From NCBI GenBank assembly GCA_016184105.1, contig JACPDI010000048.1:1-42215 (forward strand): 42,215 bases of DNA, in the 5' to 3' direction. The notes beneath the pieces were generated by a model, which was given only the letters and a program-made list of their open reading frames with translations, was not told the origin of the DNA and did not search any database. Shown here one piece after another: positions 1 through 42,215 of the stretch. The DNA is from Acidobacteriota bacterium. Lineage in GTDB: Bacteria > Acidobacteriota > Vicinamibacteria > Vicinamibacterales > 2-12-FULL-66-21. The number at the start of each line of letters is the position of its first letter. Position 1 is the stretch's first letter. A program made the position numbers and the translations under genes.

Positions 1-1126
1 CCGCGTCGGGCCTGGCCGGCGCCGGCGTGGCGGCCGGCTGCTGCATCCGGGCGGGCGCCGGCGCGGCGACGCCGGCGCCCGGCGGCGGCGCGGGCTCGCG
101 CAGTGTGGCAGGCGTGGCGGCACTCGCCAGTCTGACGGCGGCCACCGGATCGACCGAGCCGGTCCCCGCCGCCTGCGTCAGGTCCGACAGGATCGGGATG
201 ACGTCGCCGGTGTCCGCGTCGCGCAGCCCATCGCCGGCCGCCGTTGCGGCGGGCGCAGGCGGCTCGGGCGCCGCGGGCGTGTCCGCCGCCCCAGGCGCCT
301 CCGCGGAGCTCGCCTCGGCGCGCTCTTCGCCGATCAGGATTGCCAGGTCGCGGCCGCGCCGCTCCACGCGATACGCGGACCGCTGCTCGAGATCGATGAC
401 CACCCGCGTCACGGGAGGCGTGCGGCGGTTCATCCCCACGCGCACGCGCCGGACCGCTCCGCCCACGCTGGTCTGCACGGGCGCCGTGAAGGTGACCCCT
501 GGAAAATCGACGACCACCCGCGGCGGCATATCTTCGGCTTCGGTGACGCTTCCCGGCAGAAGCGGGCCGTTGCCGCCGAGCAGGATGGCGATCGGCCCGG
601 GCCCGCGTTCGACCCGGATCGACTGGAGGACGGTCGCGGCGCCCGCCGCGGGGGCGTTGCGCCGGCGGGCCGAGAGCGGCGCCACGGGCGCCGTGGGAAC
701 CCGGGGGCGGCCGGCCCGGAGCGCATGCTCCTGGAGCTCGACGCGGATGGTATTGCGCTCGCTGCGCACCTTGTGCGCCGCCGGTTGCGCCAGTGACACG
801 CGCACGCGCCCGACGGGATTCCCGTCGAGCGCGACCGCGTCTTCGAACTCCACCGAGCGCACCAGCGGCGAGCCCGCGACCGCGCTGGTGGCCCCGCCGA
901 CGCGCACGTTGCGCATCTCGACGAGGACGGTGAGCGCGTCGGGCCGGCTCACGGAGTACGCGACCGGTTCGGACGCTTCGATGAGGACCGCATGGCTCTT
1001 CGCGCCGGCCGTCGCCGACACGCCGAGGAGGCGCACCGGCGCGCCGCCCGCGGCGAGAACCAGGCTGCCGAGCCCGGCCACGAACACCGCGGGGAGCAGA
1101 CGGGCCGTGAGGCCGGCAAGCCGCAT
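1..1126 (-). CDS. pilQ: Type IV pilus secretin PilQ (N-terminal part, truncated by window edge)
   Basis: PilQ forms the outer-membrane channel through which the type IV pilus leaves the cell. Only the N-terminal 375 or so codons are present. They start at an ATG whose first base overlaps the pilP stop (TAATG junction). A hydrophobic signal segment is followed by two beta-rich AMIN-like repeats, including stretches such as VVIDFPGV and VTRVVIDLE, which are the peptidoglycan-binding domains typical of PilQ. A long Ala/Pro-rich linker then runs off the window. The secretin ring domain lies outside. Position as last gene of a pilMNOPQ operon supports the call. The linker is unusually rich in Ala and Pro. 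Confidence 0.85.
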   Translation of the reverse strand, partial: MRLAGLTARLLPAVFVAGLGSLVLAAGGAPVRLLGVSATAGAKSHAVLIEASEPVAYSVSRPDALTVLVEMRNVRVGGATSAVAGSPLVRSVEFEDAVALDGNPVGRVRVSLAQPAAHKVRSERNTIRVELQEHALRAGRPRVPTAPVAPLSARRRNAPAAGAATVLQSIRVERGPGPIAILLGGNGPLLPGSVTEAEDMPPRVVVDFPGVTFTAPVQTSVGGAVRRVRVGMNRRTPPVTRVVIDLEQRSAYRVERRGRDLAILIGEERAEASSAEAPGAADTPAAPEPPAPAATAAGDGLRDADTGDVIPILSDLTQAAGTGSVDPVAAVRLASAATPATLREPAPPPGAGVAAPAPARMQQPAATPAPARPDA

Positions 1127-1626
1127 TACTTTCCCTCCTCCGGCACGCGCAGCGTTTTCCGCACTTCGCGCTGCTTGACGAGCGACAACGGGTCGTTCAC
1201 GTCCTGGGCGAAGATCACCGCGTCGCCCGTGATCGTCTTGACCGCGCCGTCGAGCAGCTTGTCGCCGGGATGAATGATGTAGGTCTTGTTGTCGGGGCCC
1301 TGGACCATCGCGACGTACGTGGCGCGGTTCTTCACGATGCCGCGCACGGTGACCTCGCCGATCATCACGCCTTCGCGCCCGTCCGGCCGGTTCTCGCGAT
1401 TCGTGTTCAGTTCCGCGCCGCGCAGCAGCAGGCTGACGAAGGGATCGCGTCGCCCTTCTGGGTTGTAGGAGTAGACCTCCGGCGCCGGGGCGGCCGGGAC
1501 CTGCGCGGCGGGCGTCGTGGCGGCCGAGGGCGGCGGCGCGGCCGGCGCCTGGGCGGCGGCGACTGACGCCGTCGTCACGCCGATTGCCAGGACGAGAAAA
1601 GCGCGAAAGCGCATCGGGTTCACCAT
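1126..1626 (-). CDS. pilP: Type IV pilus inner-membrane/periplasmic protein PilP
   Basis: PilP links the inner-membrane PilMNO platform to the PilQ secretin. The product is 166 aa from ATG 1626; a second ATG in frame at 1614 is also possible. GGAA lies just upstream of 1626. The N-terminus is a hydrophobic signal or anchor segment without a lipobox Cys, unlike classical PilP lipoproteins. An Ala/Pro linker follows, then the diagnostic YNPEGRRDPF motif and a C-terminal beta domain containing VRGIVKN and the PGDKLLDG stretch. The frame stays open upstream to 1926, but that extension translates the heptamer repeat and the antisense of pilO, so it is not coding. Confidence 0.88.
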   Translation of the reverse strand: MVNPMRFRAFLVLAIGVTTASVAAAQAPAAPPPSAATTPAAQVPAAPAPEVYSYNPEGRRDPFVSLLLRGAELNTNRENRPDGREGVMIGEVTVRGIVKNRATYVAMVQGPDNKTYIIHPGDKLLDGAVKTITGDAVIFAQDVNDPLSLVKQREVRKTLRVPEEGK

Positions 1627-1637
1627 GTCATTTCCAA

Positions 1638-1684
1638 ACGTCGCACGTCGCACGTCGCACGTCGCACGTCGCACGTCGCACGTG
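1638..1684. repeat. Tandem heptamer array (ACGTCGC x about 6.6)
   Basis: Perfect 7-bp units ACGTCGC (equivalently CACGTCG) repeat from 1638 to 1683 in the 58-bp gap between pilO and pilP. A degenerate array of the same heptamer precedes the tRNA-Ala gene at 10557-10591. The array lies inside an operon, so it will be transcribed. Its length could vary by replication slippage. Confidence 0.9.
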
Positions 1685-2296
1685 TCAGGGTCCCGCCCGC
1701 GGGGGCACCGCGCCCGGAGTCGCGTTCGGGGCCGGCCGCTCGAGCAGCACGAAGGTCGTCGCCGTGCACTCGGCGGAGATCGTGTTCGTCGGATCGGGCC
1801 GCTCGCGCGCCGTGATCCGGAGGTTCGAGACGTTGATGATCCGCGGGAACTTGCTGATGCGATCAAAGAACATCCCGAGGTTGTGGTACGTGCCGTCGAT
1901 GCGCAGCCCGATCGGCCACTCCGCATGCAGCTGGCGCACGGCGATCGCCTGCGGCGCGAACACGCGAATCGTCAGATTGGACTGCGTGGCGAGCGTCTGG
2001 ATGCGGCGCAGCAGATCGCCGACGTCCTTCTGCTCGGGCAGCACGGCCTTCAGCGCGTCGAGGCGCCGCTCGAGGTCCGTGACATACGCACGGAACTCCG
2101 GCAGGCGGCGCGCGGTCGCGAGACCGCGCGCAATGTCGGTGCGCAGCTGGCCGAGGCGCACGTCTTTCTCCTGAACCTCGGTCGCCATCCCGGCGATGTA
2201 ATAGGTCTCCACGGCGTACACGCCGCCGAGCGCCAGCAGCACGAAGGCGAGGATCTGGCCCCACCACGGAAGCCGGCTGAGCGAAAGCTGCTGCAT
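1685..2296 (-). CDS. pilO: Type IV pilus assembly protein PilO
   Basis: PilO pairs with PilN in the inner membrane and spaces the pilus machine across the periplasm. The 203-aa product has a short cytoplasmic start, one membrane segment at about residues 12-30 (WWGQILAFVLLALGGVYAV), a coiled-coil stretch at about 38-95, and a C-terminal ferredoxin-like domain with the family's LRIDGTYHNLGMFFDRIS region, where PilO usually has G-x-Y-x-x-L-x-x-F. The start is ATG. It follows the pilMN fusion by 40 bp. The C-terminal tail is Pro/Ala-rich. Confidence 0.9.
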   Translation of the reverse strand: MQQLSLSRLPWWGQILAFVLLALGGVYAVETYYIAGMATEVQEKDVRLGQLRTDIARGLATARRLPEFRAYVTDLERRLDALKAVLPEQKDVGDLLRRIQTLATQSNLTIRVFAPQAIAVRQLHAEWPIGLRIDGTYHNLGMFFDRISKFPRIINVSNLRITARERPDPTNTISAECTATTFVLLERPAPNATPGAVPPRAGP

Positions 2297-2336
2297 GGGT
2301 TTCCCTGCGAAATATCGGTGCCGGACCGCTGTTTCT

Positions 2337-4016
2337 TTAGCGGCGCGCGGCGGCTGGAGGGGCCGCCGCGGGCGCCACGGCCGGCCCGCCGGACGCCTGG
2401 AATGTCGCCTTCACCGTGAACCGCACCAGGTCTCCGCCCTGGGGCTGCGTTTCCACCGCGCTCTGGAGAATTTCCACCGGCCGCAAAAAGGCCCCGGAGC
2501 TCTCCAGGTTCCCCACCAGATCCGAGAGCGACGTCAGCGACGTGCTCACCCCCTGCATCGTCACGTCCATGCGGCCGGTCTTCGGATCGCCGGCCTGCGT
2601 GAGCTGCGTCAGCCAGAGCCGATCCGGCAGCGCGCGGCTGAGGGAATCGAGCAGGTGTACCGGCCCGCTCTGCCCCTTGCGCAACTCCTCGATCAGCGCG
2701 ACGCGCTCCTGAAGCTGCGCCCGGCGCGTCTCGAACTTCTGCACGTCGCTCAGCACGAGGCGCAGCCGCCGCGTCTCGGCTTCGGCCGCCTCGATCTCGG
2801 AATCGAGCCGGGCGAGCTGCTGGCTGACGGACCAGTAGCGCCAGCCCAGGCCGAGCACCGTCAGCACGAGAATCAGCGTGGCCGCGATCGCCACCTTCTG
2901 CGCGGGCTGCAGGCCTGCCGACGGCCGCCGCTTCGTCCGCTCGCGTTCGACCGCGAGCAGGTTGATGAAGCGATCGCCGACCCGCCGCAGGGCGAGGCCG
3001 ACGGCGACGACCGCGGTCGGTGCCGCCTCGGACGCGTCGCCGAACTTCCGCGCGTCGAACGCGATGTTCCGGAAGGGATCGAAGGCCTCGATCGGCGCAT
3101 CGAACCGCTCGCGCAGCTGCTCGAAAAAGGCCTCGACGCGCGAGCCGCCGCCGCTGACCACGATCCGATCGATCTTGTCGTTGGAGGTCGTCGCCTTGAA
3201 GAAGTCGAACGTCTTCTGGATCTCCAGCATGACGTTCTCGCTCACCGCGCGCAGCACCGGCCGCGCTTCCTCGTACTGCGCCCCGTCCATCGCCTGCCCG
3301 CGCTTGAGCGCATCAGCGGCCTCGAACGGGAGGTTCAGCTCCTTCTGCAGCGCCTCGGTGTAGGCGTTCCCGCCGATCGAAATGTCGCGCGTGAACACCG
3401 ACTGCTCGCCGGAGATGATGTTGATGTTCGTGGCGCTCGCGCCCACGTTCAGCAGCACCACCACCTGGCCCGGCTCGACGCCGTAATTGGTCTGATACGC
3501 GTTCTGCAGCGCAAACGCGTCGACATCCACCGCCACTGCCGCCCGCCCCGCCTGGGCGATGACGCCGGTGTCGTCCGCGATCTTCTCCTTCTTCGCGGCC
3601 ACGAGCAGGACGTCCATCGTCCCCTTCTCGCCGCCGCTTTCGAGGATCTTGTAGTCCAGGTTGACGTCCTGGATGTCGAACGGGATGTACTGCTCGGCCT
3701 CCCAGTAGATGGACTCGGCGAGCTCCGCCTCGGTCATCTGGGGCAGCGTGATCTTCTTGACGATGACGGCGTTGCCGGAGAGCGAGGCCGCGACGTCCTT
3801 CGTCTTGATCTTGCGCCCGGTGAACAATCGCCGGATCGCGTCGGCGACGGCGCTGCCGTCGATGATCGCGCCATCGACGATGCTGTCGGGCGGGATCGGC
3901 TCGACGCCGTAGCCGACCACCTTGTAGCCCTTGCCCGACGCCTTGAGCTCGACCGCCTTGACGGCGCTCGAGCCAATGTCGAGCCCGACGAGAGACTTGG
4001 CGCGCTTGAGCAGCAC
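2337..4016 (-). CDS. pilM/pilN: PilM-PilN fusion protein of the type IV pilus platform
   Basis: PilM is a cytoplasmic actin-like protein that binds the N-terminal tail of PilN. Here both lie in one 559-aa frame. Residues 1-345 are PilM: GLDIGSSAVKAVEL, the EAEQYIPFDI region and the VSGGGS phosphate loop near 288. INLLA at 351-355 corresponds to the INLLP motif with which free PilN docks to PilM. A membrane helix follows at about 375-393, then a coiled coil and the periplasmic PilN domain (SLSRALPDRLWLTQL). No stop or start separates the halves. The GTG start at 4016 is the first plausible one after the promoter at 4065-4093. A C-terminal Ala/Pro tail is also present. A sequencing error that removed a stop cannot be excluded, but the frame is clean throughout. 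Confidence 0.88.
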   Translation of the reverse strand: MLLKRAKSLVGLDIGSSAVKAVELKASGKGYKVVGYGVEPIPPDSIVDGAIIDGSAVADAIRRLFTGRKIKTKDVAASLSGNAVIVKKITLPQMTEAELAESIYWEAEQYIPFDIQDVNLDYKILESGGEKGTMDVLLVAAKKEKIADDTGVIAQAGRAAVAVDVDAFALQNAYQTNYGVEPGQVVVLLNVGASATNINIISGEQSVFTRDISIGGNAYTEALQKELNLPFEAADALKRGQAMDGAQYEEARPVLRAVSENVMLEIQKTFDFFKATTSNDKIDRIVVSGGGSRVEAFFEQLRERFDAPIEAFDPFRNIAFDARKFGDASEAAPTAVVAVGLALRRVGDRFINLLAVERERTKRRPSAGLQPAQKVAIAATLILVLTVLGLGWRYWSVSQQLARLDSEIEAAEAETRRLRLVLSDVQKFETRRAQLQERVALIEELRKGQSGPVHLLDSLSRALPDRLWLTQLTQAGDPKTGRMDVTMQGVSTSLTSLSDLVGNLESSGAFLRPVEILQSAVETQPQGGDLVRFTVKATFQASGGPAVAPAAAPPAAARR

Positions 4017-4064
4017 AGTCGTATCCCTGGAAACTGTCCGGAACTTGTTGTACGGATGGCGGTT

Positions 4065-4093
4065 ATGCTACCACTCCACCGCGGGTGTTTCAA
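4065..4093 (-). promoter_or_regulatory. Candidate sigma70-type promoter of the pil operon
   Basis: On the minus strand TTGAAA (4088-4093) is separated by exactly 17 bp from TAGCAT (4065-4070). This leaves a leader of about 40 nt before the pilM GTG. Confidence 0.5.
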
Positions 4094-4306
4094 TAATGCG
4101 ACGACCCGGTGGACCAGTCCCGCCCGTCCGGAACGGGCAAGCAGGGTGCCACCGTGTCCGGCACTCGCTTTTGGTCATTTCCGCACGCACTTGCGCAATT
4201 TCTGATATCGGTCAATCGGTGGTCGGGCTTTGGCGTACTCCAAAATCGAGATCGAATCACGAAAGTGTCAGTGGCGCATGAATGCGCGCCGCGGGACCCC
4301 TCTGCG

Positions 4307-4335
4307 TTGACTTTGCCTCCAATTCCCTGTATCCT
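4307..4335 (+). promoter_or_regulatory. Strong candidate promoter of the rplM operon
   Basis: TTGACT (4307-4312) and TATCCT (4330-4335) are spaced by exactly 17 bp. This places transcription start about 35 nt before the rplM ATG, which has GGAAGGGA as ribosome binding site. I see no further gene in the 4094-4306 gap between the two divergent promoters. Confidence 0.65.
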
Positions 4336-4375
4336 TTCGGTTTGCCGTCCTTTGAATCAGGCTGGAAGGGAACTC

Positions 4376-4807
4376 ATGCGAACGGTTGTCCCCGCCGCCG
4401 CTAGCGTAGACAAGCGGTGGCACGTGATCGACGCGGAAGGCAAGGTGCTGGGGCGCGTAGCCACGGCCGCCGTCCGCCTGCTGATGGGCAAGCACAAGCC
4501 GGCATACACGCCGTTTCTTGACTTCGGCGATCACGTCATCATCGTCAACGCGGCGAAGATCAAACTGACGGGCCGCAAGGAAGAACAAAAGCTTTACCGC
4601 TATCACAGCGGGTATGAGGGCGGGTTGCGCGAGGAGCGCGCGAAGGACGTCCGGCAGAAGGACCCGGTGCGCCTGGTCGAAGAGGCCGTCAAGGGGATGC
4701 TGCCCAAGACCAAGCTTGGCAACGCCATGGGGCGCAAGCTGAAGGTCTACAAGGACGACAAGCATCCGCACGTGGCCCAGAAACCCGCGAAGCTCGAGGT
4801 TGCGTAA
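4376..4807 (+). CDS. rplM: 50S ribosomal protein L13
   Basis: L13 is an early-assembly protein of the large subunit. The product is 143 aa, the usual size. It contains the family core [16 protein letters not shown], the [18 protein letters not shown] segment, and the [18 protein letters not shown] motif. The ATG at 4376 was chosen because GGAAGGGA sits 5 nt upstream. The open frame continues far upstream but is not protein-like there. The stop TAA is followed after 1 nt by rpsI, the universal rplM-rpsI pair. Confidence 0.97.
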
Positions 4808-4808
4808 C

Positions 4809-5201
4809 GTGGCAGTGATTCAGTACTACGGGACGGGTCGCCGGAAGACATCCACCGCCCGCGTGTTCCTGAGGCCCGGCAAGGGCAGCATCACCATCAA
4901 CGAAGGCACCTTCGAGGGGGCCTTCCCCACCGAGGCGCTGCGCAGCCAGATTCGCCAGCCGCTGCTCGTCACCGAGACGGCCGATAAGTTCGATGTGCTC
5001 GCCACGCTCAGTGGCGGGGGCGTCGCCGGCCAGGCCGGGGCGCTCAGGCTCGGTATCGCGCGCGCGCTCGTGGAATACAACCTCGAACTGCGCAGCCGCT
5101 TGAAGCAGGCGGGCTTCCTCACGCGCGACGCGCGCATGAAGGAGCGCAAGAAATACGGACAGAAGGGGGCGCGCAAGCGCTTCCAGTTCAGCAAACGGTA
5201 A
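4809..5201 (+). CDS. rpsI: 30S ribosomal protein S9
   Basis: S9 contacts the P-site tRNA anticodon with its basic C-terminal tail. The product is 130 aa from GTG 4809 and starts [20 protein letters not shown], as the family does. A TTG at 4800 in the same frame would add three residues and overlap rplM, so GTG is preferred. The C-terminus [17 protein letters not shown] is the expected tail ending in KR. Confidence 0.97.
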
Positions 5202-5211
5202 TGGAGGGAGC

Positions 5212-6000
5212 TTGACCGCGATCGCTGTGAAGGAACTGCTCGAAGCGGGCGTCCACTTCGGGCATCAGACGAAACGCTGGAATCCGAAGATGAAGCCGTT
5301 CATCTTCGGTGAACGGAACGGCATCTACATCCTGGACCTCGCGAAGACCGCGAAGGCGTTTCGCGATGCCGAGTCGTTCGTCACGCAGCTCGCCTCCGAG
5401 GGCAAGACCATCCTGTTCGTGGGGACCAAGCGGCAGGCGCAGGACGCCATCTCGGAAGAGGCGCAGCGCTGCGGCATGTTCTACGTGAACCAGCGCTGGC
5501 TGGGCGGCCTCCTGACCAACTTCACGACGATCCAGCGCTCGCTCGCGCGGCTTCGCGAGCTCGAGGCGATGGCCACCGACGGCCGGTACGACACGCTGTC
5601 GAAGAAGGAAATCGCCGGCATCGAGAAGGAAAAGAAGAAGCTGCAGAAGAACCTGGACGGCATCCGCCACATGAACCGGCTGCCGGACGCGATCTTCGTG
5701 GTGGACACCCGCAAGGAAAAGATCGCGGTCGACGAGGCGCGGAAGCTGAAGATCCCGGTCATCGGCGTCGTGGACACCAACTGCGATCCGGACGAAGTGG
5801 ACTTCGTCATCCCGGGCAACGACGACGCGCTGCGCGCCATCCGGCTGTTCACCTCGCGCGTGGCGGAAGCCGTGCTGGCTGGCCGCGGCGTCCGCGAGGC
5901 GCAGCAGGCGGAAGACCAGGCCGAGAACGAGGCCGAGCAGGCGCGCCGCCAGGCGCGCTCGCCGCGTGCCACGCGGCCCGAGCAGCCGGCCTCAGTGTAA
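5212..6000 (+). CDS. rpsB: 30S ribosomal protein S2
   Basis: S2 joins late in small-subunit assembly at the head-body junction. The product is 262 aa. Family motifs include [20 protein letters not shown], the [12 protein letters not shown] segment, [13 protein letters not shown] and [14 protein letters not shown]. The start is TTG at 5212, preceded by GGAGGGA. No ATG or GTG fits the conserved N-terminus better. The C-terminal 35 residues are a Glu/Gln/Arg-rich extension beyond the conserved core. The stop codon lies in the left arm of a long palindrome. Confidence 0.96.
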
Positions 6001-6064
6001 AAAGGGGTCGGGAGCCTTTTTCGTTGGGGTCGAGAGCCGAAAAAGGCTCCCGACCCCTTTTTAC
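5997..6064. repeat. Long perfect inverted repeat between rpsB and tsf
   Basis: Two 27-bp arms (5997-6023 and 6038-6064) are exact reverse complements around a 14-nt loop. The core words are GGGGTCGGGAGCCTTTTTCG and its complement. The right arm ends in TTTTT, so the RNA could act as an intrinsic terminator or attenuator inside the ribosomal operon. The loop carries a degraded copy of the same word (GGGGTCGAGAGCC). The 14-nt loop matches the element at 23906-23969, which suggests a mobile REP-like cassette. Confidence 0.9.
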
Positions 6065-6082
6065 GTACGGAGAATCGGAGCA

Positions 6083-6691
6083 ATGGCAGCAACGGCAATT
6101 ACGGCGGATTTGGTGAGGCAGCTTCGCGAGCGCACGGGCGCCGGCATGATGGACTGCAAGGCGGCGCTGGCGGAGACGGGCGGGGACATGGAGAAGGCGG
6201 TGGACGTCCTCCGCAAGCGCGGGCTCGCGCAGGCGGCCAAGAAGAGCGGCCGCTCGACCAACGAGGGGATCGTGCACGCCTACATCCACCAGGGGGGCAA
6301 GGTCGGCGTCCTGGTCGAAGTGAACTGCGAGTCCGACTTCGTGGCGCGGACCCCCGACTTCCAAACGCTCGTCAAGGAGCTCGGCCTGCAGATCGCGGCC
6401 GCCTCACCGCTGTTCGTCGGCCGCGACGACGTGCCCGCCGAGACGCTGGAGCGCGAGAAGGCGATCTACCGCGAGCAGATGGCGGCCTCGGGCAAGCCCG
6501 CCAACGTGATCGATAAGATCGTCGAGGGGAAGCTGAATAGCTACTACGAGCAGGTCTGCCTGCTCGACCAGCCGTCGATCCGCGATCCGAAGCTGAAGGT
6601 CGCCGACATGATCAAGGCGGTCATCGGGAAGCTCGGCGAGAACATCGCGGTGGCGCGCTTCGCGCGCTTCAAGGTCGGCGAGCGCGCCTGA
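6083..6691 (+). CDS. tsf: Elongation factor Ts (short form)
   Basis: EF-Ts exchanges GDP for GTP on EF-Tu. The product is 202 aa, the short type without the second core repeat of the roughly 280-aa E. coli form. The N-terminal UBA-like domain is clear (LVRQLRERTGAGMMDCKAAL), followed by KSGRSTNEGIVHAYIH and the core motif VGVLVEVNCESDFVART. The ATG at 6083 has GGAG about 9 nt upstream. The frame is open further upstream only through the palindrome. Confidence 0.96.
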   Translation: MAATAITADLVRQLRERTGAGMMDCKAALAETGGDMEKAVDVLRKRGLAQAAKKSGRSTNEGIVHAYIHQGGKVGVLVEVNCESDFVARTPDFQTLVKELGLQIAAASPLFVGRDDVPAETLEREKAIYREQMAASGKPANVIDKIVEGKLNSYYEQVCLLDQPSIRDPKLKVADMIKAVIGKLGENIAVARFARFKVGERA

Positions 6692-6710
6692 CGACGCTCC
6701 GCGCTCGAAT

Positions 6711-6785
6711 CTGGTGGTCTCGTGATTTGGTGATGTGGTGGGCGAGGGCCAAATCACCAGATCACCAAATCACGAGGTCACCAAA
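6711..6785. repeat. Octamer-type repeats forming an imperfect inverted repeat upstream of pyrH
   Basis: The word TGGTGATT and close variants recur on one side (6711-6741), and their complements ATCACCAAAT on the other (6749-6785). The two sides share CTCGTGATTTGGTGAT in opposite orientation, so the tsf-pyrH gap could fold into a long stem. The repeat ends directly at the TATAAT before pyrH. Confidence 0.75.
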
Positions 6786-6791
6786 TATAAT
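6786..6791 (+). promoter_or_regulatory. Candidate -10 element of pyrH
   Basis: A perfect TATAAT ends 9 nt before the pyrH ATG at 6801, and there is no Shine-Dalgarno between them. Transcription would start about 3 nt before the ATG. No good -35 is visible, because the -35 region consists of the octamer repeat. Confidence 0.45.
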
Positions 6792-6800
6792 GTGCGGTTG

Positions 6801-7520
6801 ATGTCGTCCTCCCCTGCCTACAAACGTATCCTCCTCAAACTCTCCGGCGAAGCCCTCATGGGCGATGCCCCGTTCGGGATCGACCCGGCGGTGACCACGC
6901 AGATCGCCCACGAAATCAGCGAGATCCAGCAGCTTGGCGTGCAGACGGCCATCGTCATTGGCGGCGGCAACCTGTTTCGCGGGCTGGCAGCCAGCGCCAA
7001 AGGGATGGACCGGGCCACCGGCGACTACATGGGCATGCTGGCCACGGTCATCAACGCGCTGGCGCTGCAGGACGCGCTGGAGCACCAGGGCGTGCTGACC
7101 CGCGTCGCCTCGGCCATCGAGATGCGTGCCGTCGCCGAGCCGTTCATCCGGCGCCGCGCGGTCCGGCACCTCGAAAAGGGGCGCGTCGTCATCTTTGCCG
7201 CGGGGACCGGCAATCCGTACTTCACGACGGACACGGCCGCGTCGCTGCGGGCGATGGAAATGAAGGCGGACGTCCTGCTCAAGGCGACCAAGGTCGAGGG
7301 GATCTACACCGCCGACCCGATGACGGACGCAAGCGCGGAGAAGTACGACCGGATCTCGTACCTGCAGGTGCTCGAGCGCGGCCTGAAAGTGATGGACGCG
7401 ACGGCCATCTCGCTGTGCATGGACAACAAGCTGCCCATCGTCGTGTTCAACCTGCGCACGCCGGGCAACATGCGGCGCGTCATCATGGGCGAACCCGTCG
7501 GGACAACGGTCACCGCCTGA
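6801..7520 (+). CDS. pyrH: Uridylate kinase (UMP kinase)
   Basis: PyrH phosphorylates UMP to UDP in pyrimidine synthesis and is a hexameric amino-acid-kinase-fold enzyme. The product is 239 aa. Motifs are [14 protein letters not shown], the glycine loop [24 protein letters not shown] and [10 protein letters not shown]. The ATG at 6801 matches the usual N-terminus, while the frame upstream only translates the repeat. The order tsf-pyrH-frr is conserved in most bacteria. Confidence 0.96.
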
Positions 7521-7536
7521 TCTTTCGGAGTGCATC

Positions 7537-8106
7537 ATGGATGTGAACGACGTCAAAGGCCTGTACGCGGAAGTCAAGAAGCGGATGGACGCCGTCATCG
7601 AGCACACGCGGCGCGAGCTGGCGGGCGTGCGGACCGGCCGCGCGTCGGTGAACCTGCTCGACCCGGTGCAGGTCGAGGCCTACGGCACGAACATGCCGCT
7701 CAACCAGGTCGCGACGCTCTCGGTCCCCGAACCGACGATGATCGTCGTGACGCCGTTCGATCCTCACCAGATGGGCGCGATTGAAAAGGCGATCCGCAAC
7801 GCCAACCTGGGCTTGAACCCGGCCAACGACGGCAAGGTGGTTCGCGTGCCGATTCCGCCGCTCACCGAGGAGCGCCGCAAGGAGCTCTCCAAGCTGGTGC
7901 ACAAGTACTCCGAGGAGGCGCGCAACGGCATCCGGCAGGTGCGGCGGGACGCCAACGACCGCCTGAAGAAGCTCCTCAAGGACCACAAGATCTCGGAGGA
8001 CGACGAGCGCCGCGCGATCGACGAGGTGCAGAAGATCACCGACCAGCGCATCGCCGGGATCGACGAGCTGCAGAAGAAGAAGGACGCGGATCTGCTGGGA
8101 AAATAG
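7537..8106 (+). CDS. frr: Ribosome recycling factor
   Basis: RRF splits post-termination ribosomes together with EF-G. The product is 189 aa, close to the usual 185. It has the signature RRELAGVRTGRASVNLLDPVQVEAYG, then PEPTMIVVTPFDP and the long-helix motif EERRKELSKLVHKYSEEARNGIRQVRRDAND. The start is ATG 7537, 16 nt after pyrH, with CGGAG upstream. Confidence 0.97.
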   Translation: MDVNDVKGLYAEVKKRMDAVIEHTRRELAGVRTGRASVNLLDPVQVEAYGTNMPLNQVATLSVPEPTMIVVTPFDPHQMGAIEKAIRNANLGLNPANDGKVVRVPIPPLTEERRKELSKLVHKYSEEARNGIRQVRRDANDRLKKLLKDHKISEDDERRAIDEVQKITDQRIAGIDELQKKKDADLLGK

Positions 8107-8118
8107 GCACGAGTCATC

Positions 8119-8152
8119 AGGCACGAGGCTCAAGGAAGCCCTCGTGCCTTTT
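8119..8152 (+). terminator. Candidate intrinsic terminator after frr, built from GGCACGAG repeats
   Basis: AGGCACGAGG (8119-8128) and CCTCGTGCCT (8140-8149) form a perfect 10-bp stem with an 11-nt loop, followed by TTTT. Further copies of GGCACGAG or GTGCC words lie on both sides (8105, 8160-8170). Confidence 0.6.
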
Positions 8153-8173
8153 GCCTGGTGCCCCGTGCCTGAC

Positions 8174-9349
8174 ATGTCTCATTTCACCCACCTCGACTGC
8201 TCCGTCCCCTGCGGCGCGCCGTCGCGCGATCCGCGGCAGATCCATCATCTCTGCGCGTGTGGCGCTCCCCTGCTCGCGCGCTACGACCTCGACGCTCTGG
8301 CCGGCGCGTGGCCGCGGGAGTCGCTCGCCGGGCGCGTGCCGAACATGTGGCGGTACCGCGAGGTGATGCCGCTCTTCGACGGCGAAGAGCCGGTCACGCT
8401 CGGCGAGGGCTGGACGCCGCTCCTCCGGGCCGATCGGCTCGGGCGCGCGGTTGGCGTGTCGCCGCTCTACATCAAAGACGAATCGCTGAACCCGACCAAC
8501 TCGTTCAAGGCGCGGGGTCTTGCCGCGGCCGTCACGCGGGCGTTCCGCCTGGGCGCGAGGACGCTGTCGATCCCGACCGCCGGCAATGCCGGCAATGCGA
8601 TGGCCGCGTACGCGGCGCGCTGCGGCGTCGAGGCGCGCGTGTTCATGCCGCGCGACGTCAAGGTGCCGTTCCGCCGCGAGTGCGAGCTGTACGGCGCGCA
8701 GGTGGAGCTGGTGGACGGGCTGATCACGGACGCCGGCCGCGTCGCTGCTGAGAAGGGTGGGCCGCTGGGCTGGTACGACGTGTCGACGCTGAAGGAGCCG
8801 TACCGCATCGAGGGCAAGAAGACGATGGGGTACGAGATCGCCGAGCAGCTCGGGTGGCGATACCCCGATTGGATCATCTATCCCACCGGCGGCGGCACCG
8901 GGATGGTGGGCATGTGGAAGGCGTTCGACGAAATGGAACGCATCGGCTTCATGCCGCGCGGTGCGAAGCGGCCGAAGATGGTTTCGGTCCAGGCGGCCAA
9001 TTGCGCGCCGATCGTCCGCGCCTTCCACCAGGGCGCGGACAAGGCGGAACCGTGGCAGCACGCCTCCACGATTGCCGATGGCTTGCGAGTGCCCAAGGCG
9101 ATTGGCGACTTCCTCGTCCTCCGCGCCGTGCGCGAAAGCGGCGGGGCCGCTATCGCGGTGTCAGACGAGGACATGGTGTTGGCGATGAAGGAAATGGGCG
9201 CCCTGGAAGGAATCAGCGCCGCGCCGGAAGGGGGCGCCGCCCTGCACGCGCTCAAGGTGCTGATCGACCAGGGGCGCGTCCGTCCCACCGACACGGTCGT
9301 CGTGTTCAATACCGGCGGTGCGCTGAAGTACCTGGACGTGCTCGGCTAG
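8174..9349 (+). CDS. thrC: Threonine synthase (PLP-dependent)
   Basis: This fold-type II PLP enzyme converts O-phosphohomoserine to threonine. The product is 391 aa from ATG 8174; an upstream GTG would only translate repeat sequence. The N-terminus has two Cys pairs (C9/C13 and C27/C29) that look like the small zinc-ribbon-like head of one threonine synthase subgroup. The PLP lysine is K112 in NPTNSFKARG, followed by PTAGNAGNAMAAYA, and GGGTGMVGMWKAF as the phosphate-binding loop. Other PLP lyases such as cysteate synthase share this architecture, so exact substrate is inferred. It is a single gene, not part of a threonine operon here. Confidence 0.8.
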   Translation: MSHFTHLDCSVPCGAPSRDPRQIHHLCACGAPLLARYDLDALAGAWPRESLAGRVPNMWRYREVMPLFDGEEPVTLGEGWTPLLRADRLGRAVGVSPLYIKDESLNPTNSFKARGLAAAVTRAFRLGARTLSIPTAGNAGNAMAAYAARCGVEARVFMPRDVKVPFRRECELYGAQVELVDGLITDAGRVAAEKGGPLGWYDVSTLKEPYRIEGKKTMGYEIAEQLGWRYPDWIIYPTGGGTGMVGMWKAFDEMERIGFMPRGAKRPKMVSVQAANCAPIVRAFHQGADKAEPWQHASTIADGLRVPKAIGDFLVLRAVRESGGAAIAVSDEDMVLAMKEMGALEGISAAPEGGAALHALKVLIDQGRVRPTDTVVVFNTGGALKYLDVLG

Positions 9350-9356
9350 GCGGGCG

Positions 9357-9382
9357 CCAGGCACGAGGCTCCAGGCACGAGG
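9357..9382. repeat. Direct repeat CCAGGCACGAGG x2, period 14
   Basis: CCAGGCACGAGG occurs at 9357-9368 and 9371-9382 in the short gap between the convergent ends of thrC and pfkA. The same GGCACGAG word builds the element after frr. Confidence 0.75.
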
Positions 9383-9391
9383 ACAGGTTCG

Positions 9392-10480
9392 TCAGTCGCC
9401 GAGTGAGATCCCCACCGAACGCGCCGTGCGGACGACGTCGGAGTCCACCGGGACGTTCTTCGTGCGCCCCACGATCGTTTCGAGCGGCACCGAGACGATG
9501 TTCGGCGGGTGGAAGGCGACCATCCGGCCGTACTCTTCCTGCATCACCATCTCCACCGCCTTCGCGCCGAAGCGCGTCGCCAGCACGCGATCGAAGCTGC
9601 TGGGCGATCCGCCGCGCTGCAGGTGGCCGAGGACGACCGCCCTCGTTTCCTTGCCCGTCAGCTCCTCGAGCTGGCCGGCCACGTGGTGCGCGGCGCCGCC
9701 GAGCCGCTCGACCACGCCCGGCCGGCTTTCCTCGATGACCGAAACGCTGCCTCCCTTCGGCTTCGCTCCCTCGGCGACGACCACGATGTGGAAGCGGGCA
9801 CCCCACTGCTCGCGCGCGCGAATATAGTTCGCCACCTTGTGCAGGTCGTATGGAATCTCCGGGATGAGGACCACGTCGGCGCCGCCGGCGATGCCGGCGT
9901 GCAGCGCGATCCATCCGGCATAACGCCCCATCACCTCGACGCACATGACCCGGTGATGCGCCTCCGCCGTCGTGTGCAGCCGATCCAGCGCATCGGTGGC
10001 GAAATCGACGGCCGTCGAGAACCCGAACGTATTGGTCGTTTCGACGATGTCGTTGTCGATCGTCTTCGGCACCCCGACGACGGGGATCCCCTTCTTCTGG
10101 AACTCGTAGCCGATCGACAGCGTGCCGTCGCCGCCGATCACGATGAGCGAGTCGAGCCCGAGTGTGTGGAAGATCTCCACGACGCGGTCGGAGTAGTCGG
10201 CGACGCCGCCTGACGTGTTCCGTGGATACGCGAACGGGTTGCCGGTGTTTTTTGTCCCGAGAATCGTCCCGCCGAGGCGCAGGATGCCGGTGACGTCCTT
10301 CGGCGTGAGCACGCGGTGGCGGTCCGGCTCGAGGAGGCCGTCGAAGCTGTCCTCGAGACCGAGCACCTGGCAACTGCAGTTCGACGCGGCCTTGACGACG
10401 GCGCGGATGACGGCGTTCAAGCCGGGCGCGTCGCCACCTCCGGTGAGCACACCCAGGCGGTGCAGTTTGTGTTCAGGCAT
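9392..10480 (-). CDS. pfkA: 6-phosphofructokinase with mixed ATP/PPi active-site signature
   Basis: The enzyme phosphorylates fructose 6-phosphate in glycolysis. The product is 362 aa. Motifs are GVLTGGGDAPGLNAVIR, IGGDGT at 115-120, PKTIDNDI at 138-145 and EVMGRYAGWIAL. Gly119 keeps the ATP-type GGDG loop, while Lys139 (PKTIDND instead of PGTIDND) is the residue typical of the PPi-dependent branch. Family knowledge says this combination occurs in ATP-using enzymes of the long PFK clade, so ATP is the more likely donor. The start ATG 10480 has a TATACT 7 nt upstream. The open frame upstream of it is antisense to the repeat. Confidence 0.9.
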   Translation of the reverse strand: MPEHKLHRLGVLTGGGDAPGLNAVIRAVVKAASNCSCQVLGLEDSFDGLLEPDRHRVLTPKDVTGILRLGGTILGTKNTGNPFAYPRNTSGGVADYSDRVVEIFHTLGLDSLIVIGGDGTLSIGYEFQKKGIPVVGVPKTIDNDIVETTNTFGFSTAVDFATDALDRLHTTAEAHHRVMCVEVMGRYAGWIALHAGIAGGADVVLIPEIPYDLHKVANYIRAREQWGARFHIVVVAEGAKPKGGSVSVIEESRPGVVERLGGAAHHVAGQLEELTGKETRAVVLGHLQRGGSPSSFDRVLATRFGAKAVEMVMQEEYGRMVAFHPPNIVSVPLETIVGRTKNVPVDSDVVRTARSVGISLGD

Positions 10481-10487
10481 CCTGTCG

Positions 10488-10496
10488 AGTATAGCA
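10488..10496 (-). promoter_or_regulatory. Extended -10 promoter element of pfkA
   Basis: On the minus strand TGCTATACT is an extended -10 (TGn plus TATACT). It ends exactly 7 nt before the ATG, so transcription would begin on or next to the start codon and the mRNA would be leaderless. Confidence 0.5.
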
Positions 10497-10513
10497 GCGA
10501 GGTGCGGCCGCGG

Positions 10514-10543
10514 TTGCGAGGGCGCGCGCGGCCGTGCTACGAT
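10514..10543 (+). promoter_or_regulatory. Candidate promoter of tRNA-Ala
   Basis: TTGCGA (10514-10519) and TACGAT (10538-10543) are 18 bp apart, about 53 bp upstream of the tRNA. The heptamer array lies in the transcribed leader. Confidence 0.4.
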
Positions 10544-10556
10544 TGGCGGTTCGTGA

Positions 10557-10591
10557 CACGTCGCACGCCGCACGTGGCACGTCGCAGGTGG
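10557..10591. repeat. Degenerate CACGTCG heptamer array before the tRNA
   Basis: Five consecutive heptamers (CACGTCG, CACGCCG, CACGTGG, CACGTCG, CAGGTGG) sit between the tRNA promoter and the tRNA. They are the same unit as the perfect array at 1638-1684. Confidence 0.7.
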
Positions 10592-10595
10592 GAGT

Positions 10596-10671
10596 GGGCG
10601 GCTAGCTCAGTTGGGAGAGCGCCGCGTTCGCAACGCGGAGGTCGGGAGTTCGAGCCTCCTGCCGTCCACCA
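10596..10671 (+). tRNA. tRNA-Ala (anticodon CGC)
   Basis: The 76-nt cloverleaf includes an encoded CCA. The acceptor stem GGGCGGC pairs with GCCGTCC and contains the G3-U70 wobble that identifies alanine tRNAs. The anticodon stem CCGCG/CGCGG encloses TTCGCAA with anticodon CGC at 10629-10631, reading GCG codons. The T arm is GGGAGTTCGAGCCTCCT-like and the D arm AGCTCAGTTGGGAGAGC. Its 3' 44 nt are duplicated at 12223-12266, marking it as an integration site. Confidence 0.97.
10628..10671 (+). repeat. Left attachment repeat (44 bp, inside tRNA-Ala)
   Basis: The sequence from the anticodon loop (TCGCAACGCGG) through CCA is identical to 12223-12266. It retains a working tRNA 3' end. Confidence 0.85.
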
Positions 10672-10937
10672 ATTTCCCGCAGCAGTTCGGCGATTTCCGA
10701 CCACAGCTCGTCGGCGTCGGCTTGCCGTGTGTCCGTTGTGTGTCCACTTGTCGCCGCCAGGAACATCCGGTCGAAGCTCTCCAGCGCTGAACGCTTCCGC
10801 TCTGTTCGATCCGGTGGGCGGTCAACTCGTGCAGCAGCACGCCGCCGAAAAACCGATTCAGCACCGTCACGATTTCCCCGTCGCGCTTGTCGGAGGGTCG
10901 TCTTGTCGGCCGCCGCCGCTTCGAGGTAGTGCGCCCC
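10668..10937 (-). pseudogene. Remnant of a tyrosine-recombinase integrase
   Basis: Three pieces in two frames read like one integrase. The first is GAHYLEAAAADKTTLRQ near 10937-10887. The second is GEIVTVLNRFFGGVLLHELT followed by AHRIEQ (about 10888-10802), a core-binding (SAM-like) domain pattern of phage integrases. The third, directly after a frame change, is SALESFDRMFLAATSGHTTD and a Leu-rich tail ending at the tRNA (about 10799-10668). The catalytic domain with its R-H-R-Y residues would belong between the second and third pieces and is missing. The C-terminus abuts the attachment site, as expected for an integrase gene. Family assignment is by pattern recognition only. Confidence 0.5.
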
Positions 10938-11020
10938 ACGGATGCTCGCAGCACTACGACGTTACGATAGCGGGCCGGTCATTCCATATTGTCTAGCCGG
11001 AAGGTCGCTGAAAGGTAAAT

Positions 11021-11046
11021 CGCGCCAGTCTGCGCTGGCGCGTTTT
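11021..11046 (+). terminator. Intrinsic terminator-like hairpin
   Basis: CGCGCCAG and CTGGCGCG form a perfect 8-bp stem with a 6-nt loop, followed by TTTT. It lies inside the decayed element, just beside the initiator-tRNA fragment. Confidence 0.6.
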
Positions 11047-11055
11047 GCAGAAGAT

Positions 11056-11091
11056 TGGTTGCGGGGGCGGGATTTGAACCCGCGACCTTTG
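11056..11091 (-). repeat. 3' fragment of an initiator-type tRNA (36 nt)
   Basis: On the minus strand the sequence runs CAAAGGTCGCGGGTTCAAAT and on to CCCGCCCCCGCAACCA. This matches the T arm, acceptor 3' strand and CCA of bacterial tRNA-fMet, including the CCCCGCA-A-CCA end that leaves position 72 unpaired with C1. The match stops at the 3' side of the anticodon stem, and the sequence further 5' (TTGAAGGA) is unrelated. It is a fragment, not a gene, and resembles an attachment core. Confidence 0.7.
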
Positions 11092-11095
11092 TCCT

Positions 11096-11737
11096 TCAAG
11101 CTACTTGCGCCTTCTCCAGCGATGGACGATCAGCGCCCCGACCGACACCGCGAGGATGGTGGCAATTGTTCCCTTGACGACAATTATAGGTCGTCTCGCG
11201 TGCCCATCGAATTATCCATACGGCTGCGGCGGTGCCGCACGTCGATCCCACACACTGCCAGTAGCTGGGCGATATCCATGGTCCACGCGCACGACAACCG
11301 GCCACCGCGCCAGCGCAAAAGTCTCGCGAAGACCAAAAACCTTGTTCGAGAATACAACGTGCAGCGGGATAGCTCGTGTAACAGTAACAGCCGCCGCCTC
11401 CCGTGGCCTGGCCTGCCCTGGCGTCTTTGCGGAATCCGTCGCGAGTGCGAAGTTCTCCCCGCGTCCAATACACCGGACGCTCCACATCGACCGCACCCCA
11501 CTGGTTGTCGATCGACCACGTTCGGCCAGTCCCGTCGTCAACGAAAAGGAAGCCGGTCCAGGCGTCGTCGTTAAAGTCGTCCCACTCGGACCAGACGAGA
11601 TACCCCCCATCACCGCTGAAGGCATCATCGGCGTGCGCGGGCGTCACGAACATCCCCCACAACGAACGCCAGAAGGTCTCGGCGCGCTTTTCGTTGATCA
11701 CTACGTAGACTTCGTAGCGGTTGCCCAGTCTACACAC
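11096..11737 (-). pseudogene. Unrecognised Trp/Cys-rich frame in the decayed element
   Basis: A 213-codon frame begins with GTG at 11737. Its middle looks like genuine protein (FVTPAHADDAFSGDGGYLVW, then WSEWDDFNDDAWTGFLFVDD) and continues as a Cys-rich segment (GGGGCYCYTSYPAARC). I do not recognise the family. At the end another minus frame encodes IIVVKGTIATILAVSVGALI followed by VHRWRRRK and a stop at 11101-11103. That is a typical single membrane anchor with a positive tail, and it is out of frame with the main body. A frameshift near 11200 would join them. Two in-frame stops also separate it from similar-looking sequence upstream. Real gene remnant or chance frame is not settled. Confidence 0.35.
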
Positions 11738-11749
11738 ACGTTATGAGGC

Positions 11750-12160
11750 TCACAAAGAGAAAGTGGTCTTGTAGGTGTTTGGCTGACGAAAGGTACGCAA
11801 AGCGAGGCCACCCCCAAGGAGAAGGACAGGGCGTTCCTGGATACAGACCTCCGTCTGGTTCGGCTGATGCGACACGCGAGCGCCCTCTTGGCTGGAAAGC
11901 TCCGGCGCGGTGAAGTACGCCATGAGCCGCCGTGGCATCCGTCACGACGCGCGTCGATGGCTGCGCTCCGACCCCTGCGTGTACTCCCAGGAACTCCCGT
12001 GCCCGCCCTGGCGAAGCGCCGAGCACGTTACGCCGTACTCGGCAGGGATCTGGTCTCCCGCGTTTGAGCACCCGCGTTCCGCGTGGATTGCGCCGCCCGC
12101 TTCAGCGGCGAGCCCTAGCGGAACCCCGCTGAATTTGGGTGTTTCCTGCAAGGAGCACAC
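11750..12160 (-). pseudogene. Interrupted frame upstream of the Trp/Cys-rich remnant
   Basis: Two short pieces (12160-11942 and 11938-11750) lie in the same frame as each other and as the 11737-11096 frame, and are broken only by single stop codons. The pieces contain plausible protein stretches (AYFTAPELSSQEGARVSHQP, RPVLLLGGGLALRTFRQPN). I recognise no domain. The arrangement suits one decayed gene carried by the element, but chance cannot be ruled out. Confidence 0.25.
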
Positions 12161-12222
12161 GCCTCACGCGCGAACCTGTAAGGCGTGCTGCCTCATTCTG
12201 TTACTGCCGCTTGCGCTCAGCG

Positions 12223-12266
12223 TCGCAACGCGGAGGTCGGGAGTTCGAGCCTCCTGCCGTCCACCA
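12223..12266 (+). repeat. Right attachment repeat (44 bp, orphan tRNA-Ala 3' half)
   Basis: This is a perfect copy of 10628-10671. The preceding sequence (CTTGCGCTCAG) cannot form a tRNA 5' half, so it is a scar rather than a second tRNA. Confidence 0.85.
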
Positions 12267-12356
12267 GCTTTCGCTCGCTTGCGTGTCACGCGCGAGCTTC
12301 GGCTCGGCGGGCCATCCAGGCCCCGTCAACCCCCGACCCATCCACTGCGGTCCCCC

Positions 12357-13193
12357 TCAGTACAGGTGATCCCAGTTGTCCTTGTGGCACTGCTGGCAGT
12401 CCATCTTCACGGTCGCCTGCACGTTGCCGATCACCGACGAGTGGCAGCTCATGCAGCCCACCACCGATTCGGGCGCGACGAACGTCGCCCGGAACCGGCC
12501 GCTGAAGTAGTCGTTCAGCAGATCGACCGCGTGGGCGGCAGTGTCCCCCGTCAGCCGCGCGCACCGCTCCGAGCGCTCCGGTGCCGACGCCTTGACGCCG
12601 GCCTCGGTGCACCAATTGCTGACGGACGCATGGCACAGGGTGGAGCCGGCAACGGTCTGCATCAACGGCTTGTCATTCTTGTTGATCAGGAACACGTGTT
12701 GGGTCGCGTAGTCGTTGCTGATGTTGCTGGGGAACTGAACCTGGGTATACCACCCCATCAACTCGCCGATGATCACGTTGGCGTTGGCCCGGTCGACGGC
12801 GATGCTGATCGCGACCGCCGATCCGTTGAGCGCGCCGCACAGCGTGCCCCAGCCGGCGGCGCCTCCGCCGCCGAAATACATCATCTGCGTCGGGATGCGC
12901 GTGTAGGGTTCGCCGACGGCATCCACCAGCGCCGAGATCAACGCATGGAATGCACCGTACGCGCATCCGCCATCGTAGTAGGCCTTGTGGGCCCGCTTGC
13001 GGACGTCTTCGCGATCCAGCCGGCTGTACGGCCACGGCCACGGTGCCAGCGCCGCGTTGGTGATGCCCGCCTGCCGCGACTGGCCGCCGCTGGCGGAAAT
13101 CACGTGTCCGGCGACGACGCCTGCAGAAACCGCGGCGACGGTCCTGGTCGTGCTGGCAAGGAACTCTTTCCTGGTGATCGGCCCTTTCATCAT
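12357..13193 (-). CDS. Split-Soret-like diheme cytochrome c (C_GCAxxG_C_C type)
   Basis: A probably periplasmic redox protein of 278 aa. The N-terminus TRKEFLAST plus a hydrophobic Ala-rich stretch looks like a Tat- or Sec-type signal. GGCAYGAFHAL at about 75-85 and LCGALNG at about 118 are the C_GCAxxG_C_C pattern seen in split-Soret cytochromes, with further Cys at 187, 195 and 211. Two CxxCH heme sites lie at the C-terminus (CMSCH 247-251, CQQCH 266-270). Split-Soret cytochrome was first described in Desulfovibrio; its physiological partner is unclear. The ribosome site AAAGGAG lies 8 nt before ATG 13193. It lies just outside the tRNA-Ala scar. Confidence 0.75.
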   Translation of the reverse strand: MMKGPITRKEFLASTTRTVAAVSAGVVAGHVISASGGQSRQAGITNAALAPWPWPYSRLDREDVRKRAHKAYYDGGCAYGAFHALISALVDAVGEPYTRIPTQMMYFGGGGAAGWGTLCGALNGSAVAISIAVDRANANVIIGELMGWYTQVQFPSNISNDYATQHVFLINKNDKPLMQTVAGSTLCHASVSNWCTEAGVKASAPERSERCARLTGDTAAHAVDLLNDYFSGRFRATFVAPESVVGCMSCHSSVIGNVQATVKMDCQQCHKDNWDHLY

Positions 13194-13344
13194 CGTTGCT
13201 CCTTTTCGACGGAGAGGCAGACGGGAGGTGTTGACTTCGAACGGCCTGACCGTGGCCGGGCACCAGGGTGGCGTGGTGGTAAAGGCGCGCGGGTCGCTGA
13301 CGTTTGGAGTGGAGTACGGGAGGCCGTACGCGGCGTTATTTAGG

Positions 13345-13374
13345 AATGTAACGAAATGACGTATTGAAAGTCAA
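13345..13374 (-). promoter_or_regulatory. Candidate promoter of the cytochrome gene
   Basis: On the minus strand TTGACT (13369-13374) and TACATT (13345-13350) are 18 bp apart in an AT-richer island. The leader to ATG 13193 would be about 145 nt. I see nothing else in the 13194-13460 gap. Confidence 0.45.
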
Positions 13375-13460
13375 CGGGCGCGACGGGGTGTTGCGAGGCT
13401 CAACAGGCGCGGACCGCCGCTCAAGCCTCAGCCAAAGCGGGAAGGCTGGCGGCTCAGCCG

Positions 13461-13721
13461 CTACGTCGCGCTTTCGCCCGACGAGTCCGTGAGCTCGGCG
13501 GCGTCCCCCGTCGGCGCGCCGCCCGGCGTGAACACCCGGTGCAGCAGCCCGGCGAGGGCGCTGGCCGCGATCGCGTGCGCCGTCGCGGCGCGAATGAGGT
13601 CTGCCGGAGGGTCTGCGTCGGTCGCGCGGTCGACGGCAGATTCCACCTGCTGAAGCCTGGCGGCGGTGGTCTTCAGGCCACGCAACGCGGCTTTGAGCGC
13701 CTCGAGATCGTCCCGGTGCAT
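13461..13721 (-). CDS. Small helical protein of unknown function
   Basis: An 86-aa product from ATG 13721, 2 nt after the fmdB stop; a GTG at 13739 would add six residues and overlap fmdB. It is Ala- and Leu-rich with heptad-like spacing (LEALKAALRGLKTTAARLQQ), so a coiled coil is likely. There is no signal peptide and no Cys. I do not recognise it. Tight coupling to fmdB suggests co-expression. Confidence 0.5.
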   Translation of the reverse strand: MHRDDLEALKAALRGLKTTAARLQQVESAVDRATDADPPADLIRAATAHAIAASALAGLLHRVFTPGGAPTGDAAELTDSSGESAT

Positions 13722-13723
13722 CG

Positions 13724-13957
13724 TCAGTTCATCGAGCACGGACCGTGCGGGTCACCGCACCGGCCGCAGCCGCCCGAAGGGGGCATCGGACCGTCGCGCC
13801 TGGGGGTTGCCGTCGACACGGCGAAAACCGACAACTGTTTCTCGAGGGCCTCGCTGTGGCAGCCTGGGCACTGCGCGGCGCGCGAGCCATTCGAGCCGTT
13901 GACGAGGGCCTCGAAGGCCCGGCCGCAGTCGCGGCAGACATACTCGAAGATGGGCAT
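13724..13957 (-). CDS. FmdB-family zinc ribbon protein
   Basis: A 77-aa protein starting MPIFEYVCRDCGRAFEALV, the hallmark of FmdB putative regulators. A second Cys pair (CPGC) completes a zinc ribbon. The C-terminus has an additional Gly/Cys-rich cluster (GGCGRCGDPHGPC), as common in this family. FmdB was first seen with formamidase and amidase genes; its function is not established. The frame is open upstream but the conserved N-terminus fixes ATG 13957. Confidence 0.85.
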   Translation of the reverse strand: MPIFEYVCRDCGRAFEALVNGSNGSRAAQCPGCHSEALEKQLSVFAVSTATPRRDGPMPPSGGCGRCGDPHGPCSMN

Positions 13958-14188
13958 GGCCCCAGTGTAGCCCGAGTTCAGGCCCCCGACCTGCGAGGAC
14001 ATTTTTGTAAGAGGCTGTCCAGTTCCTTCTCTGCACAGTCTCGCCCGCCACCCGCCCGGAACCGCCCAAAACCGCGAACCTTCGTTGATTGGCCCGCATT
14101 TGCACAATCGGAGTGCATACGCCTGTGTGGCATCCCGATTGCCTCAGGGTGGGACACTCGCAAACGGGCGCGGACCAGGAGAACGGCG
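13958..14188. other. Intergenic region without recognised features
   Basis: About 230 bp between the divergent fmdB and a small zinc-ribbon-like gene. It should contain the promoters of both. I see no convincing -35/-10 pair and no repeat. Confidence 0.5.
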
Positions 14189-14386
14189 ATGTGGCACTGG
14201 ATCAGTTGCTATCTTGTCGGGCACGACTACAGCATCTGCTGTGAGTCGGGCGCGATGTTTTTGCGGTGCGCCAACTGCGGCCGCCGCTCGCAGGGTTGGG
14301 ATGTCGTGCATCCGCTCCAGCCGCATCTGGCGCACGACCACGTGGCGACGCACAATCGCGAGCTTGCGCCCGCCAGACATCACTGA
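14189..14386 (+). CDS. Small zinc-ribbon-like protein
   Basis: A 65-aa product starting MWHWISCYLVGHDYSICCES, with a CANCGRRSQGW motif and a His-rich tail (HPLQPHLAHDHVATH). Four Cys and several His suggest metal binding. The start ATG 14189 has AGGAG 8 nt upstream. Its TGA stop lies within the 9-bp target duplication of the transposon that begins at 14390, so the insertion just spared the coding region. Function unknown. Confidence 0.6.
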   Translation: MWHWISCYLVGHDYSICCESGAMFLRCANCGRRSQGWDVVHPLQPHLAHDHVATHNRELAPARHH

Positions 14387-14407
14387 CCCGGTAGTGGGTC
14401 AGTTTCA
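14381..14407 (+). repeat. Left end of the transposon: target duplication plus inverted repeat
   Basis: CACTGACCC (14381-14389) is one copy of a 9-bp direct repeat. GGTAGTGGGTCAGTTTCA (14390-14407) is the terminal inverted repeat. The GGTnnTG start resembles IS1-family ends. Confidence 0.85.
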
Positions 14408-14451
14408 ATTTTCGGCTCTCCTCGCTTGACCGCCGTGTTACGCTCCGGAGC

Positions 14452-14709
14452 GTGACCTTGGAGACGCGACTACTGATCGAATTGACCGACCTGAAAAGCA
14501 TTTCCTTTGTCTGCCGTCAATGTGGCGCGCGCGTGAGCCGCTCTCCTGAACGGGCCGATCGCATTCCGACTGTTTGCGGAGAATGTCAGCATCCGTGGCA
14601 CCAAACCCTTGAATCGACTGCCACAGACTTTGCCCACGCCCTCACGGCGCTGCGCCGTGGAAATGGGACCGGCTTCAAGATTGTGCTGGAAGTCGAGGCA
14701 CCGAAGTGA
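14452..14709 (+). CDS. Cargo gene: small zinc-ribbon protein
   Basis: An 85-aa product from GTG 14452. Residues 20-50 contain CRQCG and CGECQHPW, a four-Cys zinc ribbon, followed by a short alpha/beta C-terminus. It overlaps the next gene by 4 nt (GTGA), so the two are translationally coupled. TGTTACGCT (an extended -10) ends 7 nt upstream of the GTG. Function unknown; it is the leftmost gene in the transposon. Confidence 0.6.
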   Translation: MTLETRLLIELTDLKSISFVCRQCGARVSRSPERADRIPTVCGECQHPWHQTLESTATDFAHALTALRRGNGTGFKIVLEVEAPK

Positions 14710-14942
14710 GCCGCCCCAAGCGCCCCCGCGACTTGTCGCAGCGCGCTCTGCAAATCGTGCAGGAGTCCACTGGCCAGATTCCCAAACCGGCGGACCCGGA
14801 TGCTGGAAAGGATCCGGCGGCTGTGGCGCTCGGGCGGCGAGGCGGCGCGAAGGGCGGACCCGCTCGGGCAGCGGCGCTGACAGCGCGCAAGCGTAAACAG
14901 ATCGCGCAGGCAGGGGCTGCGGCACGATGGAAGAAACGCTAA
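14706..14942 (+). CDS. Cargo gene: basic KGG/ARW-type small protein
   Basis: A 78-aa, strongly basic product. After a disordered start it has LGRRGGAKGGPARAAALTA and ends in IAQAGAAARWKKR. This LGxxGGxKGGxAR...ARW pattern recurs in many small bacterial proteins of unknown role. Its charge suggests nucleic-acid binding, which is inference. GTG start overlapping the preceding stop. Confidence 0.6.
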   Translation: MSRPKRPRDLSQRALQIVQESTGQIPKPADPDAGKDPAAVALGRRGGAKGGPARAAALTARKRKQIAQAGAAARWKKR

Positions 14943-14949
14943 GACGGCT

Positions 14950-15159
14950 ATGTTAGCCGCGATTCTTACGATCGCCAGCGGCGTGGCGCTGGGCAATCTC
15001 ATCAGTGAGGGGCTGATCGCAGCAGGCCGAGAGAACGAGCGTTTCCGTCTATTCACAGCGCTTCTCGTCTTCGTGCTTTTTCTCGGCGGAGTCGTTGGTC
15101 TGGGGTACGTGTTCTACACAGGTGGAGGATCGCGGCTCCTGAACTGGCTACAGCGCTAA
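14950..15159 (+). CDS. Cargo gene: small two-helix membrane protein
   Basis: A 69-aa product with two hydrophobic segments: ILTIASGVALGNLISEGLIA at about 5-24 and LFTALLVFVLFLGGVVGLGY at about 34-53. It begins 7 nt after the basic protein, so the three plus-strand cargo genes look like one operon. No family recognised. Confidence 0.5.
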   Translation: MLAAILTIASGVALGNLISEGLIAAGRENERFRLFTALLVFVLFLGGVVGLGYVFYTGGGSRLLNWLQR

Positions 15160-15161
15160 CT

Positions 15162-15518
15162 TCATCCGAGATGGAGTAGGCCCGCCGCATCTAGCAGTTC
15201 CCGCAGTCGCCGGTGCTCACCTTCCAATGTCGCAAGCTCGCTTAGCGTGCGCGCAAGACTTTCCATATCGAAGCTGTCGCGTGATACCGACACATCAGCA
15301 CCAGTCGCGAGCGCAGGATTCAAGTTCTCAATCGTGATCGTTGACGCCTGAATGCTGATTTGGTACCCAAGGTGCAGGCCCTGAAGCGCACCCCCAAGGA
15401 CAGTTTGCTCTCGCCCGATGCGAGTCAATCGTGCCTGTAGCAGTGCCACATGCTGTGTCAGGTCTTTGTACCGCTCTACGGCACGCATTTGCTCGACCGC
15501 TCGTTCTTCCTGCGTCAT
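15162..15518 (-). CDS. Cargo gene: coiled-coil protein of unknown function
   Basis: A 118-aa product from ATG 15518; a GTG at 15536 directly after the transposase stop is an alternative. Two amphipathic, Leu/Arg-rich helices (VERYKDLTQHVALLQARLTR and LARTLSELATLEGEHRRLRE) flank a beta-like middle (YQISIQASTITIENLNP). It lies directly downstream of the transposase and could be cotranscribed with it. An accessory role in transposition is possible but unproven. Confidence 0.5.
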   Translation of the reverse strand: MTQEERAVEQMRAVERYKDLTQHVALLQARLTRIGREQTVLGGALQGLHLGYQISIQASTITIENLNPALATGADVSVSRDSFDMESLARTLSELATLEGEHRRLRELLDAAGLLHLG

Positions 15519-15536
15519 TGGGGAAAAGCCTAGCAC

Positions 15537-16391
15537 CTACGCGGCCTGTTGACGAGTCCCCATTACCCCGATTAGTTCATTCAACTCCCACACGTGATCG
15601 GTCACCCCCGCCGCGATCGCGGGCGTCACGCGCAGTGTCTGATGGATGCGGCAGAAGTTGTAGTGCAAATAGAAGATCGCGACCATGGCCGCATGGTTCT
15701 GCACTTTCTTCGAGAAGCCATTGGTCAGTCTGGTGAACCGTCGCATCGCCATCCGCATTGTGAGGTTCTGGCGTTCAACGTAGCTGGTGGAGATGTACCG
15801 CCTGTCGGGCTGACCCTGAATGACGCGCCGAGTGGCGGCGGTAATCGTCGCGGGGCTGTACCGTACAGCCGCGCTTGCATCCGGAGCTGGTCCCCGACCG
15901 TACCGCTTCTCTAGCATCCCATAGTCGATTTCGCTGCCAAATGCCTGCTCGACCACATCGAGGTACCAGACAAGGCCGTCCGTCGTGAGTTGCACACGCG
16001 TCGTTAGCCGAGCTGCCACGTCGCGCATGAACTGATAAGCGATTACTGGATGTCGCGGTCCCACGCGGTGCGCTAATACCAATTTGGTGTCAGCGTCGAG
16101 CGCGACCCACGTCCAGACGTCCCCGAAGCCCCATAGCCCTTTCAGATGCTCCGGGACGTTCTTCTGCTTCGCATAGCAGAAGGACCAAATCTCATCGATC
16201 TGGACGCGGCGACAGGCCAGGCCACGCAGTGTGCGATCCAAGTGCTGCGCACAAGCTGGTCCCAAATCGCTGAGTAGCTTGGTGATCGTGTTCTTCGCCA
16301 CACCCGTCATGCGGACGGTAGACCGAATGCTGCTGCCTTCGGTCAACGCGGCGATCACGGCGACTTGTCGCCCTACCGGCAGCCGATTCAT
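15537..16391 (-). CDS. IS1-family DDE transposase (single frame)
   Basis: A 284-aa transposase. The N-terminus is a helix-turn-helix-like segment (SIRSTVRMTGVAKNTITKLL). The catalytic residues are D66 in QIDEIWSF, D138 in LTTDG and E206 in YVERQN, followed by the basic helix MRRFTRLTNGFSKK and YNFCRIH typical of IS1-like enzymes. Unlike classical IS1, which needs a frameshift between insA and insB, this is one continuous frame. Start ATG 16391 is exactly 7 nt after a TATAAA, so the mRNA is probably leaderless. No frameshift or stop, so it is likely active. Confidence 0.85.
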   Translation of the reverse strand: MNRLPVGRQVAVIAALTEGSSIRSTVRMTGVAKNTITKLLSDLGPACAQHLDRTLRGLACRRVQIDEIWSFCYAKQKNVPEHLKGLWGFGDVWTWVALDADTKLVLAHRVGPRHPVIAYQFMRDVAARLTTRVQLTTDGLVWYLDVVEQAFGSEIDYGMLEKRYGRGPAPDASAAVRYSPATITAATRRVIQGQPDRRYISTSYVERQNLTMRMAMRRFTRLTNGFSKKVQNHAAMVAIFYLHYNFCRIHQTLRVTPAIAAGVTDHVWELNELIGVMGTRQQAA

Positions 16392-16398
16392 ATTGACA

Positions 16399-16427
16399 TT
16401 TATACTTGAGCGGTCAACCTATGTCAA
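16399..16427 (-). promoter_or_regulatory. Near-consensus promoter of the transposase
   Basis: On the minus strand TTGACA (16422-16427) and TATAAA (16399-16404) are separated by exactly 17 bp, and TATAAA ends 7 nt before the ATG. The -35 overlaps the stop codon of the Ntn hydrolase gene. This is the best promoter match in the window. Confidence 0.75.
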
Positions 16428-17116
16428 CCAAAATATTGGTACTTCTTGCCAATCTCCCCCACAGGCGCTGTCGGGAACGCTGGCAATTTTCCCTGTTGCT
16501 CGTACACCGTCCGGAAACCGTCGATTACTTCAAGGGGTAACTGAGCGATATCGTCATACCGCAACCCAATGACATGAGTTTCCACCCCTACGCCAGTGGC
16601 GGGCTCTGAGAAGAATTTTGCTGCGCAGGCGAGATACGCTCCCTCGATGCGCGGAGTACGTCGATTGCAGCGGTAATGCGCGAGATACTGTTCGGCGGCG
16701 GCGGCTCCGGAACCAATCGCTGCAACGCCCCGTCTCCCGTGAGAGGTAATGCTGGGCACAGGATAGCCAACCGCATCGTACGCGACGAGCAGATGAGGCC
16801 GGCGTCGGTGATCGAAGCCTGCCACGAGCAAATACCGATCCTCGTCCATTTGGCACGGCCAAGATTGGCACGCAACAATCAGGGCTGCTCGAACCTGCGC
16901 GATGGTGTGAGGATGTTCGGCAAATTGATCTTGGAGCGACAGAAGCGCTTGCTCACACGGTGAGACGTTTCCTGCATAGAGGACGTACCATCGTTGATCG
17001 AGGAGTTGGATCTTCTCTGCGGTATTGCTGGTGGTATAGTCCAAGCTGAACTGGGTGTCCGCGGCGCCGAAAATCGTACGTGACTGGTCACAGATCAGGG
17101 CCAGACAAGTCGTCAT
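16424..17116 (-). CDS. Cargo gene: HslV/proteasome-like Ntn hydrolase
   Basis: A 230-aa product from ATG 17116. It starts MTTCLALICDQSRTIFGAAD, which fits the pattern of 20S proteasome beta subunits and HslV: a Thr exposed after Met removal, then Asp near position 18, then Lys in AEKIQLL corresponding to K33, and the YAGNVSP glycine strand. An autoproteolytic Ntn hydrolase fold is therefore likely, with Thr2 or Thr3 as nucleophile. It is longer than HslV (about 175 aa) and no ATPase partner such as HslU is nearby. The substrate is unknown and could be peptide or amide. It lies within the transposon, 127 bp from its right end. Confidence 0.6.
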   Translation of the reverse strand: MTTCLALICDQSRTIFGAADTQFSLDYTTSNTAEKIQLLDQRWYVLYAGNVSPCEQALLSLQDQFAEHPHTIAQVRAALIVACQSWPCQMDEDRYLLVAGFDHRRRPHLLVAYDAVGYPVPSITSHGRRGVAAIGSGAAAAEQYLAHYRCNRRTPRIEGAYLACAAKFFSEPATGVGVETHVIGLRYDDIAQLPLEVIDGFRTVYEQQGKLPAFPTAPVGEIGKKYQYFG

Positions 17117-17242
17117 GCTCCCAGGATACTGAACTTTCTGCTTGAGCGGTAATCGCTTTCTGATCCGCTGGAGATACGGGGGTGTCGGGACATCTGGTCC
17201 ATAGCGCGGCACCCACGGGAGTCTAGTTTCGGCTCGTGGGCC

Positions 17243-17269
17243 TGAAACTGACCCACTACCCACTGACCC
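17243..17269 (-). repeat. Right end of the transposon: inverted repeat plus target duplication
   Basis: 17243-17260 is the exact reverse complement of 14390-14407, followed directly by the second CACTGACCC (17261-17269). Confidence 0.85.
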
Positions 17270-17312
17270 TGCCCTGAAGGGTCGCCGGAATCGGTTGCGA
17301 TAGAATGACGGG

Positions 17313-17801
17313 ATGGCAGTGCCTCGCATCTCACGCGAGGAGCTGAAGGCCCGGCTCGACAGCCCTGACTCCTCCTCGCATCCGCTGATCGTTGACGTTC
17401 GACTGAAGTATCCCTACGAGCACAGCACGGTGACGCTGCCCGGCGCGCAGCGCGTCGCGCCGGACGCGATCGCGACGGCGTCCCTGCCGCGCGATCGCGA
17501 TATCGTGCTGTTCGACTCGGATCCCGCCAACATGGTCAGCGCGGAAGCCGGCGCGGCGCTGTTGCGCCGCGGCCTCCGCGCGTTTGTGCTCGGGGGCGGC
17601 ATCGCAGAATGGGTGAACGCGAAGCTGCCGGTCGACACGAAGAGCGCACCGCAGCCGTCGGCGTCCGCGGCCAAGCCGGCCGCCGCCGCGGCCAGGCCTG
17701 CGCCGCCCGCAGCGGGCGCCGCTGTGGCCGCAGCCCCCGAATCTGCCGCCCCCGCGGCGGCTGAGGGCCCTGCCACGCCGGCGACCGGGTCGAAGCCGTG
17801 A
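17313..17801 (+). CDS. Rhodanese-like protein without the catalytic cysteine
   Basis: A 162-aa product. Residues 5-105 match a rhodanese domain: HPLIVDVRLKYPYEHSTVTLPGA, then LRRGLRAFVLGGGIAEW. The active-site Cys that normally follows the beta strand IVLF is replaced (IVLFDSDPAN, 64-73) and there is no other Cys, so sulfur transfer is unlikely and a binding role more plausible. The C-terminal 55 residues are a low-complexity Ala/Pro tail. TAGAAT ends 6 nt before ATG 17313, so the mRNA may be leaderless. Confidence 0.75.
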   Translation: MAVPRISREELKARLDSPDSSSHPLIVDVRLKYPYEHSTVTLPGAQRVAPDAIATASLPRDRDIVLFDSDPANMVSAEAGAALLRRGLRAFVLGGGIAEWVNAKLPVDTKSAPQPSASAAKPAAAAARPAPPAAGAAVAAAPESAAPAAAEGPATPATGSKP

Positions 17802-17817
17802 CCGTCGTCCGTCAAGG

Positions 17818-19476
17818 GTGACCGGCTTCTTCCTGCGGCTCGCCGATCTCCTGGAACTGCACGGCGACACCTCCGACGCGGCAGCACTGCGCCGCGTCGC
17901 GAGAGATCCCGCTGCCGCCGACAGGCTCGACGCGCGGTCCCGGTTACGGGCCGAAGAGATCGAGCAAGGGCGCGGGGAGGGGCTGCTCTGCGCCGCCGAG
18001 CGGGAGCTGCCGCGCGACTTTCAGCGCTTGCTGCAGACGGGGCTTCTCGCTCCCGCGGATCTGGTCGTCCTCCACCGGCAACTGGGCATCCTCACCACCG
18101 GCGACCTTGCGCTCGCGCTCGAAGGGCACGTCGTTGCGCACCACGGCGTACCCGAGGAGGTGGCGGCGCGGGCGCGCCGGGCGCTCGATGCGACCGGAGA
18201 CGATGTGCGCCTGACGCTCGGGAGGGCGTTCGAGGCGGTCGAGCCGCTGCTCGGCATCCTGCAAACGCTTCCGGCGGTGTCGAGCGCGAGCGTGGCGGGA
18301 AGCCTTCGGCGAATCGAGCCCACCGTCCGGGATCTGCGAATCGTTGCGGCCACCCGCGAAGCCGAGAACCTGTTCCAGGCGCTCGATGCGGTACCGCAGT
18401 TCGCCTCGGTGCGGTTTCACGGGCCCGCCGGCCTGACGGTGCTGTCCGGGTCGCACGAAGTGAGCGTCAAGACCGCGGCGCCCGAGCAGTACGGTGCCGC
18501 GCTCCTCTTCCACACCGGCTCGCGCGAGCACGTCGCCAGATTGCAGCAGCGGGCTGACGCCGTCGATGTCCGCCTGACCGGCAGCGGGCTCGTTTCGGCG
18601 CGCGGGGTTTCCGAGGCGCCGACTGAAGATGCCGTGTACGCGCAGCTGGGTCTCGCCTACGTGCCCGCCGAACTGCGCCAGGGGACGGACGAACTGGAGG
18701 ACGCGGCGCAGGGTACGCTGCCTGCCCTGCTCGAGCGTCGGGACATCCGCGGCGATCTCCACATGCACACCACGTTCAGCGACGGGCGCGACACCCTCGA
18801 GGCGATGGTGGCAGCCTGCGCACCGCTCGGCTACGAGTACATCGCGATCACCGACCACTCCCAGAGCGCCGGGGCGTCGCGCACGGTGACGGCGGACGAC
18901 CTGGCCCGGCAGGGGGACGAGATCGATCGCCTGCAGGAGCGTTATCCCGCGATGCGAATCCTCAAAGGGGCCGAGGTGGACATCCTGCCTGACGGCCGGC
19001 TCGATTTCCCGGACGCCGTGCTCGCGCGCCTTGACGTCGTGTTGGCGTCACTGCACGATCGCGCCGGCCACGGTCCTGACCGGCTGCTCAGGCGCTATCG
19101 ATCGGCCGCCGAACATCCGCTCGTATCGGCGCTGACGCATCCGGCCAACCGCCTGGTGGGCCGGTACGATGGGTACGATCTCGACTTCGATGCGCTGTTC
19201 GACATCGCCGTGCGCACGGGCACGCTGCTCGAGGTGGATGGCGCGCCCAGCCATCTCGATCTGGATGGATCGCTCGTCCGTCGCGCGATCGACGCCGGTG
19301 TCGTCCTTTCGGTGGACAGCGACTGCCACCACGCGCGGCTGCTCGATCGGCAGATGCAGCTCGGGGTGGGCACCGCGCGGCGCGGCCGGGCCACGGCGTC
19401 GCACGTCCTGAACACGCGCCCGCTCGGCGAGGTGCTGCGGCGGCTTCGATCGAAGCGCGCCCGGATCAGGCCCTGA
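17818..19476 (+). CDS. PolX paralogue with degenerate polymerase site and intact PHP nuclease
   Basis: A 552-aa protein with bacterial PolX architecture: N-terminal helix-hairpin-helix region (1-150), Pol-beta-like domain (150-280), C-terminal PHP domain (305-552). In the palm, GSLRR (161-165) is kept, but the metal-binding D-x-D is D172-L-R174 and the third Asp strand reads EVSVKTA (214-220), so catalytic acids are lost. The PHP metal ligands are present: HMH at 315-317, ITDHS near 345, E386, H413, H441 and a late DSDCHH. It should retain a PHP nuclease or phosphoesterase but not polymerise. GTG start at 17818. A canonical PolX is encoded at 32280-34004. Confidence 0.8.
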   Translation: MTGFFLRLADLLELHGDTSDAAALRRVARDPAAADRLDARSRLRAEEIEQGRGEGLLCAAERELPRDFQRLLQTGLLAPADLVVLHRQLGILTTGDLALALEGHVVAHHGVPEEVAARARRALDATGDDVRLTLGRAFEAVEPLLGILQTLPAVSSASVAGSLRRIEPTVRDLRIVAATREAENLFQALDAVPQFASVRFHGPAGLTVLSGSHEVSVKTAAPEQYGAALLFHTGSREHVARLQQRADAVDVRLTGSGLVSARGVSEAPTEDAVYAQLGLAYVPAELRQGTDELEDAAQGTLPALLERRDIRGDLHMHTTFSDGRDTLEAMVAACAPLGYEYIAITDHSQSAGASRTVTADDLARQGDEIDRLQERYPAMRILKGAEVDILPDGRLDFPDAVLARLDVVLASLHDRAGHGPDRLLRRYRSAAEHPLVSALTHPANRLVGRYDGYDLDFDALFDIAVRTGTLLEVDGAPSHLDLDGSLVRRAIDAGVVLSVDSDCHHARLLDRQMQLGVGTARRGRATASHVLNTRPLGEVLRRLRSKRARIRP

Positions 19477-19496
19477 CCTTTCACCTGGATTTGCGC

Positions 19497-21410
19497 ATGG
19501 CTGACCTCCAGCGACATACCAGGCAGGATGCGGCAAGAAGTACACCTGTGGTTGTCGCGGTCTTCGTCGCCGCGGCGGCCGCACTGATGTACGGCGGGAC
19601 GCTCCTGCCCGGCCTGGACCTCGGCGACACGGCGTCGTTCCAGACGGTCGTCACGCTCCCGCTTGTCGTTCCGCGGCACGCGTACCCGCTCTACTTCGCG
19701 CTTGGCAAGCTGTTCGTCGCCGCGCTCGGCGGCAGCCCGGCCCACGCGATGAATGTCATGTCGGCCGTGTTCGGCGCCCTGTCGGCCGGCGCGTTCGCGT
19801 GGCTGGCGTGGGCGTTGACGCGCAGCAGGACGGCGGCGCTGTGGGGCGCGCTGATGCTGGCCGCGTCGTACACGTTCTGGTCGCAGGCGGTCATCGCCGA
19901 GGTGTACACACTCGAGGCGCTGTTCATTGCGCTGACCTTCATCGCGGCCCTCCGGTGGTGGCGAAGCCCGACGGCCGCATCTCTTGCGTGGCTCTACGGG
20001 ATTTACGCGCTGAGCTTCGGCAACCACCTCAGCATGATCCTCTTCGCACCCGCCCTTGCGTGGCTCCTCTGGCACGGGCGGCGTCGTGCGGCGCCGAATC
20101 CGTTCTCGATCCGGGGGATCGCGCTCGCCGCACTCATTGCCTCCGCGGGCGCGCTGCAGTACGCGTGGAACTTCCACGGTCTCTGGGCGATGACGGCGCC
20201 GCGCGCGAGCGCCTGGGAGCTCGTCCCCACCTTCTGGTTCGACGTGACGAAGACGGACTGGCGCGGGACGCTGGTCGGCGCGGCGCCGTTGAATCAGTGG
20301 GGACAGCGCCTGGACATGTACTGGTGGGACCTGCGGCAGCAGTTCGGCCTCGCCGGCCTCGCCGTTGCCGCGGCAGGAGTCGTCGCGTTGTGGCGCGCCT
20401 CGCGGGTCTGGTGCGCCGCGCTGCTCCTCGCGTGGAGCGCCACGTTCATCTTCGCGTTCCTCTACAACGTGGGTGACACCCACGTGTTCCTGCTCCCCTC
20501 GCATCAGGTCGCCGCGATGTTTGCCGCCTGCGGTGCGGCGGTACTCGCTGAAATGGCCTGGCGGCTGCGCGCCGGCGTCCGCAGCATTGCGATCGTTCTT
20601 CTACTGCTCGTTCCGCTATGGCGAATCGTCGATACGTGGCCGGCGGTCGATCGCAGTGGCGACCGGCGTGCGGAGACGTTCGTCGACGCCGCCCTGTCCG
20701 GACTGGATCCGCAACGGTCGGTTTACGTGGCGGATCTGAACTGGCAGAACCAGAACGCGATTGGCTACGAGCTGGCGATCGACCGTCCCGAGCTGCCCAG
20801 GACGCTGAGCGCCGCGGTGCTCTGGCATTTCCCGGAATTCGTCTCGCGCAATCACGCCCTGGGGCGCGACATCGTGCTGACGGCACCGGCGGCGGCGAAG
20901 GTGAGAGCGGTGTACGGATCGCACTTCGCCATTGAACCGGACCCCCGAGCGCCCGCGTCGACGCTCGCGAGCGTGCCGCCGCCCGCGGCAGGCACGCCGT
21001 ACCTGCTGTCACTCATCACGCCGCTGACGGGATTCGTCTTCGATCGAGGGCGTGTGGACCGAGTGGCGCGCGCGCTCGGCGCGGACCAGCTGCCCCGCGC
21101 CCGGTACGTGGTACTCGCCGGAGTGGCCGGTTCTCCCCCGCTGCTGCGCGCGGCGGCTGACCGGCCGTTCCGCGTGAGCGCACGGCTTCCCTTCGGCCGG
21201 CTGGTCGTGAGGATCGAGGCCTGGGTCCGGTTCGACACGATGCGCAGGGCCGGTTTCGGCCACGTCGTGGTCAACGGGCGTCACGCGCTGACGCTCGAGC
21301 GGGGCGCCACGCTGGGAATCTTCGATGCTGGCGGAGGACTGGCGTCGCTCGCCTACGAAGGCGGCTCCTTCGCGGTCCAGCCCCGCTATCGCATTCCGGT
21401 GCTAAGATAG
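19497..21410 (+). CDS. DUF2723 family membrane protein (GT-C glycosyltransferase-like)
   Basis: A polytopic membrane protein of 637 aa from ATG 19497 (TTG 19491 is an alternative). About nine to ten hydrophobic helices occupy residues 15-400. The first periplasmic loop has GLDLGDTASFQTVVTLP and RHAYPLYFALGKL, the DUF2723 hallmark with an acidic residue, as in GT-C enzymes that use lipid-linked sugars and in TMEM260 O-mannosyltransferases. The C-terminal 230 residues are soluble and probably periplasmic. Substrate unknown. It follows the PolX paralogue by 20 bp. Confidence 0.75.
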   Translation: MADLQRHTRQDAARSTPVVVAVFVAAAAALMYGGTLLPGLDLGDTASFQTVVTLPLVVPRHAYPLYFALGKLFVAALGGSPAHAMNVMSAVFGALSAGAFAWLAWALTRSRTAALWGALMLAASYTFWSQAVIAEVYTLEALFIALTFIAALRWWRSPTAASLAWLYGIYALSFGNHLSMILFAPALAWLLWHGRRRAAPNPFSIRGIALAALIASAGALQYAWNFHGLWAMTAPRASAWELVPTFWFDVTKTDWRGTLVGAAPLNQWGQRLDMYWWDLRQQFGLAGLAVAAAGVVALWRASRVWCAALLLAWSATFIFAFLYNVGDTHVFLLPSHQVAAMFAACGAAVLAEMAWRLRAGVRSIAIVLLLLVPLWRIVDTWPAVDRSGDRRAETFVDAALSGLDPQRSVYVADLNWQNQNAIGYELAIDRPELPRTLSAAVLWHFPEFVSRNHALGRDIVLTAPAAAKVRAVYGSHFAIEPDPRAPASTLASVPPPAAGTPYLLSLITPLTGFVFDRGRVDRVARALGADQLPRARYVVLAGVAGSPPLLRAAADRPFRVSARLPFGRLVVRIEAWVRFDTMRRAGFGHVVVNGRHALTLERGATLGIFDAGGGLASLAYEGGSFAVQPRYRIPVLR

Positions 21411-21420
21411 CCTTATCTTC

Positions 21421-22104
21421 ATGCGTTTATTGGTTCTTACGGCAATTCTCGCCACAGCCGCGGTCAGCGTGTCGCTGCCGGCGCAGACCTCTCTGCCGGC
21501 CCCGCCGGCCGAACTCGCAAGGTCCGTGCAACAGCGCTACGACACGATTCGGGATTTCTCAGCGCGGTTCGTGCACGCCTACGAGGGGGGCGTCCTGCGC
21601 AAGATGGTCACCGAGCGTGGCACCCTGCAGATCAAGAAGCCGGGACGCATGCGGTGGGAATACACGCATCCGGAAAAGAAACTGTTTGTGGCCGATGGGT
21701 CGCAGATTTACTCGTACATTCCGGCGGATCGGCAGGTCTATATCAGTCCTGTGCCGGCCAGCGATCAGGCGACCACCGCAGCGTTGTTTCTGACCGGCAA
21801 GGGCAACCTGGTGCGCGACTTCGCTGTTGCCCATGGGGAACTTGCGGGTGCTCCCCCCGGCACGTCAGTCCTGAAGCTGTCGCCCAGACAGACCGAGCGC
21901 GACTACGACGTGCTGTTTCTCGCGGTCGATCCCGCCAGTTACCAGATTCGCGTGCTGTCTGCGGCCGACAAGCAGGGGGGGCGTTCGACGTTCACGTTCT
22001 CGGAGATCAAGGAAAACACCGGTCTGGCCGATAAGACGTTCGTCTTCAAGATCCCGCCCGGCACGGAAGTGGTGAGAAGTGACAACACGCCAGAGCGCCG
22101 GTAG
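21421..22104 (+). CDS. lolA: Outer-membrane lipoprotein carrier LolA
   Basis: LolA ferries lipoproteins through the periplasm to the outer membrane. The 227-aa product has a Sec signal (about 1-22, ending LPAQT), then VQQRYDTIRDFSARFVH, the LQIKKPGRMRWEYTHPEKKL core and the SEIKENTGLADKTFVFKIPPGTEV end, all typical. A TAAGAT lies 12 nt upstream of ATG 21421 with no clear ribosome site, hinting at a short leader. Its 3' end overlaps the secretin gene by 26 bp. Confidence 0.9.
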   Translation: MRLLVLTAILATAAVSVSLPAQTSLPAPPAELARSVQQRYDTIRDFSARFVHAYEGGVLRKMVTERGTLQIKKPGRMRWEYTHPEKKLFVADGSQIYSYIPADRQVYISPVPASDQATTAALFLTGKGNLVRDFAVAHGELAGAPPGTSVLKLSPRQTERDYDVLFLAVDPASYQIRVLSAADKQGGRSTFTFSEIKENTGLADKTFVFKIPPGTEVVRSDNTPERR

Positions 22105-23893
22105 CCGCATCGCCGCGTTCGCCGTGTCGCTGGCGCTCGTGGCGGCGGCGGGCCCGGCCTGCGCGCCGACGGCGCTGAAGGCCGGCCGGCGGGCCGAGCG
22201 GCTCCAGGATTACGACCGCGCGGTCGTCGAATACACGAAGGTCGTGCGCGCCCGGCCCGACGACAAGGAGGCGCGCGCCGGCCTCGAGCGCACGCGGTTG
22301 CTCGCCGCGCAGCAACACTACACGCGTGGACGCCGACTGGCGGCCGCGGGTCGCACCGAGCAGGCGCTGCTCGAGTTCCAGATCGCATCCGAGCTGAATC
22401 CGACCGACGGCGAGATCGAGCGCGAGCTGAGGTCCGCCCGCACGCAGGCCCGGGCGCGCGTGGCCGTTGATCGCGAAGGCAAAACCGAGCTTGAAACGCT
22501 CATCGAGCGCACGCGCGACCTGCCGCCGCCCGGGCTCGACCTTCCCGGCGATACGAAACTTCCTGCCTCGCTCGTGTTCAGCGAAGCGTCGGCGCGGGTG
22601 ATCTTCACCGCCATCGCGAAGTTCGCCGGCCTCAACCTCGTGTTCGACCCGGCGTTTCGCGACGCGTCGCTCTCGATCGACCTGCGGAACAGCACGCTCG
22701 AAGACGCGCTCGCCTCGGTTGCCGCGAGCACGCGCAATTTCTATCGCGTGACCGCCCCGCGGACCGTGACGGTGATTCCCGACACGCCGGCCAAGCGGCG
22801 TGAGTACGAGGAGGAGATCGTCCGCACCTTCTACGTCAGCAATGCCGAGCTGAAGGAAGTCATCGACCTGCTCCGGATCGTCGTCGACGCGCGGAAGATC
22901 GCGCCGATCAACGCCACCAATGCCCTGACGATCAAGGACACGCCGGAGCGCATCGCGGCGGCCGCCCGGGTCCTCGGGGCCATCGACAAGGCGCGGCCGG
23001 AAGTGGTCATCGACGTGGAGCTTCTCGAGGTCGATCGCACGCGCCTGAAGGAGTATGGCCTGCAGGTCGCGTCGCCAGGCTCCGCCGGGGTTGCGGGAAC
23101 CGCAGATGTGAACCGCGAAGGGCTGTCGCTGCGTGACCTGCGCAACCTCACGCAGGCCGACGTCCTCGTGTCCAACGTGCCGGCGCTGTACTATCGCCTG
23201 CTGAAGACCGACGCGAGCACACGGACGCTGGCCAGCCCCAGGCTCCGCACGTCGGAAGGGATCGCCGCGCAGGCGCGCTTCGGCGAGCGCGTGCCGGTGC
23301 CCGTCACCACCTTCGCGCCGATCGCGACGGGCGGCGTGAACCAGCAGCCCATCACGTCCTTCGTGTACGAGAACGTTGGCGTCGGCCTGGACATCATGCC
23401 TCGCACGCACCACGACGACGAGGTCTCGCTCACCGTGAAGGTGGACGTGAGCAGCATCTCGGGCACGGGGTTCGCGGGGCTGCCGACGTTCGGCAACCGC
23501 TCGATCTCGACGACCATCCGTCTTCGCGACGGCGAGACCAACATGCTTGCCGGCCTGATCCGCGATGACGAGCGCACGGTGCTGTCCGGCATCCCGGGCC
23601 TGAGCGACATCCCGGTGATCGGGCGCCTGTTCGCGCACAACCGGCGCGAGACACAGGAAACAGACATCATCCTCACGCTGACACCGCACATCGTCCGGGT
23701 GCTGGACCTGAACGAGAGCGACCTCCGGCCCTTCAAGGTCGGACGCGACCTCGGACTGCCGGTGATCGACCTGCCCGCGTCGATCGTGCCTCCCGGCGAG
23801 GAGCCCGCAGCGCAGCAGCCCGCGCCGGTGCCGGATCCGACCAAGCCGCAGCCGATCAAACCGCCGGAGCCGAAGAAGCCGATCCCGCGGTAG
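22079..23893 (+). CDS. GspD-type secretin with N-terminal TPR domain
   Basis: A 604-aa outer-membrane secretin. The N-terminus has a signal with a possible, weak lipobox (AAGPAC, Cys28), then two TPR-like units (ALKAGRRAERLQDYDRAVVE and AAAGRTEQALLEFQIASELN). Secretin N-domains follow, then the C-terminal beta barrel (SPRLRTSEGIAAQARFGERV, VGVGLDIMPR, LAGLIRDDE, IPGLSDIPVIGRLFAHN, IILTLTPHIV). The Pro-rich tail is disordered. GTG 22079 overlaps lolA, so expression is probably coupled. It is distinct from PilQ at the window start and more likely belongs to a type II secretion-like system whose other parts are not here. Confidence 0.85.
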   Translation: MTTRQSAGSRIAAFAVSLALVAAAGPACAPTALKAGRRAERLQDYDRAVVEYTKVVRARPDDKEARAGLERTRLLAAQQHYTRGRRLAAAGRTEQALLEFQIASELNPTDGEIERELRSARTQARARVAVDREGKTELETLIERTRDLPPPGLDLPGDTKLPASLVFSEASARVIFTAIAKFAGLNLVFDPAFRDASLSIDLRNSTLEDALASVAASTRNFYRVTAPRTVTVIPDTPAKRREYEEEIVRTFYVSNAELKEVIDLLRIVVDARKIAPINATNALTIKDTPERIAAAARVLGAIDKARPEVVIDVELLEVDRTRLKEYGLQVASPGSAGVAGTADVNREGLSLRDLRNLTQADVLVSNVPALYYRLLKTDASTRTLASPRLRTSEGIAAQARFGERVPVPVTTFAPIATGGVNQQPITSFVYENVGVGLDIMPRTHHDDEVSLTVKVDVSSISGTGFAGLPTFGNRSISTTIRLRDGETNMLAGLIRDDERTVLSGIPGLSDIPVIGRLFAHNRRETQETDIILTLTPHIVRVLDLNESDLRPFKVGRDLGLPVIDLPASIVPPGEEPAAQQPAPVPDPTKPQPIKPPEPKKPIPR

Positions 23894-23905
23894 CTCTCGG
23901 AGGGG

Positions 23906-23969
23906 CATAAGTGTGACAGTCACACTTTCCTGGGCCGGCGCTTCGGAAAGTGTGACTGTCACACTTATG
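23906..23969. repeat. Perfect 25/14/25 inverted repeat between convergent genes
   Basis: Two exact 25-bp arms (23906-23930, 23945-23969) surround a 14-nt loop. Each arm itself contains the near-palindrome AAGTGTGACAGTCACACTT. A variant single copy occurs at 32259-32281. It lies between the 3' ends of the secretin gene and murA, where it could end transcription from both sides. The loop length equals that of the 5997-6064 element. Confidence 0.9.
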
Positions 23970-23977
23970 TCAGCCTC

Positions 23978-25258
23978 CTACGCGCGTATCTCCTCGACCT
24001 GCGCGCCCAGCGCCTTCAGGCGCTCCACCAGCCGCGCGTAACCCCGCTCCACCGTCTCGAGCGGCGCGAGCGTGCTCTCCCCGTCAGCGGCGAGCGCGGC
24101 GGCGATGAGCGCCATGCCCGAACGGATGTCGCGGCTGTCGAGCGCGCGCCCGCGCAGCCTGGTGGGCCCGGTCACGATCATCCGATGCGGATCGCACAGG
24201 AACAAGTCGGCGCGCATCGCGCTGAGCTGCTCCAGCGCGAACAAACGCAGCTCGTACATCCAGTCGTGCACGAGGGTCCGCCCCTCCGCCTGCGTTGCGA
24301 GCACGGTCACGAGGCTCACCATGTCGCTCGGGAAGCCAGGCCACAGCCCGGTGGTGATCCGCTTGACTGCCACCAGCCGCGGCGCCCGCTCGGTCGCGAA
24401 CCAGTTCTCCTCGAGCCGGCAAGGCAGGCCCATTGCGCGCAGCACGGCGACGATCGGCTCCATGTCCTCCGCGCTGACGCCGTGCACTTCCACCGCGCCG
24501 CCGGTAATCGCCGCCACGACGCTCCAGCTTCCGGCCTCGATGTAGTCGCCGCGCAGGCGGTGCGTCGCGCCGCGGAGGCGGCCCCCCTCGACCACAATGG
24601 TGGACGTGCCGGCGCCCGACACGTGCGCCCCCATCCGCGCCAGGAACTCGCAGAGCTCGACGACGTGCGGCTCGGAGGCGGCGTGGCGGATGACGGTCCG
24701 TCCCTTGGCAGCGGCCGCCGCCAGCAGCGCGGTTTCCGTACCGGTCACCGAGGCCTCGTCCAGGTACATCGAAGCGCCGGCGAGGCCGTTCGGGACCTCG
24801 AGGACGGTGCCGGGCTCGTCCCGCTGCGTCGCGCCGAGCGCGACGAGGGCCTGCAGATGGGTCGTCAGCGTACGCCGCGCGGGAAAGTCGCCGCCCGGTT
24901 GTGAAAGATGCGCGAACCCGCGGCGCGCGAGCAGCGGGCCCAGGAGCAACACTGAGCCTCGCAGCTTGCCCACGAGGTCGGGCGCGGGGCTGGCGGTCGC
25001 GACCCGCTCGCAGCGGATGCGAAGCGTTGGCGTGCCGAGCCCGGCCACCTGTGCGCCGAGCCCTTCGAGGAGTCGCGCGAGCACCTCGACATCCCGGATG
25101 CGCGGGACGTTCTCGAGCACGCATTCCTCGCCGGTGAGCAGACACGCCGCCATCAGCGGCAGCGCGGCGTTCTTGTTGCCTTCAACCGTGATACGGCCGG
25201 ACAGCTCCCGGCCACCCACGATTCGGAGCGACGCGACGGGCTGGTGTGATGAGTTCAT
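23978..25258 (-). CDS. murA: MurA (UDP-GlcNAc enolpyruvyl transferase) with Cys-to-Asp active site
   Basis: MurA adds enolpyruvate to UDP-GlcNAc, the first committed step of peptidoglycan synthesis. The 426-aa product has VEGNKNAALP (catalytic K29), GSVLLLGPLLARRGFAHLSQ and PGGD at 121-124. The loop residue that is Cys115 in E. coli, the target of fosfomycin, is Asp124 here, as in naturally insensitive mycobacterial and chlamydial MurA. WPGFPSDM and the C-terminal repeat are normal. ATG 25258 is 2 nt after murB. As last gene of the nagZ-to-murA operon it is coupled to salvage genes. A second MurA elsewhere is possible. Confidence 0.88.
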   Translation of the reverse strand: MNSSHQPVASLRIVGGRELSGRITVEGNKNAALPLMAACLLTGEECVLENVPRIRDVEVLARLLEGLGAQVAGLGTPTLRIRCERVATASPAPDLVGKLRGSVLLLGPLLARRGFAHLSQPGGDFPARRTLTTHLQALVALGATQRDEPGTVLEVPNGLAGASMYLDEASVTGTETALLAAAAAKGRTVIRHAASEPHVVELCEFLARMGAHVSGAGTSTIVVEGGRLRGATHRLRGDYIEAGSWSVVAAITGGAVEVHGVSAEDMEPIVAVLRAMGLPCRLEENWFATERAPRLVAVKRITTGLWPGFPSDMVSLVTVLATQAEGRTLVHDWMYELRLFALEQLSAMRADLFLCDPHRMIVTGPTRLRGRALDSRDIRSGMALIAAALAADGESTLAPLETVERGYARLVERLKALGAQVEEIRA

Positions 25259-25260
25259 GG

Positions 25261-26199
25261 TCAAAACTCGCCGAGAGACACGATCTCTTCCCTGAGCTCC
25301 ACGCCGAACGCGCGGCGCACGCCGTCCTTGCATTCTTCCACAAGCCGCCTGATCTCAGCGGCCGTCGCGTGATGGTCGTTGACGATGAAATTGCCGTGGG
25401 TGTCCGATACCTGCGCGCCACCCACGCGGCGCCCTTTGAGGCCGGCGCGGTCGATGAGCGCGCCCGCCGAGTGCGGGATGCCGTCCGGCACGCGGTCGAC
25501 GGCAGGATCGGGATTCTGGAAGATGCAGCCCGCGCTCGGAAGATCCAGCGGCTGCGTGCGTTTCCGGTATGCCAGCGACTGCCGCGCGGTCTCGCGCAGC
25601 GCGGCGGGGCCGCCGGGCGACACGGCGAACTCCGCCCAGATCAGGATCTCGCGCGTGCGCTGCAGCCGGCTCCTGTCGTACGCGAACTCCATCTCCGCCC
25701 TGTCGAGCTCCGCCAGCCGGCCGTCGATGGAGATCACCGCCGTGCGCAGCACGAGATCCCCCATCAACCGCCCTCTGAAGTGCGCGTTCCCATAAACAGC
25801 GCCGCCGACGGTGCCCGGCGTACCGGCCCACAACTCGAGCCCGGCGAGCGAATGCGAGATCGTCCACCGCACCAGGCCGTTGATCGTGAGCGCCGCGTCG
25901 GCGCGGATCCGGTTGTCGGCGACGCAGTGGACCTCGCCTCCACGCGGCCGGATGACAATCCCGCGGATCCCGCGGTCGGCGACCAGGAGGTTCGAGCCGC
26001 CGCCGATGACCGTCACCGGCAGCCCCTCGCGACGCGCGAGCGCGAGAACGTCGCGCAATTCGCCGGGGCTGCGTGTTTCGACGAGCCAGTCCGCCGGCCC
26101 GCCCACTTTGAAGGTCGTCATGGGCGCGAGCGGGGCCTGGCGGGCCACGCGATCCGCCCCCACGATCGACGCGATCGATTCCGCGACGGCGTCGCTCAT
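25261..26199 (-). CDS. murB: UDP-N-acetylenolpyruvoylglucosamine reductase
   Basis: This FAD enzyme reduces the MurA product to UDP-MurNAc. The 312-aa size fits type II MurB. Motifs are MTTFKVGGPADWLVE, IGGGSNLL (FAD loop), LELWAGTPGTVGGAVYGNA and PSAGCIFQNP. The catalytic Ser of E. coli MurB is Cys225 in the last motif, a known natural variant. The C-terminal Glu is in REEIVSLGEF. It overlaps pxpC by 4 bp (ATGA) and precedes murA directly. Confidence 0.95.
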   Translation of the reverse strand: MSDAVAESIASIVGADRVARQAPLAPMTTFKVGGPADWLVETRSPGELRDVLALARREGLPVTVIGGGSNLLVADRGIRGIVIRPRGGEVHCVADNRIRADAALTINGLVRWTISHSLAGLELWAGTPGTVGGAVYGNAHFRGRLMGDLVLRTAVISIDGRLAELDRAEMEFAYDRSRLQRTREILIWAEFAVSPGGPAALRETARQSLAYRKRTQPLDLPSAGCIFQNPDPAVDRVPDGIPHSAGALIDRAGLKGRRVGGAQVSDTHGNFIVNDHHATAAEIRRLVEECKDGVRRAFGVELREEIVSLGEF

Positions 26200-27149
26200 C
26201 TCGAGGCTCCGAGGTCCGCGAGAGCGCTCTCCTGCTCGCGCAGCGCGCGGATCGCCTCGTCCAGCTCGCAGGGCATGAAGCGGATCGCGTCGCCGGGCGC
26301 GAGCTGCCCCGCGATCCGGATGTCGGCGGAGATCACCGTGCCGATCCGCGCGTAGCCGCCGCTCGTCTGCCGGTCTGCCATCAGCAGAATGGGCTCGCCG
26401 GACGGAGGCACCTGGAGGCTGCCGATCGGTGTGGCCTCGGACAGAAGCCGGCCGCTTCCCTCGGCGTGCAGAACGGGTCCATCGAGCCGATACCCCATGC
26501 GGTTCGATGCAGTGGAGACCCGGTAGGTCGCGCGGAGAAATCGGGCCACTTCGTCCGCCGGAAACAGGTTCGCGTCGGGACCCCAGATAAATCGAGCGGC
26601 AGCGGGAATCGAATCGATCGCGACGTCCTCGAGCCCGTGACGGGGCGAACGCCGTGGCTCCCTGATGGCGCGATTCGCGATGGGCAGCACGTCCCCGGCG
26701 CGGAGCGCGCGTCCGGCGAGCCCGGGCAACCGCGCCTGCACGGACGCCGCGCGACTGCCCAGGACGGCCGGCACGTCGAGGCCGCCGCGAATGGCGACGT
26801 AGGCGCGCGCGCCCGAACGGCGCTCGCCGAAGCGCAGCGACGCCCCCGCGGGCACGCGCACGGGAATCCAGCGACGGATGCCGATCGCGCCGCCTCCCGC
26901 TTCAATGACGGCCGACAGATCCGCACCGCCCACCACGAGATCCGCGTCGCCATCGAACCGCAGCTCCGGCCCGAGGAGTGTCACCTCCAGCGCGGCTTCC
27001 TCCGCGCGATTTCCCACGAGCAGGTTTGCCAGACGCATCGCGAACGGATCCATGGCGCCCGAAACCGGCACCCCCTGCTCCTGCATCCCCCATCGTCCAC
27101 CGTCCTGGATCGTGGTCAGCAGGCCGGCGCGCACGACGGTGAGGCTCAT
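26196..27149 (-). CDS. pxpC: 5-oxoprolinase subunit C (KipA/PxpC family)
   Basis: PxpC acts with PxpA and PxpB to hydrolyse 5-oxoproline (pyroglutamate) to glutamate with ATP. The 317-aa product starts VVRAGLLTTIQDGGRWGMQE and continues GVPVSGAMDPFAMRLANLLV, the family signature. It also has PIGSLQVPPSGEPILLMADRQ and TSGGYARIG. No pxpA (LamB/YcsF) lies in the window, so the complete enzyme is not shown here. Overlaps both neighbours by ATGA. Confidence 0.88.
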   Translation of the reverse strand: MSLTVVRAGLLTTIQDGGRWGMQEQGVPVSGAMDPFAMRLANLLVGNRAEEAALEVTLLGPELRFDGDADLVVGGADLSAVIEAGGGAIGIRRWIPVRVPAGASLRFGERRSGARAYVAIRGGLDVPAVLGSRAASVQARLPGLAGRALRAGDVLPIANRAIREPRRSPRHGLEDVAIDSIPAAARFIWGPDANLFPADEVARFLRATYRVSTASNRMGYRLDGPVLHAEGSGRLLSEATPIGSLQVPPSGEPILLMADRQTSGGYARIGTVISADIRIAGQLAPGDAIRFMPCELDEAIRALREQESALADLGASR

Positions 27150-27805
27150 GCGCGCACGAACCTGACGAGATCGCCGGCCCGGAGGAGCGAGGGTGAGGAG
27201 CGGTCCAGGTCGAACATCGCCTCGTCGGTCCGCCCGATCAGCCGCCAGCCGCCCGGACTCTGCACGGGATAGATGCCGGTCTGCTGCCCTGCGACGCCGA
27301 TCGAGCCGGCCGGCACCGCGAGCCGTGGCGTATCGCGCCGCGGCATCGCAATGCGTTCATCAACGATCCCCATGTAGGGAAATCCCGGCAGGAAGCCGAC
27401 CATGAACACGCGGTACTCGCGCGACAGGTGGAGAGCGATCACGTCATCTTCCGAGCACCGGGCGAACGCGGCCACGTCGGCAAGATCCGGCCCGGCGGCG
27501 CCGCCGTAGGCCGCCGGAATCTTCACCTGTCGCTGCGGAGTGGCGCGACGCGGCAGCGGCCGGGCGGCGTGGCTGCGAAGCGCCTCCGCCACGCCGGCGG
27601 GCTCGACGGCGAGCGGATCGAAGTACACCGTGACCGACGCGTAGCCGACAACGATGTCGCGCAGGCCACGCAGGCTGGCGGCGGCCAGTTCCCGCGCGAT
27701 GTGGAGCGCGCGCTCGTTGAGGTCGGGATCGATCTCGTTTCCGATTCGCAGCAGCAGCGCGGAGTCGCCGACGGGCAGGACGGGTGTGCCGCGAGCGTCC
27801 ATCAT
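27146..27805 (-). CDS. pxpB: 5-oxoprolinase subunit B (KipI/PxpB family)
   Basis: The 219-aa product has the KipI pattern: PVGDSALLLRIGNEIDP, VVGYASVTVYFDPL, then VFMVGFLPGFPYMGIVDERI, TPRLAVPAGSIGVAGQQTGI and YPVQSPGGWRLIGRT. In Bacillus KipI also inhibits a sporulation kinase, which is not relevant here. The start is ATGATG, with the second ATG at 27802; the first overlaps the mpl stop. Position inside a murein operon suggests it recycles pyroglutamate formed from glutamate or glutamine of peptidoglycan or protein, which is inference. Confidence 0.88.
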   Translation of the reverse strand: MMDARGTPVLPVGDSALLLRIGNEIDPDLNERALHIARELAAASLRGLRDIVVGYASVTVYFDPLAVEPAGVAEALRSHAARPLPRRATPQRQVKIPAAYGGAAGPDLADVAAFARCSEDDVIALHLSREYRVFMVGFLPGFPYMGIVDERIAMPRRDTPRLAVPAGSIGVAGQQTGIYPVQSPGGWRLIGRTDEAMFDLDRSSPSLLRAGDLVRFVRA

Positions 27806-29199
27806 GGGCCGAGCGAGGCGAGGAGCCGCTGGTGAATGTTGTCGAACCCGCCATTCGACATGATGATGACGAGATCTCCAGGCCGCGCTTCGGCCGACAC
27901 CGTGGAGACAATCTGATCCACGCTGTGAATGTGGCGTGCCTTGCGGCCGGCCCGCTGCATTTCCAGGACGAGCTCGTCCCCTGACAGCCGCTCGGCCTCC
28001 GGCAGGGTCGATCGGAAGACGGCCGCGATCACCGTCTCGCCGGCGGCGTCAAAGGCGGTGGCGAAGTCTTTCTGGAAGATTCGGCGGCACGAGGTGGCTG
28101 AACGCGGCTCGAAAATCGCCCAGATGCGCCGGTCCGGGAAGGCCGAGCGCACACCGGCCAGGGTCTCCGCGATCGCGGTCGGATGGTGCGCGAAGTCGTC
28201 GTACACGGCCACGTCACGTGCGATCCCGCGCAGCTGCAGCCGGCGGCGCACGCCTTTGAACGCTTTGAGCCCTTCGATCAACGCGGTGGCGCCCAGCCCG
28301 GTCGCGTGACCGACCGCCACGGCCGCCAGGGCGTTTCGCACGTTGTGCTCGCCGAGCAGCGGCACCTCGAAGAGCCCGAATGGCGAGCCGCCGCGCCGCA
28401 CGGCGAACCGCATGCCGCCCGGGTGCGCCTTCACGTCGTGCGCCTGCCAGTCCGCGCCGCCCGCGAAGCCGAACGTTTCGACGCGGCATTTTGCGGTGAC
28501 TCGCAGCGCCAGGGCCTCGCGATCGTCCGCGCCGAGCAACAGCAGCCCCTTTCGTGGCACGAGCGTGACGAAGCGCCGGAACGCGAGCCGGATCGACTCG
28601 AGGTCGGGATAGATATCGGCGTGGTCGTACTCGATGTTGTTCACGACGGCGATGTCCGGCAGGTACTTCAGGAACTTCGCCGTCTTGTCGAAGAACGCGC
28701 TGTCGTACTCGTCGCCTTCGATCACGAAGTCGCGCCCCCCGCCAAGGCGGTAGCTCGAGTCGAAGTTCTCCGCGATGCCGCCGATGAGCACGCTCGGATC
28801 GGCGCCGGCGTGGGTCAGGACCCAGCCCGCAAGAGAGGTCGTCGTGGTCTTTCCGTGCGTGCCGGCGACGACGATCGACCGCGCGCCCCAGAGAAAGTGA
28901 TCGCGAATCGCTTCCGGGAGCGAACAGTACCGGATCTTGCGATCCAGCACCTCCTCCAGCTCGGGGTTCCCGCGCGAGATCGCGTTGCCGATCACCACCA
29001 GGTCGAGGTCCGAGCCGATGTGCTTCGGGTCGTAGCCCTGGAGCAGCGTGATGCCCTGCGCCTCCAGGAAGTCGCTCATCGGCGGGTACACGTTCTGATC
29101 GGAGCCGCGGACGTCGAACCCCTTTTGCCGCAGCATCGCGGCGAGGGTGCCCATCGCGGTGCCGCAGACGCCGATCAGGTGCACGCGGCAGCCGCTCAC
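27802..29199 (-). CDS. mpl: UDP-N-acetylmuramate:L-Ala-gamma-D-Glu-meso-DAP ligase
   Basis: Mpl reattaches the recycled tripeptide to UDP-MurNAc, bypassing MurC-E. The 465-aa product has a Rossmann-type start (CRVHLIGVCGTAMGTLAAML), the ATP loop VVAGTHGKTTTTSLAGWVL, VIEGDEYDSAFFDKTAKFLK, which distinguishes Mpl from MurC, and YDDFAHHPTAI. GTG 29199 overlaps the ldcA stop. The gene implies a DAP-type peptidoglycan and an active recycling route. Confidence 0.93.
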   Translation of the reverse strand: MSGCRVHLIGVCGTAMGTLAAMLRQKGFDVRGSDQNVYPPMSDFLEAQGITLLQGYDPKHIGSDLDLVVIGNAISRGNPELEEVLDRKIRYCSLPEAIRDHFLWGARSIVVAGTHGKTTTTSLAGWVLTHAGADPSVLIGGIAENFDSSYRLGGGRDFVIEGDEYDSAFFDKTAKFLKYLPDIAVVNNIEYDHADIYPDLESIRLAFRRFVTLVPRKGLLLLGADDREALALRVTAKCRVETFGFAGGADWQAHDVKAHPGGMRFAVRRGGSPFGLFEVPLLGEHNVRNALAAVAVGHATGLGATALIEGLKAFKGVRRRLQLRGIARDVAVYDDFAHHPTAIAETLAGVRSAFPDRRIWAIFEPRSATSCRRIFQKDFATAFDAAGETVIAAVFRSTLPEAERLSGDELVLEMQRAGRKARHIHSVDQIVSTVSAEARPGDLVIIMSNGGFDNIHQRLLASLGP

Positions 29200-30122
29200 G
29201 CGGTGACCGCCGCGTCTTCGATCGCCACCGTCGTGCGCGGGCCGGCGGTCACCCGCGCCCGCACGCCGAATGGCAGCGTCAGGCACGGGCCGGTCGAATG
29301 TCCCGATGGCAGCCCGAAGACGACGGGGCCGGCGAAACGCTCGAACAGCTCGCAGACGACGTCGAGCGCTGCCGGCGCGCCTGACGGCTCGTGGCACCGC
29401 ACCATCTCCCCCCAGATCACGGCGCGGGCGCGGTCGAGGATTCCGGCGAGCTTCAACTGCGTCACCATGCGGTCGATGCGGTACGGACGCTCGGCGACAT
29501 CTTCAAGAAACAACACGCAGCCTTCCGGCGGATCGAACGCATACGGCGTCCCGAGCGACGCGACGATCTGCGTCAACGTCCCGCCCGTCAGCGGCCCGGC
29601 CGCTTCCCCGTCGCGAACCGGGTGCAGCGAGGCTGCCACTTCGCCCATCGGCTCGGGACGCGAGACGCAGGCCAGGAACGACTCGCGGTCGTACCCCTCG
29701 ACGCCGCTGGCGAACCGCCCTTCGATCATCGGGCCGTGAATCGCGACGATGCCGCATCTCTGCGTGAGAAACGTCAGCAGCGCCGTGGTGTCGCTGTAGC
29801 CGACAAACAGTTTGGGATGGGCGCGAATGACCTCCGGCGGCAGCAGCGGCAGCAGGTGGACGCTGCCGTAGCCGCCGCGCACGGCGATGAGGGCGGCGAT
29901 GCGGTCGTCCTGCCACGCGTCGAGGAAGGCGGCGGCGCGCAGCGCGGGCTCGCCGGCAAGGTAGGCGCGCCGCTGGAACACGCGATCGTCGTACACGGGA
30001 TCGAAGCCGAGCGCGCGGAGTTCCGCGACGCCCCGCTCGAATTCGGCGCGGTCGAAGGGGCTCGCGGGCGCGACCAGCGCCACCCGGTCTCCCGGCCGCA
30101 ACGCGCGGGGCTTGAGGATCAC
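29196..30122 (-). CDS. ldcA: LD-carboxypeptidase (peptidase family S66)
   Basis: It trims the terminal D-Ala from recycled tetrapeptides, giving the tripeptide used by Mpl. The 308-aa product has RPGDRVALVAPASPF at the start, RGGYGSVHLLPLL, the nucleophile Ser110 in FVGYSDTTALL, and later GPLTGGTLTQIVASLGTPYA and GLPSGHSTG with the Glu/His partners. GTG 30122 overlaps the nagZ stop (GTGA). A longer open frame upstream is antisense-like and not used. Confidence 0.9.
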   Translation of the reverse strand: MILKPRALRPGDRVALVAPASPFDRAEFERGVAELRALGFDPVYDDRVFQRRAYLAGEPALRAAAFLDAWQDDRIAALIAVRGGYGSVHLLPLLPPEVIRAHPKLFVGYSDTTALLTFLTQRCGIVAIHGPMIEGRFASGVEGYDRESFLACVSRPEPMGEVAASLHPVRDGEAAGPLTGGTLTQIVASLGTPYAFDPPEGCVLFLEDVAERPYRIDRMVTQLKLAGILDRARAVIWGEMVRCHEPSGAPAALDVVCELFERFAGPVVFGLPSGHSTGPCLTLPFGVRARVTAGPRTTVAIEDAAVTA

Positions 30123-31219
30123 GCGAACCGCGCCATCTCTTCGGCGATCGCCCGGTGCTCGCCGCGGCCGAGCACGTCCCCGAGCCGCGCGTCGTCGCCC
30201 GGCGCGACCGTTCGGGCCAGGAACCGTTCTTTCACCCGTCGCTGGCGCGCAAGCGCGTCCTCGACACGCGCCAGCGGGAGGCGCTCCGTCTCGACGGCGC
30301 GGATGATCCCCTCGATTGCCTGCACGTGCCTTTCCGGGTCCGGCCCGCAGACGAGGAACGCGTCGCAGCCGGCCGCAATGGCCGCCGCGGCCGCCTCGCC
30401 CGGCGAGTAGCGCGCGCTGATCGCCTTCATCTCGAGGTCGTCGCTGATGACAAGGCCGTCGTAGCCCAGTTCCTTCTTCAGCATCCCGTCGACGACGGCC
30501 CGCGACAGCGTCGCGGGGCGCTCCTCGTCGAGGGCCGGAATCAGGACGTGCGCGGTCATGATCGACGCCACGCGCGCCTCGATCGCCGCGCGGAAGGGCA
30601 CCAGCTCGACCTCGCGCAGCCGCTCCGGCGGGTGCTCGACGACGGGCAACTCGTGGTGCGAGTCGGTGCTGGTATCGCCGTGGCCCGGGAAGTGCTTGCC
30701 GCACGCCGCGAGCCCCTCGTCCTGCAGCGTCTCGATAATGACTCGCCCGAGCGAGGCAACCTGCCCGGCGCGCTCGCCGAGCGCGCGGTCGCCGATCACC
30801 GGGTTGGTGGGGTTCGTGTGGATGTCGAGCACCGGGGCGTAATCCAGGTTGATGCCGACCGCCTTGAGCTCGGCGGCCAGCGCCCGCGCGAACCGCCGCG
30901 CGAGCTGTTCGCCGTGCGCCCCGGGGGCGCGCCCCAGCGTGATCATCGGGGGCCACACCGTGAACGGGTCCTTCAACCGCGCCACGCGCCCCCCTTCCTG
31001 GTCCACGCTGATCCAGAGCGGCAGTTCCCGTTGCAACGCGCGCGCCTCGCGCGACATCTCCCGCACCTGGGCGGGCTCCGCGACGTTGCGCGCGAAGAAG
31101 ATGACGCCGCCCAGGTCGAAGTCGCGCGCGATGGCCCTCAGGCCGGCGGGGATCTCGTGTCCGCCGAAGCCCAGGATGGCCAGCTGCCCCACGTGTCGGC
31201 GAAGGTCGCGCAATGACAT
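30119..31219 (-). CDS. nagZ: Beta-N-acetylhexosaminidase NagZ (GH3)
   Basis: NagZ removes GlcNAc from anhydromuropeptides in the cytoplasm. The 366-aa single-domain GH3 enzyme has WISVDQEGGRVARLKDPFT, INLDYAPVLDI, the catalytic acid/base loop KHFPGHGDTSTDSHHELP (175-192) and VISDDLEMKAIS with the Asp nucleophile. There is no signal peptide. First gene of the recycling operon, transcribed from the shared promoter at 31231-31240 with only a few nt of leader. Confidence 0.95.
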   Translation of the reverse strand: MSLRDLRRHVGQLAILGFGGHEIPAGLRAIARDFDLGGVIFFARNVAEPAQVREMSREARALQRELPLWISVDQEGGRVARLKDPFTVWPPMITLGRAPGAHGEQLARRFARALAAELKAVGINLDYAPVLDIHTNPTNPVIGDRALGERAGQVASLGRVIIETLQDEGLAACGKHFPGHGDTSTDSHHELPVVEHPPERLREVELVPFRAAIEARVASIMTAHVLIPALDEERPATLSRAVVDGMLKKELGYDGLVISDDLEMKAISARYSPGEAAAAAIAAGCDAFLVCGPDPERHVQAIEGIIRAVETERLPLARVEDALARQRRVKERFLARTVAPGDDARLGDVLGRGEHRAIAEEMARFA

Positions 31220-31230
31220 GGTCAGGTGGC

Positions 31231-31240
31231 CATTATAATG
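31231..31240. promoter_or_regulatory. Symmetric bidirectional -10 element between nagZ and the GHMP kinase
   Basis: CATTATAATG is its own reverse complement and gives a TATAAT on both strands (31234-31239 plus, 31232-31237 minus). It is the centre of a 26-bp gap between divergent starts. The plus start GTG is 6 nt after the hexamer, the minus ATG 12 nt after its own. Symmetric -10 elements driving both directions are described in bacteria. Confidence 0.6.
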
Positions 31241-31245
31241 CGCGT

Positions 31246-32262
31246 GTGCGCATCGTTTCCTCCGCTCCCACCCGCATTGATCTCGCCGGCGGCACGATGG
31301 ACATCTGGCCGCTGTACCTGTTCCACGAGAGCGCGCAGACGCTGAACGCCGCGATCAGCCTTCGGGCTCACTGCACCCTGACGCCCGAGCCTGGCGGACG
31401 CATCGTGATCGAGTCGGCCGACACCGGGCGCACGGTCGAAGTGGAGCATTGGTCGGAGCTGCGTGGGAACCACGAGCTGAAGCTGCTCGGCCGGCTCCTC
31501 CATTTCTTCCGCGCCGAAGGACTGCGCGTGCACACCGTGTGCGAGTCGCCGGTCGGCGCCGGAATCGCCGGGTCGTCGGCGCTGAACGTGGCGGTGTGCG
31601 GCGCGCTCGCGGCCTGGTCGGATGCCGACATCGCTCCCGAAGACCTCCTCCAGATCGCCATGAACATCGAGGCGCAGGCGATCGACGTCCCGACGGGCGC
31701 GCAGGACTACAGGCCTGCGTACTATGGGGGCATCTCGGCCGTGGAGCTCGGCGAGCGCGGCGTGCGGCGCGTGCCGCTCGCCGTCAATCCCGCCGACCTC
31801 GAGGCGCACGTCGTCCTCGCCTACACCGGGGCGTCGCGCAATTCGGGGATTAATAACTGGGAGGTCTTCAAGCGGCACATCGAGGGGGATCGCGACATCT
31901 TCGACCGGTTCGAGCAGATTCGTGACATTGCAGTGGCGATGCGCGCCGCGCTCGAGCGCGGTCAGTGGAGTGAGGTCGGCCGGCAGATCGCCGAGGAGTG
32001 GGAGAACCGCAAGCGCCTCGCCCCGGGGGTGAGCACGCCGGAGATCGATCGCATGATGGCGGCGGCGCGCGTGGCGGGCGCGATCGGCACAAAGATCTGC
32101 GGCGCCGGTGGTGGCGGCTGTCTCGTGGCGTGTGCCGACCCGTCGCGGACATCGGCCGTGCGCGAGGCGCTCGGCGGCCACGGCGCGAGGCTGCTCGAGT
32201 ACCGGGTCGAGACGCAGGGGCTGCAGGTCGAGCGCACCGAGCCGGTCGCCGCCGGAGAATAA
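31246..32262 (+). CDS. GHMP-family sugar kinase, substrate unknown
   Basis: A 338-aa GHMP kinase. The N-terminus APTRIDLAGGTMDIWPLYLF is the sugar-binding motif, ESPVGAGIAGSSALNVAVCG (100-119) the ATP loop, and KICGAGGGGCLVAC the C-terminal motif 3. It resembles predicted kinases of the galactokinase/heptose-kinase branch rather than mevalonate or homoserine kinase. GTG 31246 was chosen because it starts the conserved RIVSSAPTR and lies exactly where transcription from TATAAT should begin. The stop TAA lies in a palindrome shared with the polX start. Divergent pairing with nagZ hints at sugar salvage, which is only inference. Confidence 0.75.
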   Translation: MRIVSSAPTRIDLAGGTMDIWPLYLFHESAQTLNAAISLRAHCTLTPEPGGRIVIESADTGRTVEVEHWSELRGNHELKLLGRLLHFFRAEGLRVHTVCESPVGAGIAGSSALNVAVCGALAAWSDADIAPEDLLQIAMNIEAQAIDVPTGAQDYRPAYYGGISAVELGERGVRRVPLAVNPADLEAHVVLAYTGASRNSGINNWEVFKRHIEGDRDIFDRFEQIRDIAVAMRAALERGQWSEVGRQIAEEWENRKRLAPGVSTPEIDRMMAAARVAGAIGTKICGAGGGGCLVACADPSRTSAVREALGGHGARLLEYRVETQGLQVERTEPVAAGE

Positions 32263-32281
32263 GTGGGACAGTCCCACTTAT
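32259..32281. repeat. 23-bp palindrome linking two genes
   Basis: ATAAGTGGGAC-A-GTCCCACTTAT is a perfect palindrome with a 1-nt centre. It contains the kinase stop TAA (32260-32262) and the first two bases of the polX ATG (32280-32282). It equals one arm of the 23906-23969 element except at two symmetric positions. Confidence 0.85.
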
Positions 32282-34004
32282 GGATAACTTCTCGATCGCC
32301 CGCATCTTCCGCGAAATCGCCGACCTCCTCGAAATCAAGGGAGAGAACCCCTTCAAGGTGCGGGCGTACCGCGGCGCGGCCGACACCGTCGCCGACTGCC
32401 CCGAAAGCGTCGCCAACCTGTCTGAAGACAACCGCCGGCGGCTGCCCGGAATCGGCAGGGACCTCGCCGGGAAGCTGGCCGAGCTCGTCGAGACCGGCGC
32501 CCTGGCCTACCACCGCGACCTCCTCGCCGAGTTTCCGCCATCCATCCTCGACATCCTCAAGCTCCAGGGCGTCGGGCCCAAGACCGTGGCGCTGCTCTAC
32601 CGCGAGCTGAATATCCGCACGCTCGACGACCTGGAGTCGGCCGCCCGCGCGGGGCGGCTGCGGGCGATCAAGGGCATGGGTGCGAAGAAGGAAGCGCTCA
32701 TGCTCAAGTCGATCGCGGAGCGGAAGCAGGCGCAAGGGAGACGGCTCACCGCAGAAGCGCACGACGTGGCGGCGGTGCTCGTCGCCGCGCTCCGGACGGG
32801 TGCGCCGGACGCCACGATTCTGCCGGTCGGCAGCCTCCGGCGAGGCTGCGAGACCTGCGGCGACCTCGACATCCTCGCCGCGGGCGCAGATGCCACGCTG
32901 ATGGACGTCTTCGCCAGGCACGCGCTCGTGGAGCGGGTGCTCGGGCGCGGCGAGACGAAGTCCAGCGTGCTGCTTCGCGGCGGCTTCCAGGCCGATCTGC
33001 GCGCCGTTCCGCGGGAGAGCGCGGGCGCCGCGATGCAGTACTTCACGGGATCGAAGGCACACAACATCGCCCTGCGGGATCGCGCGATCCAGCGCGGTCT
33101 CAAGCTGAACGAGTACGGGCTGTTCGATCTGGCCACCGGCATGCGCGTCGCGGGCGCCGCGGAAGAGGAGATCTACGAGGCGCTGGGCCTGGCGTGGGTG
33201 CCCCCCGAGCTGCGCGAGAATCGCGGTGAGATCGCGGCCGCCGAAGCGCGGGCGCTTCCCGAGTTGATCGAGCTTGCGGACATCCGTGGTGACCTGCACA
33301 TGCACACGACACGCACCGATGGGCGCGCCGACGCCGGGTCGATGGCGCGCGCCGCCCGGGAGCTCGGTCGCGAATACATCGCGATCACCGAGCACAGCAA
33401 GGCGCTGGCGATGGCCAATGGGCTGGACGAGCGTGCCGCGCTCGAGCACGCCGCCCGGGTGCGCGCACTGAACGGCCGCGTGGACGGCCTGACGGTGCTC
33501 GCCGGCATCGAGTGCGACATCCTGCCGGACGGGCGCCTGGATCTCTCCGACGACTGTCTCGCGCAGCTCGATTACGTGGTCGCCTCGGCGCACTCCGGGT
33601 TCGGCCAGGGGGAATCGGAAATGACCGAACGGCTCCTGCGGGCGCTTTCCTGCCCCTGGGTCGACGCGCTCGGGCATCCCACGGGGCGTCTCCTGCTCCG
33701 CCGCGAGGGATACCCCTTCCGGCTGGAGCAGGTCGTGACCGAGGCAGCCCGGCTCGGCGTGGCGCTCGAGATCAACTGCCAGATCGATCGGCTGGATCTC
33801 AATGACGTGAACGCGCGCCTCGCCCGCGAGCGGGGCGCCCGGCTGGTCATCAGCACCGACGCGCACGCGCCGTCGGCGCTCGGATGGATGCGCTGGGGCG
33901 TGACCGTCGCGAGGCGCGCCTGGTTGCGCCGGAGCGACGTTCTCAATACCATGCCGCTCGACGCGTTCCGCGCGTCCCTGCGGCGCAGCCGCCCCCGACC
34001 ATGA
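32280..34004 (+). CDS. polX: DNA polymerase X with PHP domain
   Basis: Bacterial PolX fills short gaps in base excision repair and has PHP 3'-5' exonuclease activity. The 574-aa product has an N-terminal HhH region (NRRRLPGIGRDLAGKLAELV, LKLQGVGPKTVALLYREL), the palm motif GSLRRGCETCGDLDI with D195 and D197, the third Asp239 in FQADLRAV, then the PHP domain from about 335 (DLHMHTTRTDGRAD, AITEHS, GIECDILPDG, ASAHSGFGQ, STDAHAP). All catalytic residues appear intact, unlike the paralogue at 17818. The ATG is supplied by the palindrome. Confidence 0.93.
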   Translation: MDNFSIARIFREIADLLEIKGENPFKVRAYRGAADTVADCPESVANLSEDNRRRLPGIGRDLAGKLAELVETGALAYHRDLLAEFPPSILDILKLQGVGPKTVALLYRELNIRTLDDLESAARAGRLRAIKGMGAKKEALMLKSIAERKQAQGRRLTAEAHDVAAVLVAALRTGAPDATILPVGSLRRGCETCGDLDILAAGADATLMDVFARHALVERVLGRGETKSSVLLRGGFQADLRAVPRESAGAAMQYFTGSKAHNIALRDRAIQRGLKLNEYGLFDLATGMRVAGAAEEEIYEALGLAWVPPELRENRGEIAAAEARALPELIELADIRGDLHMHTTRTDGRADAGSMARAARELGREYIAITEHSKALAMANGLDERAALEHAARVRALNGRVDGLTVLAGIECDILPDGRLDLSDDCLAQLDYVVASAHSGFGQGESEMTERLLRALSCPWVDALGHPTGRLLLRREGYPFRLEQVVTEAARLGVALEINCQIDRLDLNDVNARLARERGARLVISTDAHAPSALGWMRWGVTVARRAWLRRSDVLNTMPLDAFRASLRRSRPRP

Positions 34005-34192
34005 CGACACTCGCCGAGATCCGGAAAATCTACTACAGCACCACGAAGGCGACGATCAAGCGCGATCTCGCGCGGGCGATCGAGCTGCTGAAGACGATGG
34101 AGACCGAGGAAGAACGCGACAAGGCCGCCGTGTACATGGACGGCCTGTCGCAGATGCGCTCGGAGTGGGCGGCGCAAAAGAAGATGCGGTAG
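34001..34192 (+). CDS. Small charged helical protein
   Basis: A 63-aa product that overlaps the polX stop (ATGA). It is highly charged and helical (IKRDLARAIELLKTMETEEE) with no Cys, signal or membrane segment. I do not recognise it. The overlap suggests coupled translation with PolX. Confidence 0.5.
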   Translation: MTTLAEIRKIYYSTTKATIKRDLARAIELLKTMETEEERDKAAVYMDGLSQMRSEWAAQKKMR

Positions 34193-34214
34193 GGTGCCCT
34201 GTGCCTGCCCCTGC

Positions 34215-35000
34215 TCACCGCTTCGCGCTCTTGACGAGGAACTTCCGCGCGGCCACGCGCAGACTTTCAGGCACGTTGCGATCCGTGCCGAGCGCCTTGA
34301 GGTCCCGCTCATTGAGCCGCTGGATGAAATTCATCGACAGCGCGGGGGGTGTCTTCGAGTTCCTGACGAGCGCGACGATCACGCCGTAGTTCTTTGTCCA
34401 GCTCCGGTTGCTGGCAATGATCCGGAGCACCTCCTCGGAGACGTTCCCCATCCGCGCGAACGCCTCGATTTCACTTTCGTTGACCTTCGGGCTGCTGAGC
34501 ACGGCGATCGACACGAGCTTGTTCGAGTCGCGAATCAGCACCGCGCGCTGCTCGCGCGTGCCTTTGGTCGCCAGTTTCAGCCGGTCCAGCACGGGCAAGG
34601 TCGACAGCAGCGCGGTGGAAACCCGATCGTCCTCTCCCTCGCCCGGCGCCGGCAACTCGGGGAGATCGTCGTCTGGTGTCTGGACGAGGGGCTCCTCTGA
34701 CGGCACGGAGACCGCAGGCCCGGCGGCGATGCCGCGCGTGGTAAAGAACTGCCGGATCTCGTCCGGCACATCCGAGCGTCCAAGAAACGCGCTGACCGGT
34801 TCGGCCGGCAAGGCCGCGATCGTTTCGCGCGCCGCCGCCGCGACGTCACGGTCGGCATCGTCGTGCAGGAGGACGAGCAGGGCCAGCTGCTCGAGCGGTC
34901 GCGTGGCCAGCGCGCCCTGCGCGGCGAGCAGCCGCGCGTCGCGCGCCACTTCGCCGCGCCGGAAGAAATCGATGAGCGGGGTCCTGAGGCCGGGATCCAT
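34215..35000 (-). CDS. Helical-repeat protein of unknown function
   Basis: A 261-aa soluble protein. The N-terminal half (PLEQLALLVLLHDDADRDVA, AAARETIAALP) looks like HEAT-type or leucine-rich-variant helical repeats. The C-terminal half (TREQRAVLIRDSNKLVSIAV, VSEEVLRIIASNRSWTKNYG) resembles further repeats of this kind. An acidic linker joins them. No catalytic motif is seen. It lies 16 nt downstream of rodZ and is probably cotranscribed. Confidence 0.6.
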   Translation of the reverse strand: MDPGLRTPLIDFFRRGEVARDARLLAAQGALATRPLEQLALLVLLHDDADRDVAAAARETIAALPAEPVSAFLGRSDVPDEIRQFFTTRGIAAGPAVSVPSEEPLVQTPDDDLPELPAPGEGEDDRVSTALLSTLPVLDRLKLATKGTREQRAVLIRDSNKLVSIAVLSSPKVNESEIEAFARMGNVSEEVLRIIASNRSWTKNYGVIVALVRNSKTPPALSMNFIQRLNERDLKALGTDRNVPESLRVAARKFLVKSAKR

Positions 35001-35016
35001 GGTCGGCCCGCGGGGG

Positions 35017-35982
35017 CTACGGGAGGTAGCTCCGATAGTTCTCGCGCGTCAGGTTGATTTCGCGGACCTGCTGGCCACGGCCGAGCGGCTTTGCCATGCG
35101 GCCATTCAGCGCGATGGCGCAGGCCGCGGCGTCCCCCACTTGCAGCAGCGCGGTTTGGCGGAACCGGTGAGACTCACGTCCCCCTGCGGGGATCAGGCGT
35201 GACAGCACGACCTCTCCATCCACGGTCAGCTTCGCCCAGCAGTCCGACGTCGGCAGAATTTCGAGCGTAATGGCTTCGGGATCCTGCTCGCCGACGGGCG
35301 TGGGCGCCGGCACGCCTGGCGAAGACGGCGGCGCGGCTTCCGATGGCGGCGAGGCTTGTGCGGCTTCCGATGGCGGCGGCGCCGCGGCCGTCCCCTCAGG
35401 ACGGCCAGCGGCCTCCTCCACGGCAGTGGCCGCCGTTTCAGAGGGGGCAGCGGCAGCCGACGCGGGCCGGCCGGACGCATCTCCCGCCGGCATCGGGCTT
35501 CGAGAGCCGAAATAGATGATCGCGGCCGCAATAGGCAGGCTCACGAGCACCAGCTTCAGCACTACGCCGGCCATTCGCTGCTTGCTCTCAAAGTCGACTT
35601 CGTCGTTGATCCCGCCGGCGTCGGGCGGCGCCGGCACGGGCCTTGGCACGGCCGGGGCCGGGCGGCTGATCGGCGCGGGCGCGGATCGCGGCGGCACGAC
35701 CGGGCGCGCGCCTGCCGACGGAGGGAAGGGGACGGCCGGCGGCAGCTCGCCTCCGAAGCGCTCCAGGAACTGCTTGACGGTCTCGTCGGGATCGAGGCCC
35801 ACTTCGATCGCGTACGACCGGACGAAGGCCCGGCTGAAAATTCCGCCGGGAAGCTTCGAGACGTCGTTGCGCTCGAGCCCCTCGAGCGCAACGACCGAGA
35901 TCTTGGTGGAGGCTGCGATCTGCCGGAGGGAAATCCCCTTGCGCTCTCGCGCTTCGCGGAGCTGCGCGCCGAAATCTGCCAT
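35017..35982 (-). CDS. rodZ: RodZ-like cytoskeletal/cell-shape protein
   Basis: RodZ anchors MreB filaments to the inner membrane. The 321-aa product has an N-terminal helix-turn-helix of the HTH_25 type (FGAQLREARERKGISLRQIA, PGGIFSRAFVRSYAIEVGLD), one membrane helix at about 138-158, a long Ala/Pro-rich periplasmic linker and a C-terminal DUF4115-like beta domain (CWAKLTVDGEVV, then VREINLTREN). ATG 35982 matches the family start; TTG 35994 is less likely. No mreB in the window. Confidence 0.82.
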   Translation of the reverse strand: MADFGAQLREARERKGISLRQIAASTKISVVALEGLERNDVSKLPGGIFSRAFVRSYAIEVGLDPDETVKQFLERFGGELPPAVPFPPSAGARPVVPPRSAPAPISRPAPAVPRPVPAPPDAGGINDEVDFESKQRMAGVVLKLVLVSLPIAAAIIYFGSRSPMPAGDASGRPASAAAAPSETAATAVEEAAGRPEGTAAAPPPSEAAQASPPSEAAPPSSPGVPAPTPVGEQDPEAITLEILPTSDCWAKLTVDGEVVLSRLIPAGGRESHRFRQTALLQVGDAAACAIALNGRMAKPLGRGQQVREINLTRENYRSYLP

Positions 35983-35995
35983 CGATGCGTTCAAT

Positions 35996-36670
35996 TTAGA
36001 TGAGCGGTTTCACGCTGTCAAACGCCGATCGCACCTGCCGCACCGATTCGGCGAGCCGGAGGGTATCGGTCGTGGCAAACCACCGTACGGCGGCCACCCC
36101 CGCGGCGAAGGGGGCGATGTCGCGAACGCGTGTCGCGTCGATGCCTCCGATCGCCAGGACGGGAACGTGGCTGTGTCTCGACGCGTCCGCCAGCCCCTGC
36201 TCGCCGGCCCACCGGTGGCCCGGAGGCTTGGACGAGGTCGGATACACGGCTCCGAAGATGATAAAGTCCGCGCCGCCGCGCGAGGCACGCTCGATTTCCT
36301 CCGGCGCATGCGTCGAGCATCCAATCAAGAAATCGACGGGCGCAAGCGATCGCGCCGCTTCGGCAGGCATGCTCCCTGCCTTCAACTGGACGCCGTGCGT
36401 GCCGGCGGCCAGCGCGACGTCGAGGCGGTCGTTCACCAGCACGCGCGTCGCCGATCCCTGCACGGCCGACACGACGTCTTCGACAAGGGTCAGGAGGGCG
36501 CGATCCGGCAGGTCGCGTTCCCGGATTTGGAATAGATCCGCACCGGCGGCGGCAGCCGCCCGCGCCTGGCCGGCTATCGCGCGGAGCTGCGCGTCCAGCG
36601 GCCGGCCGGGTCGCAGCCGGTGGCGGTCGGTGATCACGCACACGAGCCCGCGCGCGCGCTCGAGTGGCAC
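35996..36670 (-). CDS. thiE: Thiamine phosphate synthase family (ThiE/TenI)
   Basis: ThiE joins the thiazole and pyrimidine phosphates to thiamine phosphate. The 224-aa TIM barrel has LVCVITDRHRL, DLFQIRERDLPDRALL, RVLVNDRLDVALAAGTHGVQ, IGCSTHAPEEIERA and the phosphate loop PVLAIGGIDATRV. The regulator-like paralogue TenI shares this fold; RERDLPDR and VNDR favour a catalytic ThiE-like enzyme but do not prove it. GTG start at 36670. No other thiamine gene and no riboswitch nearby. Confidence 0.8.
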   Translation of the reverse strand: MPLERARGLVCVITDRHRLRPGRPLDAQLRAIAGQARAAAAAGADLFQIRERDLPDRALLTLVEDVVSAVQGSATRVLVNDRLDVALAAGTHGVQLKAGSMPAEAARSLAPVDFLIGCSTHAPEEIERASRGGADFIIFGAVYPTSSKPPGHRWAGEQGLADASRHSHVPVLAIGGIDATRVRDIAPFAAGVAAVRWFATTDTLRLAESVRQVRSAFDSVKPLI

Positions 36671-36675
36671 CGGCG

Positions 36676-36948
36676 TCAGCCCGCGCTGCCGGCCGACTCC
36701 GGCCGCTGGGAGCGGGGCTTCATCACGATCTCAAACAGGTCGATCAAACCCGCGCCGGCGCTGACGACGCCGATCGCCGAAATGGCCCCGCGGAGCCACG
36801 GGCTGAGCAGCACGTTGCGCAGCAGGGGCCACGCGCCCACGAAGTAGTTGCGTTCCCAGAACGTGGTCCACGGCGCCACGGTGAGCACGACGCCCATTTC
36901 GACCAGGTAGGCGACGATGATCAGCCGCGTGAACAGGTTGCCGGTCAG
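36676..36948 (-). CDS. Small membrane protein, possibly starting at CTG
   Basis: Two or three hydrophobic segments: NLFTRLIIVAYLVEMGVVLT, then WLRGAISAIGVVSAGAGLID. The first ATG in frame (36897) would cut the first helix in half. The open frame instead starts cleanly at CTG 36948, which overlaps the TGA stop of the TPR gene as CTGA, mirroring the ATGA/GTGA junctions elsewhere. From CTG it is 90 aa, from ATG 73 aa. Function unknown; ends 6 nt before thiE. Confidence 0.5.
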   Translation of the reverse strand: MTGNLFTRLIIVAYLVEMGVVLTVAPWTTFWERNYFVGAWPLLRNVLLSPWLRGAISAIGVVSAGAGLIDLFEIVMKPRSQRPESAGSAG

Positions 36949-38888
36949 CTTCCGCTCTCCACGCGCGACAGCCGGTCCACGCGCGCTTTGGCGTCACGGA
37001 AACTTCCGGCGTCGGCGAGCAGCTCCAGGAATACGGCGAGCGCCCGGGCGTTCTCGCCGTGCTCCTCGAGGGTCACGCCGAGGTCGTAGAGCAGCGAACG
37101 CCCGTCCTCGGCGGACGGCGCCGGCGCCTCCGCCGCGCGCTCCATCCATTCGAGCGCCTGCGCGATCTCGCCGCGCTGCCGGTGCAGCCTGCCAAGCGCC
37201 GTCGAGGCTTCGAAGCGATGCCGCGGCGATCGCGCCGCTTGCGAGAGCGCCCTGACCGCTTCGTCGAACATACCCATCTCGATGCAGGTCTTTCCGAGCT
37301 TCAGCTGTTCGGCCGCTTCTTCCGCCCCAGGCTGCCTCGCCATCGTGTCGCGTGCCCGCGCGAACGCCTCGTCCAGGGATTTGGGGGCGGGAGCGGATGG
37401 CTCCGAGGCGTCGAGTGAAAGCAGGGCGCCCGTCAGATCGACCTCAATGGCCGAGGAAGGCGCCTCCGCCGCGTCGAGTTCGCGAAGCAGCTGGTGCAGC
37501 GCCTCGAGGTCCACGTCTTTTTCCGCGTTCTCGGCGGCGGCCTTCGTCTGCACGTTCGACGTCTCCGCCGGCGGCGGCGTTGCCGCGAGAGGCGCTGGCG
37601 CCGGCGCTTCCTCACGCGGCATCGGCATCACGGGACCGAGATCGGCGAGGGGAAAGTGGTCGGTGGCCTGGAACGGCACCTGGCCGTTCAGCCGTTCCGC
37701 GATGACGCTGTCCGGATCGGAGACCTTCAACATCGTCAGCGCCTGGCGGAAGCGCTGGATGTGGGCACTCTCCCACGGCTCGCGCGCGACCAGGTCCTCG
37801 GCCATGAGCCGGGCCTCCGCGCCCTGCCCCGCGGCGAGGTACGCGTCGCACAGCTGCTCCTGCGTCTCGTACATCGTCGCCTCGAGCCCGCCAGCCACGC
37901 AGACTTCGACCAGCTTGAGCAACGCAGGAATCTGCAGCGCCGCGCGCGCGACGTACTCCTGGAGCAGCGACGCGGCCGTCTGGTGGTCGCCATGGTCCAC
38001 CGCGACGGCTGCCGCGGTGTCGATGCAGACGAGCGCGGCCTCGGGCTTCGACTGGCAGAGCGTCCAGCCGAGCTCGACCACGTCGTTCACCTTCGACGAA
38101 TCGAGTTCGAGAATCCGGCCGACAATCGGCGCCGCGGCGGCAAGGTCCCCTTCGCGCAGCTCGACCTCCGCGAGGGTCATGAGGAGGCCGGAGTCCTGCC
38201 CCGCCGTCTCGGCATCCAGGACTTCGCGCACACCGGCGAGGTCGCCGCGGTCCAGGCAGGCGCGCGCGAGCTGCGACCGCCCTTCACGGTCAGCCGGATC
38301 GAGTCGCACCGCCTGGCGGAGCGCGGCCAGGGCGTCGGCCTCACGGTCCTTCTCGAACAGGTCCGCTGAAATGGCGCGGTAGCGCTCGGCCGCCAGCGCT
38401 GTGCTGCCCCCCTCTGCAAGCACGCGCGCGGCGTGCAGGCGTGCGTCGATGTCGGCCGGGTCGAGCGAGCCGAGGCGGACCACGATCTCGTCGGCCCCCT
38501 GGCGATCGCCCCGGAACCGGCGGCGCTCCGCCACGGCGGCAAACTGCGCCTTCGCGTCGGCGATCAGCCCCTGCCTCGCCGAGATCTCGGCGAGCTGGAG
38601 CTGTACCGCCTCGTCATCCGGATGAATCTTGAGGATCTTCTTGTAGAGCGCCGCCGCCTTCGAGTAGAAGCCCTCGCGGCTGAAGTGATCCGCGATTCGC
38701 GCGTACTGCCGCGCCGCGTTCTCGAGCTGGCCCGCGCGGACGAACAGATCCCCGAGGGCGTTGATGGTGTTCCAGTCCTTCGGGAACTCCTCGACCACGC
38801 GGACGTACTCCGCGATGGCGGCATCGAGCCGCCCCTGACGAAGAAGCTTCTCGGCTTTCTTCAGCGATTCTTCGCGGTCGAAGGGCAC
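36945..38888 (-). CDS. Large TPR-repeat protein
   Basis: A 647-aa soluble protein with about ten TPR-like helix pairs. Examples are ESLKKAEKLLRQGRLDAAIA, AAALYKKILKIHPDDEAVQL and, near the end, ALGRLHRQRGEIAQALEWME. A disordered, Pro/Ala/Glu-rich segment at about 425-500 divides two TPR blocks. No enzyme motif or signal. Start is GTG 38888 (MPFDREESLKKAEKLL). Probably a scaffold, perhaps for motility or secretion in such bacteria, but that is a guess. Confidence 0.75.
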   Translation of the reverse strand: MPFDREESLKKAEKLLRQGRLDAAIAEYVRVVEEFPKDWNTINALGDLFVRAGQLENAARQYARIADHFSREGFYSKAAALYKKILKIHPDDEAVQLQLAEISARQGLIADAKAQFAAVAERRRFRGDRQGADEIVVRLGSLDPADIDARLHAARVLAEGGSTALAAERYRAISADLFEKDREADALAALRQAVRLDPADREGRSQLARACLDRGDLAGVREVLDAETAGQDSGLLMTLAEVELREGDLAAAAPIVGRILELDSSKVNDVVELGWTLCQSKPEAALVCIDTAAAVAVDHGDHQTAASLLQEYVARAALQIPALLKLVEVCVAGGLEATMYETQEQLCDAYLAAGQGAEARLMAEDLVAREPWESAHIQRFRQALTMLKVSDPDSVIAERLNGQVPFQATDHFPLADLGPVMPMPREEAPAPAPLAATPPPAETSNVQTKAAAENAEKDVDLEALHQLLRELDAAEAPSSAIEVDLTGALLSLDASEPSAPAPKSLDEAFARARDTMARQPGAEEAAEQLKLGKTCIEMGMFDEAVRALSQAARSPRHRFEASTALGRLHRQRGEIAQALEWMERAAEAPAPSAEDGRSLLYDLGVTLEEHGENARALAVFLELLADAGSFRDAKARVDRLSRVESGS

Positions 38889-38921
38889 ACGGACTCCCCG
38901 AATGTTCTGCGCGGGAATGAT

Positions 38922-39545
38922 TTATCCCATCCTATCAAACATCGTAGGGGGCCGGAACGAGCGACGGTGGACGTCCGAGTACCCGTGCCGCGCGACCGCT
39001 TCGAGGTGATCCCTGGTCGCGTACCCTTTGTGACGGTCGAATCCGTACCGCGGATCCTGCGCGTGCAGCTCCAGCATGAAACGGTCGCGGCTGACCTTCG
39101 CGACGATCGAGGCCGCGGCGATCGCCGTACATCTCGCGTCGCCGTGCGCCACGGGACGCTGCGCCATGAACAGGCGGGGGATGCGGAACGCGTCGACCAG
39201 CACCATGTCGGGCAGCGGGACGATGCTCATCACGGCACGCCGCATGGCGCGCAGCGATGCCTGGTGGATATTGACCTCGTCGATCTCGGCAGGGTCGACG
39301 AACCAGACGCCCCAGCCTGCCGCACCGCGCACGATCTTCGCGTACAGCCCGGCGCGTTCGGCGGCGGTCACCGTCTTCGAGTCGGTGATGCGGGGGATGT
39401 AGCGATCGGGATCGAGGATGACCGCGGCGGCGACGACGGGCCCGGCCAGGCAGCCGCGGCCCGCCTCGTCGACGCCGGCAACGCGCGCGAACCCCTGCCG
39501 CCGCAAGGTGTTCTCGAGCGTCCTGAACGCACGATGCCGGACCAT
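38922..39545 (-). CDS. rnhB: Ribonuclease HII
   Basis: It removes ribonucleotides from DNA. The 207-aa product has GVDEAGRGCLAGPVVAAAV (D26, E27), TDSKTVTAAER, a third acid in VLVDAF, and AIAAASIVAKVSRDRFM, then YGFDRHKGYATRDH. Immediately downstream of rplS, the common bacterial order. Confidence 0.95.
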   Translation of the reverse strand: MVRHRAFRTLENTLRRQGFARVAGVDEAGRGCLAGPVVAAAVILDPDRYIPRITDSKTVTAAERAGLYAKIVRGAAGWGVWFVDPAEIDEVNIHQASLRAMRRAVMSIVPLPDMVLVDAFRIPRLFMAQRPVAHGDARCTAIAAASIVAKVSRDRFMLELHAQDPRYGFDRHKGYATRDHLEAVARHGYSDVHRRSFRPPTMFDRMG

Positions 39546-39560
39546 CGATGGAAACGGGAC

Positions 39561-39908
39561 TCAGCTGACCTTCTTCTTCTCCGTCATCCGCGCGGCCTTG
39601 CCCTTCAGCTCGCGCAGGAAGTACAGCTTCGCGCGACGGACCTTCGCCGACCGCACGACCTCGATCTTGTCCACGATAGGCGAGTGCAGCGGGAAGATGC
39701 GCTCGACGCCCTGGCCGAACGACACCTTGCGGACCGTGAAGGTCGCGCGCGGGCCGCCGCGATGCTGGCCGATGATCATCCCCTCGAAGATCTGGATCCG
39801 CTCCTTGTCCCCCTCGCGCACTTTCACGTGCACGCGCACGGTGTCGCCGGGACGCATTGCCGGGCGCTCGACAAGCTGCTGCTTCTCGAGGCTGTCCATC
39901 AGGTTCAT
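39561..39908 (-). CDS. rplS: 50S ribosomal protein L19
   Basis: L19 sits at the subunit interface. 115 aa, normal length, with [54 protein letters not shown] and [15 protein letters not shown]. Overlaps the trmD stop by ATGA. Confidence 0.97.
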
Positions 39909-40645
39909 TGTTCGTGCTCCTCTTTAAGTTCGTCCAGCAGTCGGCGATCGTCGCCGGTGAGCGCCGCCCGCTCGAGCAGTTCCGGGCGCGTTTCGAGCGT
40001 CCGCCGCAGCGCCTCGCGCCGCCGCCACCGCTCGATCTCGGCGTGGTGGCCGGAGAGCAGCACGGGCGGCACCTCCGCGCCCCGGAAGTTCGCGGGGCGC
40101 GTGAACTGCGGATAATCCAGCAGGCCGCGCGCTAACGAATCGCGCGCGACCGATTCTTCGTCGCCGACGACGCCGGGCAGCAGCCGCGCGACGGCATCCA
40201 CGATCACCAGCGCCGGCAGCTCCCCGCCGGTCAGCACGTAATCGCCGATCGAGACTTCCTCGGTGGCCAGCTGCTGCCGGACCCGGTCGTCCACCCCTTC
40301 GTACCGGCCGCACAGGATCACCACGTGCGGCAGCGCGGCCAGCCTCTCGGCCGCCGCGTGGTCGAACGGCCGGCCGTCGGGCGTCGTCAGGATGACGGCT
40401 GACGGCCGGCCGCGGCTGGCGGCAATCGTGTCGACGGCGCGGAAGAACGGCTCGGGCTTCATCACCATGCCCGGCCCTCCCCCGTAGGCGACATCGTCCA
40501 CGACGTGGTGCTTGTCGTCCGTGAACGCCCGCAGGTCGTGGATGCGCACGTCGAAGAGCCCGCGCTCGATCGCCCGGCCGAGGACCCCCTCGCGCAGGGA
40601 TGCCTCCACCATCGCCGGGAAAATCGTGACGATCTCGAATGTCAT
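39905..40645 (-). CDS. trmD: tRNA (guanine37-N1)-methyltransferase
   Basis: TrmD makes m1G37 and prevents +1 frameshifting. The 246-aa SPOUT enzyme has [55 protein letters not shown] and [20 protein letters not shown], with the SAM knot. Follows rimM after 4 nt. Confidence 0.97.
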
Positions 40646-40649
40646 GCCC

Positions 40650-41204
40650 TTAAGGGCGGCGGCTCTCGTTCAGTTCGATCAGCCCCTCGGGCGGCGCGAT
40701 GACGATCGTGCGCCGCTCCGGCTCGACCGACACGCAGATTTCGCTCGCCAGCGGAATGAGCACCTCGCCGCGGCGCGTGTCCACCACCAGGGTGCTGCGC
40801 TCGGTGGGCCCTTCCACCGCCTTCACCGTGCCCACCACCCTGCCTTCGGCGGTCTTCACCTCGCACCCGACCAGGTGGTGGCGATAGAACGCCCCTTCAG
40901 GGAGCGCCACCAGCTCGGACTCGGGCACGCGCAACTCGGCGCCCGCCAGCGCCTCGGCGTCGTCCATCGTCGCCACCCCTTCGAACCCGAGCACGGGCCG
41001 TCCCTGGTGAAACCGCACGCTCCTGATGGCGAGCGGTTTCGGCGCGCCGGCCGCGCCGGACACGAAGACGGTCCGTCCCGGCTGGAACCGTTCCTCCGGA
41101 AAATCGGTGTCCGGATTGACGATCACCTGGCCCTTGTTCCCGTGGGCGCGCGCGACGCGCCCGACAAGGACCAACGACCGAAAGTCAGTCTCTGAACTCG
41201 ACAT
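40650..41204 (-). CDS. rimM: 16S rRNA processing protein RimM
   Basis: RimM assists 30S head maturation and binds S19. The 184-aa protein has [19 protein letters not shown], the [14 protein letters not shown] segment, then the PRC-barrel half ([40 protein letters not shown]). ATG 41204 overlaps khpA by 20 bp. Confidence 0.93.
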
Positions 41205-41424
41205 TCACGCGCCGGTCCTCCAGTTCCGCCGCGGCCGCGGCGAGCGCGCGAATGGCCGCCGCCGTGCGTCCCTGCCGCCCGATGACGCGCCCGAGATCCC
41301 CCGGCGCCATGAACAGCTCCACGAGGAGCTGACCGCGGTGATCCGTCTCGGTCACCTTCACGTCGCCCGGGTGATCGGCAAGCGCCCGCGCGACGACCTC
41401 GACGACGTCGCGCGCGCGGCTCAT
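41185..41424 (-). CDS. khpA: KH-domain RNA-binding protein KhpA
   Basis: A 79-aa KH protein with the GxxG loop in GDLGRVIGRQGRTAAAIRAL. In Gram-positives KhpA pairs with KhpB in sRNA binding. It sits in the conserved place between rpsP and rimM and overlaps the rpsP stop as ATGA. Confidence 0.92.
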   Translation of the reverse strand: MSRARDVVEVVARALADHPGDVKVTETDHRGQLLVELFMAPGDLGRVIGRQGRTAAAIRALAAAAAELEDRRVNVEFRD

Positions 41425-41693
41425 GACGCCGCCTGTTCCGTCGCCGCCGCGGCCGGCTGCGCGGGGATCCGCGCCACCAGCGTGCGCAGGCTGTCGGACG
41501 CCTTCGCGCCCTGCTTCAGCCAGTACTCGAGCCGCTCGCGGTTGATGTTCAGCCGCTCGGGCCTCGTGCGCGGGTTGTAGTCGCCGAGCACCTCCACGAA
41601 GCTGCCGTCGCGCGGGCTCGTCTTCTCGGTGACGACCACGCGGAAGAAGGGCCGCTTCTTGGATCCGGCCCGACGCATGCGAATGACCAACAT
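41421..41693 (-). CDS. rpsP: 30S ribosomal protein S16
   Basis: 90 aa, starting MLVIRMRRAGSKKRPFFRVV, with the usual FVEVLGDYNPRTRPERLNIN and YWLKQGAKASDSLR. A short Ala/Gln-rich tail is added. ATG 41693, 46 bp after ffh. Confidence 0.97.
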   Translation of the reverse strand: MLVIRMRRAGSKKRPFFRVVVTEKTSPRDGSFVEVLGDYNPRTRPERLNINRERLEYWLKQGAKASDSLRTLVARIPAQPAAAATEQAAS

Positions 41694-41708
41694 TCTCGTC
41701 CTCTTCTT

Positions 41709-41730
41709 CCGCCGGCCTGAAGGCCGGCGG
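41709..41730. repeat. Palindrome in the ffh-rpsP gap
   Basis: CCGCCGGCCT-GA-AGGCCGGCGG is a perfect 10-bp inverted repeat with a 2-nt loop, followed by CTACACCTG. The tight hairpin occupies half of the 46-bp gap. It has no T run, so it is more REP-like than a terminator. Confidence 0.75.
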
Positions 41731-41739
41731 CTACACCTG

Positions 41740-42215
41740 TTACTTCATCATCGATCGGAGCGCCTTCATGTTCGGCCGCCCCTTCTTGCCCAGACCCGTC
41801 AGGCCGCCCATCATCTTGAGCATCTTCTTCATCTGCACGAACTGCTTCAGGAGGCGGTTGACCTCCTCGACGCTCGTCCCGCTGCCGCGCGCGATCCGCT
41901 TGCGGCGGCTGCCGTTGATGATGTCGTGCCGCCGGCGCTCCTGCGCCGTCATCGACCCGATGATGGCCTCGATGCGCAGGACCTGCCGGTCGTCGATCTC
42001 CTCGCGCTGCTTCGACAGCTCCTTCACGCTGCCCATCCCGGGGATGAGCCCGATGATGTGCTCGAGGGGCCCCATCTTGCGAATGGTCCGCAGCTGCTCG
42101 CGAAAATCCTCGAGGGTGAACTCGTTCGCGCGGAGCTTCCGTTCCAGCTTCTCCGCGTCTTCCTGCGTGACGGCCTGCTCCGCCTTCTCGATGAGCGTGA
42201 GCACGTCGCCCATGC
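41740..42215 (-). CDS. ffh: Signal recognition particle protein Ffh (C-terminal part)
   Basis: Ffh binds signal sequences and 4.5S RNA for cotranslational targeting. The window holds about the last 158 codons, covering the end of the G domain and the M domain: MGDVLTLIEKAEQAV, FTLEDFREQLRTIRKMGPLE, IPGM and the RNA/signal-binding helices RIARGSGTSVEEVNRLLKQF, followed by a Met-rich tail (KKMLKMMGG). The GTPase domain lies beyond the window end. Confidence 0.95.
   Translation of the reverse strand, partial: MGDVLTLIEKAEQAVTQEDAEKLERKLRANEFTLEDFREQLRTIRKMGPLEHIIGLIPGMGSVKELSKQREEIDDRQVLRIEAIIGSMTAQERRRHDIINGSRRKRIARGSGTSVEEVNRLLKQFVQMKKMLKMMGGLTGLGKKGRPNMKALRSMMK

Follow-up and report, generated by a model that had tools for sequence, protein, structure and literature searches.

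What is an IS1-type transposase gene doing amid five other open reading frames in an Acidobacteriota genome, and do these genes move together? The locus lies in a 42,215-nucleotide stretch of DNA, which as a whole we call the window. An earlier note on this DNA had described an IS1-type transposon with a cargo of five genes. Our analysis supports, with a probability of about 80%, a unit transposon from a widespread group of IS1-type elements, whose core would consist of two genes, one for the transposase and one for a small basic protein, the KGG/ARW protein of that note, here named ARW. To this core is added a variable cargo slot, filled here by an Ntn hydrolase, a zinc-ribbon protein and two further small proteins. 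The features are as follows.

14381-14389: target duplication, left copy CACTGACCC; contains the TGA stop of a 65-aa open reading frame (14189-14386)
14390-14407, plus: inverted end GGTAGTGGGTCAGTTTCA
14452-14709, plus: cargo, 85-aa protein with two CxxC motifs, a weak FmdB-type zinc ribbon (NCBIfam E 0.0013, below cut-off)
14706-14942, plus: ARW gene, 78-aa basic protein, probable second core gene
14950-15159, plus: cargo, open frame for a hydrophobic protein of 69 aa, probably membrane
15162-15536, minus: cargo, open frame of 124 aa, by eye a probable coiled-coil protein
15537-16391, minus: IS1-type DDE transposase, 284 aa
16424-17116, minus: cargo, proteasome-like Ntn hydrolase, 230 aa
17243-17260, minus: inverted end, complementary to that on the left
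17261-17269: target duplication, right copy CACTGACCC
17301-17306, plus: TAGAAT, tentatively a -10 box of the downstream gene

The two inverted ends are complementary at 18 of 18 positions and enclose 2871 bp, with the 9-bp direct copies just outside them, as the earlier note had reported. In the 8 kb around the transposase the end pair 14390/17260 scored 29, compared with 24 when that pair is displaced by one base and 18 for the best unrelated pair. In a genome of the same family the genes neighbouring the element are adjacent, with no element between them (by DNA alignment for the left neighbour). The five frames besides the transposase are open between the ends, although the Ntn frame as first given, of 301 aa, reads on across the inverted end. 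Its aligned relatives point to the ATG at 17116 (MTTCLAL...) as the likely start, giving the 230-aa protein listed above.

The transposase is intact in a single frame, as had been claimed, and its residues D66, D138 and E206 align with those of E. coli InsB. It scores 28.8 bits against Pfam DDE_Tnp_IS1 (PF03400), above the cut-off of 24.1, and 50.3 bits (E 2.8e-13) against NCBIfam transpos_IS1 (NF033558), below the cut-off of 100 and with model positions 1-46 uncovered. The IS1 model is the only profile matched above its cut-off, and no Mutator-like profile is. A PDB sequence search with the transposase gave no match. The conserved D/D/E residues, the IS1 models, the ends, the duplication and the adjacent neighbours in the related genome all support the unit transposon, in which the DDE transposase would act on the 18-bp GGTAGTG-type ends to move the whole; its transposition is read here from sequence. 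Against it stand the single copy in its own genome, the NCBIfam score under the IS1 cut-off and a window site without a -35 box, to which we return below.

Relatives of the element provide a wider comparison. We examined 109 loci, set aside three (L008, L011, L014) that duplicate places already counted and left 41 undelimited; the other 65 are delimited by similar GGTAGTG-type ends, making 66 elements with that of the window. The earlier note would have given up its reading had the ends occurred in no other copy, and these 65 elements have not only similar ends but a similar architecture of transposon and cargo. The 66 range from 1862 to 4779 bp (1.9-4.8 kb), and all contain at least 665 bp of DNA that is neither transposase nor ARW. 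The size of 2871 bp, about three times normal according to the earlier note, is not exceptional, large elements being the rule among those delimited in this transposase group. A duplication of at least 8 bp flanks 63 of the 66, two of the 63 with one mismatch; at the 58 sites with long flanks it is 8 bp in 56 and 9 bp in 2. Three further elements that have duplications lacked enough flanking sequence on the two sides for this measurement and for the hairpin analysis described below. The genes outside the core differ between elements; some defence or toxin-antitoxin families recur, none of them in the cargo of the window. We make no claim of monophyly for the cargo group, as in the tree its common ancestor takes in 10 other sequences (support 0.776).

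Could the extra genes instead be a pre-existing operon, or a chance assembly beside an IS1 copy? The single copy in the genome and the absence of relatives of most cargo genes from other elements would fit such an origin, which we nevertheless consider highly improbable given the one end pair with its perfect 9-bp duplication, the 65 elements of the same kind of architecture and the same-family genome in which its neighbours stand without it. Furthermore, the Ntn hydrolase occurs in 2 of 162 genomes of the order (its own and G109), each time inside such an element, and the cargo was not found in the same order in related genomes without the inverted ends, which the earlier note had named as grounds for rejection.

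Typical IS1 elements are about 0.7-1.2 kb long and carry the transposase only, and the family has GGT..TG ends and duplications of 8-10 bp. The element of the window shares the DDE transposase, with GGTAGTG ends and a 9-bp duplication, and departs from the family in size and in carrying more than a transposase. The group likewise has DDE residues, GGT..TG ends and 8-9 bp duplications in common with E. coli IS1A (L118; 768 bp), whereas its members are 2.4-6.2 times longer and have a single-frame transposase, ARW as a second gene and cargo. The ISMhu11 subgroup and IS1595 are IS1-related, exceed 1 kb and in some cases carry passenger genes, a likeness to our group. Work by Siguier in 2009 is reportedly linked to the ISMhu11 subgroup of IS1 and to IS1595-family elements with passenger genes; our literature search found no publication on ISMhu11.

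ARW had been counted among the cargo, and here our reading differs from the earlier one. Its motif is present in 64 of the 66 delimited elements and in none of 349,927 flank bases. The gene shares the strand of the transposase in 60 of the 64 and lies near the upstream end of the transposase in 56. Divergence of ARW follows that of the transposase (Mantel r 0.45, n = 55; none of 5000 permutations as high). Since ARW is near-constant in the elements, absent from the flanks and diverges with the transposase, it is probably not cargo and most likely belongs to the core. Of the 17 distinct elements that could be delimited in viral contigs, 15 also have the gene, as do all 4 plasmid loci fetched; the motif is present in 23 of the 41 undelimited loci, the other 18 being without it. 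In the window ARW lies on the strand opposite the transposase; of its 31 counterparts next to a transposase within the order, 30 are arranged differently. The structure model has three helices (mean pLDDT 89.4); a Foldseek search of the PDB with this fold gave no match and a sequence search of the PDB nothing significant (best E 0.092). We also observed the motif N-terminally in phage-like proteins of the P63C type.

It is possible, though not the reading we favour, that ARW is a common maintenance or cargo gene, for example nucleoid-like or regulatory, which is inherited with the transposase and stands outside the transposition system. One plasmid record annotates it as 'histone H1', its fusion to P63C-type proteins would fit, and it is absent from 2 of the 66 delimited elements and from 2 of the 17 distinct viral ones. 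Within the order 38 of 71 ARW matches lie away from a transposase match, 28 of the 38 being partial and mostly C-terminal; this number is over-counted, because 161 genomes were searched for ARW and 149 for the transposase, and the nine weakest rows were omitted. Near-constant presence, the usual place by the upstream end of the transposase and the shared divergence argue against mere cargo and for a core protein, which may bind DNA as a partner of the transposase or regulate it.

Within the cargo the Ntn hydrolase recurs in 7 of the 66 elements. Its catalytic residues, an N-terminal Thr, Asp and Lys (T2, D20 and K35), are invariant in five aligned sequences and are common to the 20S proteasome beta subunit, with which it gives a PDB profile match (E 1.7e-9); the PF00227 score of 19.8 bits is below the cut-off of 22.4. 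Unlike the beta subunit it is a stand-alone cargo gene. An AlphaFold model was discarded at a pLDDT of 44. Searches for relatives confirmed none in viral contigs and found none in plasmids. The zinc-ribbon gene overlaps the ARW gene by 4 bp (GTGA), and element L007 has a full-length relative of it together with an Ntn hydrolase. The suggestion that the cargo forms a functional module therefore has limited support: the Ntn hydrolase and zinc ribbon occur together in the window and in L007, but for the membrane protein and the coiled coil no relative could be detected in the other delimited elements.

Tn7-like transposition machinery is multi-protein, unlike that of this group. The two have in common a varied cargo that includes defence genes, as the available text of PMC8649781 describes for Tn7-like transposons. 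In our group a defence role may be read from the family names of the cargo. A specific anti-phage module in the window, built on the predicted Ntn hydrolase, seems quite unlikely to us. Defence-type families do turn up repeatedly among the cargo genes elsewhere in the group, and the Ntn hydrolase recurs in 7 of the 66 elements, in two of them with the zinc ribbon, but no cargo gene of the window has a convincing PADLOC family match: the Ntn hydrolases of the window, L007 and L063 match none, and the rest of the window's cargo gave only a weak match of the zinc ribbon to Cas12f (E 0.0038). More generally, the cargo may be retained as useful or addictive to the host, and the Ntn hydrolase would then cleave a protein or peptide within such a function.

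The insertion sites of the group raise the question of how targets are chosen. At 19 of 61 sites a TTGACA-like box (at least 5/6), pointing away from the element, lies exactly 7 bp beyond the insertion (+8), compared with at most 3 sites at any other offset. Two elements with duplications were left out of this count because their flanks on the two sides were too short. A -10 box (at least 4/6, spacing 16-18 bp) lies behind the TTGACA-like box on 17 of 32 sides, while among 16,547 control hexamers the rate is 7.3%; sites without the TTGACA-like box show no such excess (p 0.25). The box is on the transposase 3' side in 22 of 29. A second set of sites gave 3/19 and 2/19 in this register, with its highest mean match at an offset other than +8, and on the reverse strand five sides have a box at offset 9. 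As about one third of the group's insertions keep the fixed 7-bp distance, what the transposition complex recognises is most likely promoter DNA or RNA polymerase bound to it, the register being a property of the group. At the window's own site neither side has a -35 match at +8, and TAGAAT lies near the place expected for a -10 box from the other sites. A hairpin target was rejected, as the joined sites show no folding advantage over sequence close by (Mann-Whitney p 0.95).

The register could also reflect a transposase preference for a TTGAC half-site, or selection, and not promoters or RNA polymerase, which we think somewhat unlikely. In its favour, no box of at least 4/6 is present at 30 of the 61 sites, and by gene direction the box sides (20 away, 7 toward, none in 4) cannot be clearly told apart from other sides (48, 24 and 5). 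The excess of -10 boxes at sigma70 spacing argues against a half-site, and a one-base register is hardly expected from selection alone.

Promoter recognition would have a parallel elsewhere. The available text of PMC3942029 describes TnGBS, ISLre2 and ISKra4, with Mutator-like transposases, inserting a fixed distance upstream of sigmaA promoters; in TnGBS and its relatives the -35 region is 15-17 bp from the inverted repeat (IR), and orientation is conserved in some. In our group the 8-bp duplication plus 7 bp places the -35 box 15 bp from the IR, in agreement at group level and not at the window's own insertion, where TAGAAT is the sole counterpart. The transposase here is IS1-type, not Mutator-like. 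Among 20 E. coli IS1 copies, 9 have a duplication, giving 8 distinct sites; none has at least 5/6 at +8 and one side has 4/6, but the group rate would predict only 2.5, so this control is too small to exclude the register. A literature search, with subscription papers outside it, found no report of IS1 targeting promoters at a fixed distance or having a conserved second gene; the available text of PMC11043490 describes IS1 or IS5 insertion upstream of the E. coli bgl promoter, a selected case.

The fullest version of this picture is a decidedly tentative one, in which elements built on the IS1-type transposase and an obligatory ARW would dock on sigma70 promoters, insert exactly 7 bp ahead of the -35 box and serve as compact vehicles for exchangeable defence or addiction genes in many phyla. 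If our main reading is right, IS1, among the insertion sequences that have been studied best, would have a large branch in which every delimited case carries extra genes and nearly always its own second protein. Its targeting upstream of promoters would be shared with the unrelated TnGBS/ISLre2 elements, so that convergence on promoters as targets could be tested directly in another family of transposases. GGTAGTG ends with ARW would offer a simple signature by which draft genomes could be searched for small cargo transposons and for new defence-type genes.

The transposon that the earlier note described at 14390-17260, with perfect 18-bp inverted ends, a flanking duplication, an intact transposase and five further intact frames, was confirmed in each of these respects; the finding is real and the core reading of the element is right. 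The features used here are as follows.

14390-14407 and 17243-17260, inverted ends with perfect complementarity over 18 bp
14706-14942, forward strand, gene for a 78-aa basic KGG/ARW protein, here called ARW
15537-16391, reverse strand, transposase

The target duplication, CACTGACCC, borders the element on left and right, and the transposase and the five other frames are all open. In a scan around the transposase within the surrounding 8 kb the end pair scored 29, against 18 for the best unrelated pair. The host genome (4.24 Mb in 69 contigs, the window being one entire contig) contains a single copy, with one transposase match; besides the element's own two ends, the end sequence was found in two places only, with three mismatches each. 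A 65-aa frame has its stop codon at the insertion point, and the next gene starts 43 bp beyond it. The duplication is similar to the inside portion of the element end (ACTGACCC, window 14381-14407). This is probably a chance similarity, since none like it came to notice in the other elements.

The right-hand neighbour gene was matched in 6/12 genomes of the family, own included, and three neighbour loci were examined for the proposed empty site with a single CACTGACCC. In genome G002 (L243) the left and right neighbours are adjacent and one 616-bp alignment, at 67.7%, crosses the joined site; at L244 both sides align as two blocks with no 2.8-kb gap between them, and at L245 the right gene alone was matched. 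The G002 junction aligns poorly at base level, giving adjacency at gene scale and not at the resolution of a single CACTGACCC. The neighbours were found joined without the element; the single duplication was not seen.

The transposase matches Pfam DDE_Tnp_IS1 above cut-off and the NCBIfam IS1 model with an E value of 2.8e-13, yet below cut-off. The latter match begins at model position 47 of 199 and leaves uncovered the part ahead of it, which in IS1 holds a zinc finger. In an alignment D66, D138 and E206 pair with acidic residues of E. coli InsB. Relatives occur in 47/149 genomes of the order, own genome counted. A species-level genome set gave 170 places, of which the best 80 (51-63% identity) were taken on; the hosts among these best 80 of 170 include Acidobacteria, Planctomycetota, Actinomycetota, Chloroflexi, Zixibacteria, Proteobacteria and others. 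Window-type transposases are also encoded on 27 contigs classed as viral (L192-L218), some of which could be prophages, or bacterial DNA put in the wrong class.

Passenger genes are already known from IS1-related elements. A scripted search for inverted ends around the transposase, together with a duplication, was applied to 109 relative loci (L006-L114). After removal of three second copies, 65 loci were delimited by similar ends, typically GGTAGTGGGTCAGTTTGA or GGTAGTGTCTCAGTTTGA, and 41 were not, some owing to short flanks or contigs. With the window this gave 66 elements of 1862-4779 bp, 63 of them with a duplication of at least 8 bp (two with one mismatch). At 58 sites with long flanks the duplication is 8 bp in 56 and 9 bp in 2, the window among the latter. 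DNA beyond the transposase and ARW amounts to at least 665 bp in all 66 (median 1675), and by a mechanical criterion every element has one or more separate open frames of at least 100 aa. Extra genes and large size are the rule among delimited elements of the group, and the reading of the window element as cargo-carrying holds. One further locus, L158:99-2229, holds a 2131-bp element with GGTAGTG ends, an 8-bp duplication, an ARW gene and other frames and no transposase match, and is probably non-autonomous. A Methylocapsa plasmid copy (L253) lies near Shedu-type nuclease and UvrD/AAA genes.

All-against-all comparison of the elements gave only two widely common genes, the transposase and ARW, whose C-terminal pattern is KGG..ARA..EIAKKAAKARW. 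In profile searches this motif was present in 64/66 elements and 23/41 undelimited loci and absent from 349,927 bases of flanks at the same loci. ARW shares the transposase strand in 60/64 and lies within 600 bp of the transposase-upstream end in 56/64, and its distances track those of the transposase (Mantel r 0.45, n=55, 0/5000 permutations as high). Across the order, 31/41 full-length ARW matches fall within 4 kb of a transposase match; in 30 of these the two genes share a strand, and in the window alone they are on opposite strands. Conversely, ARW is within 4 kb of 27/36 long transposase matches. A second set, 27 viral-contig loci reduced to 17 distinct delimited elements, carries the motif in 15/17, and ARW is present in all four loci fetched from 22 plasmid records with a match. 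Taken together, its presence in the elements, its absence from flanks, its parallel divergence and its linkage in the order, viral contigs and plasmids make ARW most likely a gene of the element rather than the cargo that it had been taken for; it may act there as a DNA-binding partner or regulator of the transposase. Distant IS1-type loci (0.7-3.6 kb each; transposase without a match to the window's or below 35% identity) had ARW in 0/10.

An AlphaFold model of ARW has three helices (10-22, 37-57 and 60-76; mean pLDDT 89.4, pTM 0.42), and one plasmid record labels the gene 'histone H1'. The motif that ends ARW also begins P63C-type proteins, relatives of phage family phrog_2384. It is N-terminal on large cargo proteins at L006:2381-3514, which has a P63C domain and a match to phrog_2384, and also in L046, L064, L070 and L109. 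The 1.9-kb element L202:3224-5114 resembles the window element in that its ARW match, a weak one (E 5.6e-7), lies opposite in strand to the transposase and towards the other end; the best match is also on the opposite strand in L062, L064 and L113.

When insertion sites were aligned by transposase direction, TTGAC appeared at a fixed place. A TTGACA-like -35 box (at least 5/6) starts exactly at the 8th base after the duplication on 14/60 right and 5/59 left sides, against means of 0.22 and 0.24 and a maximum of 3 in 2000 base shuffles. By site, the box is there in 19/61 at this threshold and in 31/61 at 4/6. Other offsets on the same strand reach at most 3 each, and on the reverse strand the box is at offset 9 on five sides. 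Behind 17/32 sides with a -35 box of at least 4/6 stands a -10 box (at least 4/6, 16-18 bp spacing), compared with 7.3% of 16,547 similar hexamers at other flank positions (odds ratio 14, Fisher p 1e-11); sites without a -35 box have no -10 excess (p 0.25). The promoter is directed away from the element, with the transposase 3' side adjoining it in 22/29. A second set, made up of 13 viral sites, 4 from other genome loci and 2 from plasmids, has the box at +8 on 3 right and 2 left sides of its 19 sites; 0 and 3 of 2000 shuffles, respectively, reached these counts. The mean match in this set peaks at an offset other than +8. The window's own site has no -35 box in register; TAGAAT occurs near its expected -10 place. 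Between the element's end and the -35 box there are 15 bp, in agreement with the 15-17 bp that PMC3942029 reports for TnGBS and related ISs, which use Mutator-like transposases, unlike the IS1-type group here.

Cargo was scanned as 131 other frames of at least 110 aa from the 65 relative elements, the longest per element forming sets A1 and A2 and the rest A3. Pfam domains among the 65 longest include P63C (6), IrrE-type peptidase (5), NYN (4) and DNA methylase (3), with Gp49, PemK, Abi_2, PIN and others added in A3. PADLOC families recurrent in A1 and A2 include mad2 (4), type II/III methyltransferases (3), capP (3 and 3), RmrA (3) and HEC-09 (2), whereas the control, the longest flanking frame at 60/65 loci, had a single family in two members and no family in more than that; the contrast is only qualitative because counts are by family and not per protein with any match. 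For the window's own cargo PADLOC gave nothing beyond a weak similarity between the zinc ribbon and Cas12f (E 0.0038).

The Ntn hydrolase is carried by 7/66 elements (window, L007, L021, L055, L063, L077 and L103). T2, D20 and K35 are invariant across five sequences (alignment A6), and the profile matches proteasome beta subunits (E 1.7e-9). Its suggested co-occurrence with the transposase was upheld within the order, where both genomes with the hydrolase (2/162, own and G109) carry it in such an element, that of G109 being L007. A wider profile matches 13/396 genomes of the phylum, and among the 13 places besides the window's only one (L122) has the transposase within 1.5 kb; the fold therefore also occurs outside such elements. 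Besides its hydrolase, L007 encodes a full-length relative of the window's zinc ribbon, and L037 encodes a third ribbon of this type. Since the window and L007 both carry the pair, hydrolase and zinc ribbon are the sole supported module, in two elements; the membrane and coiled-coil proteins have no detectable relative in the other elements.

The window element belongs to a broad group, within which it is atypical solely in the orientation of ARW. What is new is the second gene and the constancy of extra genes in delimited elements, based on 66 + 17 elements, and the promoter register, based on 61 + 19 sites.
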